This document shows, piece after piece, positions 1-64,000 of a stretch of DNA of 64,000 nt (position 1 is its first letter; every line of letters starts with the position of its first letter). This DNA is from an uncultured Prevotellaceae bacterium (GTDB lineage Bacteria > Bacteroidota > Bacteroidia > Bacteroidales > Bacteroidaceae), in the NCBI GenBank assembly GCA_900316315.1, contig ONCK01000006.1:62001-126000 (forward strand), written 5' to 3'. Both the position numbers and the translations under genes were made by a program. Below the pieces are notes generated by a model. That model made no database searches. It saw only the letters and a list, made by a program, of their open reading frames with translations, and had not been told where the DNA came from.

Positions 1-145
1 ATGTCTGAGGGTCGAGTGCGATGCCGTATACCTGGGCTCCCATCTCGTGGAGCCAAATAGCGAGCCACGATCCCTTAAATCCGGTATGCCCGGTCACAAG
101 TACGCGCTTGCCGCAGTAGAAGTCTGGGCTTACCATACCTTCCAT
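1..145 (-). CDS. rfbG: CDP-glucose 4,6-dehydratase, N-terminal part (cut by window edge)
   Basis: Only the first ~48 residues are in the window. They read as the start of a short-chain dehydrogenase/epimerase: GKRVLVTGHTGFKGSWLA carries the GxxGFxG dinucleotide-binding loop in the form typical of CDP-glucose 4,6-dehydratase. That enzyme turns CDP-glucose into CDP-4-keto-6-deoxyglucose for 3,6-dideoxyhexoses of surface polysaccharide. The start is either ATG at 145 or the in-frame ATG at 136; both overlap the 3' end of rfbF, which indicates translational coupling. The substrate is inferred mainly from the rfbF neighbour; other NDP-sugar dehydratases share the loop. Confidence 0.8.
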   Translation of the reverse strand, partial: MEGMVSPDFYCGKRVLVTGHTGFKGSWLAIWLHEMGAQVYGIALDPQT

Positions 146-906
146 GGCGCCCTCCCTTCGTTCCACATCTGATTAAGCTCTTTGTTGTCGCGCAGCATAT
201 CCATCGGCTTCCAAAATCCTCTGTGCCTATAGGCGTGCATCTTGCCGTCAGCGGCCAAATGCTCGAGCGGCTCACGTTCAAAGGCGACAGTGTCGTCACT
301 GGGTATGTAGTCAAAAACCTCAGGCTCGCAGACAAAAAATCCAATGTTGATCCATCCGCCATCTCCATCGGGTTTTTCCCTGAAAGACTTGACCCAATCG
401 GTTTGCGGGTCGATATCTACGGCACCAAATTTGCCCTCTGGCTTGTATACAGCCATGGAGATAGCTGCATGGCTCTGCTCGTGTTTGCGTAGTGTGTCGG
501 CGATGTCGATGTCGCTCACTCCGTCGCCGTAGGTGAGGCAGAAGCGTTCGCCCTTGACGTAGGGCTCTATGCGCTTGATACGTCCGCCGGTCATCGTGTT
601 GAGACCTGTGTCGACCATCGTGATACGCCATGGTTCGGAGTGGCTGGAGTGTACCTCCACACTGCCCTTGGAGAGATCCACGGTCATATCGCTGTTGTGC
701 AGGAAGTAGTTGGCGAAGTACTCTTTGATGACATACTGCTTGTAGCCGCAGCAGATGACAAAATCATTTATGCCGTAGTAGCTGTAGATCTTCATGATGT
801 GCCAGATGATCGGCTTGCCGCCTATTTCCACCATGGGCTTAGGTATGAGTTGGGTGGCTTCGCTAAGACGCGAGCCAAATCCGCCTGCTAGTATCACTGC
901 TTTCAT
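130..906 (-). CDS. rfbF: glucose-1-phosphate cytidylyltransferase
   Basis: A 258-residue protein, normal length for RfbF. It makes CDP-glucose from glucose-1-phosphate and CTP, the first step toward CDP-dideoxyhexoses. The N-terminus MKAVILAGGFGSRLSEAT is the nucleotidyltransferase signature, followed by PKPMVEIGGKPI and, mid-protein, the TYGDGVSDID metal-binding segment. An open frame extends 24 codons further upstream, but those residues have no family resemblance, and a TAnnTTTG promoter element falls inside them, so the ATG at 906 is chosen. The product hands its substrate to the downstream rfbG, which overlaps its 3' end. Confidence 0.92.
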   Translation of the reverse strand: MKAVILAGGFGSRLSEATQLIPKPMVEIGGKPIIWHIMKIYSYYGINDFVICCGYKQYVIKEYFANYFLHNSDMTVDLSKGSVEVHSSHSEPWRITMVDTGLNTMTGGRIKRIEPYVKGERFCLTYGDGVSDIDIADTLRKHEQSHAAISMAVYKPEGKFGAVDIDPQTDWVKSFREKPDGDGGWINIGFFVCEPEVFDYIPSDDTVAFEREPLEHLAADGKMHAYRHRGFWKPMDMLRDNKELNQMWNEGRAPWKVW

Positions 907-975
907 AGCGCTTGGTATAGAGATGGTCTGCCTGCCGCCGGATGGGGAGACAGCTGAATCGTTGTTTACTAACTG

Positions 976-983
976 CAAATGTA
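976..983 (-). promoter_or_regulatory. -7 element of rfbF promoter
   Basis: On the minus strand this reads TACATTTG, matching the Bacteroidetes -7 consensus TAnnTTTG, about 70 bases upstream of the rfbF ATG. No clear TTTG -33 element is seen at the usual spacing. Confidence 0.5.
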
Positions 984-1233
984 GTATTTTTTTTACACAT
1001 CTCCTATCCTGTCTGATTTTTTCATCTTCTCTTCGGAACGACTTTGCTTAAGTCAAGTATTCTCGTCTTGCTTGATCGTCCATTCCTCCACTTCAGACTC
1101 GACTCGTCGCGATCCTGTCGGTGCGTAAAGGCTTAGGCGGAGAGGCATAAGGTTTTCCTTAATTTAAAAAAGAGCCTTACGAGAACTATCTCTCTGAGCC
1201 TACAAGTCTGAGGGTTGCCTTGCTATGGCGACA

Positions 1234-1255
1234 GAGTGGAATATGAGTGGAATAT
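1234..1255 (+). repeat. two exact 11-bp tandem repeats upstream of the phosphate transporter
   Basis: GAGTGGAATAT occurs twice head to tail at 1234-1244 and 1245-1255, about 110 bases upstream of the transporter's -33 element. The 11-bp period is one helical turn, as expected for OmpR/PhoB-type binding sites, but the function is not shown. The rest of 907-1426 holds promoters and the Pho-box-like sites; I see no gene there. Confidence 0.5.
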
Positions 1256-1342
1256 GCTACGATGTGTTTGGTACAAAGTGGTAGGTTGTTTAAGTAGAAA
1301 GGCAGTTAATAGTACGTCTGAGAAGCTGTCGAGAGCGAAATC

Positions 1343-1370
1343 TTAACGAAATCTTCACACAAACTTTACT
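1343..1370 (+). promoter_or_regulatory. Pho-box-like direct repeats
   Basis: Three hexamers TTAACG (1343), TTCACA (1354) and TTTACT (1365) lie exactly 11 bases apart. A longer repeat, CGAAATCTT at 1336 and 1347, shares that period. This resembles the PhoP box of Bacillus (TTAACA-like hexamers separated by about 5 bases) and the 11-bp periodicity of PHO boxes in general. The third hexamer overlaps the -33 region of the promoter of a phosphate transporter gene. Binding by a PhoB/PhoP-type regulator is inference. Confidence 0.5.
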
Positions 1371-1398
1371 ATATCGTAATACGGCCTGTTTACTTTTG
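1365..1398 (+). promoter_or_regulatory. promoter of the PiT phosphate transporter
   Basis: The -7 element TACTTTTG (1391-1398) fits TAnnTTTG. A weak -33 (TTTA, 1365-1368) lies 22 bases upstream, where the Pho-box-like repeats overlap it. A weak -33 replaced by activator sites would fit a regulated promoter. The ATG follows at 1427. Confidence 0.6.
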
Positions 1399-1426
1399 CA
1401 GCACAACTGATAAAAGCAATAGCAAA

Positions 1427-3661
1427 ATGGATTGGATGTACTTACTGATGGTCATTTTTCTTTTCATGTTGGCGGTCTTTGACCTCTATGTGGGAGTGAG
1501 CAATGACGCGGTCAATTTTCTCAATTCGGCTATCGGGGCACGTGTGGCTAAATTTCGTACCATCGTGGCCGTGGCGGCGATAGGTGTCTTCTTAGGCGCA
1601 ACGATGAGCGATGGCATGATGGATATCGCACGACATGGTATTATGCAGCCTCAGTATTTCAGCTTCAGCGAAGTGATGGTCGTCTTCCTAGCGGTGATTA
1701 CGACGGACATCGTGCTGATAGATACCTTTAATACTCTCGGTATGCCGACATCCACGACTGTCTCGATGATATTCAATCTGCTTGGCGCCAGTTCGGCGGT
1801 GGCAATGGTCAAGATGCTACACGGCGGTGGTCTGCCCTATGCCGAGTATATCAATACCGACAAGGTGCTGGAGGTGATATTGGGTATATTTCTGTCGGTT
1901 GCCATCGCCTTCGTCTTTGGTATGATCATACAGTGGGTTGTGAGAATGCTCTTCACCTTCAAGTATGCTCAGCACCTGAAGTGGAAGATAGGCCTTTTCG
2001 GCGGTGTGGCTGTTACCTCTATCGTCTACTTCATGGTCTTTAAGGGAATGAAGAACATGCCTATCATGACGCCCGAGATGTTGGACTACGTAGACAGCCA
2101 CGCTATGACGGTCTTGGCGTGCAGCTTCGTCGTCTTCACTGTATTGATGCAAATACTGTACATATTGAAGGTCAATGTGTTTAAGGTTATCATCCTTCTG
2201 GGTACGTTTGCCCTTGCACTTGCCTTTGCCGGTAATGACTTGGTCAACTTCATGGGAGTACCTCTGGCAGGCTACTCGTCTTACATGGACTTTATGGCCA
2301 ATGGTGGGGACAATGCAACCGGATATATGATGAACAGCCTCAACGGCCCGGCCAATACTCCTATCATCTTTCTCATCGGTGCTGGCGCCGTGATGGTATT
2401 TGCCCTGTCTACGTCGGAGAAGGCGCGCAATGTGACCAAGACACAGGTGGGTCTTTCCAGCCAGCAGGAGGGAGAGGAGATGTTCGGCAGCTCGCGTATT
2501 GCGCGCAGCCTTGTCAGAGGAGCCAGCAATATCAGCCGGGCTATCGGCAGGGTGACTCCTGCTCCGGTGCAGAGCTATATCAACCGGCGTTTTGCACCCA
2601 TAGCTACACGCGACGATGCCGCCTATGATCTTGTGAGAGCCTCTGTCAATCTTGTCGTAGCGGCTCTGCTTATCGCGCTGGGTACTTCGCTCAAGCTGCC
2701 GCTCTCTACAACCTATGTGACCTTCATGGTAGCGATGGGTGCATCGCTCGCCGACAGAGCTTGGAGCCGCGAGAGTGCTGTTTTCAGAGTGACCGGGGTG
2801 CTCACGGTCATTGCTGGGTGGTTTATCACGGCGGGTATCGCTTTTGTGTGCTGCTTTACGGTGTGCCTTATCATGTACTTTGGCAAGCTGCCGGCTATCA
2901 TTCTGCTCATGGCCTTGACTATAGCGGTTGTGATCAGAAGTCAGAAGCGCTTTCACAAGCATCAGCTGGAGAAGCAGCATGGAGATGTGCTCTTCTACGA
3001 GATGATGCATTGTCAGGACCGCGACGAGGTGCTCCGGATGCTGCGCAAGCATATTGCTGTTAGCACCGCGGAGCAGATTAAGAGTGACAGTCAGGCACTG
3101 TTGGAGCTCACAGATGGTCTGGCCCGGGAAAACTTGCATGACATACGGTCAACCAAGCAGCGGCTTCACAGTCAGAAAGCAGAGCTCAAAAATCTGCGGC
3201 GTCGCGAGACCATCTGCCTTAAGCGTTCAAGGCCCGAGGAGGTAATAAGGCTGTCTACGCCTTTCCACCTTATCCACAACTCGCTCGGCCAACTGAGATA
3301 CGGACTACTGCGTATCGCCGACCCGGTACTGGAGCATGTGGACAATCACTTCTCTCCTGTACCCTCTGACCTGCTGGCCGAATATATCCCGTTGCGAGAC
3401 CGCCTCGTCGAACTGTGTGCCGTGATGGCTGAGCAGCTGAAGTCTCTGTTGCCGTCTCGTCGGGAACAAATACTGGCAGAATGCGATGAAATCGTCAAGC
3501 GCATACAGGATTTTAGACAGCATCTCGTGACTGCAGAACTGCAGTCGTCGGACGGAGACTACACATCCACAGCCCTTCTCCTCCATATAGCCGAGGAGAC
3601 GCAGCAGTACGCACTGCAATTACAGGAACTCTATACTAATTGCCAGGACTTTCAGGGGTAA
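1427..3661 (+). CDS. inorganic phosphate transporter, PiT (PHO4) family, with C-terminal soluble domain
   Basis: A 744-residue inner-membrane transporter importing inorganic phosphate (probably metal-phosphate) driven by H+ or Na+. The two inverted PiT signatures are visible: VGVSNDAVNFLN at residues 23-34 and FAGNDLVNFMG near 268. Membrane segments fill residues 1-335 and about 405-505, separated by a polar linker carrying arginines. The last ~240 residues are soluble, helical and charged, making the protein much longer than a minimal PiT (about 330-500). This tail looks like the PhoU-like regulatory tail seen in Bacteroidetes PiT proteins; that reading is inference. The gene is monocistronic, with its own promoter and a strong terminator. 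Confidence 0.9.
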   Translation: MDWMYLLMVIFLFMLAVFDLYVGVSNDAVNFLNSAIGARVAKFRTIVAVAAIGVFLGATMSDGMMDIARHGIMQPQYFSFSEVMVVFLAVITTDIVLIDTFNTLGMPTSTTVSMIFNLLGASSAVAMVKMLHGGGLPYAEYINTDKVLEVILGIFLSVAIAFVFGMIIQWVVRMLFTFKYAQHLKWKIGLFGGVAVTSIVYFMVFKGMKNMPIMTPEMLDYVDSHAMTVLACSFVVFTVLMQILYILKVNVFKVIILLGTFALALAFAGNDLVNFMGVPLAGYSSYMDFMANGGDNATGYMMNSLNGPANTPIIFLIGAGAVMVFALSTSEKARNVTKTQVGLSSQQEGEEMFGSSRIARSLVRGASNISRAIGRVTPAPVQSYINRRFAPIATRDDAAYDLVRASVNLVVAALLIALGTSLKLPLSTTYVTFMVAMGASLADRAWSRESAVFRVTGVLTVIAGWFITAGIAFVCCFTVCLIMYFGKLPAIILLMALTIAVVIRSQKRFHKHQLEKQHGDVLFYEMMHCQDRDEVLRMLRKHIAVSTAEQIKSDSQALLELTDGLARENLHDIRSTKQRLHSQKAELKNLRRRETICLKRSRPEEVIRLSTPFHLIHNSLGQLRYGLLRIADPVLEHVDNHFSPVPSDLLAEYIPLRDRLVELCAVMAEQLKSLLPSRREQILAECDEIVKRIQDFRQHLVTAELQSSDGDYTSTALLLHIAEETQQYALQLQELYTNCQDFQG

Positions 3662-3717
3662 CACTATTTATTAATTAAGGTTCTACGTTTCGATTTACCT
3701 GGTACTATGAAAACATG

Positions 3718-3753
3718 TCGGACCTGGCCTGCGTCAGGTCCGATTATTTGTTT
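3718..3753 (+). terminator. rho-independent terminator of the PiT gene
   Basis: A perfect 9-bp stem (TCGGACCTG / CAGGTCCGA) with an 8-base loop is followed by TTATTTGTTT, 57 bases after the stop codon. Confidence 0.85.
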
Positions 3754-3774
3754 GCTGAGTCTGAAATGCCTTTA

Positions 3775-3803
3775 CTCCCGACAGACGGACGGTCTGTCAG
3801 GAG
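3775..3803. other. inverted repeat in the 3662-4018 gap
   Basis: CTCC-C-GACAGAC pairs with GTCTGTC-A-GGAG around a 5-base loop. No T-run follows on either strand. It sits between two convergent genes and may help terminate the minus-strand operon. Nothing else is recognised between 3804 and 4018. Confidence 0.35.
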
Positions 3804-4018
3804 GGCTTATGATAAGATAGGTACAGCGTTGACCTTCACTTCCTAGTGGAACGGAAGGCTCGGATGGGTTGAATTGAGAAGAGAGGCCGCTAATGCGTAC
3901 TCTGGGCGGAGTCTGGTCGGTACGGCGCAAAAACATGTGACCGCGGAGTGGCATCTTGTGCTTAGCGGGCTCTATACTGCCGGTACGATGTGAAGTGCGA
4001 CAAATGTTATGGGAGGCC

Positions 4019-4429
4019 TTATTGCCACCAGTGCTTTTTCTTGGGCTTGGAGGGCTGTCCCATTTGCTGCATCAAGTATTCTTGGAGCGTGAGGCCGTGC
4101 TTGATGAGCTCGTAGATGACGCCCCAGTCAGGCAGGCCGCCGACATTGCGGTCGTCAATGTATATGTCCGCCTTGATCTTGCGGGGCTCTCCGCTGTCGG
4201 CCTGTTCCTCTGGGTAGCAGCTATTGGCTGCATAAAATTCTACCCCTTTGTCGCGGCACCAGTCGAGGGCTTCTTGGAGTAGTTCGCCCTGTCGGTTGGT
4301 CCAAAGTACGAGACGGTGACCATCCTGTATGAGTTGTTTGAGCGTGGCAGTGGCAAAGGGTATCTCCTTGCCGATGGAGGGATATTTGTGCTCGACGATG
4401 GTACCGTCAAAATCTACTGCAATTAGCAT
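4019..4429 (-). CDS. small HAD-family hydrolase (BT0820-like)
   Basis: A 136-residue protein beginning MLIAVDFDGTIVEHKYP, the HAD motif I (DxDGT) with nucleophile and general acid aspartates at residues 6 and 8. Motif II is WTNRQ near residue 44 and motif III/IV is IYIDDRNVGG near residue 90. It resembles the compact, cap-less HAD proteins common in Bacteroidales (BT0820 type). Its phosphatase substrate is unknown. It is the last gene of a six-gene minus-strand operon, 27 bases after the preceding stop codon. Confidence 0.75.
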   Translation of the reverse strand: MLIAVDFDGTIVEHKYPSIGKEIPFATATLKQLIQDGHRLVLWTNRQGELLQEALDWCRDKGVEFYAANSCYPEEQADSGEPRKIKADIYIDDRNVGGLPDWGVIYELIKHGLTLQEYLMQQMGQPSKPKKKHWWQ

Positions 4430-4456
4430 TTGTATTGAATCTATGATGATTTGAAG

Positions 4457-6226
4457 TCAATGTGATAGTCTTAAGCTCCTCGACCTCGCTTTGCCCAGTC
4501 GGAAGGAGGCTCTGAAGGGATAGAGCCAGCTGCCTGCGGAGGGCGGGCAGAGCGTTTTGCCGTCGGGAGAGAGCACGTAGAGCGTGTTGTCTGTCAGCTG
4601 CTGTACGGAGTCGGTAGCCATCCATCCGTATGCAGACGGTGTGGGGCCGATGATTTGTGCGATGCAGACCAATGTGACGGTTGTGTCGGCGGTTGCGGTG
4701 TGGATCAGCTGGGGATGGTAGGCGAGCAGGGTGTCAGTGGCGGCCAGATAAGCTTGATCTTGTGTGATAGAGGTCAGTTGGTAGACCGAGAGACCGCTGC
4801 CGGATGTCAGGCAGGTGAAGGGTAGGATTGTGGAGTACCATCCACTGTCGGGCAGAATGCGCTGATAGACGATGGTCCCTGCGGGTGCGTAAAAGGAGCG
4901 GGTAATATGATAGGGACGGGCGTCGGTCAGGCGAATGGAACGCACGACCCGCGGACGCGGGGCGCCGAGTACGACCGTGTTGGACTGGCTAGGAGCCAGA
5001 GACGCGGTATCCTGAGGCGAGACGTAGAGGATGCAGTTGGGGCATGCGGAGAGCTCTATCTGCCATGTCGAGGTGGAGAGGGTCGCGGCGGAGAGGTCAA
5101 TCTCGCGCCATGAGGACACGGGCCTGAGCTCTCGGAGAGAGGCGAGGCTCCATCCACCCTTCAGCGTGGCAGTGCCCGTGGCTGACAGGTTGAGTGTGGG
5201 ACGCGGGGCAACGGATCGCAACTTGATGGGATAGACATCGTTTTGGCCTGCGCGGCCGGCCTCAATGAGCCGAAGGATACTCGGGGATGAAGGCAAGTAG
5301 CAGGGACGGTACAGCGTTGTGCTGCCATGCAGACGGAGGTAGAGCTGACTTGATTCGTGTAGCCATTCGATGGAGTCTTTGTTGCCAGGTAGTCCAGTCA
5401 GCAAATCGGCCAGGCGGATTCCCTCGGAACTAATCAATTGCCGGTCGGTTCCCATGTGCCAGACGGCAAAGGGCGATGCAGATGACAGCGTGCTGTCGCG
5501 GAGCAGATAGTCACTGATGTCTGTGGAAAACAAGCCGCTGGCGGAGCTGACAGTAAGCCCCAGTTCTCTGCCTTGGATAGGGCATGTCAGTGACAGCGTG
5601 TCGGATGGTGTCAGCGGCGTAAGTCCTTCAAGGACCTCACCGGCTTGATAGGTATAGAGATGGAGATGAAGGTAGAGATTGCTCCGGGTGAAGTATCCGA
5701 AATACTGATAAACGGTACTGTATCTCAAGGCCCGTCCAGATGCGTCGTCCTTGAGCATGAGGAGAAAGCCGTCTCCCTCAGCCGAGAGGACAAAGCGGGA
5801 AGCCTCGTCAGCGCTCGAGACCATCTTGACGTTGTTGTTTCCCTTCTGTCCTAGATATTTGCCTAGGGCTACGGCGTACAGACGGTAGCAACCCTTGCTG
5901 TCGGGAAGAAGTTGCCAGATGTCAGATGCAGCAATAGTGGCATCAATCTGACGGGGTGAGCCCTCGACGGAGTCAGAACTGAGTTTGACGTTGGACGAAC
6001 TGGTGGAAACTGTACAGCTTGAGGCAAGATAGGTCATGCCTCCAGACCTGGCCGCCAACAGGCAGTAGCTGCCGGCCTGCAGCTGAGAGAGATCTGTCAC
6101 CTGTCCGAAGTGTCCTCCGCTCAAGACAATATCAGCGCTTCTGGCAGTCAGTGTGGTTACTGAGAAGACCAGACTTGCCAGTAGCGATAGGGCATATTGT
6201 CGGATGAGACTCGGTACTTGGGACAT
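4457..6226 (-). CDS. secreted Bacteroidales protein of unknown function (589 residues)
   Basis: The N-terminal signal peptide (about residues 1-30, hydrophobic LALLASLVFSV-like core) predicts export. The body is rich in Ser, Thr, Leu and beta-forming residues. Residues ~35-190 (SYCLLAARSGG, YLGQKGNNNVKM, FVLSAEGDGFLL) look like a beta-trefoil/lectin-like fold, but this is only an impression. The C-terminus (SAGSWLYPFRASFRL) resembles the end of many Prevotella secreted proteins. There is no lipobox and no catalytic motif I can name. It starts 21 bases after the PqqD-like gene, so it is probably co-expressed with the kinase/peptidase genes and could be their substrate or effector. Confidence 0.6.
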   Translation of the reverse strand: MSQVPSLIRQYALSLLASLVFSVTTLTARSADIVLSGGHFGQVTDLSQLQAGSYCLLAARSGGMTYLASSCTVSTSSSNVKLSSDSVEGSPRQIDATIAASDIWQLLPDSKGCYRLYAVALGKYLGQKGNNNVKMVSSADEASRFVLSAEGDGFLLMLKDDASGRALRYSTVYQYFGYFTRSNLYLHLHLYTYQAGEVLEGLTPLTPSDTLSLTCPIQGRELGLTVSSASGLFSTDISDYLLRDSTLSSASPFAVWHMGTDRQLISSEGIRLADLLTGLPGNKDSIEWLHESSQLYLRLHGSTTLYRPCYLPSSPSILRLIEAGRAGQNDVYPIKLRSVAPRPTLNLSATGTATLKGGWSLASLRELRPVSSWREIDLSAATLSTSTWQIELSACPNCILYVSPQDTASLAPSQSNTVVLGAPRPRVVRSIRLTDARPYHITRSFYAPAGTIVYQRILPDSGWYSTILPFTCLTSGSGLSVYQLTSITQDQAYLAATDTLLAYHPQLIHTATADTTVTLVCIAQIIGPTPSAYGWMATDSVQQLTDNTLYVLSPDGKTLCPPSAGSWLYPFRASFRLGKARSRSLRLSH

Positions 6227-6247
6227 GACAGATGGGCGATGGGAGGG

Positions 6248-6517
6248 TCAGGGCAGGATTAGACCGTTGTCGCTCCATTGCTGGACGAGCTCGTGTACGT
6301 CCTTGGCCGCCGTCTCGGGTGTGACGTCGTACTCCTTGACGAGTGCGTCGGTGAGGCTCTGCTCTGTGAAGTCGCCGCGCTGGGCTTCGGTCCATAGGAA
6401 AGCGGCTGTGTCGTTGACAGAGATGATCTTGCTGAAGTCGATGTTCTGTATTCCCTCGGCAACAATGATCTTGACGCCGCAGATGTCTTGGATGTTAAAA
6501 CCTTGTTTAGTCTTCAT
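6248..6517 (-). CDS. PqqD-family peptide chaperone-like protein
   Basis: An 89-residue protein with the PqqD pattern: a short beta start, then ISVNDTAAFLWTEAQRGDF followed by a helical winged-helix-like tail ending VHELVQQWSDNGLI. PqqD domains bind leader peptides of ribosomally made peptides and deliver them to modifying enzymes. No radical SAM or cyclase gene lies beside it here, so the partner is unknown. Its start overlaps the 3' end of the S24/S26-like peptidase gene by 11 bases, showing tight coupling. Confidence 0.75.
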   Translation of the reverse strand: MKTKQGFNIQDICGVKIIVAEGIQNIDFSKIISVNDTAAFLWTEAQRGDFTEQSLTDALVKEYDVTPETAAKDVHELVQQWSDNGLILP

Positions 6518-6992
6518 ATTTTATATGTGAGCTGTGTAAGTGTCCGTAATAGATAAGATTGTATATAGCCAGGAGGTAGCGTCTGATAGGCATGAGATGG
6601 CGCCAGACAAGGGCGAGCCGACACTGTAGAGGAGTGTAGGGATCACGTGTCTTGCCGTCGCGCTTGCGTATGATGAGCTTGCAGCGTCCGAGCAGTCCCG
6701 CAGGGGTGCAATGCTCCGTGCCCCGGCAGTTGCCGTCTCCCTGAAGGATGACCTCTTGATCGGAGAGGCTGATGATGCGGTGGAGCACATAGTGGCCGGA
6801 GTCCGTCTCTGCAAGTACGATGTCGCCCACGCGGTAGTGATGGCAGGGCTGGAGAAACACCTTGTGGCGATGCTGGTCGATGAAAGGACGCATGCTTAAA
6901 CCTTTGACGTTGATTGTGACGTCGTGACCGGCACGCAGATAGGAGGCAATCTGGGGAATGAATATCTCGTTGGGAATTTGCAGGGTGTTCAT
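6507..6992 (-). CDS. S24/S26-family peptidase (signal-peptidase-like)
   Basis: A 161-residue protein with the catalytic serine in VKGLSMRPFI (Ser33) and a second motif GDIVLAE...YVLHRIISL. The conserved His-Arg there resembles the Ser/His signal peptidases of archaeal and ER type rather than the bacterial Ser/Lys type. It has no clear N-terminal membrane anchor; a hydrophobic stretch lies near the C-terminus (YLLAIYNLIYYG). It overlaps the kinase-like gene upstream by 4 bases and the PqqD-like gene downstream by 11. Its position between them suggests leader-peptide cleavage, which is inference. Confidence 0.75.
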   Translation of the reverse strand: MNTLQIPNEIFIPQIASYLRAGHDVTINVKGLSMRPFIDQHRHKVFLQPCHHYRVGDIVLAETDSGHYVLHRIISLSDQEVILQGDGNCRGTEHCTPAGLLGRCKLIIRKRDGKTRDPYTPLQCRLALVWRHLMPIRRYLLAIYNLIYYGHLHSSHIKYED

Positions 6993-7870
6993 CGTTCTAT
7001 GACGCTACGGCAAAGTTCTGCTGCATCTCGATTGGGCAGATTTTCCAGATGATAGACGGGTACAGCCTGCAGTATACGGGAGATGGTATTGATGATAGCG
7101 TGGTAAGTGGGCCCGTCCCACATCATCAACGAGCAGGAGATGAGGAGGGAGGAGAGGGCGTGGGGGACGTCTTGTCGTTCGATACGGTTGTAGGGCTTCT
7201 GCTCGAGCATGACGAGGGCGCCGACACGGGCATGCTTGTTCTTGTAGCATGGCGTCTTGCCACTCCAGGGAGACCCATAGACTGTGACTCGTCCCTTGTC
7301 GTTGACACGTAGGACGGGATTGTCATCATTGAGCAACTCAGTGCCCTGAAAGTACTTAAGCCACAGTGCGGAGTGGGTGCTCTTGCCGGTTCCGCTCTTG
7401 CCTAGAAACATGTATCCCCAGCTTCGCAACATCGTGACGGATGAGTGCATGAGGAGGGTGCCGCAACGGGCTGACGAAAAGGCGTAGCTGATCATCACGG
7501 CATTGTTGAGCCCAAAGAGTTGCTGCTGCGGTGACCCCTGAAGGCGAAGCGTGATATAGCGGAAGGCTTGGTCGGTCTCCATCTCGGCGCTGAGCACCTT
7601 GTCATAGCTGTAGAGGAGAAACTGGTAGCCGCCATCAGCCTTGCGGTAGACTTCCTGGGGATTGTTGTCCTCGTTGAATCGACCGAGCTTTGTACCCATT
7701 TCGGAGAAATGAAAGACCTGGTCGAGGGTGAGGGTAAATAGGAGATCGTCTGTCTGGTCTTGCAGGCGGAAAGGCTGATAAGAGTCGGGCATGCCGACAA
7801 CTACTCCGTCGACATTGACGGGGTGGATGCAAAATGTGAGTCCGCCTACGCGGTAGTACCGGTTTTTCAT
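6989..7870 (-). CDS. HPr kinase-like ATP-binding protein
   Basis: A 293-residue protein with a Walker A loop GKSGTGKSTHSALWL near residues 155-170. Downstream are NDDNPVLRV and YGSPWSGKTPC, in the places of the Walker B and K3 regions of HprK/P-type kinases. Such proteins sit beside PqqD and peptidase genes in many peptide-modification clusters. Classical HPr regulation is unlikely, because the HprK N-terminal domain and a ptsH neighbour are absent. It lies 19 bases downstream of the first operon gene and overlaps the peptidase by 4 bases. Confidence 0.75.
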   Translation of the reverse strand: MKNRYYRVGGLTFCIHPVNVDGVVVGMPDSYQPFRLQDQTDDLLFTLTLDQVFHFSEMGTKLGRFNEDNNPQEVYRKADGGYQFLLYSYDKVLSAEMETDQAFRYITLRLQGSPQQQLFGLNNAVMISYAFSSARCGTLLMHSSVTMLRSWGYMFLGKSGTGKSTHSALWLKYFQGTELLNDDNPVLRVNDKGRVTVYGSPWSGKTPCYKNKHARVGALVMLEQKPYNRIERQDVPHALSSLLISCSLMMWDGPTYHAIINTISRILQAVPVYHLENLPNRDAAELCRSVIER

Positions 7871-7889
7871 TTCAGCAAAGACAATCGGG

Positions 7890-8408
7890 TTATTGGCCCG
7901 AGCTTTCAGTTTCAGACTGCTGGCTGTCCTTGTCGGGCTGCACGTAGCCGCGGTAGATGTGGCTCATGTCTATGTGGTGGTAGCTGAACTCGGGCAGCGG
8001 CTGATAGCGGGTAGCATCATTGCGGTCGATACGCTTCTTGATTTTTATGAAGCCCTTCTCTGCATCTTTGCGCTTAAGGGCGTAGAAGGTGGTACAGATG
8101 TATCCCTCTTTGCCTTTGGCGAGAAGGTAGTCGCGCAACTGGTCGCTATAGAGGTCGAGGCCGTTGAAAAAACCGCTGTGCTTGTCAAACTCAACTCCTT
8201 CCACGGGATAGATCTCCGTGAGATAGGTGATGCTGTCCGTGACATTTTGCGCAATGCCGTACATGTAGACATTGCGATATACGACGGGAGGTGCGGCAGG
8301 TGTTGAGCTTTCGTCACTGGTCGGGGCGGGCTGGTCTGTCTGTGCCTTGAGGGGAGCTACAGAGAGCAGCATGGCAATGGGTAAGACGATGAGAACGCGC
8401 ATAGACAT
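7890..8408 (-). CDS. secreted protein of unknown function, first gene of the kinase/peptidase/PqqD operon
   Basis: A 172-residue protein with a clear signal peptide (MRVLIVLPIAMLLSVAPLKA, cleavage before QTDQP). A Pro/Ser/Thr linker and a conserved-looking domain follow (MYGIAQNVTDSITYLTEIYPVEGVEF, then many basic residues). It ends in a polar tail. I do not recognise the family. It has no lipobox. It is the promoter-proximal gene, 19 bases before the HPr-kinase-like gene. Confidence 0.65.
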   Translation of the reverse strand: MSMRVLIVLPIAMLLSVAPLKAQTDQPAPTSDESSTPAAPPVVYRNVYMYGIAQNVTDSITYLTEIYPVEGVEFDKHSGFFNGLDLYSDQLRDYLLAKGKEGYICTTFYALKRKDAEKGFIKIKKRIDRNDATRYQPLPEFSYHHIDMSHIYRGYVQPDKDSQQSETESSGQ

Positions 8409-8433
8409 GATAGTTGACTTATCGATTAGACTG

Positions 8434-8441
8434 CAAACTTA
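8434..8441 (-). promoter_or_regulatory. -7 element of the six-gene minus-strand operon
   Basis: On the minus strand this reads TAAGTTTG (TAnnTTTG), 26 bases upstream of the ATG at 8408. It lies back to back with the purF promoter. No -33 TTTG is seen at the expected spacing. Confidence 0.55.
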
Positions 8442-8581
8442 CAAAAAAAACAATTCTTTTGCGGCCTTTGACTCCTATAATTCGTCTCCTGTCAGCCGGG
8501 GCACTCAGCATCGGGCAAAATATCCGTGTCAGCTTTTGGCTTTTTTGTACCTCTTAGGAGGCTAATGCGCGCGCTTTTTGC

Positions 8582-8589
8582 TACTTTTG
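8582..8589 (+). promoter_or_regulatory. -7 element of the purF promoter
   Basis: TACTTTTG fits TAnnTTTG and lies about 70 bases before the ATG at 8661. It falls inside the upstream extension of the open frame, which argues against a start at 8526. Confidence 0.55.
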
Positions 8590-8660
8590 CAGTGGCTAAG
8601 GACGCAGTGGCACCCAGATTAGCCTTATCGTCTGACAAATCAATACCAATATATCTCTAC

Positions 8661-10562
8661 ATGGAACCTCTTAAGCATGAATGCGGCGTTGCGATGGTAC
8701 GCCTCCTCAAGCCTCTCGACTACTATCAGAGGAAATACGGCACATGGACCATCGGCTACGATGAACTCTACCTGCTCATGGAGAAGCAGCACAACAGAGG
8801 ACAGGAAGGCGCGGGCGTGGCTTGTGTCAAGATGAATGCCCAGCCCGGAGAGGAGTACATGTTCAGAGAGAAGGCTCTTGGCTCCGGTGCTATACAGGAG
8901 ATCTTCAACACGATTCACGAGAGCGTCAAGGATATACCCGCTGATCAATTTGCCGATGCGGTCTATGCAGAGAAGCACATCCCCTTTGCCGGTCAAATCT
9001 ACATGGGACATCTGCGCTACAGTACTTCCGGCAAGCGCGGATTGGCTTTTGTACACCCCTTCCTGCGCCGCAACAACTGGAAGGCGCGCAATCTCTGCCT
9101 CTGCGGCAACTTCAATATGACCAATGTCGACGAAATCTTTAATGAGATTGTCTCCTCGGGGCAGCACCCGCGCATCTACAGCGATACCTATATTCTGCTC
9201 GAGCAAATCGGCCACAGACTGGACCGCGAGAGCGAGCGACTTTTTAATGAAGCTGTGGCAAAGGACTTGCACCATATGGATATCACGCACTATATCGAGG
9301 AACATATGGATATGGCGCGCGTGCTGCGTACGTCGAGCCCGATATGGGACGGCGGCTATGTGATTTGCGGTATGACGGGATCCGGCGAGATGTTTGCCAT
9401 GCGCGACCCGTGGGGTATACGTCCCGCCTTCTACTATAAGAATGACGAGCAGGTCGTCATCGCCTCGGAGCGCCCAGTCGTGCAGACGACCCTGTTTGTG
9501 GAGTCATCGGATGTACAGGAGCTCAAGCCCGGTGAAGCCATCATCGTCAACCGGGCCGGAGAGGTGAGACTCGAGCAGATCATAGAGCCGCGCCAGTACA
9601 AGGGAGACTCCTTTGAGCGCATATACTTCAGCCGTGGCAACGATGCCGATATCTATCGCGAGCGCAAGGCCCTTGGACGCCAACTTGTAAAGCCTGTGCT
9701 CGATGCTCTCGACGGCGATATTAAGCATGCCGTATTTTCCTTTATTCCCAATACGGCTGAGACGGCTTTTTACGGACTCATAGAGGGATTTAACCAATAT
9801 CTCAACCAGCAGAAGGAGGAGGCCATTCGCCGCCTGTCCCCTCAAGAACTTGCGGGCGGCAAACTGAAGGAGATCCTCTCACAGCGCATCCGCGCTGAAA
9901 AGGTGGCTTGGAAGGATATCAAGATGCGTACCTTCATCGCTGAGGGAAATTCACGCCGCGACCTGGCCTCCCATGTCTATGATGTCACTTACGACAGCCT
10001 GGTGCCTAATGTCGATAGCCTTGTGATCATCGATGACTCCATCGTACGCGGTACTACCCTGCGCGAGTCTATCCTGCGTATCTTGGATCGGCTTCATCCG
10101 CGGCGTATCGTCGTCGTCTCTTCATCGCCCCAGATACGCTATCCCGACTACTACGGCATTGACATGCCCAGCCTGCAGGAGTTTATCGCCTTCCAGACGA
10201 CTGTCGGACTGCTCCATGAGCGCCACATGACCTCTCTCATCGATGAGGTCTACGTTCACTGCTGCAAGGCACTGAAGGACTACCGTCCAGGACAGGCTGT
10301 GCCCAACTGTGTACAGGAACTCTACGCACCTTTTAGCGATGACGAGATTTCAGCGCATATGGCCAAATTGCTCCATGCTGGTGCTGTCTGCGCAGATATC
10401 CGTATCGTCTACCAGAGTATCGAGGGCCTCCATACGGCAATCCCCAATCATCCCGGAGACTGGTACTTCTCAGGTAACTATCCGACTCCGGGCGGCGCAC
10501 GCAGAGTCAATCAGGCTTTTGTCGACTATGTTGATGAGATGAGAGCCAAGGCTGACAAATAG
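8661..10562 (+). CDS. purF: amidophosphoribosyltransferase, long Bacteroidetes form
   Basis: A 633-residue enzyme that makes 5-phosphoribosylamine from PRPP and glutamine, the first committed step of purine synthesis. The class II glutaminase nucleophile is Cys8 in MEPLKHECGVAM, implying removal of a 7-residue propeptide. The PRPP loop is LVIIDDSIVRGTTLRES near residue 460, followed by SSPQIRYPDYYGIDM. It is longer than the ~500-residue E. coli enzyme, with insertions in both halves. The ATG at 8661 is chosen because the family begins there and a promoter element lies between it and the longer upstream start. It is transcribed alone. Confidence 0.88.
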   Translation: MEPLKHECGVAMVRLLKPLDYYQRKYGTWTIGYDELYLLMEKQHNRGQEGAGVACVKMNAQPGEEYMFREKALGSGAIQEIFNTIHESVKDIPADQFADAVYAEKHIPFAGQIYMGHLRYSTSGKRGLAFVHPFLRRNNWKARNLCLCGNFNMTNVDEIFNEIVSSGQHPRIYSDTYILLEQIGHRLDRESERLFNEAVAKDLHHMDITHYIEEHMDMARVLRTSSPIWDGGYVICGMTGSGEMFAMRDPWGIRPAFYYKNDEQVVIASERPVVQTTLFVESSDVQELKPGEAIIVNRAGEVRLEQIIEPRQYKGDSFERIYFSRGNDADIYRERKALGRQLVKPVLDALDGDIKHAVFSFIPNTAETAFYGLIEGFNQYLNQQKEEAIRRLSPQELAGGKLKEILSQRIRAEKVAWKDIKMRTFIAEGNSRRDLASHVYDVTYDSLVPNVDSLVIIDDSIVRGTTLRESILRILDRLHPRRIVVVSSSPQIRYPDYYGIDMPSLQEFIAFQTTVGLLHERHMTSLIDEVYVHCCKALKDYRPGQAVPNCVQELYAPFSDDEISAHMAKLLHAGAVCADIRIVYQSIEGLHTAIPNHPGDWYFSGNYPTPGGARRVNQAFVDYVDEMRAKADK

Positions 10563-10870
10563 TACCAGTTCGTACTTATTTCCGACAATACGGCGCTGGA
10601 AGACACAAATGGGTACAAAGACCGAGTCTCTGTCCAGATGGCTGATATCTGCCTTGTACGAGTCTAGTAGAAGGCTAGAAGTCTCGGGCTTGACGCTGAT
10701 ACTATTGGGCAACAAAACTTTATAACTTCCGTGGCTCCAATCGGACAAGTGTGGAAGCGTCTCTTCCTTGCTCGAGGAGGGGTTGCCATGGTATTTGAAG
10801 GGACCGTAATAATACAGACAAAGAAGAAAATATCATCGTCAGCCCCTTGGAGTGGGGTAGTTATGAAGTC
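10563..10870. other. gene-free stretch after purF
   Basis: No gene, RNA or strong terminator recognised. The small open frames here lack family resemblance and start signals. From about 10,870 onward, similarity to the repeat copies at 29 kb and 48 kb begins. Confidence 0.5.
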
Positions 10871-11063
10871 TGGTTCTTCCAGACCGGTCTCACTACACTG
10901 ACGTCCTATCCGGTCCTCGCCCGTCATGCACTCTCTTTGACGCCATTCCTTGAAAAAGTTCTGCGCAAGGAAGGGAACACTGGACGTATACGGTCTTTGT
11001 CTCCGGTGATCCCTCGAAGCGGACGGCAGCCCGTCAGTATTTCTATAGCTCATCTGTTTTATA

Positions 11064-11339
11064 TATAATAAATACGAGATAGCGCCTCAAATCAGTACCG
11101 GTGTAGTGATAATAAGTCGACTTGTAAGAACAACAAGGTCGGATGTAGTTTAAACAAGGTCGGATGTAGTTTAAACCGAAAGGCGAGTTGTTATCGCTTG
11201 ATAGCCAGCTAGTTATAAAATAGTCAAATATTAGCTGTAATTAATTGGATTTCAGTGAGCTACAGAGACGTCTTGGATAGATTTCTCCGTTTTTGAATTT
11301 GGGGACAAACGGGAATTCTCAGCTCATTTTTTATTAATA
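11064..11339 (+). repeat. dispersed intergenic repeat, copy A (about 276 bp)
   Basis: Bounded by TATAATAAAT on the left and a nearly inverted TTTTATTAATA on the right. Inside are two exact 21-bp tandem copies (11133-11153 and 11154-11174, each starting ACAAGGTCGGATG). The core at 11181-11208 (AGGCGAGTTGTTATC and on) is identical to copy B. A small hairpin (CTTGT / ACAAG) precedes the tandem repeats. Weaker similarity continues leftward to about 10,880. It lies between the convergent 3' ends of purF and the Crp/Fnr gene. No protein-coding capacity is evident. Confidence 0.8.
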
Positions 11340-11344
11340 AAAAT

Positions 11345-11753
11345 GAGTTGCCACTTTGTGCTCATGATTAGCCGGACATTTATACGGATAGGTCAAGCAC
11401 TCGCAGGGATACTTGCGGAGAAGAAGAACACGCTCCCGAAGAAAGAGAAATGACAAGAAGGGTAATCGATAAATCATCAGTATTGTACCATAAGATTGAC
11501 GGCTCAAGGCGCGTTTCTCACGAAGGTATGTTTACGGATTGGGGTTGGAGGCAATGGATGAACTATGGACTGACAATCTGCGGACGGCATGAATGTCTTG
11601 TCCTCTGCTGGTTTTCTTCTGAATTCTGATTTGGCTTAAAACGATATCAGATATTATCAAAGCTATATCTGATTTTGTTTAAAGGACATCCTGCTTGTAA
11701 TAGACATTTTCCAATCCGGATGAACGCAAACAGAGAGTGCTCGATAAATAGTC
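11345..11753. other. gene-free stretch between repeat copy A and the dyad
   Basis: Nothing recognised: no gene, tRNA or promoter with both boxes. Confidence 0.45.
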
Positions 11754-11775
11754 GTATCTTACTTTAGTAAGATAC
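11754..11775. other. 22-bp perfect dyad
   Basis: GTATCTTACT and AGTAAGATAC are exact inverted repeats separated by TT. It lies about 95 bases past the stop codon of the Crp/Fnr gene. It could be a hairpin ending that transcript (no T-run on the minus strand) or an operator. Confidence 0.5.
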
Positions 11776-11870
11776 TGTAAATATGTGATTTGCAATGTTT
11801 TGTATAATGACTACTTCTGACACTGTAACATTGGTCTTTGTTGTGTGTCAACTTGTAGCAGTCCGGAAAA

Positions 11871-12548
11871 TTATATTTCCTGTACGAGACGCTCAAAGGC
11901 AGGTATGATGATGCGCCCGCGGAGGGACTGGACGAGTCCGCGCTCCTCAAGTTGCTGGAGCAGGTGTGACACATTGCGCTTTGTGGTCAGCAGCGCTGCG
12001 GCGAGGTCAACCTCGCGTCCGCGTACGACTTTGTAGCCGCTGAGGGTACGGAAGTTGTGCCGCAGATACTGGACGAAACGCTGTGTGAGGTCTTCGGGCA
12101 GAACTTCCCATAGCATCAGGGAGCGACGCTGGGCGATGAGGCTGAGATAGTTGAGGAGATTGAGACGGAAGACCTCGTAGTGCAAAAGATGCTTGTTGAT
12201 GTCGTCTTTACCAATGGTGACATACTGTACGTCAGTAGCGGTGCGGAAGTTGTGGCTGAAGTAATGCGTGAGACCATAGAGGACTTCAGCCCCAATGATG
12301 GAGGGTGACTCAAGATTTTCCTCAAAGATGAGACCAAAACGGCCGTCAGGACGCGTGCATACGATCTGACCGCGCAGGAGGAAGAGAATCTGCTGATTGG
12401 TGTCATTGGCGGCATAGATAGTCTTGCCGGCGGAACGCTTCTGGAAGTCAAACTTGACGTATCCGACAATCTCCTCCATATCACGTTGGTTGATACCAAG
12501 AAAGAGCGGAAGCTGAAGCAGTGTGTCGTAGATTGAGGAGGTATTCAT
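11871..12548 (-). CDS. Crp/Fnr-family transcriptional regulator
   Basis: A cytosolic DNA-binding regulator of 225 residues. The N-terminal ~120 residues form the cyclic-nucleotide-type beta-roll (AGKTIYAANDTNQQILFLLRGQIVC). The C-terminus is a winged helix-turn-helix (GREVDLAAALLTTKRNVSHLLQQLEERGLV). There are no clustered cysteines, so an Fnr-type Fe-S sensor is unlikely. The frame is open to 12,581, but that start would lie inside apbE; ATG at 12,548 gives a 12-base spacing after the apbE stop. It is the last gene of a run with apbE and two DUF genes; its targets are unknown. Confidence 0.85.
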   Translation of the reverse strand: MNTSSIYDTLLQLPLFLGINQRDMEEIVGYVKFDFQKRSAGKTIYAANDTNQQILFLLRGQIVCTRPDGRFGLIFEENLESPSIIGAEVLYGLTHYFSHNFRTATDVQYVTIGKDDINKHLLHYEVFRLNLLNYLSLIAQRRSLMLWEVLPEDLTQRFVQYLRHNFRTLSGYKVVRGREVDLAAALLTTKRNVSHLLQQLEERGLVQSLRGRIIIPAFERLVQEI

Positions 12549-12559
12549 GGGTATCTGGC

Positions 12560-13573
12560 TTATGGAGTGATATTTTGCCACACACGGTCGTGTCCCAGGC
12601 TGTCTGTGTAGATGAGATAGGCGTGGAGGCGGGGAGTGTGTCGGACAATGGCTTGTGCACGCTGTACGCCCATGACCATGAAAGCGGTGGCGTAGGCATC
12701 GGCTTCGGCACAGGTCGGCGCGACAACGGTAGCGGAGAGGAGACTGTGCTGGACAGGACGCCCAGTGTGGGGGTCAATGGTATGGGCATACTTGCGGCCG
12801 TTCTTGATATAGAAGTTGCGATAGTTGCCGCTAGTTGCCATACTGGTGTTTGTCAGAGTAAGCATGGCAGCAATCTGGGAGGGATCGGGTTGGCTGCCGT
12901 CTGTTGGCTTGGAGATCCCGATGTGCCAAGGTTTGCCTTCGGAATTGACGCCGTGCATACGCACTTCGCCGCCTATCTCCACGAGGTAGTTGGTGACGCC
13001 CTGGCGTTGGAGCGTGTCGGCTACGAGATCGCAGGCGTAGCCTTTTGCAATGGCACTTAGGTCTATCTGAGTCTCGCGATGGATCTTCAGAAGTCGGTTA
13101 CCCCGGAGCAGTATCTGGCGGTATCCGACGAAGTGCATGAGGCTGTCGAGGGTGGACGGAGCAACATCACTTGTGTGGTCAAAGCCAAAGCCCCAGGCAT
13201 TGACCAGAGGTGCTACGGTGATGTCAAATGCGCCTTGGGTGGCTTGGGAAACTTGGAGAGCAAGCTGGATGACATGACGCAGCATGGGGTCGGTGTGGGT
13301 GGACTTGTTTTGATTGATGAGGGAGAGAGTGCTGTTGGGATTGAAAGCCGAGAGACTGCGGTCCACTTGGTGTAGTACGCTGTCAACAGATGGCTGAAGA
13401 TCTCCGGCGTGCTGGTAGGTGATATGGTAGTAGGTGCCGAATATCTGTCCCTCATCTTGTAGATAAGGCGCCTCATGCTGCTCACGCAGGATGAGCATGG
13501 TACCGACGATAAGCAGCAGGAGAAAGATAAGCTGCCCGATATGCTTCTTGAGAGGAGATATAGAGCTGAGCAT
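12560..13573 (-). CDS. apbE: FAD:protein FMN transferase (ApbE)
   Basis: A 337-residue enzyme with one N-terminal membrane anchor (LIFLLLLIVGTMLIL, about residues 15-30), otherwise periplasmic. It attaches FMN covalently to Thr/Ser of targets such as NqrB, NqrC and RnfG. Recognised by GTYYHITY, AFNPNSTLSLIN, GAFDITVAPLVNAWGFG, LVEIGGEVR and the C-terminal YAHTIDPHTGRPV metal/FAD motif. No nqr or rnf gene is in the window. It follows the DUF6048 gene by 13 bases and precedes the Crp/Fnr gene by 12. Confidence 0.92.
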   Translation of the reverse strand: MLSSISPLKKHIGQLIFLLLLIVGTMLILREQHEAPYLQDEGQIFGTYYHITYQHAGDLQPSVDSVLHQVDRSLSAFNPNSTLSLINQNKSTHTDPMLRHVIQLALQVSQATQGAFDITVAPLVNAWGFGFDHTSDVAPSTLDSLMHFVGYRQILLRGNRLLKIHRETQIDLSAIAKGYACDLVADTLQRQGVTNYLVEIGGEVRMHGVNSEGKPWHIGISKPTDGSQPDPSQIAAMLTLTNTSMATSGNYRNFYIKNGRKYAHTIDPHTGRPVQHSLLSATVVAPTCAEADAYATAFMVMGVQRAQAIVRHTPRLHAYLIYTDSLGHDRVWQNITP

Positions 13574-13586
13574 AAGCTACTTGTGA

Positions 13587-14336
13587 CTATATATCAAAGA
13601 TAATATTGAAAGTGGCTCCGAAGTTGTGAGAGTCATTCTTGCCGAAGCCTGGGATATACCAAGCTTGGCCGATATCATCCTTGGTCTGGCTGATACGACG
13701 CCTGTAGCGTGCAGTCCAGCCTATGTGGAGATCGCGCCAGATCTTGGCCTCAAGACCAAATACGAGTTCTATCCATGACGCTTTTCCTTTGAGGTGGGTG
13801 AAGTGGTAGGGCGCGACATCTCCCCATACGGGATCGGTCATGTCGGGGCCGTCGATGTCGTACTTGAAGTTGGTATAGCCGTAGCGCAGACCGCCAAAAA
13901 TACGATTGCGCGAGAGGATGTCTTTATTAAAATTGTAGTCGCAACCTATACGGACGTAGGGCGCATCGGTAGCGAAGTGGAGAGATGTGGCGTCGTCAGT
14001 ATGATTGCTATGACCGAGGCCGATTTCCAGAGTCGGAAAAATTTTTTCCTTCAGATTGAGCCGGGCCATTGCTTCTATCTGGCCATAATTGGCAACTCCA
14101 TACATGATGAGCCCGACACCATCGAATCCGACAGAAAAACCATGAATCAGGTGCAGTGAGTCCGGGGATGCCTCTTGCGTCTTGCCCTCAAACTGGATAC
14201 CGCGCTGCCGCTCCGCATCGGGCTGCGTGCCAGATGTTGATCCGTTGCTCTGACTCCAGACTTGACAAGGACAGAGCAATAGACTAATTAGTATGGAGAT
14301 AGAGACGAAGGTTTTCGGATAAATCATAGGTGACAT
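13587..14336 (-). CDS. DUF6048-like outer-membrane beta-barrel protein
   Basis: A 249-residue protein with a signal peptide (FVSISILISLLLCPCQVWSQ). After a polar linker come alternating beta strands typical of a small barrel (RIFGGLRYGYTNFKYD, IELVFGLEAKIW, LHIGWTARYRRRIS), ending NFGATFNIIFDI. It resembles the Bacteroidetes family DUF6048, which usually sits next to a DUF6452 lipoprotein, as here. Its start lies inside the upstream DUF6452 gene (overlap ~53 bases, or 44 from the second ATG). Function unknown. Confidence 0.7.
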   Translation of the reverse strand: MSPMIYPKTFVSISILISLLLCPCQVWSQSNGSTSGTQPDAERQRGIQFEGKTQEASPDSLHLIHGFSVGFDGVGLIMYGVANYGQIEAMARLNLKEKIFPTLEIGLGHSNHTDDATSLHFATDAPYVRIGCDYNFNKDILSRNRIFGGLRYGYTNFKYDIDGPDMTDPVWGDVAPYHFTHLKGKASWIELVFGLEAKIWRDLHIGWTARYRRRISQTKDDIGQAWYIPGFGKNDSHNFGATFNIIFDI

Positions 14337-14799
14337 CAGGATTGACGACGACTATGCTGTCGATGGTGCAGAGGGAGCCCGAGGTAGAAGCTGCCTTGAC
14401 GTTTGCGCCTGTAATCTTGTGGTAGTAGGAGGTGCCGCAGTCAAGCGATACAAAGTGTGCAGTGTTGGTATGGCTGATGACGACGGTGTCTGTGCGCGAG
14501 GCGGAAGCGTTGGCAAAGCGGAAATAGAGCGTATCTGCTGGACGCACATAGGACATTGGCAGTGAGAAGGTGCTGACACCGTGTATGCGGTTGAGAAGTG
14601 TGGTGTCAGCCGCACGGACAGTGAGAGAGTCCGGAAGCGAAAGTAGACTGCCTGTAGCGGAGGAGTAGATGGAATAGTGGCAACTCACTGTATTTTGCAG
14701 CGGACAGTCAGTACTGCTGCAACTGCCGAGGCCGAGTAGTGGCAGCAGTCCGACCAATAGGACCAGAGGGGCAAAATGACGAGAGGTGCTAAATTTCAT
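14284..14799 (-). CDS. DUF6452-like lipoprotein
   Basis: About 171 residues from the ATG at 14,799. The start is chosen because MKFSTSRHFAPLVLLVGLLPLLGLGSC is a complete lipoprotein signal with Cys in LGSCSS, whereas the 11 extra upstream codons lie inside the glycosyltransferase gene. The mature part is Ser/Thr-rich and beta-like (SLPMSYVRPADTLYFRFAN). The family is known only as a Bacteroidetes lipoprotein paired with DUF6048. Its 3' end overlaps the DUF6048 gene, implying coupled translation and perhaps an envelope complex. Confidence 0.7.
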   Translation of the reverse strand: MKFSTSRHFAPLVLLVGLLPLLGLGSCSSTDCPLQNTVSCHYSIYSSATGSLLSLPDSLTVRAADTTLLNRIHGVSTFSLPMSYVRPADTLYFRFANASASRTDTVVISHTNTAHFVSLDCGTSYYHKITGANVKAASTSGSLCTIDSIVVVNPDVTYDLSENLRLYLHTN

Positions 14800-15742
14800 T
14801 TTGTATCTGATAATTGTTACGCCCTGCGGCATTGCGGCTGACCAACTCGGCTACAAATCCGGCTAGGAAGAGCTGTGTACCCAGCAACATCATGGTCAGT
14901 GCGATGTAGAAGTAAGGAGAGTCGGTTACAAGACGGGCAGGTACGCCATGGGCAAGGGCATAGAGCTTGCCACCTCCGACAATAAGTATTGCAATGAATC
15001 CGATGAAAAACATCAGGGAGCCCAGAAAACCAAACACGTGCATGGGCTTGCGTCCGAAACTGCTGAGAAACCATAGACTGAGCAGATCCAGATAGCCGTT
15101 GAAGAAACGGTTGAGACCGCCAAACTTGGTGTGTCCGTATTTGCGAGCCTGATGGTGGACGACTTTCTCTCCGATCTTGTCAAAACCGGCATTTTTTGCC
15201 AGATAGGGGATATATCGGTGCATCTCGCCATAGACCTCTATGTTTTTGACCACATCTTGACGGTAGGCTTTGAGACCGCAGTTGAAGTCATGCAGATTGT
15301 GTATGCCGGAGACTCGGCGGGCGGTGGCATTGAAAAGCTTTGTGGGCAGTGTCTTGGAGAGGGGATCGTAGCGTTTCTTCTTGTAGCCTGACACCAGGTC
15401 GTAGCCGTGCTCTGTAATCATGCGGTAAAGTTCGGGTATCTCGTCGGGAGAGTCTTGTAGATCGGCGTCCATGGTGATGACGACATCGCCCTGGGCCTTC
15501 TTGAATCCGCAGTAGAGGGCTGCAGACTTGCCGTAGTTGCGGCGAAACTTGATGCCCCTGACTGCGGGGGAGGTGGCGGAGAGAGACTCTACAATTGACC
15601 ACGATTTGTCTGTGCTGCCGTCGTCTACAAAGATGATTTCATAACTGAAATGATGGGCTTCCATCACACGGTGTATCCAATCGTAAAGTTCCTTAAGGCT
15701 TTCGTCCTCATTATAAAGAGGTATGACTACGGATATATCCAT
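14789..15742 (-). CDS. family 2 glycosyltransferase, dolichyl/undecaprenyl-phosphate sugar transferase type
   Basis: A 317-residue membrane protein. The GT-A domain (residues 1-225) has VVIPLYNEDESL, FVDDGSTDKSW and the DxD-type TMDADLQDSPDE. Two C-terminal transmembrane helices (FGFLGSLMFFIGFIAILIV and YIALTMMLLGTQLFLAGFV) give the DPM1/GtrB/ArnC-like layout. Such enzymes load a sugar onto a polyprenyl phosphate for lipid A, O-antigen or protein glycosylation; the sugar cannot be read from sequence. It opens the GT2-DUF6452-DUF6048-apbE-crp run, with a promoter element 68 bases upstream. Confidence 0.88.
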   Translation of the reverse strand: MDISVVIPLYNEDESLKELYDWIHRVMEAHHFSYEIIFVDDGSTDKSWSIVESLSATSPAVRGIKFRRNYGKSAALYCGFKKAQGDVVITMDADLQDSPDEIPELYRMITEHGYDLVSGYKKKRYDPLSKTLPTKLFNATARRVSGIHNLHDFNCGLKAYRQDVVKNIEVYGEMHRYIPYLAKNAGFDKIGEKVVHHQARKYGHTKFGGLNRFFNGYLDLLSLWFLSSFGRKPMHVFGFLGSLMFFIGFIAILIVGGGKLYALAHGVPARLVTDSPYFYIALTMMLLGTQLFLAGFVAELVSRNAAGRNNYQIQNEI

Positions 15743-15809
15743 TTCGTTGGAGATTTAATAGAGTGTATATAAGTACGCAGTGCCGATGTTTTGTATCTTC
15801 CTGCTGATG

Positions 15810-15817
15810 CAAAGATA
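15810..15817 (-). promoter_or_regulatory. -7 element before the glycosyltransferase operon
   Basis: On the minus strand this reads TATCTTTG (TAnnTTTG), in the 81-base gap after the DUF4199 stop codon. It separates this operon from the ATP synthase run. Confidence 0.5.
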
Positions 15818-15823
15818 GTACTT

Positions 15824-16381
15824 TTAACGTTTATAACGCTTGTCAAGAGTACCAAAAAGCGCAGTGGGGATACTTAGGAAGAGCCCGGCGAGTATACTCA
15901 TATTGATGACGGATGCCGTGATACTGATTGGAGTGAGGCTCTGGAGAGCGGTTTTGAGGTCATCGATCTTCAAACCTCCCATTTGATTCTGGACATCAGG
16001 AGAGGCGAACAGCTGCTTGACATCGGGCCGGTCGAGTATCTCGAGATTGTAGGCAATGAAGTGACCATGGTCAATAAAGCGGAAATAGCAGTAGGAGGTG
16101 ATGGCTAGGATCGCTGTAGCGTAGCAGTAAGTAAGCAGACTGAAGATATAGCACCGTCCGTAGGTCACGGGACCGTCGCTGCGAACTGTGGCACTGAACC
16201 TGCGGGCGAGGTAGAAGCCGACAAATGGAGTGGAAATGAAGAGTATCGTGCCAAGGCTCTGGAGGCTAGGTTGCGTAGAAACCAAAAAGAGGAATGATAG
16301 ACACCAATAGAGGCCGTATATCATTCCATACTGCATGGCAAAGGCATTGGTCTGCCTTCTTAAACTGATCTTGTCAAGCAC
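15824..16381 (-). CDS. DUF4199-family membrane protein
   Basis: A 185-residue inner-membrane protein with about four hydrophobic segments (MIYGLYWCLSFLFLV, LGTILFISTPFVGFYLA, IFSLLTYCYATAILAIT, SIITASVINMSILAGLF-like). A polar loop (PDVKQLFASPDVQNQMGG) precedes the last segment. It matches the Bacteroidetes DUF4199 pattern; biochemical role unknown. It starts 50 bases after the atpG stop, so it may be the last gene of the ATP synthase transcript. Confidence 0.75.
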   Translation of the reverse strand: MLDKISLRRQTNAFAMQYGMIYGLYWCLSFLFLVSTQPSLQSLGTILFISTPFVGFYLARRFSATVRSDGPVTYGRCYIFSLLTYCYATAILAITSYCYFRFIDHGHFIAYNLEILDRPDVKQLFASPDVQNQMGGLKIDDLKTALQSLTPISITASVINMSILAGLFLSIPTALFGTLDKRYKR

Positions 16382-16431
16382 TTTTCTGTGGCAAATAAGT
16401 GTGAATGGTCGTGGATGGTATCATGAGACTA

Positions 16432-17307
16432 CTACTGGAGGGAACCGCTGACGAGGTCGAGTATCTCGGAGGTGATGGCTGCCTGTCGCGTCTTGTTGTA
16501 CATGAGCGTAAGCTGCTGAAGAAGGTCGTCGGCATTGTCTGTGGCTGTCTGCATAGCGATGACGCGGGCGGAATGCTCGCTGGCGCAACTGTCAAGCAGA
16601 GCCGTGTAAATCTTGAGGTGCAAGACCTTGGGTATGAGCGATACAATGAGCTCCTCCTTGGACGGCTCGATGATGTAGTCAAGTACTTTGCCTGTGTCGG
16701 GCCGCTGCTTGGCGGCCGCATCCAAATCGATAGGCAGAAAATCTTCTCGGGTCAGCACCTGGTGAGAAGTACTGGCGAAGTGATTGTAGATAAGTATGAC
16801 CTGATCAATCTCCTTGTCAAGAAAACGCTGCATTAAAGTGGCGGCAATCTGTGAGGCCTGGGCAAAATTGGGCTTATCCATCAAATCTGCATAATCTGTG
16901 TCGAAGTTGAAGCCTAACTTGCGTGCTTTCTCTGCTATCTTGGTGCCGATCGGGAGTACCTCAATATCCTTGACCCCTTGCTTGCGGAGCTCGTCGATGG
17001 TCTTTGTCATTTCCTTGATGACGTTGGCATTGAAGGCACCACACAGACTCGAGTTTGAGGCGTACGCCACGATGATTACTCTGTGCTTGTCGCGCTGGAC
17101 GGCGAAGGGAGAGGTATACTCTCCCTTCATCTCGCCCATAAATTGCGACATGATGTCACCCAACTGCTTGTCGTAGGGCAACATGCTCTCTATGGCGGCT
17201 TGAGCACGGTGAAGTTTGGAGGATGCGACAAGCTTCATGGCACTTGTGATCTTCCGAGTTGAGGAGACCGACTTGATACGGTTTTTAACTTCTTTGAGTG
17301 AAGCCAT
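16432..17307 (-). CDS. atpG: ATP synthase F1 gamma subunit
   Basis: A 291-residue central-stalk protein. The N-terminus MASLKEVKNRIKSVSSTRKITSAMKLVASSKL and the C-terminal SEHSARVIAMQTATDNADDLLQQLTLMYNKTRQAAITSEI are the coiled-coil ends of gamma. It links rotation of the c-ring to the alpha/beta catalytic hexamer. Last gene of the atp cluster, 15 bases after atpA. Confidence 0.96.
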   Translation of the reverse strand: MASLKEVKNRIKSVSSTRKITSAMKLVASSKLHRAQAAIESMLPYDKQLGDIMSQFMGEMKGEYTSPFAVQRDKHRVIIVAYASNSSLCGAFNANVIKEMTKTIDELRKQGVKDIEVLPIGTKIAEKARKLGFNFDTDYADLMDKPNFAQASQIAATLMQRFLDKEIDQVILIYNHFASTSHQVLTREDFLPIDLDAAAKQRPDTGKVLDYIIEPSKEELIVSLIPKVLHLKIYTALLDSCASEHSARVIAMQTATDNADDLLQQLTLMYNKTRQAAITSEILDLVSGSLQ

Positions 17308-17322
17308 AGGGTTTGTACTTTA

Positions 17323-18912
17323 TTATTTGCTCTTGTATTGTTCTGCGACTTGTGCGGCTACTTCCTTAATGGTCTTTTCGGCATCTTCGGTCAGTTTGCC
17401 TTGTCCCAGGACATCGAGGACACTCTCCTGATAGTTGGCATGCATCTTCTGCAGGAAAGTATCTTGGAAATCAGACACATTGTCCAAAGGTACGTCATGG
17501 AGCAGGCCGTGGGTGCCGCAATAGAGGATTGCAACCTCGTCTCCGACATCCATAGGACTGTACTGCGGCTGGATGAGAAGCTGATTGTTCTTGCGTCCTT
17601 TATCGAGCGTCATGGCGGTAACGGGGTCCATGTCGGATGAGAACTTGGAGAAGGACTCCAGCTCGCGATACTGTGCTTGGTCAATCTTGAGTGTACCGGC
17701 CACCTTCTTCATACTTTTGACCTGAGCGGCGCCACCGACACGTGAGACGGAGATACCGACATCGATGGCTGGACGGAAACCTTCGTTGAAGAGGTTGGTA
17801 TCCAAGTAAATCTGTCCGTCGGTGATGGAGATGACGTTGGTAGGAATGTAAGCGGATACATCGCCGGCCTGTGTCTCGATGATAGGCAGGGCGGTCAGCG
17901 ATCCGCCGCCCCGTACTTGGCCTTTCATGCAATCGGGCAGGTCATTCATTTGCGCGGCAATGCTTGTCTCAGCATTCATCTTGGCAGCACGTTCCAGAAG
18001 ACGGGAGTGGAGGTAGAAGACATCGCCTGGGTAGGCTTCTCGGCCGGAGGGGCGGCGAAGTACGAGGGAGATCTCACGGTAGGCTACGGCCTGCTTGGAG
18101 AGATCATCGTATACGACGAGAGCATGATAGCCGCGGTCCCTGAAATATTCGCCGATGGCTGCGCCTGCAAAAGGTGCATAGTAGAGCAGAGAGGCTGGAT
18201 CGGCAGCGGTAGCAGAGACGATGATGGTATACTGCATGGCACCGTGCTCTCTAAGCGTGTTGACGACGCCAGCAACGGTGGAGGCCTTTTGACCGATAGC
18301 TACATAGATACAATAGACAGGGTCGCCCTTGTCAAAATTTTTCTTCTGATTGATGATGGTATCGATGGCGATGGCGGATTTACCTGTCTGACGGTCACCG
18401 ATGATGAGCTCGCGCTGTCCGCGTCCAATAGGAATCATGGAGTCTATGGCCTTGAGACCTGTCTGGAGCGGCTCATTGACGGGCTGACGGTAGATGACTC
18501 CCGGTGCCTTGCGGTCCAGAGGCATGGAGAATTTCTTTCCGCCGATGGGCTTGCCGCCGTCGATGGGATGACCGAGGGGGTCGATGACACGGCCAATCAT
18601 CTCGTCGCTTACGTCTATGGAGGCGATGCGACCGGTGCGCTTGACTGTCTGTCCTTCCTTGATACCTTCGCTTGAGCCCATGAGTACGACACCGACGTTG
18701 TCCTCCTCAAGATTCATCACGATGGCCATGGTGCCGTTTTCAAATTCAAGCAACTCATTTTCGGTAGCGTTTTTGAGCCCGTAGATTCGGGCGATGCCGT
18801 CACCGACGAGGAGTACTTTTCCTACTTCTTCGTAATGAAGATCATTTTCTACGCCTTGAAGTTGGTTGAGCAATACTTCTGAGACTTCGCTTGGCTGAAT
18901 CTTATCTGGCAT
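17323..18912 (-). CDS. atpA: ATP synthase F1 alpha subunit
   Basis: A 529-residue non-catalytic nucleotide-binding subunit. Seen: [13 protein letters not shown], the P-loop [14 protein letters not shown] near residue 170, and the alpha/beta signature toward the middle ([17 protein letters not shown]). It begins [14 protein letters not shown], the alpha N-terminal segment that contacts delta. It lies between atpH and atpG, with short gaps on both sides. Confidence 0.97.
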
Positions 18913-18935
18913 AATCTGTTTTTATAGTACTTTTA

Positions 18936-19481
18936 TTATTCTTTGGCTTGTACAAGTTGCTTCTTGATGCGTTGAAGCTGCCCTCTGACGCTTCCGTCGA
19001 AGCGGTAGGTGTCATATTCGAGGATAAACCCACCGATGAGGGAGGGGTCTTGTTCAAGTTCAAATTCAACTTTACTCTTAGTCTGTGCTTTCACTATGTC
19101 TTTGAGCCGTTGGATAGTGTGATCGTCGAGAGTCGTGGAGGTGACGAGGTGGCTATAGGTCACGCCTTCCTGCTTGCGGTAGGCCTGGATAAGCGAGTTG
19201 GCAATAAACTGTATATAGCTTATGCGGTGATTGCGTAGGACCAATTGATAAAAACGCTTGATACTGTCGCTGTTGGTCTCGCCCGAAGCAGTGATGAGAA
19301 CGGCTAATTTCTTGTCATCAGGCAGTACGGGGTCATTGAGTACGTCGCGCAGGGCGGGTACTTGCAAGTATGACTTGCTCAATACGGCCATAGCTCGGTA
19401 GACCTCGGCTGCATCTCCTCTCTCTGTCGCATAGCTGAGGAGTGCCTTGGCGTAGCGGGATGATATGATACCTATATCCAT
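18936..19481 (-). CDS. atpH: ATP synthase F1 delta subunit
   Basis: A 181-residue stator protein joining the b subunit to the top of F1. The N-terminal domain starts MDIGIISSRYAKALLSYA, typical of delta/OSCP. The C-terminal part has DPSLIGGFILEYDTYRFDGSVRGQLQRIK, the conserved GGF...D.S motif. It sits between atpF and atpA with 21-23 base gaps. Confidence 0.95.
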   Translation of the reverse strand: MDIGIISSRYAKALLSYATERGDAAEVYRAMAVLSKSYLQVPALRDVLNDPVLPDDKKLAVLITASGETNSDSIKRFYQLVLRNHRISYIQFIANSLIQAYRKQEGVTYSHLVTSTTLDDHTIQRLKDIVKAQTKSKVEFELEQDPSLIGGFILEYDTYRFDGSVRGQLQRIKKQLVQAKE

Positions 19482-19502
19482 ACTCTTGGTTTGAGAATTC
19501 TG

Positions 19503-20003
19503 CTATTTGTCTGCATTGATTTTGTCAAGGAGCTGGTTGACCCATTCCTTTTGACTGTCTTCTTCCTCAAGGTGCTTGGCTAGCACTTTGCTGGCAATTT
19601 GTACAGAGAGATCCACGATTTGCTCACGATTTTCGCGACGAGCCTTTTCTTGCTCTGCGTCGATCTGCTTGCGTGCCTCGTCCAGTATTCGCGCGCCCTC
19701 GGCGGAAGCCTTTTGCTTGGCTTGGCTGATGATCTGGTCGCGCGTCTGGTTGGCGTCTCTGAGTATCTCTGATTGCCGTGTGCGTGCCTCCTTGAGTATA
19801 TTGTCACTCTCGGCCTGTATGTTGGCCAGCTTTTCGTTGGCCTCATATGCGCTCTTGAGCGATTGATCAATATACTTCTTCCTCTCTTCTACCATGTTGA
19901 TGATAGCGGGGAAGCCAAATTTGGCGAGAATGCCCAGCACAATGAGAAATGCCAGAAGCATCCAAAAGAGAAGGCCAAAATCTGGAGTTAGAAATGACGG
20001 CAT
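19503..20003 (-). CDS. atpF: ATP synthase F0 b subunit
   Basis: A 166-residue peripheral-stalk protein: one N-terminal membrane helix (LLFWMLLAFLIVLGILAKFGF), then a long charged helix rich in Ala, Glu, Lys and Arg (residues 40-150) forming the stator coiled coil. Short gaps link it to atpE (20 bases) and atpH (21 bases). Confidence 0.95.
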   Translation of the reverse strand: MPSFLTPDFGLLFWMLLAFLIVLGILAKFGFPAIINMVEERKKYIDQSLKSAYEANEKLANIQAESDNILKEARTRQSEILRDANQTRDQIISQAKQKASAEGARILDEARKQIDAEQEKARRENREQIVDLSVQIASKVLAKHLEEEDSQKEWVNQLLDKINADK

Positions 20004-20023
20004 GATGTGGAGTACTTAGAATA

Positions 20024-20281
<258 letters not shown>

Positions 20282-20317
20282 TTATTATTTATTGATTTCT
20301 ATTTGTTGCTAATTGCT

Positions 20318-21361
20318 TTATGCCAATTTCTTTTGTGGCTCTTCTTCTCCCTGGTGGGCCAGTCCAATGAATACAGAGCTCAGCATGGTGAATACAAAAG
20401 CCTGGATGAAGGCTACCAAGAGCTCGAGGAAGTCCATGAAGATCATGAGCAGGAAGCTGATGGAGCCGACGCTGGCCCCCGTGACGATGCTCTTCTGAAA
20501 CGTAATGAAAATTACGCATGTCAAGGAGATTGCTACGGCGTGTCCGCCGAAGATGTTGGCAAAGAGTCGAATCATCAGTGCGAACGGCTTGGTAAATACA
20601 CCAAAGAGCTCGATGACGGGGATGATGGGGATAGGCACCTTGAGCCACCAGGGTACGTCTGGCCAAAAGATATCCTTCCAGTAGTGCTTGTTGCCAAAGA
20701 GGTTGACCAGCAACATCGTGCACAAGGCAAGAAAGAAAGTGATGGCGATATTACCTGTCAGGTTCGCTCCTCCGGGGAAGATGGGGATGAGTCCCATGAT
20801 GTTGCTCAGGAAGATGAAGAAGAAAGCTGTCAACAAGAAAGGAGCGTACTTATGGATATGCTTCTCCGGGATAGTCTCCTTGATGATATCGTCATAGATA
20901 AACATGGTGAGCATCTCGATGAGCCCAACAAAGCCTTTGGGCGCTCCGTCACTGGGCTTCTTGCCCTTGTACCAGCGGGAGCAGGGTACAAAGATGATGA
21001 TGAGCAGGATAACGACTATCCAGAGCTGCACCACGTCCTTGGTGATTGAGATGTCAAGCACTCTCTTGCTTCCCTCGTAGATTTTGCCGTCCTTAAGAGT
21101 GAGGCCTAGGGACTGTAACTTGGGACCCATCTGGCTGGACATGAAGCATTGCCATCCCTGGCTTGTCTTGATGATGACAGGCAGAGGGATACTGATAGCA
21201 TGGCCATTGATGGTCGTGATATGCCAGTCGTGGGCATCGGCGGTATGCTCCATGACAAGCTGAGTAGCATTGATCTCCTCAGCAGCCTTGCTCTCCTGCG
21301 GGAGAGAGAGACCAAACAGGAGTAGTGCTCCCAGCAGGATATATTTAATGAATGGTTTCAT
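20318..21361 (-). CDS. atpB: ATP synthase F0 a subunit
   Basis: A 347-residue membrane protein forming the proton half-channels. The essential Arg lies in KPFALMIRLFANIFGGHAV. Unlike the ~270-residue E. coli protein it starts with a signal-peptide-like segment (YILLGALLLFGLSLPQESKA) and about 90 exported residues before the first core helix, as in other Bacteroidetes a subunits. Its start overlaps the preceding AtpI-like gene by 17 bases. Confidence 0.95.
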   Translation of the reverse strand: MKPFIKYILLGALLLFGLSLPQESKAAEEINATQLVMEHTADAHDWHITTINGHAISIPLPVIIKTSQGWQCFMSSQMGPKLQSLGLTLKDGKIYEGSKRVLDISITKDVVQLWIVVILLIIIFVPCSRWYKGKKPSDGAPKGFVGLIEMLTMFIYDDIIKETIPEKHIHKYAPFLLTAFFFIFLSNIMGLIPIFPGGANLTGNIAITFFLALCTMLLVNLFGNKHYWKDIFWPDVPWWLKVPIPIIPVIELFGVFTKPFALMIRLFANIFGGHAVAISLTCVIFITFQKSIVTGASVGSISFLLMIFMDFLELLVAFIQAFVFTMLSSVFIGLAHQGEEEPQKKLA

Positions 21362-21776
21362 TATTCATCTTTTTTTCTGTTTGTACGAAGGCATAGCTCT
21401 CTGCAATCAATGATGCGAGAAATGCAAATGCGAAGAGGATAAGGTACATCTTGTTGGCTGGCTTGCCCAAGGCCATACTCCCGATGGCAGCGATGGCTCC
21501 GCTGATAAGCAATTTGACTAGTTGGTGTACCATGTAAAACCGGGCGATATTGGGTTGCTTGTCTTTCCAAAGTCGGAAGTAGAGGAAGGCTGTCAGGTAT
21601 TCATAGGCATAGAGTGCGAGGACAGCGAGCAAGACAGAATAGAGCACAGCCCCGCTCATCTGACCTGTAGCAGCCAGCGTGGCGATCGCAACAGCGACGG
21701 AGACGACTAAAGCCCCCATAATGGCTATGCCAAACTTTCTCTTGATACTTTGCCCTGGATAATCCATAATGACCAA
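21345..21776 (-). CDS. AtpI-like membrane protein of the ATP synthase cluster
   Basis: A 143-residue protein with four hydrophobic segments (FGIAIMGALVVSVAVAIATLAA, AVLYSVLLAVLALYAYEYL, LVKLLISGAIAAIGSMALG, MYLILFAFAFLASLIAESYAF). Its place between atpC and atpB is where AtpI, the c-ring assembly helper, is found. Sequence resemblance to E. coli AtpI is low, so the role rests on position and topology. The ATG at 21,767 is an equally good start. Confidence 0.7.
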   Translation of the reverse strand: MVIMDYPGQSIKRKFGIAIMGALVVSVAVAIATLAATGQMSGAVLYSVLLAVLALYAYEYLTAFLYFRLWKDKQPNIARFYMVHQLVKLLISGAIAAIGSMALGKPANKMYLILFAFAFLASLIAESYAFVQTEKKMNNETIH

Positions 21777-21784
21777 GCTCTCGT

Positions 21785-22042
21785 TTACTGTTTGCCGGCC
21801 TGCTTGTCAGCCAGCTCAACACAGATGGAGACGCGGTTGTCTGCCACGTTGATAAATCCTCCGGCGATATCCAGCGTCACTTCCTCGTCGCCTTTGTAGG
21901 TCAATTGCCCTGCCTGAAGGCTGGAGATGATGGGCGCGTGGTTGTCAAGTACTTCAAACCGGCCCTTTGTCCCGGGTACGGCTACAGAGACGACGTCACC
22001 GCTGTAGAGTGTCTTTTCGGGAGAAACGATGGACAATTTCAT
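21785..22042 (-). CDS. atpC: ATP synthase F1 epsilon subunit, short form
   Basis: An 85-residue protein containing only the N-terminal beta-sandwich of epsilon (MKLSIVSPEKTLYSGDV, GRFEVLDNHAPIISSLQAGQ). The C-terminal helical hairpin that inhibits ATP hydrolysis in E. coli (138 residues) is absent. The sandwich still joins gamma to the c-ring. It lies 23 bases after atpD. Confidence 0.93.
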   Translation of the reverse strand: MKLSIVSPEKTLYSGDVVSVAVPGTKGRFEVLDNHAPIISSLQAGQLTYKGDEEVTLDIAGGFINVADNRVSICVELADKQAGKQ

Positions 22043-22065
22043 ATTTCGTATGATCCTTTTTTACG

Positions 22066-23601
<1,536 letters not shown>

Positions 23602-23649
23602 TTATTGTAATTTATTACTTTCGTTTATCTGCTGGCAAACCTTGCAGAG

Positions 23650-24633
23650 CTAGATGCTCAGTTCGTTGAGCACCTTAATGAGCTCTGGACTGATGGGCTT
23701 CTCACGGCTGACAGCTTCGGAGAAGGGGACGTATACGACGTTGTCCTGATGCATGCCGACCATGACGTTGCGCTGTCCCTGCAGTATGGCCGTCACAGCG
23801 CCTACGCCGAGTCGGCTGGCCAATATGCGGTCATGGGCCGTGGGGGAGCCGCCTCGCTGCAAGTGTCCGAGGATGGATACCCTCACGTCAAATTCCGGGT
23901 ATTCCTTCATCATACGCTTGGCATAGTACATGGCGCCGCACTTGGGACTCTCGCTGACGATGACGATGCAACTCTTCTTACTCTTGCGGATACCGCGCTC
24001 CATAAATTTTGCCAACTGGTCATCATCGGTGCGGTATTCGGGGATAATGGCTGCTTCGGCACCTGCAGCGATGGCGCTGTTCTGGGCAAGGAAGCCTGCG
24101 TCGCGGCCCATAACTTCTACGAAGAAGATGCGCTCGTGACTCTGGGCGGTGTCGCGTATCTTGTCCACACACTCAACAATGGTATTCATCGTGGTGTCAT
24201 ACCCTATAGTGCTGTCTGTGCCATAGAGGTCGTTGTCGATGGTGCCCGGGAGGCCGATGCAGGTGTAGTCAAACATTTCTGCCAGCTCTCGTGCGCCGGC
24301 CAGCGAACCGTTGCCGCCGATGACAACGAGGGCATCGATGCCATGCTTCTTAAGTTGCTGGTAAGCTTTGGTCTTGCCCTCTACGGTCATAAATTCCTTG
24401 GAACGTGCGGTACGCAGGATGGTTCCTCCGCGCTGTATGATATTGCTGACGTCTTCAGTTGTAAACTCCTTGATTTCTCCAGCCATCAAGCCGTCATATC
24501 CACGGTAGATGCCTTTAACTTTAAATCCGTTGCAGATAGCACTGCGCGTGACTGCGCGGATGGCTGCGTTCATGCCAGGAGCGTCACCTCCTGATGTTAA
24601 GACGCCGATACATTTTGTCTTTTGTGTAGCCAT
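23650..24633 (-). CDS. pfkA: 6-phosphofructokinase, ATP type
   Basis: A 327-residue glycolytic enzyme phosphorylating fructose-6-phosphate. Seen: [16 protein letters not shown], the catalytic [24 protein letters not shown] and [13 protein letters not shown]. The phosphoryl-donor loop near residue 105 reads GGNGS. The Gly marks ATP rather than PPi use, but the usual Asp before it (GGDGS) is Asn. It is directly upstream of the ATP synthase genes on the same strand and may be co-transcribed with them. Confidence 0.93.
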
Positions 24634-24988
24634 ACTCTTACTTTAGTCTTGCTTGTTTTCCAATTGCAAATTTACTCATTTATATTCCACAAGGATTGGA
24701 TTTACTATCAAAAAATCTCAACAATAACTAAAGAAAATGCCTTTTTAGGATGAATAGGATATTTTTGTTGCAGTTTTGGCGGGTCAGCTCATCTGTTGCT
24801 TCGGAGAGTGTTAGGCGTAATTGCTGATTTTAAGCGAGAAAGATGTCATTCCCTGCCGCTATGACGACTTTCTGTGACTGTTCAGAAGAGAATTCATAGG
24901 CGTCAGACAGCATTCTTGGGCATTATTTTCGATGCCTCTTTAATCCGTTGTTTGCCAAATACTTTTTTGTCTAAATTTTTTTTACAAC
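24634..24988. other. gene-free stretch upstream of pfkA
   Basis: Contains the pfkA promoter element at its start (24667-24674) and otherwise nothing I recognise. Confidence 0.5.
24667..24674 (-). promoter_or_regulatory. -7 element of the pfkA promoter
   Basis: TAAATTTG on the minus strand (TAnnTTTG), 34 bases upstream of the ATG. A CTTG at 24690-24693 is closer than usual for a -33 element. Confidence 0.45.
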
Positions 24989-25046
24989 AAAATCGGACGC
25001 TCTGTCTTTTTGCAACGCGCAGATTGCAATAGAGCGCCCGATTTTT
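24989..25046. terminator. bidirectional hairpin terminator after the PCMD gene
   Basis: AAAATCGGACGCTCT (24989-25003) pairs with the inverted copy at 25031-25046, a 15-bp stem with one mismatch. TTGCAA is repeated inside, and T-rich tails lie on both sides. It would end the minus-strand operon that stops at 25,159. It resembles the hairpin at 30,120. Confidence 0.75.
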
Positions 25047-25158
25047 CTATTTTTAGTATGTGTCGCCTTTCGGCGGCCTCTTGCTGTTTCTATATGTTCC
25101 TCTTATGGAACGGATGGAAATGATATAGCGTGTGTCAGGTCTGGATGAAAAAATGGAA

Positions 25159-26691
25159 TTAGCGGATCTCCTTCTTGACGGTACCGTCGGTATATTTGAT
25201 GATGTAGATTTGTCCGCGCTGCATGTTGGCTACGCGCTGGCCATTGACATTGTAGATGGCGGCAGGACGGCTGTTGGTGTTGATGGGTTTAACGCTGCTT
25301 GTGCCGTCCTTGGTGATGACGAGCGTATAGGCCTTGGTAGTCTGCAGGTCATCGGTAGCGTAGATGACCTTGACGATGCGCTGGTTGTCGTTGGAGCTTA
25401 TCTCATGCATTGCGGAGAAGGAGCCCTGGTTGGCTGTTGTGGCTGCGATGACAGCAGTCGCGGGATTGATGGCCTTGACGGTGATGGTGTCGCTGTTGAG
25501 GGCTACTGTGGAGCCGTCTACAGAAAGGATAGGGGTATCCAGACGGTAAGTGAGGCTGATGTCGTCGACGTAGAGGCTGTCGTTGGCGCTTCCCTTGCCG
25601 GGCGTAGCATTGGTAGAGATGGTGATAAGTATGGATTTGCCGTCTACCGACTTGTCCTTGTAGTCAAAAGGTAGGACAATGCGCTGCCAAGCGAAGTCTT
25701 TGGAGACGATGGTTGTGTCTTGGGCGACTGCCAGTATGTTGGTGTAGGCCTTGTCTTGCGGGTCTTGGAAGTAGGTGCCGTCGGTGATGTAAGCACTTAT
25801 GGTCGCGTAGGGATAGGAAGCGTTGGGCGTGGCTTGCTTAAACTTAATCCATACGGCAAGAGAGTCGGGGCGACCGTTCATCCGCACATAGAAAGGATCG
25901 CCGTGGCTGTCGGTGTCTGTCTTTGCGAGGTCGAGAAAGGCATGATTGGCTTTGTCTGCCGCATTCATTGCACCTGCATTGATACGGCCTGTGGTTGCGG
26001 TGCCGTTGGCTATGACGCCAAAGATATCGGTGGACTTGATCAATAGACTGTGCTTTCCGGTTGAGCCCGGACGTGTGACTGTTGCCTCATACGTGTGGGG
26101 AGCTGACAGCGCATTGACGATGGAGAGATATTTACCCGTGCCGGAAGCGAAGCTATGCCAGTTGTAGGGCTCGGAGACGGTGTTGGAGCCAGCTGTCTCG
26201 GTACGGAAATATTCAAATCCGCTGTTGGGCAACTGGTAAGTGTCGCCAAAGGTGACATGGATGACTTGGTGTAGCGCTGCCATATTGATGTCGATAAGTG
26301 TGTAGAGCTTGCTGTCGCTGACAAGCAGCTTCAGCTGCAAGGGTATCGGGCCCAGATTCGGTCCCATCCAGAAGGATACGGAGGAATCATCGCCTTTGGT
26401 GATGTTGACAGTGGTGTCCTGTACGACAAGAGTTCCTTTGTCGCAGGTGGCACCAGAGAGGTTGTTGAGTATGATGTTGCCTATGCCCATCGTCTGGGTG
26501 CCCAAGCGGAGCTTAAAGTTCTTGAGGCTAAAGTTGAGTGTGCCGTTGGCAGCTGTGTCGACGCTGATAGTAGCAGATTGTTGCGTACTTGTGCCGTTGA
26601 CTGTCACGACAAGAGTGTCGGTGTAGTCTTTGGCGCTCATGCCGACCACTGACAGCAGGCCGAGTGCGAGAATAGATAGAGATTTACTCAT
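25159..26691 (-). CDS. secreted calycin-like + PCMD domain protein
   Basis: A 510-residue exported protein. After the signal peptide (LSILALGLLSVVGMSA), residues ~22-140 match the Bacteroidales calycin-like lipid/ligand-binding domain (DTLVVTVNGTSTQQSATISV, GNIILNNLSG). Residues ~155-385 look like the PCMD domain (SGFEYFRT, PDSLAVWIKFKQ, AWQRIVLPFDYKD, SLYVDDISLTY). The C-terminus (AAIYNVNGQRVANMQRGQIYII) is the short tail common on Prevotella secreted proteins. Such proteins are cell-surface and presumed carbohydrate-related. Last gene of a three-gene operon. Confidence 0.75.
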   Translation of the reverse strand: MSKSLSILALGLLSVVGMSAKDYTDTLVVTVNGTSTQQSATISVDTAANGTLNFSLKNFKLRLGTQTMGIGNIILNNLSGATCDKGTLVVQDTTVNITKGDDSSVSFWMGPNLGPIPLQLKLLVSDSKLYTLIDINMAALHQVIHVTFGDTYQLPNSGFEYFRTETAGSNTVSEPYNWHSFASGTGKYLSIVNALSAPHTYEATVTRPGSTGKHSLLIKSTDIFGVIANGTATTGRINAGAMNAADKANHAFLDLAKTDTDSHGDPFYVRMNGRPDSLAVWIKFKQATPNASYPYATISAYITDGTYFQDPQDKAYTNILAVAQDTTIVSKDFAWQRIVLPFDYKDKSVDGKSILITISTNATPGKGSANDSLYVDDISLTYRLDTPILSVDGSTVALNSDTITVKAINPATAVIAATTANQGSFSAMHEISSNDNQRIVKVIYATDDLQTTKAYTLVITKDGTSSVKPINTNSRPAAIYNVNGQRVANMQRGQIYIIKYTDGTVKKEIR

Positions 26692-26729
26692 AGATATTTT
26701 TGTTTATATTTGATGTGTCCTATATTTGT

Positions 26730-27482
26730 TTACCTTAGTTTATAAGTCAGTCCCACTGTGGCATAGATGGGATAGAGCGTCTGCTCGATGGTGTGGAAGT
26801 CACTTTGAAATACTCCGGAGAGCCCCCATTTTAGGGCGGCGTAGAGTCCGGTGCGTTTCCAAGTCTGCCAGTCGGCACCGATATCAATTCCCCACTGCCA
26901 GTTGCGCATATTGTCGTCAAAGTCGTATGATCCCCATGTGGTGGGATCGTTGCCGAGCTCCACCTTGCCCCCTGTCGGGTCGCCCACGCGCAGGTAGCCA
27001 TTGTGGGCCTTTCCGTCAAAGTCCTTGCCGACGACCCACGACAGGTAGGGGCCTGTGTATAGCTTGAGCCGGTTGTTCAGATGAAAAGTCGCCTCTATGG
27101 GTAGAGTAAACATCCACTGTGTCACGCGGGTCTCCACATCTCCGGTAAACTGACCCTCAAGTCGTTCGCTACCGCGCACGATGGCCTCATGATAATTCTT
27201 TACGCGGGCGTCTTCCCTCATGCCTTTGTTTTCAAAGTAGAGGCTGGCCTGCACGCCCCACTTGTCAGAGAGATGCTTTTCGGCTGTGAGCCCCAGGCTG
27301 GCGTTGGCCTGCAGCGTATAGCTGTTGAGCTTGCGGATACTGGCCGGCATGGGTATGGGTGCAGTGCCTCCGATATTGTAGCCGGTACGGGCTGTGAGAT
27401 CTATGTCTCTCCAGAAGTCGTCGCGCTGGGCGCTTGCTGTCAGCGAGAGGGCCAGTAGCAGTAAGAGTATCTTGGTCTTCAT
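26730..27482 (-). CDS. outer-membrane beta-barrel protein (PorT-like fold)
   Basis: A 250-residue protein with a signal peptide (LLLLLALSLTASA) and amphipathic strands through to a terminal aromatic-rich strand (LYPIYATVGLTYKLR). Segments such as WGVQASLYFENKGMR, LKLYTGPYLSWVVG and WGIDIGADWQTWKR are typical of the outer-membrane beta-barrel PF13568-like group. It lies between two PCMD proteins with gaps of 5 and 38 bases, so it probably works with them at the outer membrane. Confidence 0.8.
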   Translation of the reverse strand: MKTKILLLLLALSLTASAQRDDFWRDIDLTARTGYNIGGTAPIPMPASIRKLNSYTLQANASLGLTAEKHLSDKWGVQASLYFENKGMREDARVKNYHEAIVRGSERLEGQFTGDVETRVTQWMFTLPIEATFHLNNRLKLYTGPYLSWVVGKDFDGKAHNGYLRVGDPTGGKVELGNDPTTWGSYDFDDNMRNWQWGIDIGADWQTWKRTGLYAALKWGLSGVFQSDFHTIEQTLYPIYATVGLTYKLR

Positions 27483-27487
27483 GGTGG

Positions 27488-28636
27488 CTATTCTTGAGTT
27501 GTGCCGACGATTTGTACTTCGTCGATGAGTAGGGTGGAGCCGATGGCACCTTGGAAGTGGTCTCCCTCATTGCTCGAGGAGAATACGAGGGCGAGACTGT
27601 ATCCGCGGTTTTGCAGCAGCGTATTGTCTATCTCCTTGCGGTACAGAAAATTGGCGCTGAAGGCGGTCCATCCATTCGTTGTACTGATGTCGCCCATGTC
27701 GGCGATGGCGACGATCAGCGGCGAGGTCTTGACATCGTCGCCGTAGAGTACGACTGCGTTGCCTGCATCGTCGTGGTTACGGTAGAGCACGGCATAGATG
27801 GCTCCCTTGTCCTCCCGCTGGCTTACGGTCTGTCCGTTTTCATCCTGATAGGTCTTTCCGGGGGTGTATTGGTAATACCCGCTGAAGGTCACGGGGCGTA
27901 TGGTAAAGGGAATGCCAAACTTGGTAGCGTGGAGCGTATTGACGAGTGCCTGCTGTAGGTCAAAGGTCCCCAGAAAGAGGTTGCCGGCGGCGATGCGGCG
28001 GTTGACCCACTCGCCAAAGGGGCCTGTACTGCGCGTCGTCAGAGCTACGCCGGCGCCTGTATGGCCGTCGGCCAGCGGGTAGGTCGGATACTCATTGGGC
28101 AGGGCACTGCCCATGCTGAGATTGAAGCCCGAATTGCCGGTGCCCCAGTCTTCAGAGCGGTTGCCGTCATCATCGAGCTCGTACCATTGGTAATATTTCT
28201 GCCCATTCGCATTGAGAGCAAAGTGCTCGAAATCATAGCGTATCGTATCTTTCACGGTGACGATGGTGGGGTGGAATCTGACGGTATAGTGTCGGTGCCA
28301 TTGCCCGTCTTGCGAGGTCACGTCATAGCTGACAGACCCTTGGGAGAAGTCGTGTACGGACCCGCTGGCAGGAGAAATGGAGGCGCCGGGCGTCAGCTTG
28401 AATGTGGGGGCGAGCGATGTGAGGTCTGCTTTGGAACGTACGTTGAAGACGATGGCCGAGTCGGTGGACGCTATGTCTTGGGCGCTGTCGGTAAGGGCGA
28501 AAAATACGCTCAGCGGTTGGTCGATGTCTACGGCTACACGCTGTATATCGGCTTCTGAGTTGAGGGGCTCGTCTTTGAAGCAGGAGGTCAGCAGTAGGAG
28601 GCACCCCAGGCAAACGGTCAATCGTAATCTATTCAT
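27488..28636 (-). CDS. PCMD-domain lipoprotein
   Basis: A 382-residue surface lipoprotein: LTVCLGCLLLLTSCFKDEP has the lipobox Cys at about residue 19. Residues 30-125 form an Ig-like domain with the SKADLTSLAPTFKLTPGASISP motif seen in Bacteroidetes polysaccharide-binding proteins. Residues 130-380 match PCMD (YDFEHF, YPTYPLADGHTGAGVALTTRSTG, LFLGTFDL, PVTFSGYYQYTPG, DEVQIVG). The domain name is historical and no reaction is known. First gene of the operon, behind a strong promoter. Confidence 0.85.
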   Translation of the reverse strand: MNRLRLTVCLGCLLLLTSCFKDEPLNSEADIQRVAVDIDQPLSVFFALTDSAQDIASTDSAIVFNVRSKADLTSLAPTFKLTPGASISPASGSVHDFSQGSVSYDVTSQDGQWHRHYTVRFHPTIVTVKDTIRYDFEHFALNANGQKYYQWYELDDDGNRSEDWGTGNSGFNLSMGSALPNEYPTYPLADGHTGAGVALTTRSTGPFGEWVNRRIAAGNLFLGTFDLQQALVNTLHATKFGIPFTIRPVTFSGYYQYTPGKTYQDENGQTVSQREDKGAIYAVLYRNHDDAGNAVVLYGDDVKTSPLIVAIADMGDISTTNGWTAFSANFLYRKEIDNTLLQNRGYSLALVFSSSNEGDHFQGAIGSTLLIDEVQIVGTTQE

Positions 28637-28664
28637 CCTGTTGAGTATATTCCAAAATTTCGTG

Positions 28665-28696
28665 CAAAGTTACTCTCTTTCTAACAATTAAGCAAA
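28665..28696 (-). promoter_or_regulatory. promoter of the PCMD operon
   Basis: On the minus strand TTTG (28693-28696), 20 bases, TAACTTTG (28665-28672): a full match to the Bacteroidetes consensus, 29 bases upstream of the ATG. Confidence 0.8.
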
Positions 28697-29489
28697 TGCG
28701 TCCGTCCGCTTTTTGCCTTTGGCAATTTTGTGTAAGTCCGACTATGGGTGACGCATAAATACTCCATACAGGGATGACCACGATGCCAAATGGGCATGAT
28801 GTCTCGGCTATCGGAAGGGCAGGCTTTATGTAGACAAATCTCAGGCATCCAGAGGCTATCGGCACGGATGGAGTGCCGGTTGGTAGAACGGGTACGCGTG
28901 ACAAGGGCGGATGTGACTTAGATAAGATTACTTGAAGTTTAAGTTGTATGGCGATTTGTAGCTGATTGAAAAACAGCTTGCTATGAATGTGGCAAATCTC
29001 ACTGCGCTTGTCCGACACTCAGAGGGCTGTGCTCGCGCTGCCGCCTTGTTGCCTTTTGCTTTAAGCCTCAGCGGGTGGGACAATTGAGGACTTAGTAGAG
29101 TGTAAGAGGAACGGGCTTGTCGATTCGCCATTTGTAAAAGACGTGACTTTTGGCATTTGGTCACCTTTCAGATGGTTTCAAATATGTTTCAATCTTGTAT
29201 GGGAAGCCTTTACTATGATGGTTGAGGTACGGTGATTGTACAGATAGAACTGAAAAGTATTTTGTCATGCCTATAGCGTGTAGCAACCATCTGGATGAAC
29301 GGCCTCGGCTCGGCTTCTTTGGTGTTTATTGTGCTGCTTGGGCGGCGGTTCGTCGTATGTCCCCTTTGACGATATTATTTGAAAACATCTTACACAAGGA
29401 GAAGCATCGCCCGTGTCCGGTTATCGTCTCTGAAGCTCCCTCAAAGCGCATGACACTCTGTTGTCTTTTAGCTAGACCAGAATGTTTTT
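28697..29489. other. gene-free stretch upstream of the PCMD operon
   Basis: No supported gene. From about 29,330 onward the sequence aligns with the left flanks of repeat copies A and C, including a 38-codon stretch of equal length in copies A and B that ends FYI-stop. The 91-codon open frame at 29222-29497 lacks a promoter and family resemblance. Confidence 0.45.
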
Positions 29490-29768
29490 ATATATAATAA
29501 AATCGAGATACAGCTTTGTACAAGGGCCGATGTAGAGATGACAGGACGCCTTGTGCGCGTTACAAGGTCGGATGTAGTTTAGACTAGGTCGGACTTAATT
29601 AAAACTGGAAGGCGAGTTGTTATCGCTTGATAGCCAGTTAGTTGTGAAAGAGCTAAATGTTGTCTATAATTCGTTGGTTGTCAGTAAATTATAAGAGCAA
29701 TCTTGGAGGATTTTGACTCTTCAGTCTTCGAGGACAAACTAGGAAACTCAGTCCAACGTTTTATTATA
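29490..29768 (+). repeat. dispersed intergenic repeat, copy B (about 279 bp)
   Basis: Ends are TATAATAAAA and its exact inverse TTTTATTATA. The 21-bp unit occurs at 29562-29582 and, diverged, at 29583-29603, with a possible third trace at 29519. The core 29610-29637 is identical to copy A over 28 bases. A small hairpin (CCTTGT / ACAAGG) precedes the tandem repeats, as in the other copies. Confidence 0.8.
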
Positions 29769-30119
29769 AAAAATGGATGTCACTTTGCTGCCTTTGAAGA
29801 AATGGACTTTTGCATAGAAAGAATGGATTCTGGTACGAAAATTTCCTCTGAAGCGCGAGAAAACTTCTGGTGAAGGAGCAAGAGTGAGCGGAGTGTCCGG
29901 TACGGTGAAGAAAGTGAATGCCGCTCCAGCCATTCCCCTCTGCCTAATTGGCTGCTCTGGGGTTTTTCCGTCGCTGATTGAGGCCTGCTAATTGGGTGGT
30001 AAGAGCAACGGATAAGCCATTAGCGGGCATTTATCGGGCAGTGAGAGCGGGGGTGTTTGCCTCTGATCTTTTGCAGAGCTGTTAATGAGCCAATTAATTA
30101 TTTTTTTTTAACATGACGC
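29769..30119. other. gene-free stretch after repeat copy B
   Basis: No gene recognised. It ends in a T-rich run at 30100-30109. Confidence 0.4.
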
Positions 30120-30170
30120 ACCGAGCGCCCCGTTGATTTGCAACCTATGGTTGACAACAGAGCGCTCGGT
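30120..30170. other. hairpin downstream of the 316-residue gene
   Basis: ACCGAGCGC pairs exactly with GCGCTCGGT across a 33-base interior that itself carries GTTG/CAAC pairs. It lies 45 bases past a minus-strand stop codon, but the run of T on the plus strand would be A in the minus transcript, so it is not a standard terminator. The GAGCGC stem and TTGCAA interior resemble 24989-25046. Confidence 0.55.
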
Positions 30171-30214
30171 TGATGGGGAGCGTGTGGCAGCTGGTGCCAC
30201 GAACGCGAAACTGT

Positions 30215-31165
30215 TTAGAAGTCGATGCGGAACATATTGCCCTGAGCTTGTATCATGAGGCTATTGTTCCAAGCGGAGCAGTCTTCGAGTTCGCTAAAGG
30301 TGGCCTTTGTGAGGTCGAGGATATTGTGCATCCGGCGAGTCTGAAGATCCCAGACATAGAGCATGCTCGGCGCAGAGGGCTTGCCAAATCCTGTAGGCAT
30401 GAAAAGGAGACCATTCTTGATAAAGAGTCCCTGATCGATGGCTTGGTAATATTTGCCGTAGGTGTCCTCGATAAGATAGTTCTCAAGCAAGTCCTTGTCG
30501 GTCAGTGTGATGATACTGTCTGAACCTTCGCGGCACTCCGGCAGACGGAACTTGACGATACGGTGCTTGTTGGTGGGGGTTGTATTGGTGATGGTGTTGC
30601 CAAAACCATAGAGGTAATCGTTGTCACGGTCAATGACCCACTGCAGGGCGTAGCCGAAGTTGTGGTTCTCATCTTTATAGTAGATGGTTTGCACGGTTTT
30701 GGTAGACTTGAGATCCGGAGCAATGCGCTCGACAAAGAGGACATCCTTCTTGTTGCCCTGCCATGCGTGCTTGGAGGCCTGACTGACATAGAGTAAGGGA
30801 AGGGGATCGTTGGAGTCGTACTTGTAGTTGGAGAATGAAGCGGCGTTGCTATGGTTAATCTTGTCGTAGCAATCCATCTTGTAGGGCGGGATAATCTGCG
30901 TCAGGCGTTTGCCATCGTAATTGTAGAAGGAGATCCATCCTGAATTTTGGCAGCTAGCGACAACATTGCCGCAGATGTCCATGCCCTGATAGGCTTGTTT
31001 TTCATGGCCTTTGAGCTTGGCGACAAACTGGCATTGGAGCTGATTGGAAGCTAGACTGATCTTGTTGCCCTGGTAAGTGACTTTCTTGATATCGGTCTTG
31101 GCATTGAGTGAAACAGCGCATGACATGCCACCGATGAAAAGGAGTGTAATAAGGTATTTATTCAT
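30215..31165 (-). CDS. secreted protein of unknown function, possible beta-propeller (316 residues)
   Basis: The signal peptide is MNKYLITLLFIGGMSCAVSLNA. The body has repeating blade-like segments (YQGMDICGNVVASCQNSGWISFYNYDGKRL, DRDNDYLYGFGNTI, SMLYVWDLQTRRMHNILDL) suggesting a beta-propeller; this is a visual impression. I do not recognise a family or catalytic residues. No lipobox before the mature Lys, though a Cys sits in the signal. It follows a 126-residue unknown gene by 39 bases and probably shares its promoter. Confidence 0.6.
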   Translation of the reverse strand: MNKYLITLLFIGGMSCAVSLNAKTDIKKVTYQGNKISLASNQLQCQFVAKLKGHEKQAYQGMDICGNVVASCQNSGWISFYNYDGKRLTQIIPPYKMDCYDKINHSNAASFSNYKYDSNDPLPLLYVSQASKHAWQGNKKDVLFVERIAPDLKSTKTVQTIYYKDENHNFGYALQWVIDRDNDYLYGFGNTITNTTPTNKHRIVKFRLPECREGSDSIITLTDKDLLENYLIEDTYGKYYQAIDQGLFIKNGLLFMPTGFGKPSAPSMLYVWDLQTRRMHNILDLTKATFSELEDCSAWNNSLMIQAQGNMFRIDF

Positions 31166-31204
31166 ATTTATTAGTTTTGGAAGGTTTTTAATTGTGTCTG
31201 CATA

Positions 31205-31585
31205 CTACAGCGAGGGACGATAGTCGTAGATAGTGAAGACGATGAAGTAGCTATCGCTGGCTTTCCATGTAGCTGCCGCATCGGGGTCAAAACTGACAGT
31301 GGGCGGCATGTAGGTGTGACGCACGTAGTTGGTGATGGTCTTGTCCACCTTGTCATAGATGCGTTGCCAGAGCTGATGGTCGCGCTTCCACAGATTCTTC
31401 TCGTCTACCAAGACGTCGATATTGTAGCCAAACTCGTCGTCCTCTTCGTAGTGAGGACTCTGGTCCTGCTTCTTGATGTCGCGCAGCAGTGCCTTCTCGT
31501 CGTCTGTAAATTCGAAGGGTACGTAAAACTTGAGGAGATTGCCTTTGTGGTCGTCCATGCAACCAATGATGGTCCAGTTTTCCAT
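31205..31585 (-). CDS. small acidic cytosolic protein, unknown
   Basis: A 126-residue protein without signal peptide or membrane helix, rich in Asp, Glu, Tyr and Trp (HYEEDDEFGYNIDV, WKRDHQLWQRIYDKVDKTI). It starts MENWTIIGCMDDHKGN behind a well-formed promoter, which supports that it is a real gene. No family recognised. It may be functionally independent of the exported protein downstream. Confidence 0.6.
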   Translation of the reverse strand: MENWTIIGCMDDHKGNLLKFYVPFEFTDDEKALLRDIKKQDQSPHYEEDDEFGYNIDVLVDEKNLWKRDHQLWQRIYDKVDKTITNYVRHTYMPPTVSFDPDAAATWKASDSYFIVFTIYDYRPSL

Positions 31586-31619
31586 GACAATGGCGAGTTA
31601 AATGTCTAATTTTTACTTG

Positions 31620-31650
31620 CAAATATAGGATATTTATTCTCATCAGCAAG
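31620..31650 (-). promoter_or_regulatory. promoter of the 126/316-residue gene pair
   Basis: On the minus strand CTTG (31647-31650), 19 bases, TATATTTG (31620-31627). One mismatch in the -33 box. Confidence 0.65.
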
Positions 31651-31777
31651 GTTTGCTGAAAAATAAATTTTAATTTTTTGAGGCATTAAAGTGTTTTTGG
31701 CCTCTTTTTTGATAGGATATGAGCATATCAGAGTGAGGCAGACGAATCAGAGGTAAGCAAAATCTTCGCTTTTTCAC

Positions 31778-31808
31778 TTTGTCACCTCGGCTTATTGCAG
31801 TAACTTTG
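31778..31808 (+). promoter_or_regulatory. promoter of tig
   Basis: TTTG (31778-31781), 19 bases, TAACTTTG (31801-31808): a perfect Bacteroidetes promoter, 65 bases before the ATG. Confidence 0.85.
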
Positions 31809-31873
31809 CATCCGCTTTGTCGTGCAGACAAGAAGATACTAGACTGAAAATAAATAAGAAAAGATAAACAACG

Positions 31874-33241
31874 ATGGATTTCCAATTTCAAAAGATTGAC
31901 GATGTCAATGCGAAACTTACAGTGAAGGTAGTGAAGGCCGACTATGAGGACAAGGTCAAAGGCGCTCTCAAAAAGCTCAAGCAGCGCGCCCAAATGCCGG
32001 GCTTCCGTCCGGGCATGGTACCGATGAGCCTGATACAGAAGATGTACGGTGTCGAGGTAAAGGCAGACGAACTGCAAAAGACGATTTCGGAAGGCATCAA
32101 CAACTATATCAAGGAGCAGAAACTGGACCTCATCACCTCTCCGCTTAATGACGATGCCAATGAAAAGCTCGACGTGGAGAAGGCTGATGACTTCGAGATG
32201 ACTTTTGATCTCGGCTTGACCCCGGCTTTTGAGGTCGAGGCTACCGATAAGGATAAGATTGACTACTACAATATCGAGGTAGACGACAAGATGGTTGACC
32301 AGCAAGTCGACAGCTTCCGCCGCAATCACGGTAAGATGGAGGAAGTCGACGAGTATCAGGACGGCGACCTGCTCCGCGGTTCCCTCACTGAGCTCGATGC
32401 AGAGGGCAAGCCCCTTGCCGAGGGTATCAAGGTGGAAGAGACCAGCCTGATGCCTAAGTATTTTGCCAACGATGAGCAGAAAAAACTTTTTGAAGGTGCC
32501 AAGGCAGGAGCAGACATCAGATTTAATGTCAGCAAGGCCTACGAAGGCAAAGGGGCTGAGATAGCCTCTATGCTGCATATCAAGCAGGAAGAGGTAGCCA
32601 ACCATCAGGGCGACTTCACCTACCATGTCAACACGGTCAGCCGCATGAAGCTCGCTGACGTCAACCAGGCTCTCTTTGACAGTGTGCTGGGTAAGGACGT
32701 CGTCAAGGACGAGAAGGACTTCCGGGAGCACCTCCGTCAGAGCATGGCCGAGGTCTATGAGGAGGACAGCAACTACAAGTTTATCCTTGATGCAAAGCAG
32801 TACTTCCTCGGCAAAGTCGGCAAGGTCACCTTCCCCGAGGAGATCATGAAGCGTGAGATCCTGCTCAACGCCAAGACCGACGAGGATAAGAATAAAGTTG
32901 AGGACACCTTCCCCCGTCTGCTCGAAGACAGGCTCTGGGCCCTCATCTGCGCAAAACTGATGAAGCAGCTCAATGTGAAAATCGATGACGATACCATACA
33001 TGACGCTGCCAAGGTAGTCGCCCGCAGCCAGTTTGCCCAGTACGGCCTCAACAATGTACCCGATGAGTATATCGAGAACTATGCCAAGGATATGCTCAAG
33101 GACGAAAAACAGTATGACCGTCTCGTCGGCCGCGCCATCGACCACGAATTGACCAAGGCGCTCAAGACTGCCGTCAAGCTCAATGAGAAGAAGATCTCTG
33201 TCGCAGACTTCAACAAGCTCTTTGAAGCACAAGATAAATAA
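31874..33241 (+). CDS. tig: trigger factor
   Basis: A 455-residue ribosome-associated chaperone. The ribosome-docking loop is MPGFRPGMVPMSLIQKMYG near residue 42. The middle FKBP-like PPIase region is weakly conserved (residues ~155-250), and the helical C-terminal arms follow, rich in Lys/Glu/Asp. It leads tig-clpP-clpX, a conserved pairing of folding and proteolysis. A long reading frame on the opposite strand is only a codon-bias shadow. Confidence 0.93.
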   Translation: MDFQFQKIDDVNAKLTVKVVKADYEDKVKGALKKLKQRAQMPGFRPGMVPMSLIQKMYGVEVKADELQKTISEGINNYIKEQKLDLITSPLNDDANEKLDVEKADDFEMTFDLGLTPAFEVEATDKDKIDYYNIEVDDKMVDQQVDSFRRNHGKMEEVDEYQDGDLLRGSLTELDAEGKPLAEGIKVEETSLMPKYFANDEQKKLFEGAKAGADIRFNVSKAYEGKGAEIASMLHIKQEEVANHQGDFTYHVNTVSRMKLADVNQALFDSVLGKDVVKDEKDFREHLRQSMAEVYEEDSNYKFILDAKQYFLGKVGKVTFPEEIMKREILLNAKTDEDKNKVEDTFPRLLEDRLWALICAKLMKQLNVKIDDDTIHDAAKVVARSQFAQYGLNNVPDEYIENYAKDMLKDEKQYDRLVGRAIDHELTKALKTAVKLNEKKISVADFNKLFEAQDK

Positions 33242-33273
33242 AGGAAAATCTTTTCCAAGACACAATACAGTAA

Positions 33274-33311
33274 GAGGCCAGGCTTTGGAAAACTTCAAGG
33301 CCCGGCCTTTA
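33274..33311 (+). terminator. hairpin between tig and clpP
   Basis: GGCC-A-GGCTTTG pairs with CAAGGCC-C-GGCC around an 8-10 base loop, followed by TTTA. It may be a partial terminator that lowers clpPX expression relative to tig. The short T-run makes it weak. Confidence 0.55.
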
Positions 33312-33343
33312 CAATTAACAGACCTAAGTTAAATCAGAGGGAA

Positions 33344-34015
33344 ATGAAAACAGATTTTGAAAAGTTTGCCACTAGTAAGGTGGGCATCAACAGCATGGTG
33401 CTCGACGACGTGATCAAAGCACAAAACCAGTATCTTAATCCATATATCCTCGAGGAACGCCAACTCAACGTCACGCAGATGGATGTCTTCAGCCGACTGA
33501 TGATGGACCGCATCATCTTCCTCGGCACTCAGATAGACGACTACACTGCCAACACCCTACAGGCGCAGCTCCTCTACCTCGACAGCGTAGACCCCAGTAA
33601 GGATATCTCCATCTACGTCAATAGCCCGGGCGGAAGTGTCAGTGCCGGACTCGGCATCTATGATACGATGCAGTTTGTCAATAGTGACATTGCCACCATC
33701 TGTACCGGTATGGCCGCAAGTATGGCTGCCGTGCTTCTCGTGGCCGGCAAGGAGGGAAAGCGAAGCGCTCTTACCCACAGCCGCGTGATGATACATCAGC
33801 CTCTGGGCGGTATACAGGGCCAGGCCTCAGACATCGAGATTACAGCCCGAGAGATTCTCAAACTTAAGAAAGAACTTACCGGCCTGATCGCCCAGCATAG
33901 TCATCAGGACTATGACAAAGTGGCTGCCGACTGTGACCGTGACCACTGGATGACAGCACAGGAAGCTTGTGACTACGGCATGGTAGACAGGGTATTGGTC
34001 AGAAAGGATAAGTAA
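33344..34015 (+). CDS. clpP: ATP-dependent Clp protease proteolytic subunit
   Basis: A 223-residue serine protease subunit forming the double heptamer with ClpX. Catalytic Ser lies in GMAASMAAVLLVAG and His in THSRVMIHQPLGG, with the structural YVNSPGGSVSAG segment before them. The N-terminal ~25 residues would be trimmed to a mature start. Its stop codon TAA overlaps the clpX ATG by one base. Confidence 0.95.
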   Translation: MKTDFEKFATSKVGINSMVLDDVIKAQNQYLNPYILEERQLNVTQMDVFSRLMMDRIIFLGTQIDDYTANTLQAQLLYLDSVDPSKDISIYVNSPGGSVSAGLGIYDTMQFVNSDIATICTGMAASMAAVLLVAGKEGKRSALTHSRVMIHQPLGGIQGQASDIEITAREILKLKKELTGLIAQHSHQDYDKVAADCDRDHWMTAQEACDYGMVDRVLVRKDK

Positions 34016-35277
34016 TGGCTAAGACGACAGACAATACGCGGCGCTGCTCCTTCTGCGGACGCAAGGAGGGAGAGGTAGCGATGCTTATCTCCGGCCTCAA
34101 TGGCTGCATCTGCAACGAGTGTGCCGAGCAGGCGTTCAATATCTCCCAAGAAGCCCTTGCCCATAGCCACCAGGCACAAAACAAGCCCGATATCAAGCAG
34201 GTGCCCAAGCCGGAAGAGATTAAGGCTTACCTCGACCAGTACGTCATCGGGCAGGACGACGCCAAGAAGACGCTCTCCGTAGCGGTATACAATCACTACA
34301 AGCGTCTCGCACAGCCCAAGACAGACGACGATGTCGAGATAGAGAAGTCCAACATCATCATGGTCGGCAATACGGGTACGGGCAAGACATTGCTCGCCCG
34401 TACAATTGCCCGACTGATTGACGTCCCCTTTACCATCGTCGACGCCACCGTCTTTACGGAGGCCGGCTATGTGGGCGAGGATGTGGAGAGTATCCTGTCT
34501 CGTCTCCTGCAGGCGGCCGACTGGGACGTGGAGAGGGCTGAGACCGGCATCGTCTTTATCGACGAGATAGACAAGATCGCTCGCAAGCAGGACAATCCCT
34601 CTATCACACGCGATGTAGGCGGCGAAGGCGTGCAGCAAGGTATGCTCAAACTCCTGGAAGGGTCAATCGTCAACGTACCTCCACGCGGCGGACGCAAACA
34701 TCCGGAACAGGCCTTCGTACAAGTCAATACCAATAATATCCTCTTCATCTGCGGAGGAGCCTTTGATGGCATAGAGCGCAAGATCGCGCAGCGCCTCAAT
34801 ACTCATGTCGTCGGATACAACTCAGTACAAAATGTATTTAAGATTGACAAAAACAATCTCATGAAGTATATCGAGCCGCAAGATCTCAAGTCTTTTGGCC
34901 TGATACCCGAGATCATCGGACGACTGCCCGTGCTCACATACCTCAACCCGCTCGACAGCGAAGCTCTCAAGCGCATACTCGTGGAGCCCAAAAACTCTAT
35001 CATCCGTCAATATCAGAAGTTGCTCGAGATGGACGGCATCAAGCTCACGTTTACTCCCGAGGCGTTGGACTTCATCGTCGATCAGGCTATCAGCTTCAAG
35101 CTCGGCGCCCGCGGACTCCGCTCTATCGTCGAGACGATTATGGTTGACGCGATGTTTACCCTGCCTTCCTCGCGCAAGCGATCGTTCCAAGTGACTGCAG
35201 AGTATGCCAAGGAAAGATTTGAGGCAAAATCGCTCTCACAAGGAGAAAAGAAAGAAAAATCCCGCATGAAAGCCTAA
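34015..35277 (+). CDS. clpX: Clp protease ATP-binding subunit ClpX
   Basis: A 420-residue AAA+ unfoldase. The N-terminal zinc-binding domain is seen as CSFCGRKE...CICNECAEQ. Walker A is [12 protein letters not shown] near residue 120 and Walker B is IVFIDEIDK. The sensor region [10 protein letters not shown] lies near the C-terminus. It selects and unfolds substrates for ClpP. The one-base overlap with clpP indicates coupled translation. Confidence 0.96.
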
Positions 35278-35336
35278 AAACACGGCGAAAGCAAAAAATA
35301 TTTCCAAAAAAATAGTCGGATAAATCCTTTTGTTTA

Positions 35337-35344
35337 TAACTTTG
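35337..35344 (+). promoter_or_regulatory. -7 element before recQ
   Basis: TAACTTTG, 45 bases upstream of the recQ ATG. The -33 region lacks TTTG. Confidence 0.5.
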
Positions 35345-35388
35345 TTTGGTCACAACCAGTTTTTACCCAGTTGTGCCCCTCAAGGTAT

Positions 35389-37578
35389 ATGAAAGAAGAC
35401 GGAAGATTACTCAAAGTCCTTAAGCATTACTTTGGATTTGATACATTCAAAGGAGATCAGGAGGCTATCATACGCAATGTCCTCAGTGGAAAGGACACCT
35501 TTGTGCTTATGCCTACAGGTGGCGGCAAGTCACTTTGCTACCAGCTGCCGGCACTCATCATGGACGGTACGGCCATTATCATCAGCCCGCTGATCGCACT
35601 GATGAAAAATCAAGTGGATGTCATGCGGCAGATAGCCGATGATGATGGCATTGCTCACTTCATGAACTCGACTCTGACCAAGGCCCAGCTCTCAGAGGTC
35701 AAAGACGACATCCTCTCTGGCAAGACCAAGATGCTCTATGTCGCTCCCGAGACACTGACGAAGGAGGACAACATCGACTTCTTCAGGCAGATGAAGATTT
35801 CCTTCTACGCCATAGACGAGGCTCATTGCATCTCGGAGTGGGGACATGACTTCCGCATCGAGTACCGCAATATCAGGCCCACCATCGACCGTATCAGACG
35901 CGCTCCCATCATCGCCTTGACCGCTACGGCGACAGACAAGGTGCGTCAGGATATCAAGAAAAACCTGGGTATCGTCGATGCCAAAGAGTTTCGCAGCTCC
36001 TTCAATCGTCCCAACCTCTACTATGAGGTACGCCCCAAGAAGAGCGCCAAGGACGCGACAAGTCAGATCATCAAGTATATCAAGCAAAATCCTGGTAAGA
36101 GCGGCATTATATACTGCCTAAGCCGCAAGGAAGTGGAAGACCTCTCCGCACAACTCAAGGTCAACGATATCAAGGCTGCTCCCTACCATGCAGGCATGGA
36201 TGCAGCCCTGCGTAGCCAGACTCAGGATGACTTCCTCATGGAGCGCATCGATGTCATCGTGGCGACAATCGCCTTTGGTATGGGTATTGACAAACCCGAT
36301 GTGCGCTTTGTCATCCACTTTGATCTCCCCAAGAGCCTTGAAGGCTACTATCAGGAGACAGGACGTGCCGGACGCGACGGAGGCGAGGGACGCTGCATCG
36401 CCTTCTATAGTAGCCGGGATCTCCAGAAACTTGAGAAATTTATGGAGGACAAGCCTCTCAGCGAACAAGATATCGGCCGTCAGCTCCTCCGTGAGGCGGC
36501 TGCTTATGCTGAGTCCTCTGTGTGCCGGCGGCGTCTCCTGCTGCATTATTTCGGAGAGGAATATCCGGAGGAAAACTGCGGCAATTGTGATAACTGTTTA
36601 CATCCTAAGAAAAGCGTGGAAGCTAAAGAAAAATTGGTTGACGTGCTGGAGACCGTTCTGGCCGTCAAGGAGAATTTTGACGAACAATATATAATGGATA
36701 TCCTCACCGGCCGAGAGACCGAACTTATCACTGACCACCATCATGATCAGCTGGAGCAGTTCGGCATTGCCAGTGATGACGAAGAGACGCTTTGGCAGTC
36801 AGTAATACGTCAGGCTGTGCTGGCCGGATATCTGGAAAAGCAGATTGAGAACAAGGGGGCCTTGCGCGTGACTGACGCCGGCAAAAAGTTTATCAAGCAC
36901 CCTGTATCCTTTACTGTGACTGAGGATAATGACTTCGATGATCTTGATGCTGCAGACGAGACTGTGCAGGATGCGGCTTCTTTTGCCGTCGATCCGGCAC
37001 TCTTCCAGATGCTTCAGGATCTCCGCCGCCGGCTCTCACGGCAGTTGAACGTGCCTCCTTACGTCATCTTCCAGGATCCGTCTCTCGAGGCGATGGCCAC
37101 AACTTACCCCGTCACAATCGAGGAACTGCAAAATATCCCAGGCGTCGGCGTAGGCAAGGCTCACAAGTACGGTCAGGCCTTCTGCGACCTCATCAAGCGT
37201 CATTGCCAAGAGAATGACATCGAGCGCCCCGCAGATCTCCGCATAAGGACTGTGGCCAACAAGTCCAAGCTTAAGGTCTCCATTATCCACAGTATCGATC
37301 ACCTCGTTGCGCTTGACGATATCGCCAGCGCCAACGGCATGGAGTTTGACGAATTGCTCGACGAGATAGAAGCCATCGTCTACTCAGGCACGAAGATCAA
37401 TATCGACTATTTCCTGAAGGATGTCATTGACGAAGACCAACTCAACGACATCTACGAGTATTTCAGGGAGTCGGAGACAGATGACCTTGATACGGCTATG
37501 GCTGAGCTTGGCGACGACTACAGCGAGGAAGAAGTACGGCTGGTACGCATCAAGTTCATCTCAGACATGGCCAATTGA
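35389..37578 (+). CDS. recQ: ATP-dependent DNA helicase RecQ
   Basis: A 729-residue 3'-5' helicase. Motif I is MPTGGGKSLCYQLPA, motif II DEAHCISEWGHDFR, motif VI QETGRAGRDG. The zinc site uses the cysteines of SVCRRRLLLHYFGEE...CGNCDNC. An HRDC domain follows (ALFQMLQDLRRRLSRQLNVPPYVIF...IPGVGVGKAHKYG, about residues 530-610). The last ~110 residues form an acidic helical extension (YFRESETDDLDTAMAELGDDYSEEEVRLVRIKFI) seen in long Bacteroidetes RecQ proteins. ATG at 35,389 is used rather than an upstream in-frame TTG. Confidence 0.94.
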   Translation: MKEDGRLLKVLKHYFGFDTFKGDQEAIIRNVLSGKDTFVLMPTGGGKSLCYQLPALIMDGTAIIISPLIALMKNQVDVMRQIADDDGIAHFMNSTLTKAQLSEVKDDILSGKTKMLYVAPETLTKEDNIDFFRQMKISFYAIDEAHCISEWGHDFRIEYRNIRPTIDRIRRAPIIALTATATDKVRQDIKKNLGIVDAKEFRSSFNRPNLYYEVRPKKSAKDATSQIIKYIKQNPGKSGIIYCLSRKEVEDLSAQLKVNDIKAAPYHAGMDAALRSQTQDDFLMERIDVIVATIAFGMGIDKPDVRFVIHFDLPKSLEGYYQETGRAGRDGGEGRCIAFYSSRDLQKLEKFMEDKPLSEQDIGRQLLREAAAYAESSVCRRRLLLHYFGEEYPEENCGNCDNCLHPKKSVEAKEKLVDVLETVLAVKENFDEQYIMDILTGRETELITDHHHDQLEQFGIASDDEETLWQSVIRQAVLAGYLEKQIENKGALRVTDAGKKFIKHPVSFTVTEDNDFDDLDAADETVQDAASFAVDPALFQMLQDLRRRLSRQLNVPPYVIFQDPSLEAMATTYPVTIEELQNIPGVGVGKAHKYGQAFCDLIKRHCQENDIERPADLRIRTVANKSKLKVSIIHSIDHLVALDDIASANGMEFDELLDEIEAIVYSGTKINIDYFLKDVIDEDQLNDIYEYFRESETDDLDTAMAELGDDYSEEEVRLVRIKFISDMAN

Positions 37579-38510
37579 GGGCGCTCTACTCGCCTTGTTC
37601 TCGTGAGCAGAATTCCACGGGGACTCCCATGCGATATTCCGTATGGATTAGAACGCATGCTTTTTCGATGCGGTGGTATGCAGTTGGAAGAGGTACATTT
37701 GGTAGTGAGAGACAGGCGGCCGTGAGCCCGTAAGAGGTTGATGTGTGATGGCATCAAGGGCTGGCACCACAGAGCAAGTCGGCATGTTACGAGGAGCAGA
37801 TGAGGACATCAGTCTTCCAGGTCGCTTTTTGTACTCACTCGGTGGGTAACTTTTTATAAATTTCCCTCTGTAGCGCATCACAAGTCAACTCGCAGAGCTG
37901 ACAAGACGGCTTGTGGCTGTAATAGAAGGGCTTCTTATGGTACTATAAAGTAAGACTTCTGCTATCAGATGCAATATTGCTCTGCATCAAGTCCATATTG
38001 CAGACAGCATAGTTTGGGTTTTGTGGCATTTGAAAAGGTACTCTTATGTGGAGCCTGCTGACGACTTGTACACATAATGGGGGAGAGACGAGTAAGGCAA
38101 AGTATAAATCGGAGACATGCCGGAGGCTGTCAAGAATAAAGCAGAAAGACAAACATTTTATAGTGACGCAAGAGAAGAAGAAGTACGAGTACATTCAAAT
38201 CTTATAGAGATAGGCATTTCTTTTTCGCCTGTCACATTCGACAGGTAAGGACTCTCTAATGTTTTGTAGTCAATCTCAGACGACTGGTTAGGAGCCGTGC
38301 ATTTTTTTGTAGCCTATTACGAGCGAACTGTCGGCAGTCATGGAGGAGCGGGCTGAAGGAAGAATAGAAAATCCGGAAAGTGGGACTGCTGGACGTGTGG
38401 AGACAGAAGGCTGAGTAGGGGAATGTAATATAAAAAACCGTTATTCCTTGAGCCCTATCCGGCAAAGAGCTCTAAAACTTGTGCAGCGGACTTAAAAAGT
38501 TGGAAGCAGG
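37579..38510. other. gene-free stretch between recQ and guaB
   Basis: Almost 1 kb without a supported gene. The only structure seen is a short piece at 37850-37920 resembling the left part of repeat copies B and C. The guaB promoter follows. Confidence 0.5.
37850..37920 (+). repeat. possible degenerate partial copy of the dispersed repeat
   Basis: TTTTTATAAATTT (37850 region) is followed by GACAAGACGGCTTGTGG, close to copy B's GACAGGACGCCTTGTGC at the same distance from the end. The 21-bp tandem repeats and the core are absent. Confidence 0.4.
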
Positions 38511-38543
38511 CTTGGAACGTTAAGGAAAAAAGTGGTAAATTTG
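38511..38543 (+). promoter_or_regulatory. promoter of guaB
   Basis: CTTG (38511-38514), 21 bases, TAAATTTG (38536-38543), 24 bases before the ATG. Confidence 0.65.
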
Positions 38544-38561
38544 TACGCAAATTAATTCTAA

Positions 38562-40046
<1,485 letters not shown>

Positions 40047-40147
40047 GACTGGTGTTGCGCAGTGTGGGGAGCATCTGCCTTCTTGCACTGTAAAATCCCG
40101 ATATAGGGGACTTAATAGGTACAAATCGCTTTTTGCATTATATAAAA

Positions 40148-41575
40148 ATGATAAAAAAGAGTTTGCTGGCCGTGTTGACGCTTTTGCTGGCATGTCCGGT
40201 ACTGGCTCAGTCGGATGATCCTGTTCTTATGACGATTGCAGGTCAGGACGTCAGGCGGTCGGAGTTTGAATACGCGCTCAACAAGAATACCAAGGGTGCT
40301 TTGGAGAAAGACCATCGCAAGATAGAGGCATATGTGCCCATGTTTGTCAACTACAAGCTCAAGGTGCGTGCAGCCCTCGATGCCCGCTTGGACACGACAG
40401 AGGCTTTCCAAAAGGAATTTAAAGTCTACCGTGATGCCCAACTCAAGCCCTATCTTAGTGACGAGAACTATATCGACTCTGTAGCACGCAATGTATATGC
40501 GGAGGAGCAGCGGGCTGTAGGTGACAGCGACCTGCTGAGACTGAGTCATATCATGATCATTGTCCCTCAGAAGGCGGATGCTGCAGAGGACGAGAAGGCT
40601 CGCCAGCGCATAGACTCGATTTATCAAGTCTTGAAGCAAGGAGGTGACTTTGCCATGCTGGCCAGAAAATACTCCGACGATAAAGCTTCTGCTGCCAATG
40701 GCGGTGAGTTGCCCTTGATTGGACCTAAAAGCACTCTGCCTGAGTTTGAACGGCAAGCCTATGCCCTCAAGGCAGGTGAGATGTCCAAGCCCTTCCGTTC
40801 TACTATGGGCTACCACATTATTCTCATGCGTCAACGTTCCAAACTCGAGCCATATGATGTACAGAAGGCGGAGATCGTACGTCTGCTCAAGGCACGTGGC
40901 ATAGAGCAGGACGCTCAGGAGCACAAGATTGCCAAGATGATAAGTGACTCCAATGGCAAACTGACACGTGAGGATGTGATGCGCAATGTCGAGGCAGAGG
41001 CAGTCAAGCAATCTCCTCAACTGCAGTATCTCATCAATGAGTACCACGACGGGCTTTTGCTCTACAATATATGCGACCAATACGTGTGGAAAAAAGCAGC
41101 TGCGGACAAGAAGGGCAAGGAGGCCTACTACAAGAAAAACAGGAAGCGCTACGTCTGGGATGAGCCCCACTTCAAGGGATACGTCATCCAGGGACACACT
41201 CAGAAGCTTGTGGACGATGCTGTCAATTACTTCAACAAGCAGAAGGACGGCGAGGGCATCGCAGCCTATGAGAAGCAGTTCATCGGCAAAACCCAGCGCC
41301 AGGTCGGCGTCGTCTACGGCGTCTATGGTAAAGGCGACAACAAGTTTGTCGATTACCTCCGCTATGGAGGAGCAGCCCCTAAGACCAACAGAGTCTTCCC
41401 CTACTACGGACTGGCCGGCAGGATGATATCCAAACCAGAGACTTATACCGATGTGCTGGGCAAGCTCACCTCAGACTACCAGGACTATATGGAGCAGGAG
41501 TGGGTCAAGCAGCTTCACAAACGGTATGACGTCAAAATCAATTCTGATGTTCTGGCTACCGTCAACAAACACTGA
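40148..41575 (+). CDS. periplasmic peptidyl-prolyl isomerase, parvulin (PpiC) type
   Basis: A 475-residue exported foldase. Signal peptide MIKKSLLAVLTLLLACPVLA. One parvulin domain lies at about residues 130-240 (LLRLSHIMIIVPQKA, GGDFAMLARKYSDDKASAANGGELPLIG, GYHIILMRQR). The long C-terminal part (to 475) has no recognisable second PPIase domain. Probably assists outer-membrane protein folding with the neighbouring SurA-like protein, whose gene starts 9 bases after this stop. An upstream in-frame TTG is rejected in favour of the ATG before the signal peptide. Confidence 0.88.
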   Translation: MIKKSLLAVLTLLLACPVLAQSDDPVLMTIAGQDVRRSEFEYALNKNTKGALEKDHRKIEAYVPMFVNYKLKVRAALDARLDTTEAFQKEFKVYRDAQLKPYLSDENYIDSVARNVYAEEQRAVGDSDLLRLSHIMIIVPQKADAAEDEKARQRIDSIYQVLKQGGDFAMLARKYSDDKASAANGGELPLIGPKSTLPEFERQAYALKAGEMSKPFRSTMGYHIILMRQRSKLEPYDVQKAEIVRLLKARGIEQDAQEHKIAKMISDSNGKLTREDVMRNVEAEAVKQSPQLQYLINEYHDGLLLYNICDQYVWKKAAADKKGKEAYYKKNRKRYVWDEPHFKGYVIQGHTQKLVDDAVNYFNKQKDGEGIAAYEKQFIGKTQRQVGVVYGVYGKGDNKFVDYLRYGGAAPKTNRVFPYYGLAGRMISKPETYTDVLGKLTSDYQDYMEQEWVKQLHKRYDVKINSDVLATVNKH

Positions 41576-41584
41576 TAAACTACC

Positions 41585-42964
41585 ATGAAAATATATCGTA
41601 ACAGATTGCTGCATTGCCTGGTGCTAGCACTCTCACTATCGCTGCTGGCTCCGACAGCGCAGGCACAGGATAAGTCGCTCGACGAAGTGATATGGGTCGT
41701 GGGCAACGAGGCAATCCTGCGCTCTGACGTGGAGTACCAGCGGATCAACGCCGAACTCCAAGGACAACGCATTGACGGCGACCCCTACGTCGTCATACCC
41801 GAACAGTTTGCCATACAGAAGCTCTTTCTCCACCAGGCTGCCATAGACAGTATAGAGGTGGCCGAGTCAGACGTATCGTCCATGGTCAACGAGCAACTTA
41901 ACTACATGATACAGATGGCAGGCTCGGAGGAGAAGCTCGAGGAATACCGTGGCATGAGCATCAAGCAGATACGCGCCGAAATCATCAAGTACTATATTGA
42001 CTCGGAAAAGATCCAGGAAGAAAAGAAAAAGATCATTGGTGACAAGAAGGTGACCCCAGCCGAGGTAAGACGCTACTTCAAGACCATGCCCGAGGACAGC
42101 CTGCCGTACATTCCTCTTAAGGTCGAGGTGCAAATCCTTACTCGTGCCCCGGAGGTCGCTCCTGAGGAGATAGAGCGTGTTAAAAATGAACTGCTTGACT
42201 ACGCGCGCCGCGTCAACTCCGGAGAGGCAAGCTTTGAGACCCTTGCACGCCTCTACTCAGAGGATGAAGGCTCTGCGCGCCAGGGAGGAGAGATAGGTTA
42301 TAAGGGCAAGGCGGAGACGGTGCCTGAGTTCTCCAATGTTGCCTTCTCTCTGACAGATCCCAAGACTGTCTCGCGTATTGTACAGACGGAGTATGGCTAC
42401 CATATCCTCCAGCTCATCGGACGCCGTGGTGACAAGGTCGATGTGCGGCATATCCTGCGTAAGCCCCGTGTGTCGGATACAGAGGTCAAGGTGACGCTCA
42501 ATCGTCTCGACAGCGTGGCCAATGATATCAGAGCCAAGAAATTCTCCTTTGAGGACGCGGTGAAAGTCATTTCCGATGACAAGGATACAAAGAACAACAA
42601 CGGACTTATGGCCAACGTTGACCCCGAGACACGGACGCAGACTTCAAAGTTTGAAATGAAAGACTTGCCGCAGGAAGTGGCAAAAGTCGTCGACAAGATG
42701 CATATAGGTGAAGTCTCTGACCCCTTCACCATGGTCAACAGCAAAGGGCAGGAAGTGTGTGCTATCGTACTGCTTAAGAACCGTTACCCAGGTCACAAGG
42801 CCGATATTACTGAGGACTTCCAGACACTGACCAATATTGTGTCGGAAAAACGCCAGCAGGAAATCCTGGACAAGTGGATCAGGGACAAACAAGCAACAAC
42901 TTATATCAGCATCAAGGACGGTTGGCGTAAGACTGGCTACCGGTATCCCGGATGGATAAAATGA
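41585..42964 (+). CDS. SurA-like periplasmic chaperone/PPIase
   Basis: A 459-residue exported protein. Signal peptide ends at APTAQAQ. The SurA N-terminal chaperone region starts LDEVIWVVGNEAILRSDVE. A parvulin domain is at about residues 175-280 (PLKVEVQILTRAPE, YSEDEGSARQGGEIGYKGK, EYGYHILQLIGRRG). A second, diverged one follows (VDVRHILRKPRVSDTEV, about 285-400). The layout is that of SurA, which delivers outer-membrane proteins to the assembly machinery. Its stop codon overlaps the ostA-like start in ATGA. Confidence 0.88.
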   Translation: MKIYRNRLLHCLVLALSLSLLAPTAQAQDKSLDEVIWVVGNEAILRSDVEYQRINAELQGQRIDGDPYVVIPEQFAIQKLFLHQAAIDSIEVAESDVSSMVNEQLNYMIQMAGSEEKLEEYRGMSIKQIRAEIIKYYIDSEKIQEEKKKIIGDKKVTPAEVRRYFKTMPEDSLPYIPLKVEVQILTRAPEVAPEEIERVKNELLDYARRVNSGEASFETLARLYSEDEGSARQGGEIGYKGKAETVPEFSNVAFSLTDPKTVSRIVQTEYGYHILQLIGRRGDKVDVRHILRKPRVSDTEVKVTLNRLDSVANDIRAKKFSFEDAVKVISDDKDTKNNNGLMANVDPETRTQTSKFEMKDLPQEVAKVVDKMHIGEVSDPFTMVNSKGQEVCAIVLLKNRYPGHKADITEDFQTLTNIVSEKRQQEILDKWIRDKQATTYISIKDGWRKTGYRYPGWIK

Positions 42965-44622
42965 TGTACTGCAAATCTCTCGCATACGCGATAAAGCAAA
43001 TAGGAGTATCAGGCACCTGTCTCTTGCTCCTATTTGTGTCTATGCTGCTCTGTGCCGGTACAGCATCAGCCAAAAACACGAAGTCGAAGCCACGCCCAAA
43101 GGGGGAGAAGATTGTGCTGCGTCATGCTGACCGGGTCAGCTACGACCAATTCAAACGTCCCGATGTACAGGTCTTTGTTGGCCATGTCTCTTTCAGCCAC
43201 AATGGCGTGCAACTCTATTGCGACAGCGCCTGCTTCTATCAGAGTACCAACAGCTTCGAAGGTTTTGGCCACGTAAGGATGATTCAGGGTGACACCCTCT
43301 CACTGCGCGGCAAGTACATCTATTATGATGGCAACTCCCAGATTGCCCAGGCCCGACGAGGGGTGGTGCTCAAGCACCGTAAGACGACCCTGTACACCGA
43401 CAGTCTCAACTACGACCGTGTCTACAACGAAGGCTACTTCTTTGAAGGAGGCAAGTTGGTTGACGGCGGCAATGTGCTGACCTCAGACTGGGGACAGTAT
43501 GAGACGACGACGCGCAAGGCGCTATTTAATTACAATGTGAAGCTCGTCAGCAAGGACTATGTGCTGACATCCGATACTCTGCGCTATGACACACGTACCA
43601 AGATGGCTCGGATGACTGGCCCATCCAATGTCGTAAGCGGTGACACACATATCTACTCCGAAAAGGGAAATTTTAATACGGTGACCAAGAGCGTCGTACT
43701 CCTGGATCGCTCCATCATAGTCAACAAGGATCGCCAGATGGTTGGGGACTCTGTCGTTTACGACAAGGATACAGGTGTCTCTGAGGCTTTTCATAATGTG
43801 ATATACCACGACAAGGTTAACAAAAACATCCTCACCGGTGACTATTGTTACTACAATGAACGTACAGGATTTGCTCTGGCTCACGATAAGGCCGAGGTGC
43901 GCAACTACTCCCAGCCGGATACACTCTATCTGCACGCGGATACATTTAAAGTATATACGTATAATTTAAAGACAGATTCCGTCTACCGCGTGCTTCGCGG
44001 CTACTATCATGTGCGCTCCTACCGTACGGACATACAGTCTGTGGCTGACTCGATGTCGTACAACTCATCCCTGCGTCTTCTCTCTATGTACGGCAACCCC
44101 ATAGCTTGGAGCGAAAAACGCCAGATCCTTGGTGAAGAGATACATGCCTACTTCAATGACTCCACCATCGACAGCATACGCGTCGTCAACCAAGCCTTGA
44201 TGGTCGAGCAGATAGACAGTGTCTACTACAATCAGATTACGAGTAGCGAGATGCGCGTCTTCTTCCAAAACAAGGAGATGCGCGAATGCCGGGCCATCGG
44301 CAACGTCGTCGTGCTCTACTTCCCCTTTGATAGCGATAGTACGATGACAGGCATGAATCACTCCGAGACCAGTCTCATGCGCATGTTTATGGAAAACAAA
44401 AAGCTGCAAAAGATTTGGACCCGTGAGATTTCGGGCACTTTCTACCCTCTGGCCTTTACGACCAAAGACAATATGTATCTTGGCAATTTCGCCTGGTTTG
44501 ACTACATGCGTCCGAAGGACAAAGATGACATCTTCGTCTGGCGGGATAAGACGGCCGGTACCAAGCTCAGCAAGACAGTGAGACGTGCCGTGCCTTTCCA
44601 AAGCTTGAAAAATATCAAGTAA
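42961..44622 (+). CDS. OstA-like (LptA/LptD N-terminal domain) LPS-transport protein
   Basis: About 553 residues, exported (signal peptide about residues 15-37, CLLLLFVSMLLCAGTASA). The mature part is a series of OstA beta-jellyroll repeats (VQVFVGHVSFSHNGVQLYCDSACFY, VRMIQGDTLSLRGKYIYYDG, TTLYTDSLNYDR), the fold that forms the LPS bridge in LptA/LptD. Bacteroidetes carry this long multi-repeat version. The start at 42,961 overlaps the preceding stop by 4 bases; ATGs at 42,952 and 42,964 are also possible. It precedes mutL by 9 bases. Confidence 0.82.
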   Translation: MMYCKSLAYAIKQIGVSGTCLLLLFVSMLLCAGTASAKNTKSKPRPKGEKIVLRHADRVSYDQFKRPDVQVFVGHVSFSHNGVQLYCDSACFYQSTNSFEGFGHVRMIQGDTLSLRGKYIYYDGNSQIAQARRGVVLKHRKTTLYTDSLNYDRVYNEGYFFEGGKLVDGGNVLTSDWGQYETTTRKALFNYNVKLVSKDYVLTSDTLRYDTRTKMARMTGPSNVVSGDTHIYSEKGNFNTVTKSVVLLDRSIIVNKDRQMVGDSVVYDKDTGVSEAFHNVIYHDKVNKNILTGDYCYYNERTGFALAHDKAEVRNYSQPDTLYLHADTFKVYTYNLKTDSVYRVLRGYYHVRSYRTDIQSVADSMSYNSSLRLLSMYGNPIAWSEKRQILGEEIHAYFNDSTIDSIRVVNQALMVEQIDSVYYNQITSSEMRVFFQNKEMRECRAIGNVVVLYFPFDSDSTMTGMNHSETSLMRMFMENKKLQKIWTREISGTFYPLAFTTKDNMYLGNFAWFDYMRPKDKDDIFVWRDKTAGTKLSKTVRRAVPFQSLKNIK

Positions 44623-44631
44623 GACTCAACT

Positions 44632-46485
44632 ATGGCCGATATCATTCACCTTTTGCCCGATGTAGTTGCCAACCAGATTGCTGCAGGTGAGGTCATCCAG
44701 CGCCCCGCTTCGGTTATCAAGGAGCTTATGGAAAATTCCATTGATGCGGGAGCTGACAAGATAGATGTGTGGGTGACCGACGCCGGCAAGACTTCCATCA
44801 AAGTGGTGGACAATGGCAAGGGCATGTCGGAGACAGACGCACGCCTCTCCTTTGAACGGCACGCGACGTCCAAGATTAAGGACGCGTCGGATCTCTTCCG
44901 TCTCCACACCATGGGCTTTCGCGGCGAAGCCCTTGCCTCTATTGCCGCTGTGGCTCAAGTCGAACTGTGCACCCGTACTATTGATGACGAGCTCGGCATT
45001 AGCCTCTCCTTGTCCAACGCCAAGGTCATCGACCAGCATCCTGTTGCCTGTCAGAGGGGAGCGCAGTTTACGGTCAACAATCTCTTTTACAACGTTCCCG
45101 CTCGCCGTCGCTTCCTCAAGTCCGACGTGACGGAGATGAAGAATATCATGCAGGAGTTTGAGCGCGTAGCGCTCAACCATCCCGACGTCGAGTTTACTCT
45201 CCATCGCGACGGCAACTTGCTGCTCGATTTGCGCAGCGGCTCATTCAAGAAGCGCATCGTAGACATTTTCGGCGCGAGCCTTGACAAAAACTTGCTGCCC
45301 ATCCACGTCGAGACCTCGCTGGTCACCGTCGACGGCTTTGTCGGCACGCCCGAGAGCGCGAGAGTGAAGGGCGTGCAGCAATTCTTCTTCGTCAATGAGC
45401 GATATATGCGCCATCCCTATTTCCATCGTGCAGTAATGTCTGCCTATGAGCGACTAGTGCCCCAAGACCGTCAGGTAGCCTACTTCATCATGCTGGAAGT
45501 TGATCCCTCGCGGATAGACGTCAATATTCACCCGACAAAGACCGAAATCAAGTTTTCCGACGAGCAGGCCATCTGGCAGATACTTATGGCGGTGATCAAG
45601 GAAGCCCTCGGACGCTTCAACGAAGTGCCCTCGATAGACTTTACTCCTGCTTCCGTACCTAGCATACCGACATACAATCCGCAAAATCCCAAGCCCAATA
45701 TACCGCCTCAAGTCTCTGTACAGCAGGATTACAATCCCTTTGACAAGCCCGCTTCCAGGGCTGTTGCCGGACAGGGCGGATACGATTGTCGCCACTCGGC
45801 GCATCCGGTAGATCCGCACTGGGAGGCACTCTACGGTAGCCCACGACCCGAGAGAGAGGTACCGGGGCAACAAGATGCGCTCCTCTATCGCGACGCGCCA
45901 GAAATAGACCGAAAAGAGTGGGAAGCCGAGGGGGTTTCGTGCATGCAGTATGACAGGTACATCATTACATCTTCCCAGTCGGGACTGATGGTTATCGACC
46001 AGCATCGGGCCCATATCCGTGTACTTTATGACAAGTTCCTGGCGCGACTTGCCCATCACGATGGCATTTCCCAAGGGCTGCTTTTCCCAGAGCTCTTCCA
46101 GATACCCGTCTCGCAGTCTGTTGTACTCAATAGGCTTTTGGACGACTTCAAGGCTGTCGGCTTTGATATCGCCTCGATGGGTGGAGGCAGCTATGCTGTC
46201 AAGGGTGTACCCGCGGGCACTGAGCGACAAAATTCTGTGGATTTTGTTATGTACATTCTCAGTCAATATGGCACCAAGGAGACACCTCAATCCACGCTTC
46301 ATTCTTCTATAGCTTTAACATTAGCAAAAAATAACGCAATTTTACCCAATCAGCAGTTGACAAAGGACGAAATGAACCAACTTATTGCTGATTTGTTGTC
46401 CTGCCAAACGCCAAAATACACACCTGAGGGCCATCAGGTCATGGCCATATTGGATGCAGATAAGCTTAAGGCATTGCTTAAATAG
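44632..46485 (+). CDS. mutL: DNA mismatch repair protein MutL
   Basis: A 617-residue protein. The GHKL ATPase half is complete: IAAGEVIQRPASVIKELMENSIDAGA, DNGKGM, HATSKI, MGFRGEALASIA. A variable Pro-rich linker (~350-430) leads to the dimerisation domain. In the place of the MutL-endonuclease motif DQHAx2Ex4E the sequence is DQHRAHIRVLYD, lacking both Glu. The Cys-rich CPHGRP end is replaced by CQTPKYTPEGH. The nicking site therefore appears absent, as in E. coli MutL. Last gene of the guaB-mutL run. Confidence 0.95.
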   Translation: MADIIHLLPDVVANQIAAGEVIQRPASVIKELMENSIDAGADKIDVWVTDAGKTSIKVVDNGKGMSETDARLSFERHATSKIKDASDLFRLHTMGFRGEALASIAAVAQVELCTRTIDDELGISLSLSNAKVIDQHPVACQRGAQFTVNNLFYNVPARRRFLKSDVTEMKNIMQEFERVALNHPDVEFTLHRDGNLLLDLRSGSFKKRIVDIFGASLDKNLLPIHVETSLVTVDGFVGTPESARVKGVQQFFFVNERYMRHPYFHRAVMSAYERLVPQDRQVAYFIMLEVDPSRIDVNIHPTKTEIKFSDEQAIWQILMAVIKEALGRFNEVPSIDFTPASVPSIPTYNPQNPKPNIPPQVSVQQDYNPFDKPASRAVAGQGGYDCRHSAHPVDPHWEALYGSPRPEREVPGQQDALLYRDAPEIDRKEWEAEGVSCMQYDRYIITSSQSGLMVIDQHRAHIRVLYDKFLARLAHHDGISQGLLFPELFQIPVSQSVVLNRLLDDFKAVGFDIASMGGGSYAVKGVPAGTERQNSVDFVMYILSQYGTKETPQSTLHSSIALTLAKNNAILPNQQLTKDEMNQLIADLLSCQTPKYTPEGHQVMAILDADKLKALLK

Positions 46486-46544
46486 GAAGAAATGGCCTTT
46501 TTGTTGAAAAAAAACTAATTTGCCAAAAGATTTTACGCTAAAAA

Positions 46545-46576
46545 TTTGTTCGCTATCGGGACTTTTCATACTTTTG
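46545..46576 (+). promoter_or_regulatory. promoter of the OmpA-like gene
   Basis: TTTG (46545-46548), 20 bases, TACTTTTG (46569-46576); 64 bases of leader precede the ATG at 46,641. A strong promoter fits an abundant outer-membrane protein. Confidence 0.8.
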
Positions 46577-46640
46577 CAGTGAAAATGAATTGTTAAAAGA
46601 CTTTGAAGAACAACAGAGTTATAATTAAAAAATAAGAAGT

Positions 46641-47810
46641 ATGAAAAAATTAATGTTTGTATTGGCCTTTGTAGGCTTGTCTTCATTTGCTCTCGCTCAA
46701 GAGACAAATGTACCTACTAAGAAGTACAGCGTAGCAACCAACTCCTTCTGGAGCAATTGGTTCGTACAGGTAGGTGGTGCTTACAATGTATTCTACTCCA
46801 ACGAGCAGCACGGACTGGGTCTTGACAACAATCCTTTCAAGGCATTCCGTCGTGACTGGGGCTTCGGCGTAGGCGTAGGTAAGTGGTTTACTCCCGGTAT
46901 CGGACTCCGTACCAAAGTCAATGGCGTATGGGGCAAAGCTGTCGTATCTGAGAACAATAGCGTCAACAAGGAGCATGGTAAGTATTACTGGACTGCCAAT
47001 GAGCAAGTGCTCTTCAATCTGAGCAACCTTCTCTTTGGCTACAACTCAACTCGTGTTTGGAACTTCATTCCTTACTTGGGCGCAGGCGTTACCCGCAACT
47101 GCTCTGACAATATCTATGGCATGGGCTGGAACGCTGGTATCCTCAACACTTGGCGTCTGAGCAAGCACCTCAATATCTATCTTGACCTTAGCGCCAACAG
47201 CCTTGAGCCTAAGACCGATGGTCTGAAGACTGCCCCGGGTCATGAGGGTAAGGAGGGTCACTCTTTCGTCAACTACGACCGTATCATCACAGCTGAAGCT
47301 GGTCTCCAGTTCAACCTTGGCAAGTCCACATGGGAGAAAGTGCCCGATGTTGACGCTCTCATGGCTATGAACAAGGAGCAGATGGACGCTCTCAACGCTT
47401 CTCTGCGTGACGCTCAGAACGAGAACGCTCGCTTGAAGAACCTTCTGGCTAACCAAAAGGCTGGGACCAAGGAAGTTGTTAAGAAGGAACTGGCTACTAC
47501 TGCACAGTCCGTATTCTTTAACATCAACAAGTCCAAGATTGCTTCTCGCAAGGACCTCGTCAATGTCAAGGAAGTTGCTAACTACGCTAAGTCTAATGGC
47601 AACAAGATTGTTGTTACAGGTTATGCTGATAGCAAGACTGGTAGCGCTGCCTTCAACCAGAAGTTGAGCCAGGCTCGTGCCGAGGCTGTTGCTAACGAAC
47701 TTGTAAAGATGGGTGTAAGCCGCGACAATATCATCGTTAAGGCTGCAGGTGGTGTAAACGACCTCTCTCCGATCTCTTACAACCGTCGTGCTACTGTTGA
47801 GCTTCAATAA
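46641..47810 (+). CDS. OmpA-family outer-membrane protein (Omp40/41-like)
   Basis: A 389-residue protein. The signal peptide is MKKLMFVLAFVGLSSFALA. Residues 25-235 form an eight-strand-type barrel (WFVQVGGAYNVFY, WGFGVGVGKWFTPGIGLRTKVNGVWG, AEAGLQFNLGKSTW). A short coiled coil follows (MDALNASLRDAQNENARLKNLLANQ). The C-terminal OmpA domain binds peptidoglycan (SVFFNINKSKIASRKDLVNVKEVANYAKSN, VTGYADSKTGSAAFNQKLSQARAEAV). It resembles the major OmpA-like proteins of Porphyromonas and Prevotella. Codons here are visibly more biased than in neighbours, consistent with high expression. Confidence 0.92.
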   Translation: MKKLMFVLAFVGLSSFALAQETNVPTKKYSVATNSFWSNWFVQVGGAYNVFYSNEQHGLGLDNNPFKAFRRDWGFGVGVGKWFTPGIGLRTKVNGVWGKAVVSENNSVNKEHGKYYWTANEQVLFNLSNLLFGYNSTRVWNFIPYLGAGVTRNCSDNIYGMGWNAGILNTWRLSKHLNIYLDLSANSLEPKTDGLKTAPGHEGKEGHSFVNYDRIITAEAGLQFNLGKSTWEKVPDVDALMAMNKEQMDALNASLRDAQNENARLKNLLANQKAGTKEVVKKELATTAQSVFFNINKSKIASRKDLVNVKEVANYAKSNGNKIVVTGYADSKTGSAAFNQKLSQARAEAVANELVKMGVSRDNIIVKAAGGVNDLSPISYNRRATVELQ

Positions 47811-47836
47811 TTATTTAGATTTATTATAACTCAACG

Positions 47837-47868
47837 AGAGGCAGGTCCATTAGGGCCTGCCTCTTTTG
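47837..47868 (+). terminator. rho-independent terminator of the OmpA-like gene
   Basis: AGAGGCAGG pairs with CCTGCCTCT around a short loop, followed by TTTGT. Strong, and 27 bases after the stop codon. Confidence 0.88.
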
Positions 47869-48249
47869 TATGTTCTCATATTTTCCCCCATTTGTTCCGG
47901 ACGTAGGCCACTATTTCAGATCAGTGAAAAATCAATGTACCGAAAACTCCTTTTATTGTCCGGTGAATGTGAACCGGTAATTCTTTCGCCGCATTTATTG
48001 TTTATTTTGCGGACATACGCCCGTAATAGACGCCTCTTTGAAAGGGTAATCGGATGAATTGGGACTAATGATGTGTCGATTACGCTTCTTGTCCTCCTTT
48101 ATAAATAAAAGTCATTTCTGTTTGCATCGCTTTTAGACGATACAGGCCTGGTTCTGATGCCTCTCTCTATTGCAGGTAATTGTTTATCAAGAGCTTATAT
48201 GCTCGGAAAGCTTGTCCAATTTTACAAAGTCTTGTAGGGGTAATCATTC
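47869..48249. other. gene-free stretch between ompA-like gene and repeat copy C
   Basis: No gene, promoter or structured RNA recognised. Confidence 0.45.
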
Positions 48250-48527
48250 TATAATAAAAAATTATTTTGAAGAGGCCAGTTGGTTCTCTAAGAATAGCAG
48301 TCGACAATCTATTTAAATTAGTTCTTTAACTTGTTGAATTCCAATATTTTGCAGCTGTCATTTGATGCGTTTGTAACTATTTGTCTATCAAGCAATAACA
48401 ACTCGCCTTACAATTTAAACTACATCGGACCTAGTTTAAACTACATCTGACCTTGTAACGTGAACAAGGTGACTTGAAATGATGGAGTCGGTACCAGTAC
48501 GAGGCAGTATTTCAAATTTATTATATA
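48250..48527 (-). repeat. dispersed intergenic repeat, copy C (about 278 bp, inverted)
   Basis: Same element as copies A and B on the opposite strand. Ends are TATAATAAAA at 48250 and TTTATTATATA ending 48527. Two 21-bp units lie at 48415-48435 and 48436-48456. The core 48381-48408 differs from A and B only at a few positions. A hairpin (ACCTTGT / ACAAGGT) precedes the tandem unit. Similarity extends past the end to about 48,700 (a CCGTATACGT block at 48576-48585 matches copy A). Confidence 0.8.
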
Positions 48528-49221
48528 AAAAAATACGAAGGGTCGTACACATTGGCTATTATACGGAGATAATGACCGTATACGTACGATGATTTCACGC
48601 GTGAAGATATTTTCAAAGTGTGCTGTCTTGGAAGTGACGCGATGGACTGTGTTGGAACAGTACAACAAAATCGATTGGACCGGTCTGAATTTTAATTGTT
48701 TCTTAGCTGTAGCATCAGACACCTCAACATCGACTGCGCATTCTCCACGACATTTTGCCGCCTTCTGTTGTCACGTGTTCATTTGCAATGATTTCGGTCT
48801 TGCCGCACTCTGGCACGTGCCATTGTCCTCTGTGGCAACGTCAAGTGTCACGCCGGGGTGTTTGACTGTATGTCTGTCACGCAGGGCCTTTGGAGTTTTG
48901 TCTTGTTGTTATGAAGTTTGTTCATTTTATTTTGTCTCTTATGTGGATACTTCCGCAGTCTCATAGTAGGGTCATCTGTGCTGCATTTCCTCATACAGCG
49001 CTATATTCTCATGGCATTTGTATAAGGAGAAGTGATTGGGAAAGGGTGGGGGAGTAAAGACGCGGTATCTCGGTTGCGCATGACAATTGCAGGGCTGTTA
49101 GCAGGTATCGGATAGAAGTTGGGCTTGGCTGAATGTCACACGATACGGATGCTACTGAAGTATGGCGCACTAAATCTTAATTTTTAGGGAAATATAGGAC
49201 ATTCACTCTCCTAAAAATGTG
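48528..49221. other. gene-free stretch before rnpB
   Basis: The left flank of repeat copy C runs to about 48,700. The rest holds no gene I can support; the 125-codon open frame at 48589-48966 overlaps that flank and has no family resemblance. Confidence 0.45.
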
Positions 49222-49229
49222 TAACTTTG
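49222..49229 (+). promoter_or_regulatory. -7 element of rnpB
   Basis: TAACTTTG, 35 bases before the RNA's P1 helix. No clear -33 element. Confidence 0.55.
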
Positions 49230-49263
49230 CAGCTGAGATTTTTGGATACCTGAATATATCATA

Positions 49264-49652
49264 GAGTAGAGTTGTGGTGGCCTGCCGCTGTCACCCTCGG
49301 GTGAAAGAGGAAAGTCCGGGCAGCATAGAGCAATCTGCTTCTTAACGGGAAGTCGTCCGTGAGGGCGAAGCAGCGTAGAAGAAAACAACCGCCGGCCTGT
49401 GTCGGCAAGGGTGAGAACGTGAGGCAAGAGCTCACGGCGGCAGGTAGTGATATCTGTCGTGTACGCCTCAGATGCTGAAAGTTCAAGTATACCAGTGTGC
49501 TAAAGGGCGGCTCGCCTGAGTGGAACGACGCTGGAGGGTAGAATGATGGAGCTGTGTGGTGACGCATGGCCTAGATAAATGGCAGACACCCGAGTTTTTT
49601 GCTGTCAAGGCCGACTCGGGGACAAAACCCGGCTTATACGACAACTCTGCTC
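49264..49652 (+). ncRNA. rnpB: RNase P RNA, bacterial type A
   Basis: The catalytic RNA of RNase P, which removes 5' leaders from pre-tRNA. Universal P4 strands are present: GAGGAAAGTCCGGGC at 49307-49321 and ACAAAACCCGGC at 49622-49633. The ends pair as a 12-bp P1 helix (49264-49275 with 49641-49652, one G-T wobble), which sets the limits at about 389 nt. A T-rich tail follows. Reading frames on the opposite strand are shadows. Confidence 0.95.
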
Positions 49653-49669
49653 CTTTTTGTAAGCATTCA

Positions 49670-49701
49670 TTTGGACTATTCCTATAAATAAATTATCTTT
49701 G
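49670..49701 (+). promoter_or_regulatory. promoter of purB
   Basis: TTTG (49670-49673), 20 bases, TATCTTTG (49694-49701), 30 bases before the ATG. Confidence 0.82.
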
Positions 49702-49731
49702 TATCACCTTTAAATTATAATACCCCATAAG

Positions 49732-51081
49732 ATGCTCACGCTTGACAGTTTGACGGCTGTTGGTCCCATTGACGGCCGTTACCATGAGAAGACCTCCGTA
49801 CTGAGTAACTATTTTTCCGAATATGCATTGATCCGTTACAGAGTGCATGTCGAGATAGAGTATTTTATCATGCTCTGCAAGATACCCTTGCCTCAGCTCA
49901 AGGGAATTGATCATGCACTGCTCGACAAGCTGCAGAGTATATATACCGATTTCAACGAATCTGATGCAGCCCGTGTCAAGGAGATAGAGCGTGTGACCAA
50001 TCACGATGTCAAAGCCATAGAGTATTTCATCAAGGAAAAGATGGATCAGATTGGAGGCTTTGACGCTTATAAGGAGTTTATCCATTTTGGCCTCACATCG
50101 CAGGATATCAACAATACTTCTTTCCCCATGATGATGCGCGATGCCATCCGTGAGGTGTACCAACCGGCGCTGACAGAACTGATCGACAAGCTCAACTTGC
50201 TCGCTGAGGAATGGAAGGATATCCCGATGCTTGCCCATACTCATGGTCAGCCGGCTAGCCCGACCCGTCTGGGCAAAGAAATCAAGGTCTTCAGTTATCG
50301 TCTGGAGCGACAGTTTGACGAGTTGAAGCGAATTCCGTTTACAGCCAAGTTTGGTGGTGCGACGGGCAACTTCAATGCGCATCACGTAGCCTATCCCGAC
50401 TATGACTGGAAGGCGATTGCCAATGACTTCGTCAACCATACGCTGGGTTTGGAGCGTGAGCAGTACACCACGCAGATATCCAATTACGATTTTACGGCAG
50501 AGATATTTGACGCCCTGCGCCGTATCAATACCATCATCATCGATATGGATCGAGACTTCTGGCAGTATATCTCGATGAACTATTTCAAACAGAAGATCAA
50601 GGCAGGAGAGGTTGGCTCGAGTGCTATGCCTCACAAGGTTAATCCCATTGACTTCGAAAACTCGGAGGGCAATCTCGGCGTAGCCAATGCTCTGCTGGCC
50701 CACCTCAGCATGAAGCTGCCGATAAGCCGCATGCAGCGCGACTTGACCGACTCTACGACCCTTCGCAATATCGGTGTGCCCCTCGGGCATATCCTCATTG
50801 CCATCAAGAGTTCGCTCAAGGGACTCAACAAGCTCCTGCTCCACGAGGAGACCATCCGCCGCGACCTCGATGACTGCTGGGCTGTCGTCGCAGAGGGTAT
50901 CCAGACTATCCTGCGTCGCGAGAGTTATCCTCATCCCTACGAGGCGCTTAAGGCTCTTACCCGTACCAATAATGATATTACCCAGGAGAGCATTCGCCAC
51001 TTCATTGACGGACTCAACGTCAGCGAGAGTGTGAAGGAGGAGCTCCGCGCAATCACCCCCCATACCTACACAGGTATCTAA
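49732..51081 (+). CDS. purB: adenylosuccinate lyase
   Basis: A 449-residue enzyme acting twice in purine synthesis (SAICAR to AICAR, adenylosuccinate to AMP). The fumarase/aspartase signature is GEVGSSAMPHKVNPIDFEN near residue 296. The catalytic His region is LAHTHGQPASPTRLGKE and the start is LTAVGPIDGRYHEKT. It has its own promoter; the next gene starts 68 bases after the stop. Confidence 0.96.
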   Translation: MLTLDSLTAVGPIDGRYHEKTSVLSNYFSEYALIRYRVHVEIEYFIMLCKIPLPQLKGIDHALLDKLQSIYTDFNESDAARVKEIERVTNHDVKAIEYFIKEKMDQIGGFDAYKEFIHFGLTSQDINNTSFPMMMRDAIREVYQPALTELIDKLNLLAEEWKDIPMLAHTHGQPASPTRLGKEIKVFSYRLERQFDELKRIPFTAKFGGATGNFNAHHVAYPDYDWKAIANDFVNHTLGLEREQYTTQISNYDFTAEIFDALRRINTIIIDMDRDFWQYISMNYFKQKIKAGEVGSSAMPHKVNPIDFENSEGNLGVANALLAHLSMKLPISRMQRDLTDSTTLRNIGVPLGHILIAIKSSLKGLNKLLLHEETIRRDLDDCWAVVAEGIQTILRRESYPHPYEALKALTRTNNDITQESIRHFIDGLNVSESVKEELRAITPHTYTGI

Positions 51082-51149
51082 TTACTATCCACAAGATATT
51101 ACCACTAAGTTTATTAAACCTTTTAATCAGCCGTGAGGCTAATGAAAAC

Positions 51150-52733
51150 ATGAAACCTGAAAACGAAAAAGAACTAAGTACCCCACTCGCAGAAGGATCT
51201 GCAGCGCCGCACTCCTCTGCATCCGACGCGTCTAGCTCGCCGGCCGGTGCACCCCGTACGCGTCGTCGTATCCCGCGTGGTGAGAAGATTGTCCCCAATC
51301 ACCCTGCAGCTACGCAGCCGCGTAATGACGGCAACGGCTATTCCCACAGACCTGTACAGAGATATGACGGTCAGCAGGACAGACCAGCCTATGAGAGACG
51401 GTATCAGCCATTCAATCATCAACCTGACGCCGACCATCGTGGCAGTGACTATCAGCGTCCGCGCCGTTCCAACCAGTCTGGCTACCGTCAGAACAACGGT
51501 GATTACTATCAGGAGAGATCCACACGTTCATCATATCCACGTCAGGACAATCCCTATAATGAGCGCTTCGAACGCCCAGAATACAGCGGCCGCTACCCTC
51601 AGCCTCGTGGCTATGGTCGGCAGGAGAGCTACAGTCCGCGTTCTCAGCGCGAGAACGAAGGTTATAGCCGTAACTACAACCGCCAATCGTCACGCTGGAA
51701 TGGTGGCGACAATTACGCTTCTCGTCCTTATGGGGAGCATGAAGGATCATATCAGCGGCCACAGCATGGCTACGGCTATCAGAATCGCGACTACAGTCGT
51801 TCCTATCAGCCCTCAGACCGGTACAATCAGCAGGGAGAGTACAGTCCTTACCCCAGTCGTGCCCCCCGGGGCTATGGACGCACTCTTGAGTCAGGCAACG
51901 GCCGTCCCAGACCCAAGATGGGCAAGAAACCCTCTCCCCGTAAGTCCAATGGTGTATATATGACACCGCCGCCCCGGGAAGTTGTGCGCTACAAAGAGGT
52001 AGATGTCGATCCGACTCAGCCCCTGCGCCTCAACAAGTTTCTAGCCAATGCCGGTGTCTGCTCTCGTCGTGAAGCCGACATCCATATTACATCAGGCGAC
52101 GTCATGGTCAATGATGTCGTAGTCACGGAGCTTGGCACCAAGGTTCAGCGTGATGATGTCGTCAAGTACAAGGGCAAAGTCGTTGCCTTGGAGGACAAGG
52201 TCTATGTCCTGCTTAATAAGCCTCGCGACTATGTGACAACCAACGATGACCCTGACAATCGCAAGACAGTCATGGATCTTGTTCGCACCGCCTGCCCCGA
52301 GCGTATCTACCCCGTAGGTCGTCTGGACCGCAATACGACCGGAGTGCTCTTGCTCACCAATGACGGCGATCTGGCCTCGAGACTGATGCACCCCAAGTTT
52401 CTTAAGAAGAAGATATACCATGTCTATCTTAATAAGATCGTGACAGAGGAAGACATGCAGCGCATGCGCGACGGTATAGAGCTCGAGGACGGAGAAATCA
52501 AGGCCGATGCCGTGGAGTACGCCAGTGAGACCGACCACAAGCAAGTGGGTATCGAGATACACAGTGGTAAAAATCGTATTGTACGCCGTATCTTCGAGAG
52601 TCTTGGCTATAAGGTCAACAAGCTCGATCGCGTCTACTTTGCCGGCCTGACCAAGAAGAATCTCCGTCGTGGCCAGTGGCGCTACCTTACAGCCGAAGAG
52701 GTCAATATGCTTCGTATGGGCGCCTTTGAATAA
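51150..52733 (+). CDS. RluB/RsuA-type rRNA pseudouridine synthase with a long Tyr/Arg-rich N-terminal region
   Basis: A 527-residue protein. Residues ~290-340 are an S4 RNA-binding domain (LRLNKFLANAGVCSRREADIHI). Residues ~350-520 are the catalytic domain with the essential Asp in YPVGRLDRNTTGVLLL. It probably modifies 23S or 16S rRNA. The first ~280 residues are low-complexity, dominated by Tyr, Arg, Ser, Gln, Gly and Pro (repeated RPxY/YxRP-like pieces), and probably disordered. E. coli RluB/RsuA lack such a tail. Confidence 0.88.
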   Translation: MKPENEKELSTPLAEGSAAPHSSASDASSSPAGAPRTRRRIPRGEKIVPNHPAATQPRNDGNGYSHRPVQRYDGQQDRPAYERRYQPFNHQPDADHRGSDYQRPRRSNQSGYRQNNGDYYQERSTRSSYPRQDNPYNERFERPEYSGRYPQPRGYGRQESYSPRSQRENEGYSRNYNRQSSRWNGGDNYASRPYGEHEGSYQRPQHGYGYQNRDYSRSYQPSDRYNQQGEYSPYPSRAPRGYGRTLESGNGRPRPKMGKKPSPRKSNGVYMTPPPREVVRYKEVDVDPTQPLRLNKFLANAGVCSRREADIHITSGDVMVNDVVVTELGTKVQRDDVVKYKGKVVALEDKVYVLLNKPRDYVTTNDDPDNRKTVMDLVRTACPERIYPVGRLDRNTTGVLLLTNDGDLASRLMHPKFLKKKIYHVYLNKIVTEEDMQRMRDGIELEDGEIKADAVEYASETDHKQVGIEIHSGKNRIVRRIFESLGYKVNKLDRVYFAGLTKKNLRRGQWRYLTAEEVNMLRMGAFE

Positions 52734-52770
52734 GGCTTAACTAGAATATTACATACACCTATATATCAAT

Positions 52771-54162
52771 ATGAAACGCACAAAGGTAATTGATATCCTC
52801 AAGTCGGAGGACTATGGCAAGACTATTGTGGCCAAGGGTTGGGTACGTACCCATCGCGCAAGCAAGGTTGTACATTTTATTGCACTCAATGACGGCTCGA
52901 CCATCCACAATGTGCAGATAGTTGCCGACACAGACAAGTTTGACGAAGAGCTCTTCAAGCAGATTACGACGGGCGCGTGCCTCAGTGTCGAGGGTGAGCT
53001 CTGCAAGAGCCCCGCAGCCGGTCAGGCCAGTGAGATCCATGCGGCCAAGATAGAGATATTGGGTCCCTGTCCGGGTGACTACCCCATGCAGAAGAAGGGA
53101 CAGAGCTTTGAGTATATGCGTCAGTACGCCCACCTGCGCCTCCGTACCAATACGTTTGGTGCAGTCTTCCGCATCCGTCACAATATGGCCATTGCCATTC
53201 ACAAGTATTTCCATGACCATGGCTTCTACTACTTCAATACTCCGATTATCACGTCCAGTGATGCCGAGGGAGCAGGAGAGATGTTCCAAGTCACGACACT
53301 GGACCTCGCCCGCACGGGTAAGGATGACCATGTAGCATATGACAGAGACTTCTTCGGCAAGAAGACCAACCTCACCGTGAGCGGTCAGCTGGAGGGAGAG
53401 CTCGGAGCCACGGCTCTGGGAGCCATCTATACCTTTGGTCCTACTTTCAGAGCCGAGAATAGCAATACGCCGCGCCACTTGGCTGAGTTTTGGATGATTG
53501 AGCCGGAGGTCGCCTTCATGGATAAGGACGAGCTGATGGATCTCGAGGAAGACTTCATCAAGTACTGTGTGCAGTGGGCACTCGACAATTGCCAGGATGA
53601 CTTGGCTTTCCTCAACAAGATGATCGACAAGACGCTGCTGGAGACGCTTCAGTCTGTCGTCAAGGAGAACTTTGTCCGTCTGTCCTATACCGAGGGTATC
53701 GAGATCCTCGAGCAGGCAGTACGCGACGGCCGTAAGTTTGAATTCCCTGTCACCGGCTGGGGCATGGACCTCGCCAGTGAGCACGAGCGTTACCTCGTAG
53801 AGGAGTATTTCAAGCGTCCTGTCATCATGAACGACTACCCCAGCGAGATCAAGGCCTTCTATATGAAGAAGAATCCCGATGGTAAGACCATGCAGGGTAC
53901 CGATGTGCTCTTCCCGCGTATCGGCGAGATCATCGGAGGCTCTGTCCGTGAGGAGAACTATGGCAAACTGCTTGACGAGATCCACGCCCGCGGCATGGAC
54001 GAGAGCAACTACAGCTGGTACCTCGATACCCGCAAGTACGGTTCCTGCCCTCACGCCGGATTTGGTCTCGGTTTTGAGCGTTTGATCCTTTTCGTCACCG
54101 GCATGCAAAATATCCGCGACGTCATTCCCTTCCCGCGTACGCCCAAGAACGCCGAGTTCTAA
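52771..54162 (+). CDS. asnS: asparaginyl-tRNA synthetase
   Basis: A 463-residue class II synthetase. The N-terminal OB-fold anticodon-binding domain starts [23 protein letters not shown]. Motif 2 is [25 protein letters not shown] and motif 3 is [15 protein letters not shown] near the end. The TFRAENSNT form is that of AsnRS rather than AspRS. A strong terminator follows. Confidence 0.96.
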
Positions 54163-54188
54163 TTGCGCTTAGCGTAATAAGAGATAGC

Positions 54189-54226
54189 AAAGTCCGGTAT
54201 GGCAGCGTCCATGCCGGACTTTGTGC
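54189..54226 (+). terminator. rho-independent terminator of asnS
   Basis: AAAGTCCGGTATGG pairs with CCATGCCGGACTTT, a 14-bp stem with one G-T wobble and a 6-base loop, followed by a short T-containing tail. It lies 27 bases after the stop codon. Confidence 0.82.
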
Positions 54227-54771
54227 TTCTATTCCAAGAAGGCGGAGAAATTGTGCCTCCGACGCGCGGCAAGGATTGTGCCCTGAGTTGTCTGTAAGTG
54301 ACCTGCCGCACACGTGATAAGCGACTTACGATGTGACTTTCAGCCATGGGTAATCTAGACTAATTTTTATGAAAGTATTAGTTGTGGATATTTTTGTATT
54401 TTATTATTCTACAGATTATAACGAATCAGTGTAAAATAGTAAAGAACCGTTCTCTAAAGAGGTGCTAACCGGCTTCATGATGCCTGCGGGGTAAGAGCTC
54501 TTTTCCTTTTCGCTTCCATAGATGGCGGGCTGGTTGACATGCCTAAGACAGACGATACGTCGTGTGTCGGCTTCATGGGCTGTTCGTGCGGTAATGTCTT
54601 GTTGGGGAGTGCATCTCCAACTGCAGTCAGATGCCCCAAGAGATAGGACGAGAATAGAAGGTCCGGATGGTGGCTGGGCGGAGGAGAAAGAGGGGTATCC
54701 CAGAATACATTTTTTTTGATACGCCTCCTATCTAAGTGGACGGAGAGCACCGCTATGTCAGGCGAAATCAT
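54227..54771. other. gene-free stretch between asnS and pfp
   Basis: No gene supported. The open frames here lack start signals and family resemblance. It ends in the pfp promoter element. Confidence 0.45.
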
Positions 54772-54779
54772 TATCTTTG
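54772..54779 (+). promoter_or_regulatory. -7 element of pfp
   Basis: TATCTTTG, 41 bases before the ATG at 54,820 and inside the upstream frame extension, supporting the shorter start. No TTTG -33 seen. Confidence 0.5.
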
Positions 54780-54819
54780 CAAACCGATAAGGACAACTAT
54801 TATATCTCACAATATTATC

Positions 54820-56466
54820 ATGAAAAAAAGTGCATTGCAAGTAGCAAGAGCTGCTTATCAGCCCAAGCTCCCCCAGGGACTTAAGGGCAACGTAACCCTC
54901 AAGGAGGGTGAGCCGACTCAGAGCGTAGCCGACCAGGAAGAGATCAAGGCCCTCTTCCCCAATACCTACGGTCTTCCCCTGGTAGAGTTTGTACCCAGTG
55001 ACAAGGCCAGCGAGAGCGGCAAGGAGCCGATGAATGTCGGCGTCATCCTCTCGGGTGGTCAGGCCCCCGGCGGTCACAATGTGATCAGCGGCCTCTTTGA
55101 CGGCATCAAGCGCCTCAATCCCGCCAACAAACTCTATGGTTTCCTGCTGGGCCCCGGCGGCCTCGTTGACCACAAATATATTGAGCTGACCTCTGACATT
55201 ATCGATGAGTACCGCAATACGGGCGGTTTTGACATCATCGGTTCTGGCCGTACTAAGCTGGAGGAGGAAAGCCAGTTTGAGAGCGGACTCGAGATCCTGC
55301 GCGAACTGGGTATCAAGGCTGTTGTCATCATCGGCGGCGACGACTCCAACACCAATGCCTGTGTTCTCGCAGAATACTATCTCGCCCACAAGACCGGCAT
55401 TCAGGTCATCGGCTGTCCTAAGACCATCGATGGCGATCTCAAGAATGACCAAATAGAGACCAGCTTCGGATTTGACACCGCCTGCAAGACCTATAGCGAA
55501 CTGATCGGCAACATCGAGCGTGACGCCAACAGCGCCAAGAAGTACTGGCACTTCATCAAACTCATGGGCCGTTCTGCAAGCCATATCGCTCTGGAGTGCG
55601 CACTCGAGACCCAGCCCAATATTTGCATCGTCTCTGAGGAAGTACAGCAGAAGGGTGAGACCCTGCAGGATATCGTCGACAATATTGCTCAGGCCGTAGC
55701 CGACCGCGCCAAGGACGGCAACAACTTTGGTATCGTGCTGATTCCAGAGGGCCTCATCGAGTTTATCCCCTCTATCGAGAAGTTGATAGCAGAGCTCAAT
55801 GACCTTCTCGCATCCAAGGAGTACGCCGCCGACGCTCCCGCAGACCGCATCGAGTGGCTCAACGGCAAGCTTTCCGCAGCCAATGCAGAGGTATTCAAGA
55901 GCCTGCCGCGTGCTTTCGCAGAGCAGCTGACAGGCGAGCGTGACCCTCACGGAAATGTACAGGTCAGCCTCATTGAGACAGAGAAGCTCCTGAGTCAGAT
56001 GGTAGCCGAGAAGCTGAAGCAGATGAAGGCCGAGGGTAAGTATGTAGGCAAGTTTGCAGCCCAGCATCACTTCTTCGGTTACGAAGGCCGCTGCGCAGCA
56101 CCTTCCAACTTTGACGCCGACTACTGCTATAGCCTTGGCGTGAGCGCTTCGGAGCTCATCGCTGCTGGCAAGACCGGATACATGGCAATCGTCAAGAATA
56201 CCACAGCACCCGCCGACCAGTGGAAGGCTGGCGGAGTGCCCATCACGATGATGCTCAATATGGAGAAGCGCAACGGCAAGATGAAGCCTGTGATCCGTAA
56301 AGCCCTCGTTGAGCTTGGCGGCAAGCCTTTCAAGGAGTTTGCTGCTCACCGCGAGGAGTGGAAGAAGCATACCTGCTATGTCTACCCAGGTCCTATCCAG
56401 TACTGGGGACCAACTGAGGTCTGCGACAAGACGACTGAGACTCTCCGTCTCGAGCAGAGCAAGTAG
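54820..56466 (+). CDS. pfp: PPi-dependent phosphofructokinase (diphosphate--fructose-6-phosphate 1-phosphotransferase)
   Basis: A 548-residue long-form enzyme, reversible and using pyrophosphate. Markers: [18 protein letters not shown], the donor loop GGDDSNTNA with Asp (not Gly) in the PPi-specific position, and [11 protein letters not shown] with Lys where ATP enzymes have Gly. [14 protein letters not shown] follows. It differs in all these places from the pfkA product at 23.6-24.6 kb, so the organism has both donor types. The start at [13 protein letters not shown] is chosen because family similarity and the promoter place it there. Confidence 0.93.
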
Positions 56467-56483
56467 GTATACCACATCCGGAA

Positions 56484-56566
56484 AACATTGACTTTGGCTT
56501 TGGCCGTGGCGCATGCTCCAGAATGACTGAGGCTTGTGCCTCTGGCCAAGGCCAAATGTTTTTTTT
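56484..56566 (+). terminator. long-stem terminator after pfp
   Basis: AACATT...TTTGGCTTTGGCC (56484-56505) pairs with GGCCAAGGCCAAATGTT (56544-56560) across a ~38-base loop, followed by a run of eight T. The loop is unusually long. Confidence 0.72.
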
Positions 56567-56577
56567 AAGATACAGAT

Positions 56578-57474
56578 ATGGGCCTCGCGGACATCGTACG
56601 GCTAGAGTTTAAGCACGCCAAGCGGCTCAAAGGTAAATGGTTGCCTTTTCGCTTGCCAAGATGGGCATTGTGGACTTTCGCAATGCTTACAGTGGTCGTT
56701 TATGCAGCGCTCTTCTACTATGTCTTTGTGAGTCCGTTCTCCATACGTTGGAAGGGCTTGTTTGGCCGTGGGTCCGAGCCGTCTGGATATTCCATTCGAG
56801 GCATCGACGTGTCCCATTATCAAGGTTCCATTGACTGGAAGTCTCTCAAGCAGGCCGAGATTGGCGATGACCCAGTAAGCTTCGTCATCATCAAGGCGAC
56901 GGAGGGTACCGACTTCCTCGACGAAAACTTCTATCGTAATCAGCGCGAAGCCCGTGAGGAAGGCTTCATTTGTGGTGCTTACCACTTCTTCCTGCCTTCG
57001 GAACCGGCAGAAGCCCAAGCCCGATACTTCCTGCGCAACGTCCATCTGGCCAAGGGCGATATGCCTCCGGTCCTCGACATTGAGCACAAGGGCGAGCTGA
57101 CAAGTCATCAGATCAAGCGCGCCGCCCTCACGTGGTTGCGTATCGTGGAGCACCACTACGACGTAAAGCCCATCATCTACACCAATTACAAGTTTAAGAT
57201 GAAGTATCTCAGCGACTCTGTCTTTGACGAGTATCCCTACTGGATTGCCCACTACTACGTCGACACGCTTAAGTACGAAGGCGCGTGGAAGCTATGGCAG
57301 TATACTGACAACGGACGTCTCGACGGTATTAAAGGAACAGTGGACTTCGACCTCTACAATGGTTCTATGTATGATCTGCAGCAGATGTTGATAGGTAGCC
57401 GTCGCAATGACCAGTACGATGAGGAGGGCGATGAAGGTCTGGATACGGAACAGGGACTCTCGATGGGGAATTGA
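56578..57474 (+). CDS. membrane-anchored GH25 lysozyme-like muramidase
   Basis: A 298-residue protein. A basic N-terminus precedes one transmembrane helix (ALWTFAMLTVVVYAALFYYVFV, residues ~30-51). The GH25 domain runs from ~72 to 280: RGIDVSHYQGSIDWKSL, FVIIKATEGTDFLDENF, GAYHFFLPSEPAEAQA and the catalytic PPVLDIEHKGEL. Its substrate would be peptidoglycan in the periplasm, where the domain projects. The acidic tail (DEEGDEGLDTEQG) is not conserved in the family. It follows the pfp terminator and precedes rarA by 42 bases. Confidence 0.9.
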   Translation: MGLADIVRLEFKHAKRLKGKWLPFRLPRWALWTFAMLTVVVYAALFYYVFVSPFSIRWKGLFGRGSEPSGYSIRGIDVSHYQGSIDWKSLKQAEIGDDPVSFVIIKATEGTDFLDENFYRNQREAREEGFICGAYHFFLPSEPAEAQARYFLRNVHLAKGDMPPVLDIEHKGELTSHQIKRAALTWLRIVEHHYDVKPIIYTNYKFKMKYLSDSVFDEYPYWIAHYYVDTLKYEGAWKLWQYTDNGRLDGIKGTVDFDLYNGSMYDLQQMLIGSRRNDQYDEEGDEGLDTEQGLSMGN

Positions 57475-57516
57475 GGACAACTTGTAGAAAGCATGATAAA
57501 CTAAAGACTAAGCGAA

Positions 57517-58791
57517 ATGGCAACACCTTTGGCAGAGAGACTCCGACCTTTGACGCTCGACCAATATGTCGGACAGGAGCATCTGATAGGCCCCAATGGG
57601 GTCATTCGCAGGATGATAGACAATAAGAGCCTGTCCTCCTTTATCCTCTGGGGGCCGCCCGGAGTAGGCAAGACAACTCTTGCCAACATCTGTGCCCGTG
57701 CTCTGGAGGTACCCTTCTACACCCTGAGCGCCGTCAGCAGTGGGGTCAAGGAGGTGAGAGATGTCATTGACAAGGCCGCCAAGAATCGCTTCTTCAACTC
57801 AGCGGCTCCGATTCTCTTCATTGACGAGATACATCGCTTCAGCAAGTCGCAGCAGGACTCTCTGCTGGCAGCCGTGGAGCAGGGTACGGTGACGCTGATT
57901 GGTGCTACGACGGAGAACCCTTCGTTTGAAGTGATACGGCCCTTGCTCTCTCGCTGCCAAGTCTACGTGCTCAAGAGTCTGACCAAAGACGATCTGCGGA
58001 AGCTGTTTGACCGTGCTATCAAGGAGGACACTATCCTCAGCAAGCGCCATATAGAGGTCAAGGAGATGGACGCTATCCTAGACTACAGCGGTGGAGATGC
58101 TCGCAAGCTGCTCAATATCATAGACCTCGTCGTCTCCTCCTATGCCGAAGACGAGACAGTAGTCTTTACCAATGATATTGTATCCCGGGAACTACAGACC
58201 AATCCTCAGGCCTACGACAAGGGAGGCGAGATGCACTATGACATCATCTCAGCCTTTATCAAGAGTATCCGAGGTAGTGATCCCGATGCAGCGCTCTACT
58301 GGCTCGCCCGTATGGTGGAGGGTGGGGAAGATCCCAAGTTTATTGCCCGGCGTCTTGTCATCTCCGCAGCCGAAGATATCGGCTTGGCCAACCCCAACGC
58401 CCTCTTACTAGCCAATGCCGCCTTTGACGCTGTGAGCAAGATAGGGTGGCCCGAGGGCCGCATCCCTCTGGCCGAGTGTGCCGTCTATCTAGCATCAAGT
58501 CCCAAGAGTAACTCTGCCTACATGGGTATCGGCAAGGCGCTCGAGCTCGTCAGGCAAACAGGCAACCAGCCTGTGCCGCTGCACTTGCGCAATGCTCCGA
58601 CAGACCTCATGGCCAAGCTTGACTATGGCAAAGACTATAAGTATCCCCATGATTTTGAGGGTCACTTCGTCGAACAGCAGTATTTGCCCGACAGTCTTAA
58701 GGGTACGCGCATCTGGGAGAGTCAGGACAATGTCTCGGAGGCGCGTCTCAAGACCTATCTCAATAGCAAATGGAAAGACAGAAACTATTAA
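57517..58791 (+). CDS. rarA: replication-associated recombination protein A (RarA/MgsA)
   Basis: A 424-residue AAA+ clamp-loader-like ATPase acting at stalled replication forks. Walker A is GPPGVGKTTLANI, Walker B LFIDEIHRFSK, with ATTENPSFEVIRPLLSRC after it. The C-terminal tetramerisation part has YDIISAFIKSIRGSDPDAALYWLARM and GWPEGRIPLAECAVYLA. The next gene, a helicase, starts 14 bases after the stop; both act in DNA repair. Confidence 0.94.
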   Translation: MATPLAERLRPLTLDQYVGQEHLIGPNGVIRRMIDNKSLSSFILWGPPGVGKTTLANICARALEVPFYTLSAVSSGVKEVRDVIDKAAKNRFFNSAAPILFIDEIHRFSKSQQDSLLAAVEQGTVTLIGATTENPSFEVIRPLLSRCQVYVLKSLTKDDLRKLFDRAIKEDTILSKRHIEVKEMDAILDYSGGDARKLLNIIDLVVSSYAEDETVVFTNDIVSRELQTNPQAYDKGGEMHYDIISAFIKSIRGSDPDAALYWLARMVEGGEDPKFIARRLVISAAEDIGLANPNALLLANAAFDAVSKIGWPEGRIPLAECAVYLASSPKSNSAYMGIGKALELVRQTGNQPVPLHLRNAPTDLMAKLDYGKDYKYPHDFEGHFVEQQYLPDSLKGTRIWESQDNVSEARLKTYLNSKWKDRNY

Positions 58792-58805
58792 TCAACAAGG
58801 ACTGA

Positions 58806-61169
58806 ATGGCAGACAACACAGATTTTCTGGACCGGCTCAACGAGGCGCAGCGACGCGCGGTAGAGTATGTCGACGGGCCGTCGCTTGTAATCGCCGGTGC
58901 TGGCTCTGGCAAGACGATGGTGCTCACGTACAAGATCGCCTACTTGCTCAAGCTCGGCCTGCGCCCTTTTACTATATTGGCCCTAACCTTTACCAATAAG
59001 GCTGCGCGCGAGATGAAGGATCGTATTGCACAGCTTGTCGGGATCGCTGAGTCGGCATCCCTCTGGATGGGGACCTTTCACTCCATCTTCAGCCGCATAC
59101 TGAGAGTCGAAGGACATGTCTTTGGCTTCACCCCAAGTTTTACAATCTACCAGCCGTCAGACACCCGGAGCCTCGTCAAAGCCATCATCAAAGAAATGGG
59201 ACTGGATGATAAAGTATACAAGCCCCAGGTAATATGTAATCGTATCTCTGCTGCTAAAAACTCGCTCATACTGCCGCAGGAATACAAGGAGACCAGCGAG
59301 CTCACCAAGCGTGATACCAATAGCCTTATGCCGCGTACCGCAGAGATATATGCCGCCTACTGCAACCGCTGCCGCCAGTCCAACGCTATGGATTTTGACG
59401 ACATGCTGCTCTATACCTATTTGCTCTTTGCCCAATATCCGGAAGTGAGAAGCAAATACGCACAACGCTTCCAGTATATCCTCGTCGATGAGTACCAGGA
59501 CACCAACTATGCTCAGCACAAGATACTCACGCTCCTCGCTTCGGCTCACCACCGTATCTGCGTCGTAGGTGACGATGCACAGAGTATATATAGTTTTCGC
59601 GGAGCCGATATTGACAATATCCTACAGTTCACGAGCCAGTACGACAATGCGCGTCTCTTCAAGCTGGAACAGAACTATCGTTCCACGCAGACTATTGTTG
59701 GAGCAGCTAACAGCTTGATAGAAAACAACAAGGAGCAGATACCCAAGACTATCTTCAGTCAAAATCAAGTCGGAGAGCCCATCCTGATTACCAAGGCCTA
59801 CAGCGATGTGGAAGAAGGCGAGATCGTGTGTCGACAGATACGCGAATTGCACCTCAAGGAGCACTTGCCCTATTCGCAGTTTGCCATCTTGTATCGTACC
59901 AATGCGCAGAGTCGTATCTTTGAGGAAGTACTTGCCAAGTATCAGGTGCCCTATCGTATCTATGGGGGACACTCCTTCTTTGACCGCAAGGAGATACGTG
60001 ACATCTTAGCCTACTTCCGGCTCACGGTCAATCCGAGCGATGAGGAGGCATTTAAGCGCGTCGTCAATTATCCGGCGCGTGGAGTAGGTGATGTCACGGT
60101 AGCCAAATTGCTCCGCGCGGCTTCGGCAGCCGGCGTGAGCGTGTGGAGTGTTGCTCAGGACCCTCAGCAGTTTGGCATTAAGCTGCAAAATAAGACACAC
60201 CAACAGCTTACCGACTTCTGCAATCTGATCAGCAAGCACTTCGGCTCAGACCAAGATGCCTACACGATTGCTCAGTCGATTGTCAAGGAGTCGGGTATTA
60301 TGGCCGAGGCCTATCGTCTGGGAGGCTTGGACGGCAAGGACATGCAAGACAATATCTCCGAGTTGCTTAATGCCGTCAGCAGTTTTGTAGAGAGTCAGCG
60401 GGAGGAAGGTGCAGGAGACCATGTATCAATGAGCGATTACCTCAGTGTCGTCTCTTTGCTCTCTGATACCGACGAGAGTAAGGAACAGGAAAGCCAAGAA
60501 CGTGTGACGCTCATGACTGTGCATGCCTCCAAGGGACTGGAGTACGACACTGTATTTGTGGTAGGTATGGAGGAGAACCTTTTCCCCAATATACAGGTAC
60601 TCTACAATCCCCGCGAGCTCGAGGAGGAGCGGCGCCTCTTCTATGTAGCCATTACCCGCGCCAAGCGCCACTGCTTCATCAGTTGTGCCAAGTCGCGTTT
60701 CCACTTCGGCCAGATGGATATGTACGAGCCCAGTCGCTTCCTCAGCGAGCTGGACAAGAGATATGTCAAGATGGGAGACAATCAAGAGGTCGCCTTCGGC
60801 AGTTCCAATCCCTATCGCTCCACAGGCCGTCTGTCTTGGAACATCCAGGACCTTGACAGATATGCGCCCAGCTTGAGTAAGCCGCGTCCTGCGCTGAACA
60901 ATGTGTCCTCAACTTCCACACCGTCTCTTGGCCAGGGGCGCAAGGTCCGCATCTCACCATCGGCCATGTCGGATGGCGGTACATTGGACTTCGTGCTGAT
61001 TGGCGGCATGCGTTGCGAGGCCGGCTTTGAGGTGGAGCATCCGCGTTTTGGCATCGGTGTGGTGAGAGAACTCAAAGGGACGCCTGACAACTGTACGGCG
61101 ACCATTGATTTTCGCAATGTGGGGGAGAAGCATCTGCTGCTCAAGTACGCCAAACTCAAAGTCTTATAA
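58806..61169 (+). CDS. UvrD/PcrA-type DNA helicase
   Basis: A 787-residue superfamily 1A 3'-5' helicase. Motif I is AGAGSGKTMVLTYKIAYLL, motif II VDEYQDTN, motif III GDDAQSIYSFRGA, motif IV QNYRSTQ, motif V TVHASKGLEYDTVFVVGMEENLFP and motif VI YVAITRAKRH. The C-terminal ~110 residues include a basic, Ser-rich linker and a small domain (FEVEHPRFGIGVVRELKGTPDNCTATIDF) like the Tudor-like end of PcrA that binds RNA polymerase. Acts in excision and mismatch repair. Confidence 0.94.
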   Translation: MADNTDFLDRLNEAQRRAVEYVDGPSLVIAGAGSGKTMVLTYKIAYLLKLGLRPFTILALTFTNKAAREMKDRIAQLVGIAESASLWMGTFHSIFSRILRVEGHVFGFTPSFTIYQPSDTRSLVKAIIKEMGLDDKVYKPQVICNRISAAKNSLILPQEYKETSELTKRDTNSLMPRTAEIYAAYCNRCRQSNAMDFDDMLLYTYLLFAQYPEVRSKYAQRFQYILVDEYQDTNYAQHKILTLLASAHHRICVVGDDAQSIYSFRGADIDNILQFTSQYDNARLFKLEQNYRSTQTIVGAANSLIENNKEQIPKTIFSQNQVGEPILITKAYSDVEEGEIVCRQIRELHLKEHLPYSQFAILYRTNAQSRIFEEVLAKYQVPYRIYGGHSFFDRKEIRDILAYFRLTVNPSDEEAFKRVVNYPARGVGDVTVAKLLRAASAAGVSVWSVAQDPQQFGIKLQNKTHQQLTDFCNLISKHFGSDQDAYTIAQSIVKESGIMAEAYRLGGLDGKDMQDNISELLNAVSSFVESQREEGAGDHVSMSDYLSVVSLLSDTDESKEQESQERVTLMTVHASKGLEYDTVFVVGMEENLFPNIQVLYNPRELEEERRLFYVAITRAKRHCFISCAKSRFHFGQMDMYEPSRFLSELDKRYVKMGDNQEVAFGSSNPYRSTGRLSWNIQDLDRYAPSLSKPRPALNNVSSTSTPSLGQGRKVRISPSAMSDGGTLDFVLIGGMRCEAGFEVEHPRFGIGVVRELKGTPDNCTATIDFRNVGEKHLLLKYAKLKVL

Positions 61170-61189
61170 TTAAGATAATCTCTATACCT

Positions 61190-62620
61190 ATGACACGCAA
61201 TAAGAAGCCCCTTCCGATACTGGAGCATGTGACCATGACAGGATTTGCCGCTGAGGGTAAGTCCGTGGCACGCGTAGACGGCTATGTCGTCTTTGTTCCC
61301 TTTGTGGTGCCGGGCGATGTCGTCGACCTGCAGGTCACGCGTAAGAAACACAGCTATATGGAGGCTCGGGCTATCAAGTTTTATGAATATTCGGCAGACA
61401 GGGTTACGCCTCTTTGTCCTCACTTCGGCGTATGCGGCGGCTGCAAGTGGCAGATGCTCAACTACGCCAAGCAACTCGAGTACAAGCAGCAGCAAGTCGT
61501 CGACCAACTGATACGCCTGGGCAAACTCGATATTCCAGAGGTACGTCCGATCTTGGGTGCAACGCATATTGAGCGGTACCGCAACAAACTGGAGTTTAGC
61601 TTCAGCAACAAGCGCTGGCTCACGACTGAGGAGGTGGCTGCCGATGTCAAGTATGACTGTATGGACGCCGTTGGTTTCCATATACCAGGCGCCTTTGACA
61701 AGGTATTGGACGTCACCGACTGCCATCTGATGGACGATCTGCAAAACCGTGTGCGCAATGGCTTGCGCTCCTTTGCCTTGGATCATCACATCAGTTTCTT
61801 TGATCTGCGACAGCAGACAGGTCTGTTGCGCGACATGATGTTTCGTCTGTCCAATAGTGGCGAGGCCATGCTGCTGATGCAGTTTCATATCACCAATGAA
61901 GCAGAGCGTGCGCAGAGTCAGGCAGTGCTGGAGTATCTTGCAAGCCACTTCGACGAGCTCACGACCATTGTCTGGGTCAACAATCTCAAGGCCAATGACA
62001 CCATAGGAGACCTACCTGTTGAGGTCTACAAGGGGCGTGGCTATGTACTGGAGTTGATGGAGGACTTGAAGTTTAAGGTCGGGCCAAAGAGTTTTTACCA
62101 GACCAACAATGAACAAGCCTACAATCTCTATAAGGTGGTGCGCGATTTCTGCGGTCTGACAGGGCACGAACTCGTGTACGACCTCTACACGGGTACAGGC
62201 ACGATAGCCAATTTTGTCGCCCGTCGCGCCCGTCGCGTCATCGGCATCGAGTATGTTCCGGAGGCTATCGAGGACGCTAAGGTCAATGCACGACTTAATA
62301 GCATTGACAATGCCGAATTTTTGGCTGGAGATATGAAGGAGGTACTCACAGACAGTTTCGTCCAGAGGCACGGTCGTCCTGACGTGCTCATCACGGATCC
62401 GCCTCGTGTTGGCATGCACAAGGACGTGGTCAGCGTTATCCTCCATACGCGGCCGGAGCGCATTGTCTATGTCAGTTGCAATCCTGCCACTCAGGCACGC
62501 GATGCCCAGCTACTGGCAGCTGACTATGACATCATCGCTATACAGCCAGTCGACATGTTCCCCCATACGCAGCACATTGAGAATGTCATGCTGCTTCAAG
62601 CCAAGCCACAGGCAGAGTAA
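61190..62620 (+). CDS. rlmD: 23S rRNA (uracil-C5)-methyltransferase, RlmD/RumA type
   Basis: A 476-residue SAM-dependent enzyme making m5U in 23S rRNA (position 1939 by analogy). An N-terminal TRAM domain (EGKSVARVDGYVVFVPFVVPGDVV) is followed by the 4Fe-4S cysteines of CPHFGVCGGCKWQ. The SAM site is VYDLYTGTGTIANF, and ITDPPRVGMH and the catalytic Cys in YVSCNPATQARD complete the set. It starts 20 bases after the helicase stop; assignment between RlmD and the related RlmC/TrmA rests on the Fe-S cysteines. Confidence 0.92.
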   Translation: MTRNKKPLPILEHVTMTGFAAEGKSVARVDGYVVFVPFVVPGDVVDLQVTRKKHSYMEARAIKFYEYSADRVTPLCPHFGVCGGCKWQMLNYAKQLEYKQQQVVDQLIRLGKLDIPEVRPILGATHIERYRNKLEFSFSNKRWLTTEEVAADVKYDCMDAVGFHIPGAFDKVLDVTDCHLMDDLQNRVRNGLRSFALDHHISFFDLRQQTGLLRDMMFRLSNSGEAMLLMQFHITNEAERAQSQAVLEYLASHFDELTTIVWVNNLKANDTIGDLPVEVYKGRGYVLELMEDLKFKVGPKSFYQTNNEQAYNLYKVVRDFCGLTGHELVYDLYTGTGTIANFVARRARRVIGIEYVPEAIEDAKVNARLNSIDNAEFLAGDMKEVLTDSFVQRHGRPDVLITDPPRVGMHKDVVSVILHTRPERIVYVSCNPATQARDAQLLAADYDIIAIQPVDMFPHTQHIENVMLLQAKPQAE

Positions 62621-62623
62621 GCC

Positions 62624-63337
62624 ATGCACAGTTCCCATACCTACAATGCGACTGTTGATCGTCTGCTGCGCGGCTACCTGAGTGCAGAAGACTATCAAGG
62701 CCTGCTGGCCTATCTCGGTCGACTGACCAGCAGTCAGTTTCGCTCTGCCGGGGCGATGATGGCGGAGACCATCCTGCCCGCGCAGGAGGAGGAGGTATAC
62801 TGGCATGCCTTTGACCAGCTCTATCATGAGAGTCCCAAGGCATGGCTGGGAACACTGCTCAAAGCAGCTGCTGAGCGGTATAGCCACGGTAAGCTCCGGC
62901 TTGATAACCCCATCTTCATCTCCCTCTGTGAGGAGTTGGCTCAGAAAAAGCGAGAAATCGACGAGGTCAAGGTGCAGCGTGCGCTGCTCCCGCTGTTGCG
63001 GCAACCCGAAGAGGTGGCAGACCTGCTGCGCTGGCTAGGTGTCGACACGCCGCGGCGTATCGTCTTGGTACTGTTGCCCATTGCCACTCTGCCCTCACGC
63101 TATGTCCTCTTTCAGCAGTTGAGAAGGCTCGACCACGAGCCAGGGCTCCTTACGCGATGCTGTACAGCCCTGATGCAGCATGGCGGAGACCAGGACTTCA
63201 ATCTGGTCAGCATCATTCGCAATTACTTCGATCTCCCGGCTGTCAAGGGCGTATTTTCTCTCAGACTCAATCCTTATCAGCTTTCACGTCTTGAAACCAA
63301 CTATGAAGACTTTTGCAAAATCATTACTAGCATTTAG
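62624..63337 (+). CDS. all-helical protein of unknown function (237 residues)
   Basis: It starts 3 bases after the rlmD stop codon, so it is a real operon member. There is no signal peptide or membrane helix; the composition is Leu-, Arg- and Glu-rich and suggests helical repeats (VQRALLPLLRQPEEVADLLRWLGV). No family or motif recognised. Its 3' end overlaps the next gene, a lipoprotein, by 35 bases in another frame. Confidence 0.65.
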   Translation: MHSSHTYNATVDRLLRGYLSAEDYQGLLAYLGRLTSSQFRSAGAMMAETILPAQEEEVYWHAFDQLYHESPKAWLGTLLKAAAERYSHGKLRLDNPIFISLCEELAQKKREIDEVKVQRALLPLLRQPEEVADLLRWLGVDTPRRIVLVLLPIATLPSRYVLFQQLRRLDHEPGLLTRCCTALMQHGGDQDFNLVSIIRNYFDLPAVKGVFSLRLNPYQLSRLETNYEDFCKIITSI

Positions 63338-64000
63338 CATCCTGCTTATCATGCTTGCCATGTCATCATGCTCACACCGCCGCCCGGAGAAGGCACGTCC
63401 CGAATTTGCCCATCCTGCCTATCTCAACGAGGCTACTGACTCTTTCCAGACAGATGAAGGGCGTCAGGTCTATGTCACGCTGCTGGGACACGCCTCTCTG
63501 CTGCTGACCATCGAGGGCCACGCCATCTATGTGGATCCTGTGAGCCAGTACCTCAGTCGTCAGGATCTGCCTCAGGCAGAGTGCATCATCATCACCCATG
63601 AGCATCCCGATCACTTTGACCAGCAGGCGATCAGCCGTCTCTCTGGCACGGCAGATGTGCCGGTCATCGCGCCGGAGAATGTGGTGCAGCAGCTCGGCAA
63701 GGGCCAGGTGATGCACAATGGCGACAGCATAGCATGGCCCAATGGCATGCAGGTGCGTGCGGTGGCCGCTTACAACACTACGCCAGACCATCTCAAGTAT
63801 CATCCCAAGGGTACTGGCAATGGATATGTGATATCGCTCGACGGACTCCATATCTATATCGCAGGAGATACCGAGCCCATCCCCGAGATGCGGAAACTGG
63901 GTGAGATAGACGTCGCCTTCCTACCTGTCAATCAGCCATATACCATGACGCCGGCCCAGGCACGTGAGGCTGCGCTGGCTATCAAACCGGCCATCCTCTA
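63303..64000 (+). CDS. metallo-beta-lactamase-fold lipoprotein (cut by window edge)
   Basis: At least 232 residues; no stop codon before the window ends. The N-terminus MKTFAKSLLAFSILLIMLAMSSC is a lipoprotein signal with the lipobox Cys at residue 23. The zinc motif HxHxDH is THEHPDHFDQ near residue 100, preceded by VTLLGHASLLLTIEGHAIYVDPV and followed by IAGDTEP, as in the UlaG-like L-ascorbate-6-P lactonase/phospholipase D-like group. Substrate unknown. Its start overlaps the 3' end of the preceding gene by 35 bases. Confidence 0.85.
   Translation, partial: MKTFAKSLLAFSILLIMLAMSSCSHRRPEKARPEFAHPAYLNEATDSFQTDEGRQVYVTLLGHASLLLTIEGHAIYVDPVSQYLSRQDLPQAECIIITHEHPDHFDQQAISRLSGTADVPVIAPENVVQQLGKGQVMHNGDSIAWPNGMQVRAVAAYNTTPDHLKYHPKGTGNGYVISLDGLHIYIAGDTEPIPEMRKLGEIDVAFLPVNQPYTMTPAQAREAALAIKPAIL

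Follow-up and report, generated by a model that had tools for sequence, protein, structure and literature searches.

In Bacillus subtilis, PhoP boxes are built from TT(A/T/C)ACA units that recur with an 11-bp period. In Escherichia coli K-12, the pstS promoter carries TGTCAT-like units 49, 38, 27 and 16 bp before TATTTT, which, from its position, we take to be the -10 hexamer. The phoA and phoB promoters of the same organism carry units 27 and 16 bp before their -10 hexamers. PhoB binds head-to-tail on direct repeats, and its transactivation loop meets the sigma factor (PMC3973317, PMC4415409, PMC4832192).

Within the Bacteroidales, a point of reference is Bacteroides fragilis, whose PhoB binds a 512-bp fragment of the pstC promoter in vitro (PMC3547664, Wakimoto et al. 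2013). Expression of BF3715, a phosphate/sulphate permease of this species, drops 52-fold in a phoB mutant under low phosphate, and the same array experiment found no low-phosphate induction of BF3715 in the wild type (PMC3547664). The Pho box is treated there in general terms, and the main text gives neither a sequence nor a consensus for it (PMC3547664). The literature that we searched, to which most subscription journals do not belong, likewise yielded no Bacteroidetes Pho-box sequence.

The window analyzed here is a stretch of 64,000 nucleotides from the genome of an uncultured Prevotellaceae bacterium. Within it, an array of four direct repeats precedes a gene for a PiT-family phosphate transporter. 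Judged by sequence comparison, this array is very probably a four-half-site PHO operator through which PhoB would activate the transporter gene. It is like the E. coli PHO box in its 7-bp units, its 11-bp direct repeats, the family of its regulator and its association with phosphate genes. The distances of the window promoter are also those of E. coli pstS (49/38/27/16), counted to the -10 hexamer in E. coli and to the -7 element in the window, and the fourth unit occupies the same 16-bp place as the proximal half-sites of phoA, phoB and pstS. However, the E. coli unit is CTGTCAT, whereas that of Bacteroidales is TGTAACA, and CTTAAC-like in the window. Moreover, the E. coli promoter element is TATAAT rather than TAnnTTTG, and the marked target in this genome is a PiT transporter and not Pst.

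The TTAACA-like core of the B. subtilis PhoP box appears nearly the same as that of the window array and has the same period, although the regulator there is the Gram-positive PhoP. Also close is the PhoRB system of B. fragilis, a species different from that of the window genome, in which a Bacteroides-type PhoB controls pst and a PiT-type permease (PMC3547664). Judged by its annotation, BF3715 would correspond to the PiT gene of the window.

The array and promoter of the PiT gene

The initial annotation of this DNA described three hexamers with exact 11-base spacing, and these are present in the window sequence: TTAACG at 1343-1348, TTCACA at 1354-1359 and TTTACT at 1365-1370. The 9-base repeat CGAAATCTT that it reported with the same period is found in two copies, and the PiT gene and its promoter were also correctly recognized (Table 1). 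A fourth in-phase unit, CGTAATA, had been overlooked. The array therefore has four units in steps of 11 bp, not three, and is best read as the 7-bp units CTTAACG / CTTCACA / CTTTACT / CGTAATA. The third hexamer had been said to overlap a weak -33 box. Unit 3 does lie at the -33 position, but no separate TTTG is found there. It is also the least conserved of the four units among relatives. Unit 4 lies downstream of the -33 position and ahead of the -7 element, of which the TTTG is invariant in 44 aligned relatives.

Table 1. Positions of the repeat units, promoter element and transporter gene in the window
Feature	Position	Strand	Basis and remarks
9-base repeat CGAAATCTT, copy 1	1336..1344	+	sequence
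PHO unit 1, CTTAACG	1342..1348	+	49 bp 5' of -7 element; sequence and aligned register in relatives
9-base repeat CGAAATCTT, copy 2	1347..1355	+	sequence; overlaps units 1 and 2
PHO unit 2, CTTCACA	1353..1359	+	38 bp 5' of -7 element; sequence and register in relatives
PHO unit 3, CTTTACT	1364..1370	+	27 bp 5' of -7 element, at -33 position; sequence and relatives
PHO unit 4, CGTAATA	1375..1381	+	16 bp 5' of -7 element; sequence and relatives
-7 promoter element TACTTTTG	1391..1398	+	sequence; Bacteroidota TAnnTTTG consensus
PiT-family inorganic phosphate transporter, 744 aa	1427..3661	+	PF01384, 102.4 bits (cut-off 33.7), E 3.4e-29

Three TTNAC sequences at 11-bp intervals occur once in the 64-kb window when both strands are considered; when one strand was Markov-shuffled 60 times, the average count was 0.0. 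A position matrix was made from the PiT promoters of other genomes, with the window left out. With this matrix, the window site at 1339-1400 scores 24.7 bits, and the runner-up among ~128,000 positions on both strands scores 4.6 bits. When only the four units are scored, the array reaches 12.2, whereas moving it by two units lowers the score to 6.4 and no other place exceeds 4.4; the matrix rows were chosen by using the register, which biases the matrix toward that register, and the 11-bp spacing statistic given below is free of this bias.

Such a pattern might in principle be a functionless, chance periodicity of AT-rich DNA, and weaker 11-bp periodic stretches do occur in other AT-rich intergenic regions. 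One example is TTGAAACATATTTGAAACCATCTGAAAGG (29163-29194, minus strand), which comprises three PHO-like units with an 11-bp period and has no in-phase -7 box and no clear gene behind it. However, chance fits poorly with the shuffled sequences and with the gap between the two highest matrix scores, and the phase of the array relative to the -7 box is common to dozens of genomes. We give this explanation hardly any credence, and the conserved register in relatives brings it close to being excluded.

Conservation of the unit and its register in Bacteroidales

PiT promoters were compared in 80 relatives, nearly all of them Bacteroidales. Layout-matching PHO units with the consensus TGTAACA-N4 are present in 53 of these, and the other 27 lack such a site. 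The consensus combines TGTAACA-N4 units with TAnnTTTG, and it was from these 53 sites that the matrix used above was made. Upstream of PiT, TGTAACA-like heptamers (at most one mismatch) form 48 pairs with 11-bp spacing, compared with 0.12 expected from shuffled sequence. Further peaks in heptamer spacing occur at 22 and 33 bp, with almost none between. Relative to the T of the -7 element, the units begin where they do in the window: 49 bp (31 cases), 38 bp (30), 27 bp (9) and 16 bp (28) before it. In three relatives, PiT adjoins phoB or is near it (G124, L154/L215; G139, L169/L217; G150, L158/L219).

The PHO unit is not specific to PiT in Bacteroidales. In 119 Bacteroidales genomes, the exact pattern TGTAACA-N4-TGTAACA has 23 matches, and the reversed pattern has 5. 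By gene reading and family searches, phosphate genes lie behind 10 of the 23 exact pairs. These are five PiT genes and one each of ppk, a Na/Pi cotransporter gene, pstS (identified by TIGR00975), phoB (NF053854) and a porin-like gene. The last of these is unnamed by Pfam and NCBIfam and was placed by position, because pstC follows 2.7 kb further on. Exact TGTAACA pairs are also present upstream of two TonB-dependent receptor genes (L103 and L115) of another genome, G104, which are candidates for phosphate-regulated outer-membrane uptake.

Strong unit pairs are found within 400 bp before phoB in 13 of 30 cases; the reverse strand gives 3 and shuffling leaves 1. For pst loci, in which strong pairs were defined by a score of at least 12 bits, 11 of 30 pstC loci have such a pair, compared with 8 on the other strand, only a weak excess, and 1 after shuffling. 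Where a strong pair precedes pst or phoB, its first unit mostly lies 27, 38, 49 or 60 bp from the TTTG of the -7 box. These distances all equal 5 modulo 11 and apply to about two thirds of 21 pst and phoB promoters, and the search that found the pairs had no phase rule built in. The initial reading of the sites as PHO-box-like agrees with these comparisons: the same unit stands in the same -7 register before PiT across Bacteroidales, and elsewhere in the order it also precedes pst, ppk, Na/Pi cotransporter and phoB genes.

It is well supported that the array is an ordinary kind of regulatory site in a group for which we found no published consensus. The comparison provides a concrete PhoB operator consensus and spacing rule for Bacteroidales, in which TGTAACA-like units lie 16 + 11n bp before TAnnTTTG. 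In B. fragilis, PhoB is known to govern phosphate genes and abscess survival, and the rule could separate direct from indirect targets among the 585 PhoB-dependent genes of this species.

Regulators and phosphate genes of the source genome

The genome assembly consists of 31 contigs and is 99% complete. It encodes three regulators of the OmpR family (Trans_reg_C). One of these, L002, is a Bacteroides-type PhoB (NF053854, 272.7 bits; cut-off 270), and the adjoining gene encodes a PhoR kinase (NF053855, 613.9 bits; cut-off 500). The second, L001, falls marginally under the cut-off for RprY (369.4 versus 370), and the third, L003, reaches none of the displayed NCBIfam cut-offs. The window locus combines several of the features by which a PHO box is recognized: 11-bp direct repeats, a promoter phase that places them over the -33 position, a phosphate gene, and PhoB and PhoR in the same genome.

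The array could instead be the operator of another OmpR-family response regulator, either the RprY-like L001 or L003. The use of tandem direct repeats is shared throughout the OmpR family (PMC4832192), other members also use a spacing of 10-11 bp, and the genome has three Trans_reg_C regulators in all. However, across Bacteroidales the unit is associated with phosphate genes, including phoB itself, and it is PhoB that binds the pstC promoter in B. fragilis (PMC3547664). We therefore consider control by another regulator to be quite improbable.

If the array is a PHO operator, PhoR would phosphorylate PhoB when phosphate is low. PhoB dimers would then line up head-to-tail along the 11-bp repeats, so that two dimers occupy the four units. 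The promoter-proximal units cover the -33 position, which would place PhoB beside the sigma factor, where it could replace the weak -33 contact and allow PiT transcription from TACTTTTG. Because the E. coli distances recur in the window promoter and PhoB touches sigma, activation by PhoB in place of the -33 contact is most likely how this promoter would work. The shared distances also suggest that the place at which PhoB meets the sigma factor may be common to E. coli and Bacteroidales, although their promoter consensus sequences differ. It is from these comparisons that we infer PhoB binding, activation and a phosphate response at this promoter.

The expectation that the repeat would recur before other phosphate genes is borne out across Bacteroidales, but in its own genome only this PiT gene was found to carry it, largely because those other genes were not detected. 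Family searches of the genome gave no match for PhoU, PstC, a Na/Pi cotransporter or Ppk, and no array is present at phoBR. A second PiT gene of the same genome (L171, G000:C28:16123-18318), 46% identical, was checked for an array and has none, as was also the case for the PstS-like and porin regions. The PstS-like protein was rejected as a Pst component; its gene resides in an ExbB/ExbD-type cluster and not in a Pst operon. Support for the probable PHO-box assignment thus comes from comparison across genomes, and not from a shared regulon within this one. Recurrence before several phosphate genes of one genome is customary for a PHO box, though no strict part of its definition. In this species, the main role of PhoB may be to control phosphate import through the array-bearing PiT gene, and the second PiT gene would supply basal uptake.

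When the genome was searched with a sequence model of the array, the hits were the window site and a slightly higher-scoring promoter of a copA-like P-type ATPase gene, and no other phosphate gene among the 150 of 697 first-look candidates that were scored. The copA-like promoter (L084:1484-1545; G000:C13:154980) carries an 11-bp direct repeat of a different unit, ATTGCAA-N4-ATTGCAA, in phase with its own -7 box, CTAACTTTG. Some other regulator of the OmpR family may bind this repeat. An exact unit pair elsewhere in the genome (L093) is in a non-phosphate context and was taken as chance.

Unit sequence and PhoB residue 201

The PhoB of this genome has His where E. coli PhoB has Arg201, which is reported to form a bond with a guanine in each of the two half-sites (PMC3973317). 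Among the PhoB proteins of relatives, this residue is His in L015 and L023, Asn in L005 and mostly Arg otherwise. The lineage also has the unit CTTAAC in place of TGTAAC, and CTTAAC-type units are common to relatives L004, L005, L015 and L149, whose PiT proteins are 56-58% identical.

These departures from the consensus might mean that the array is a decaying relic, an ancestral PHO operator that has drifted in this lineage and that PhoB no longer uses. Single units agree with TGTAACA at just 3-5 of 7 bases, the PhoB protein has diverged (272.7 bits, compared with up to 371 elsewhere in the order) and has lost Arg201, and pst, phoU and ppk were not detected in the genome. However, spacing and phase are exact in all four units, three of which have CTT-AC in common. 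Because the CTTAAC-type units recur in relatives and the phase is exact, a consensus that has shifted explains the units better than random decay does, and we regard a relic as very improbable.

G stands at unit position 2 in 4/12 cases in genomes with His or Asn and in 34/57 cases in genomes with Arg, counts that come from few, related genomes and include one row (L007) that is out of register. L004 and L149 have CTTAAC units despite Arg. A link between residue 201 and the G of the unit is therefore suggestive only.

A broader evolutionary scenario is tentative, and we consider it rather unlikely as a whole. The Pho regulon would have shrunk approximately to PiT, and PhoB Arg201 would have become His or Asn together with the change from TGTAAC to CTTAAC. 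The 49/38/27/16 geometry would have been kept since the split from Proteobacteria, despite the differing promoter elements.

A variation in spacing is seen upstream of PiT in three relatives (L150, L151 and L156), in which a third TGTAACA-like unit follows the second after ~9 bp and not 11.
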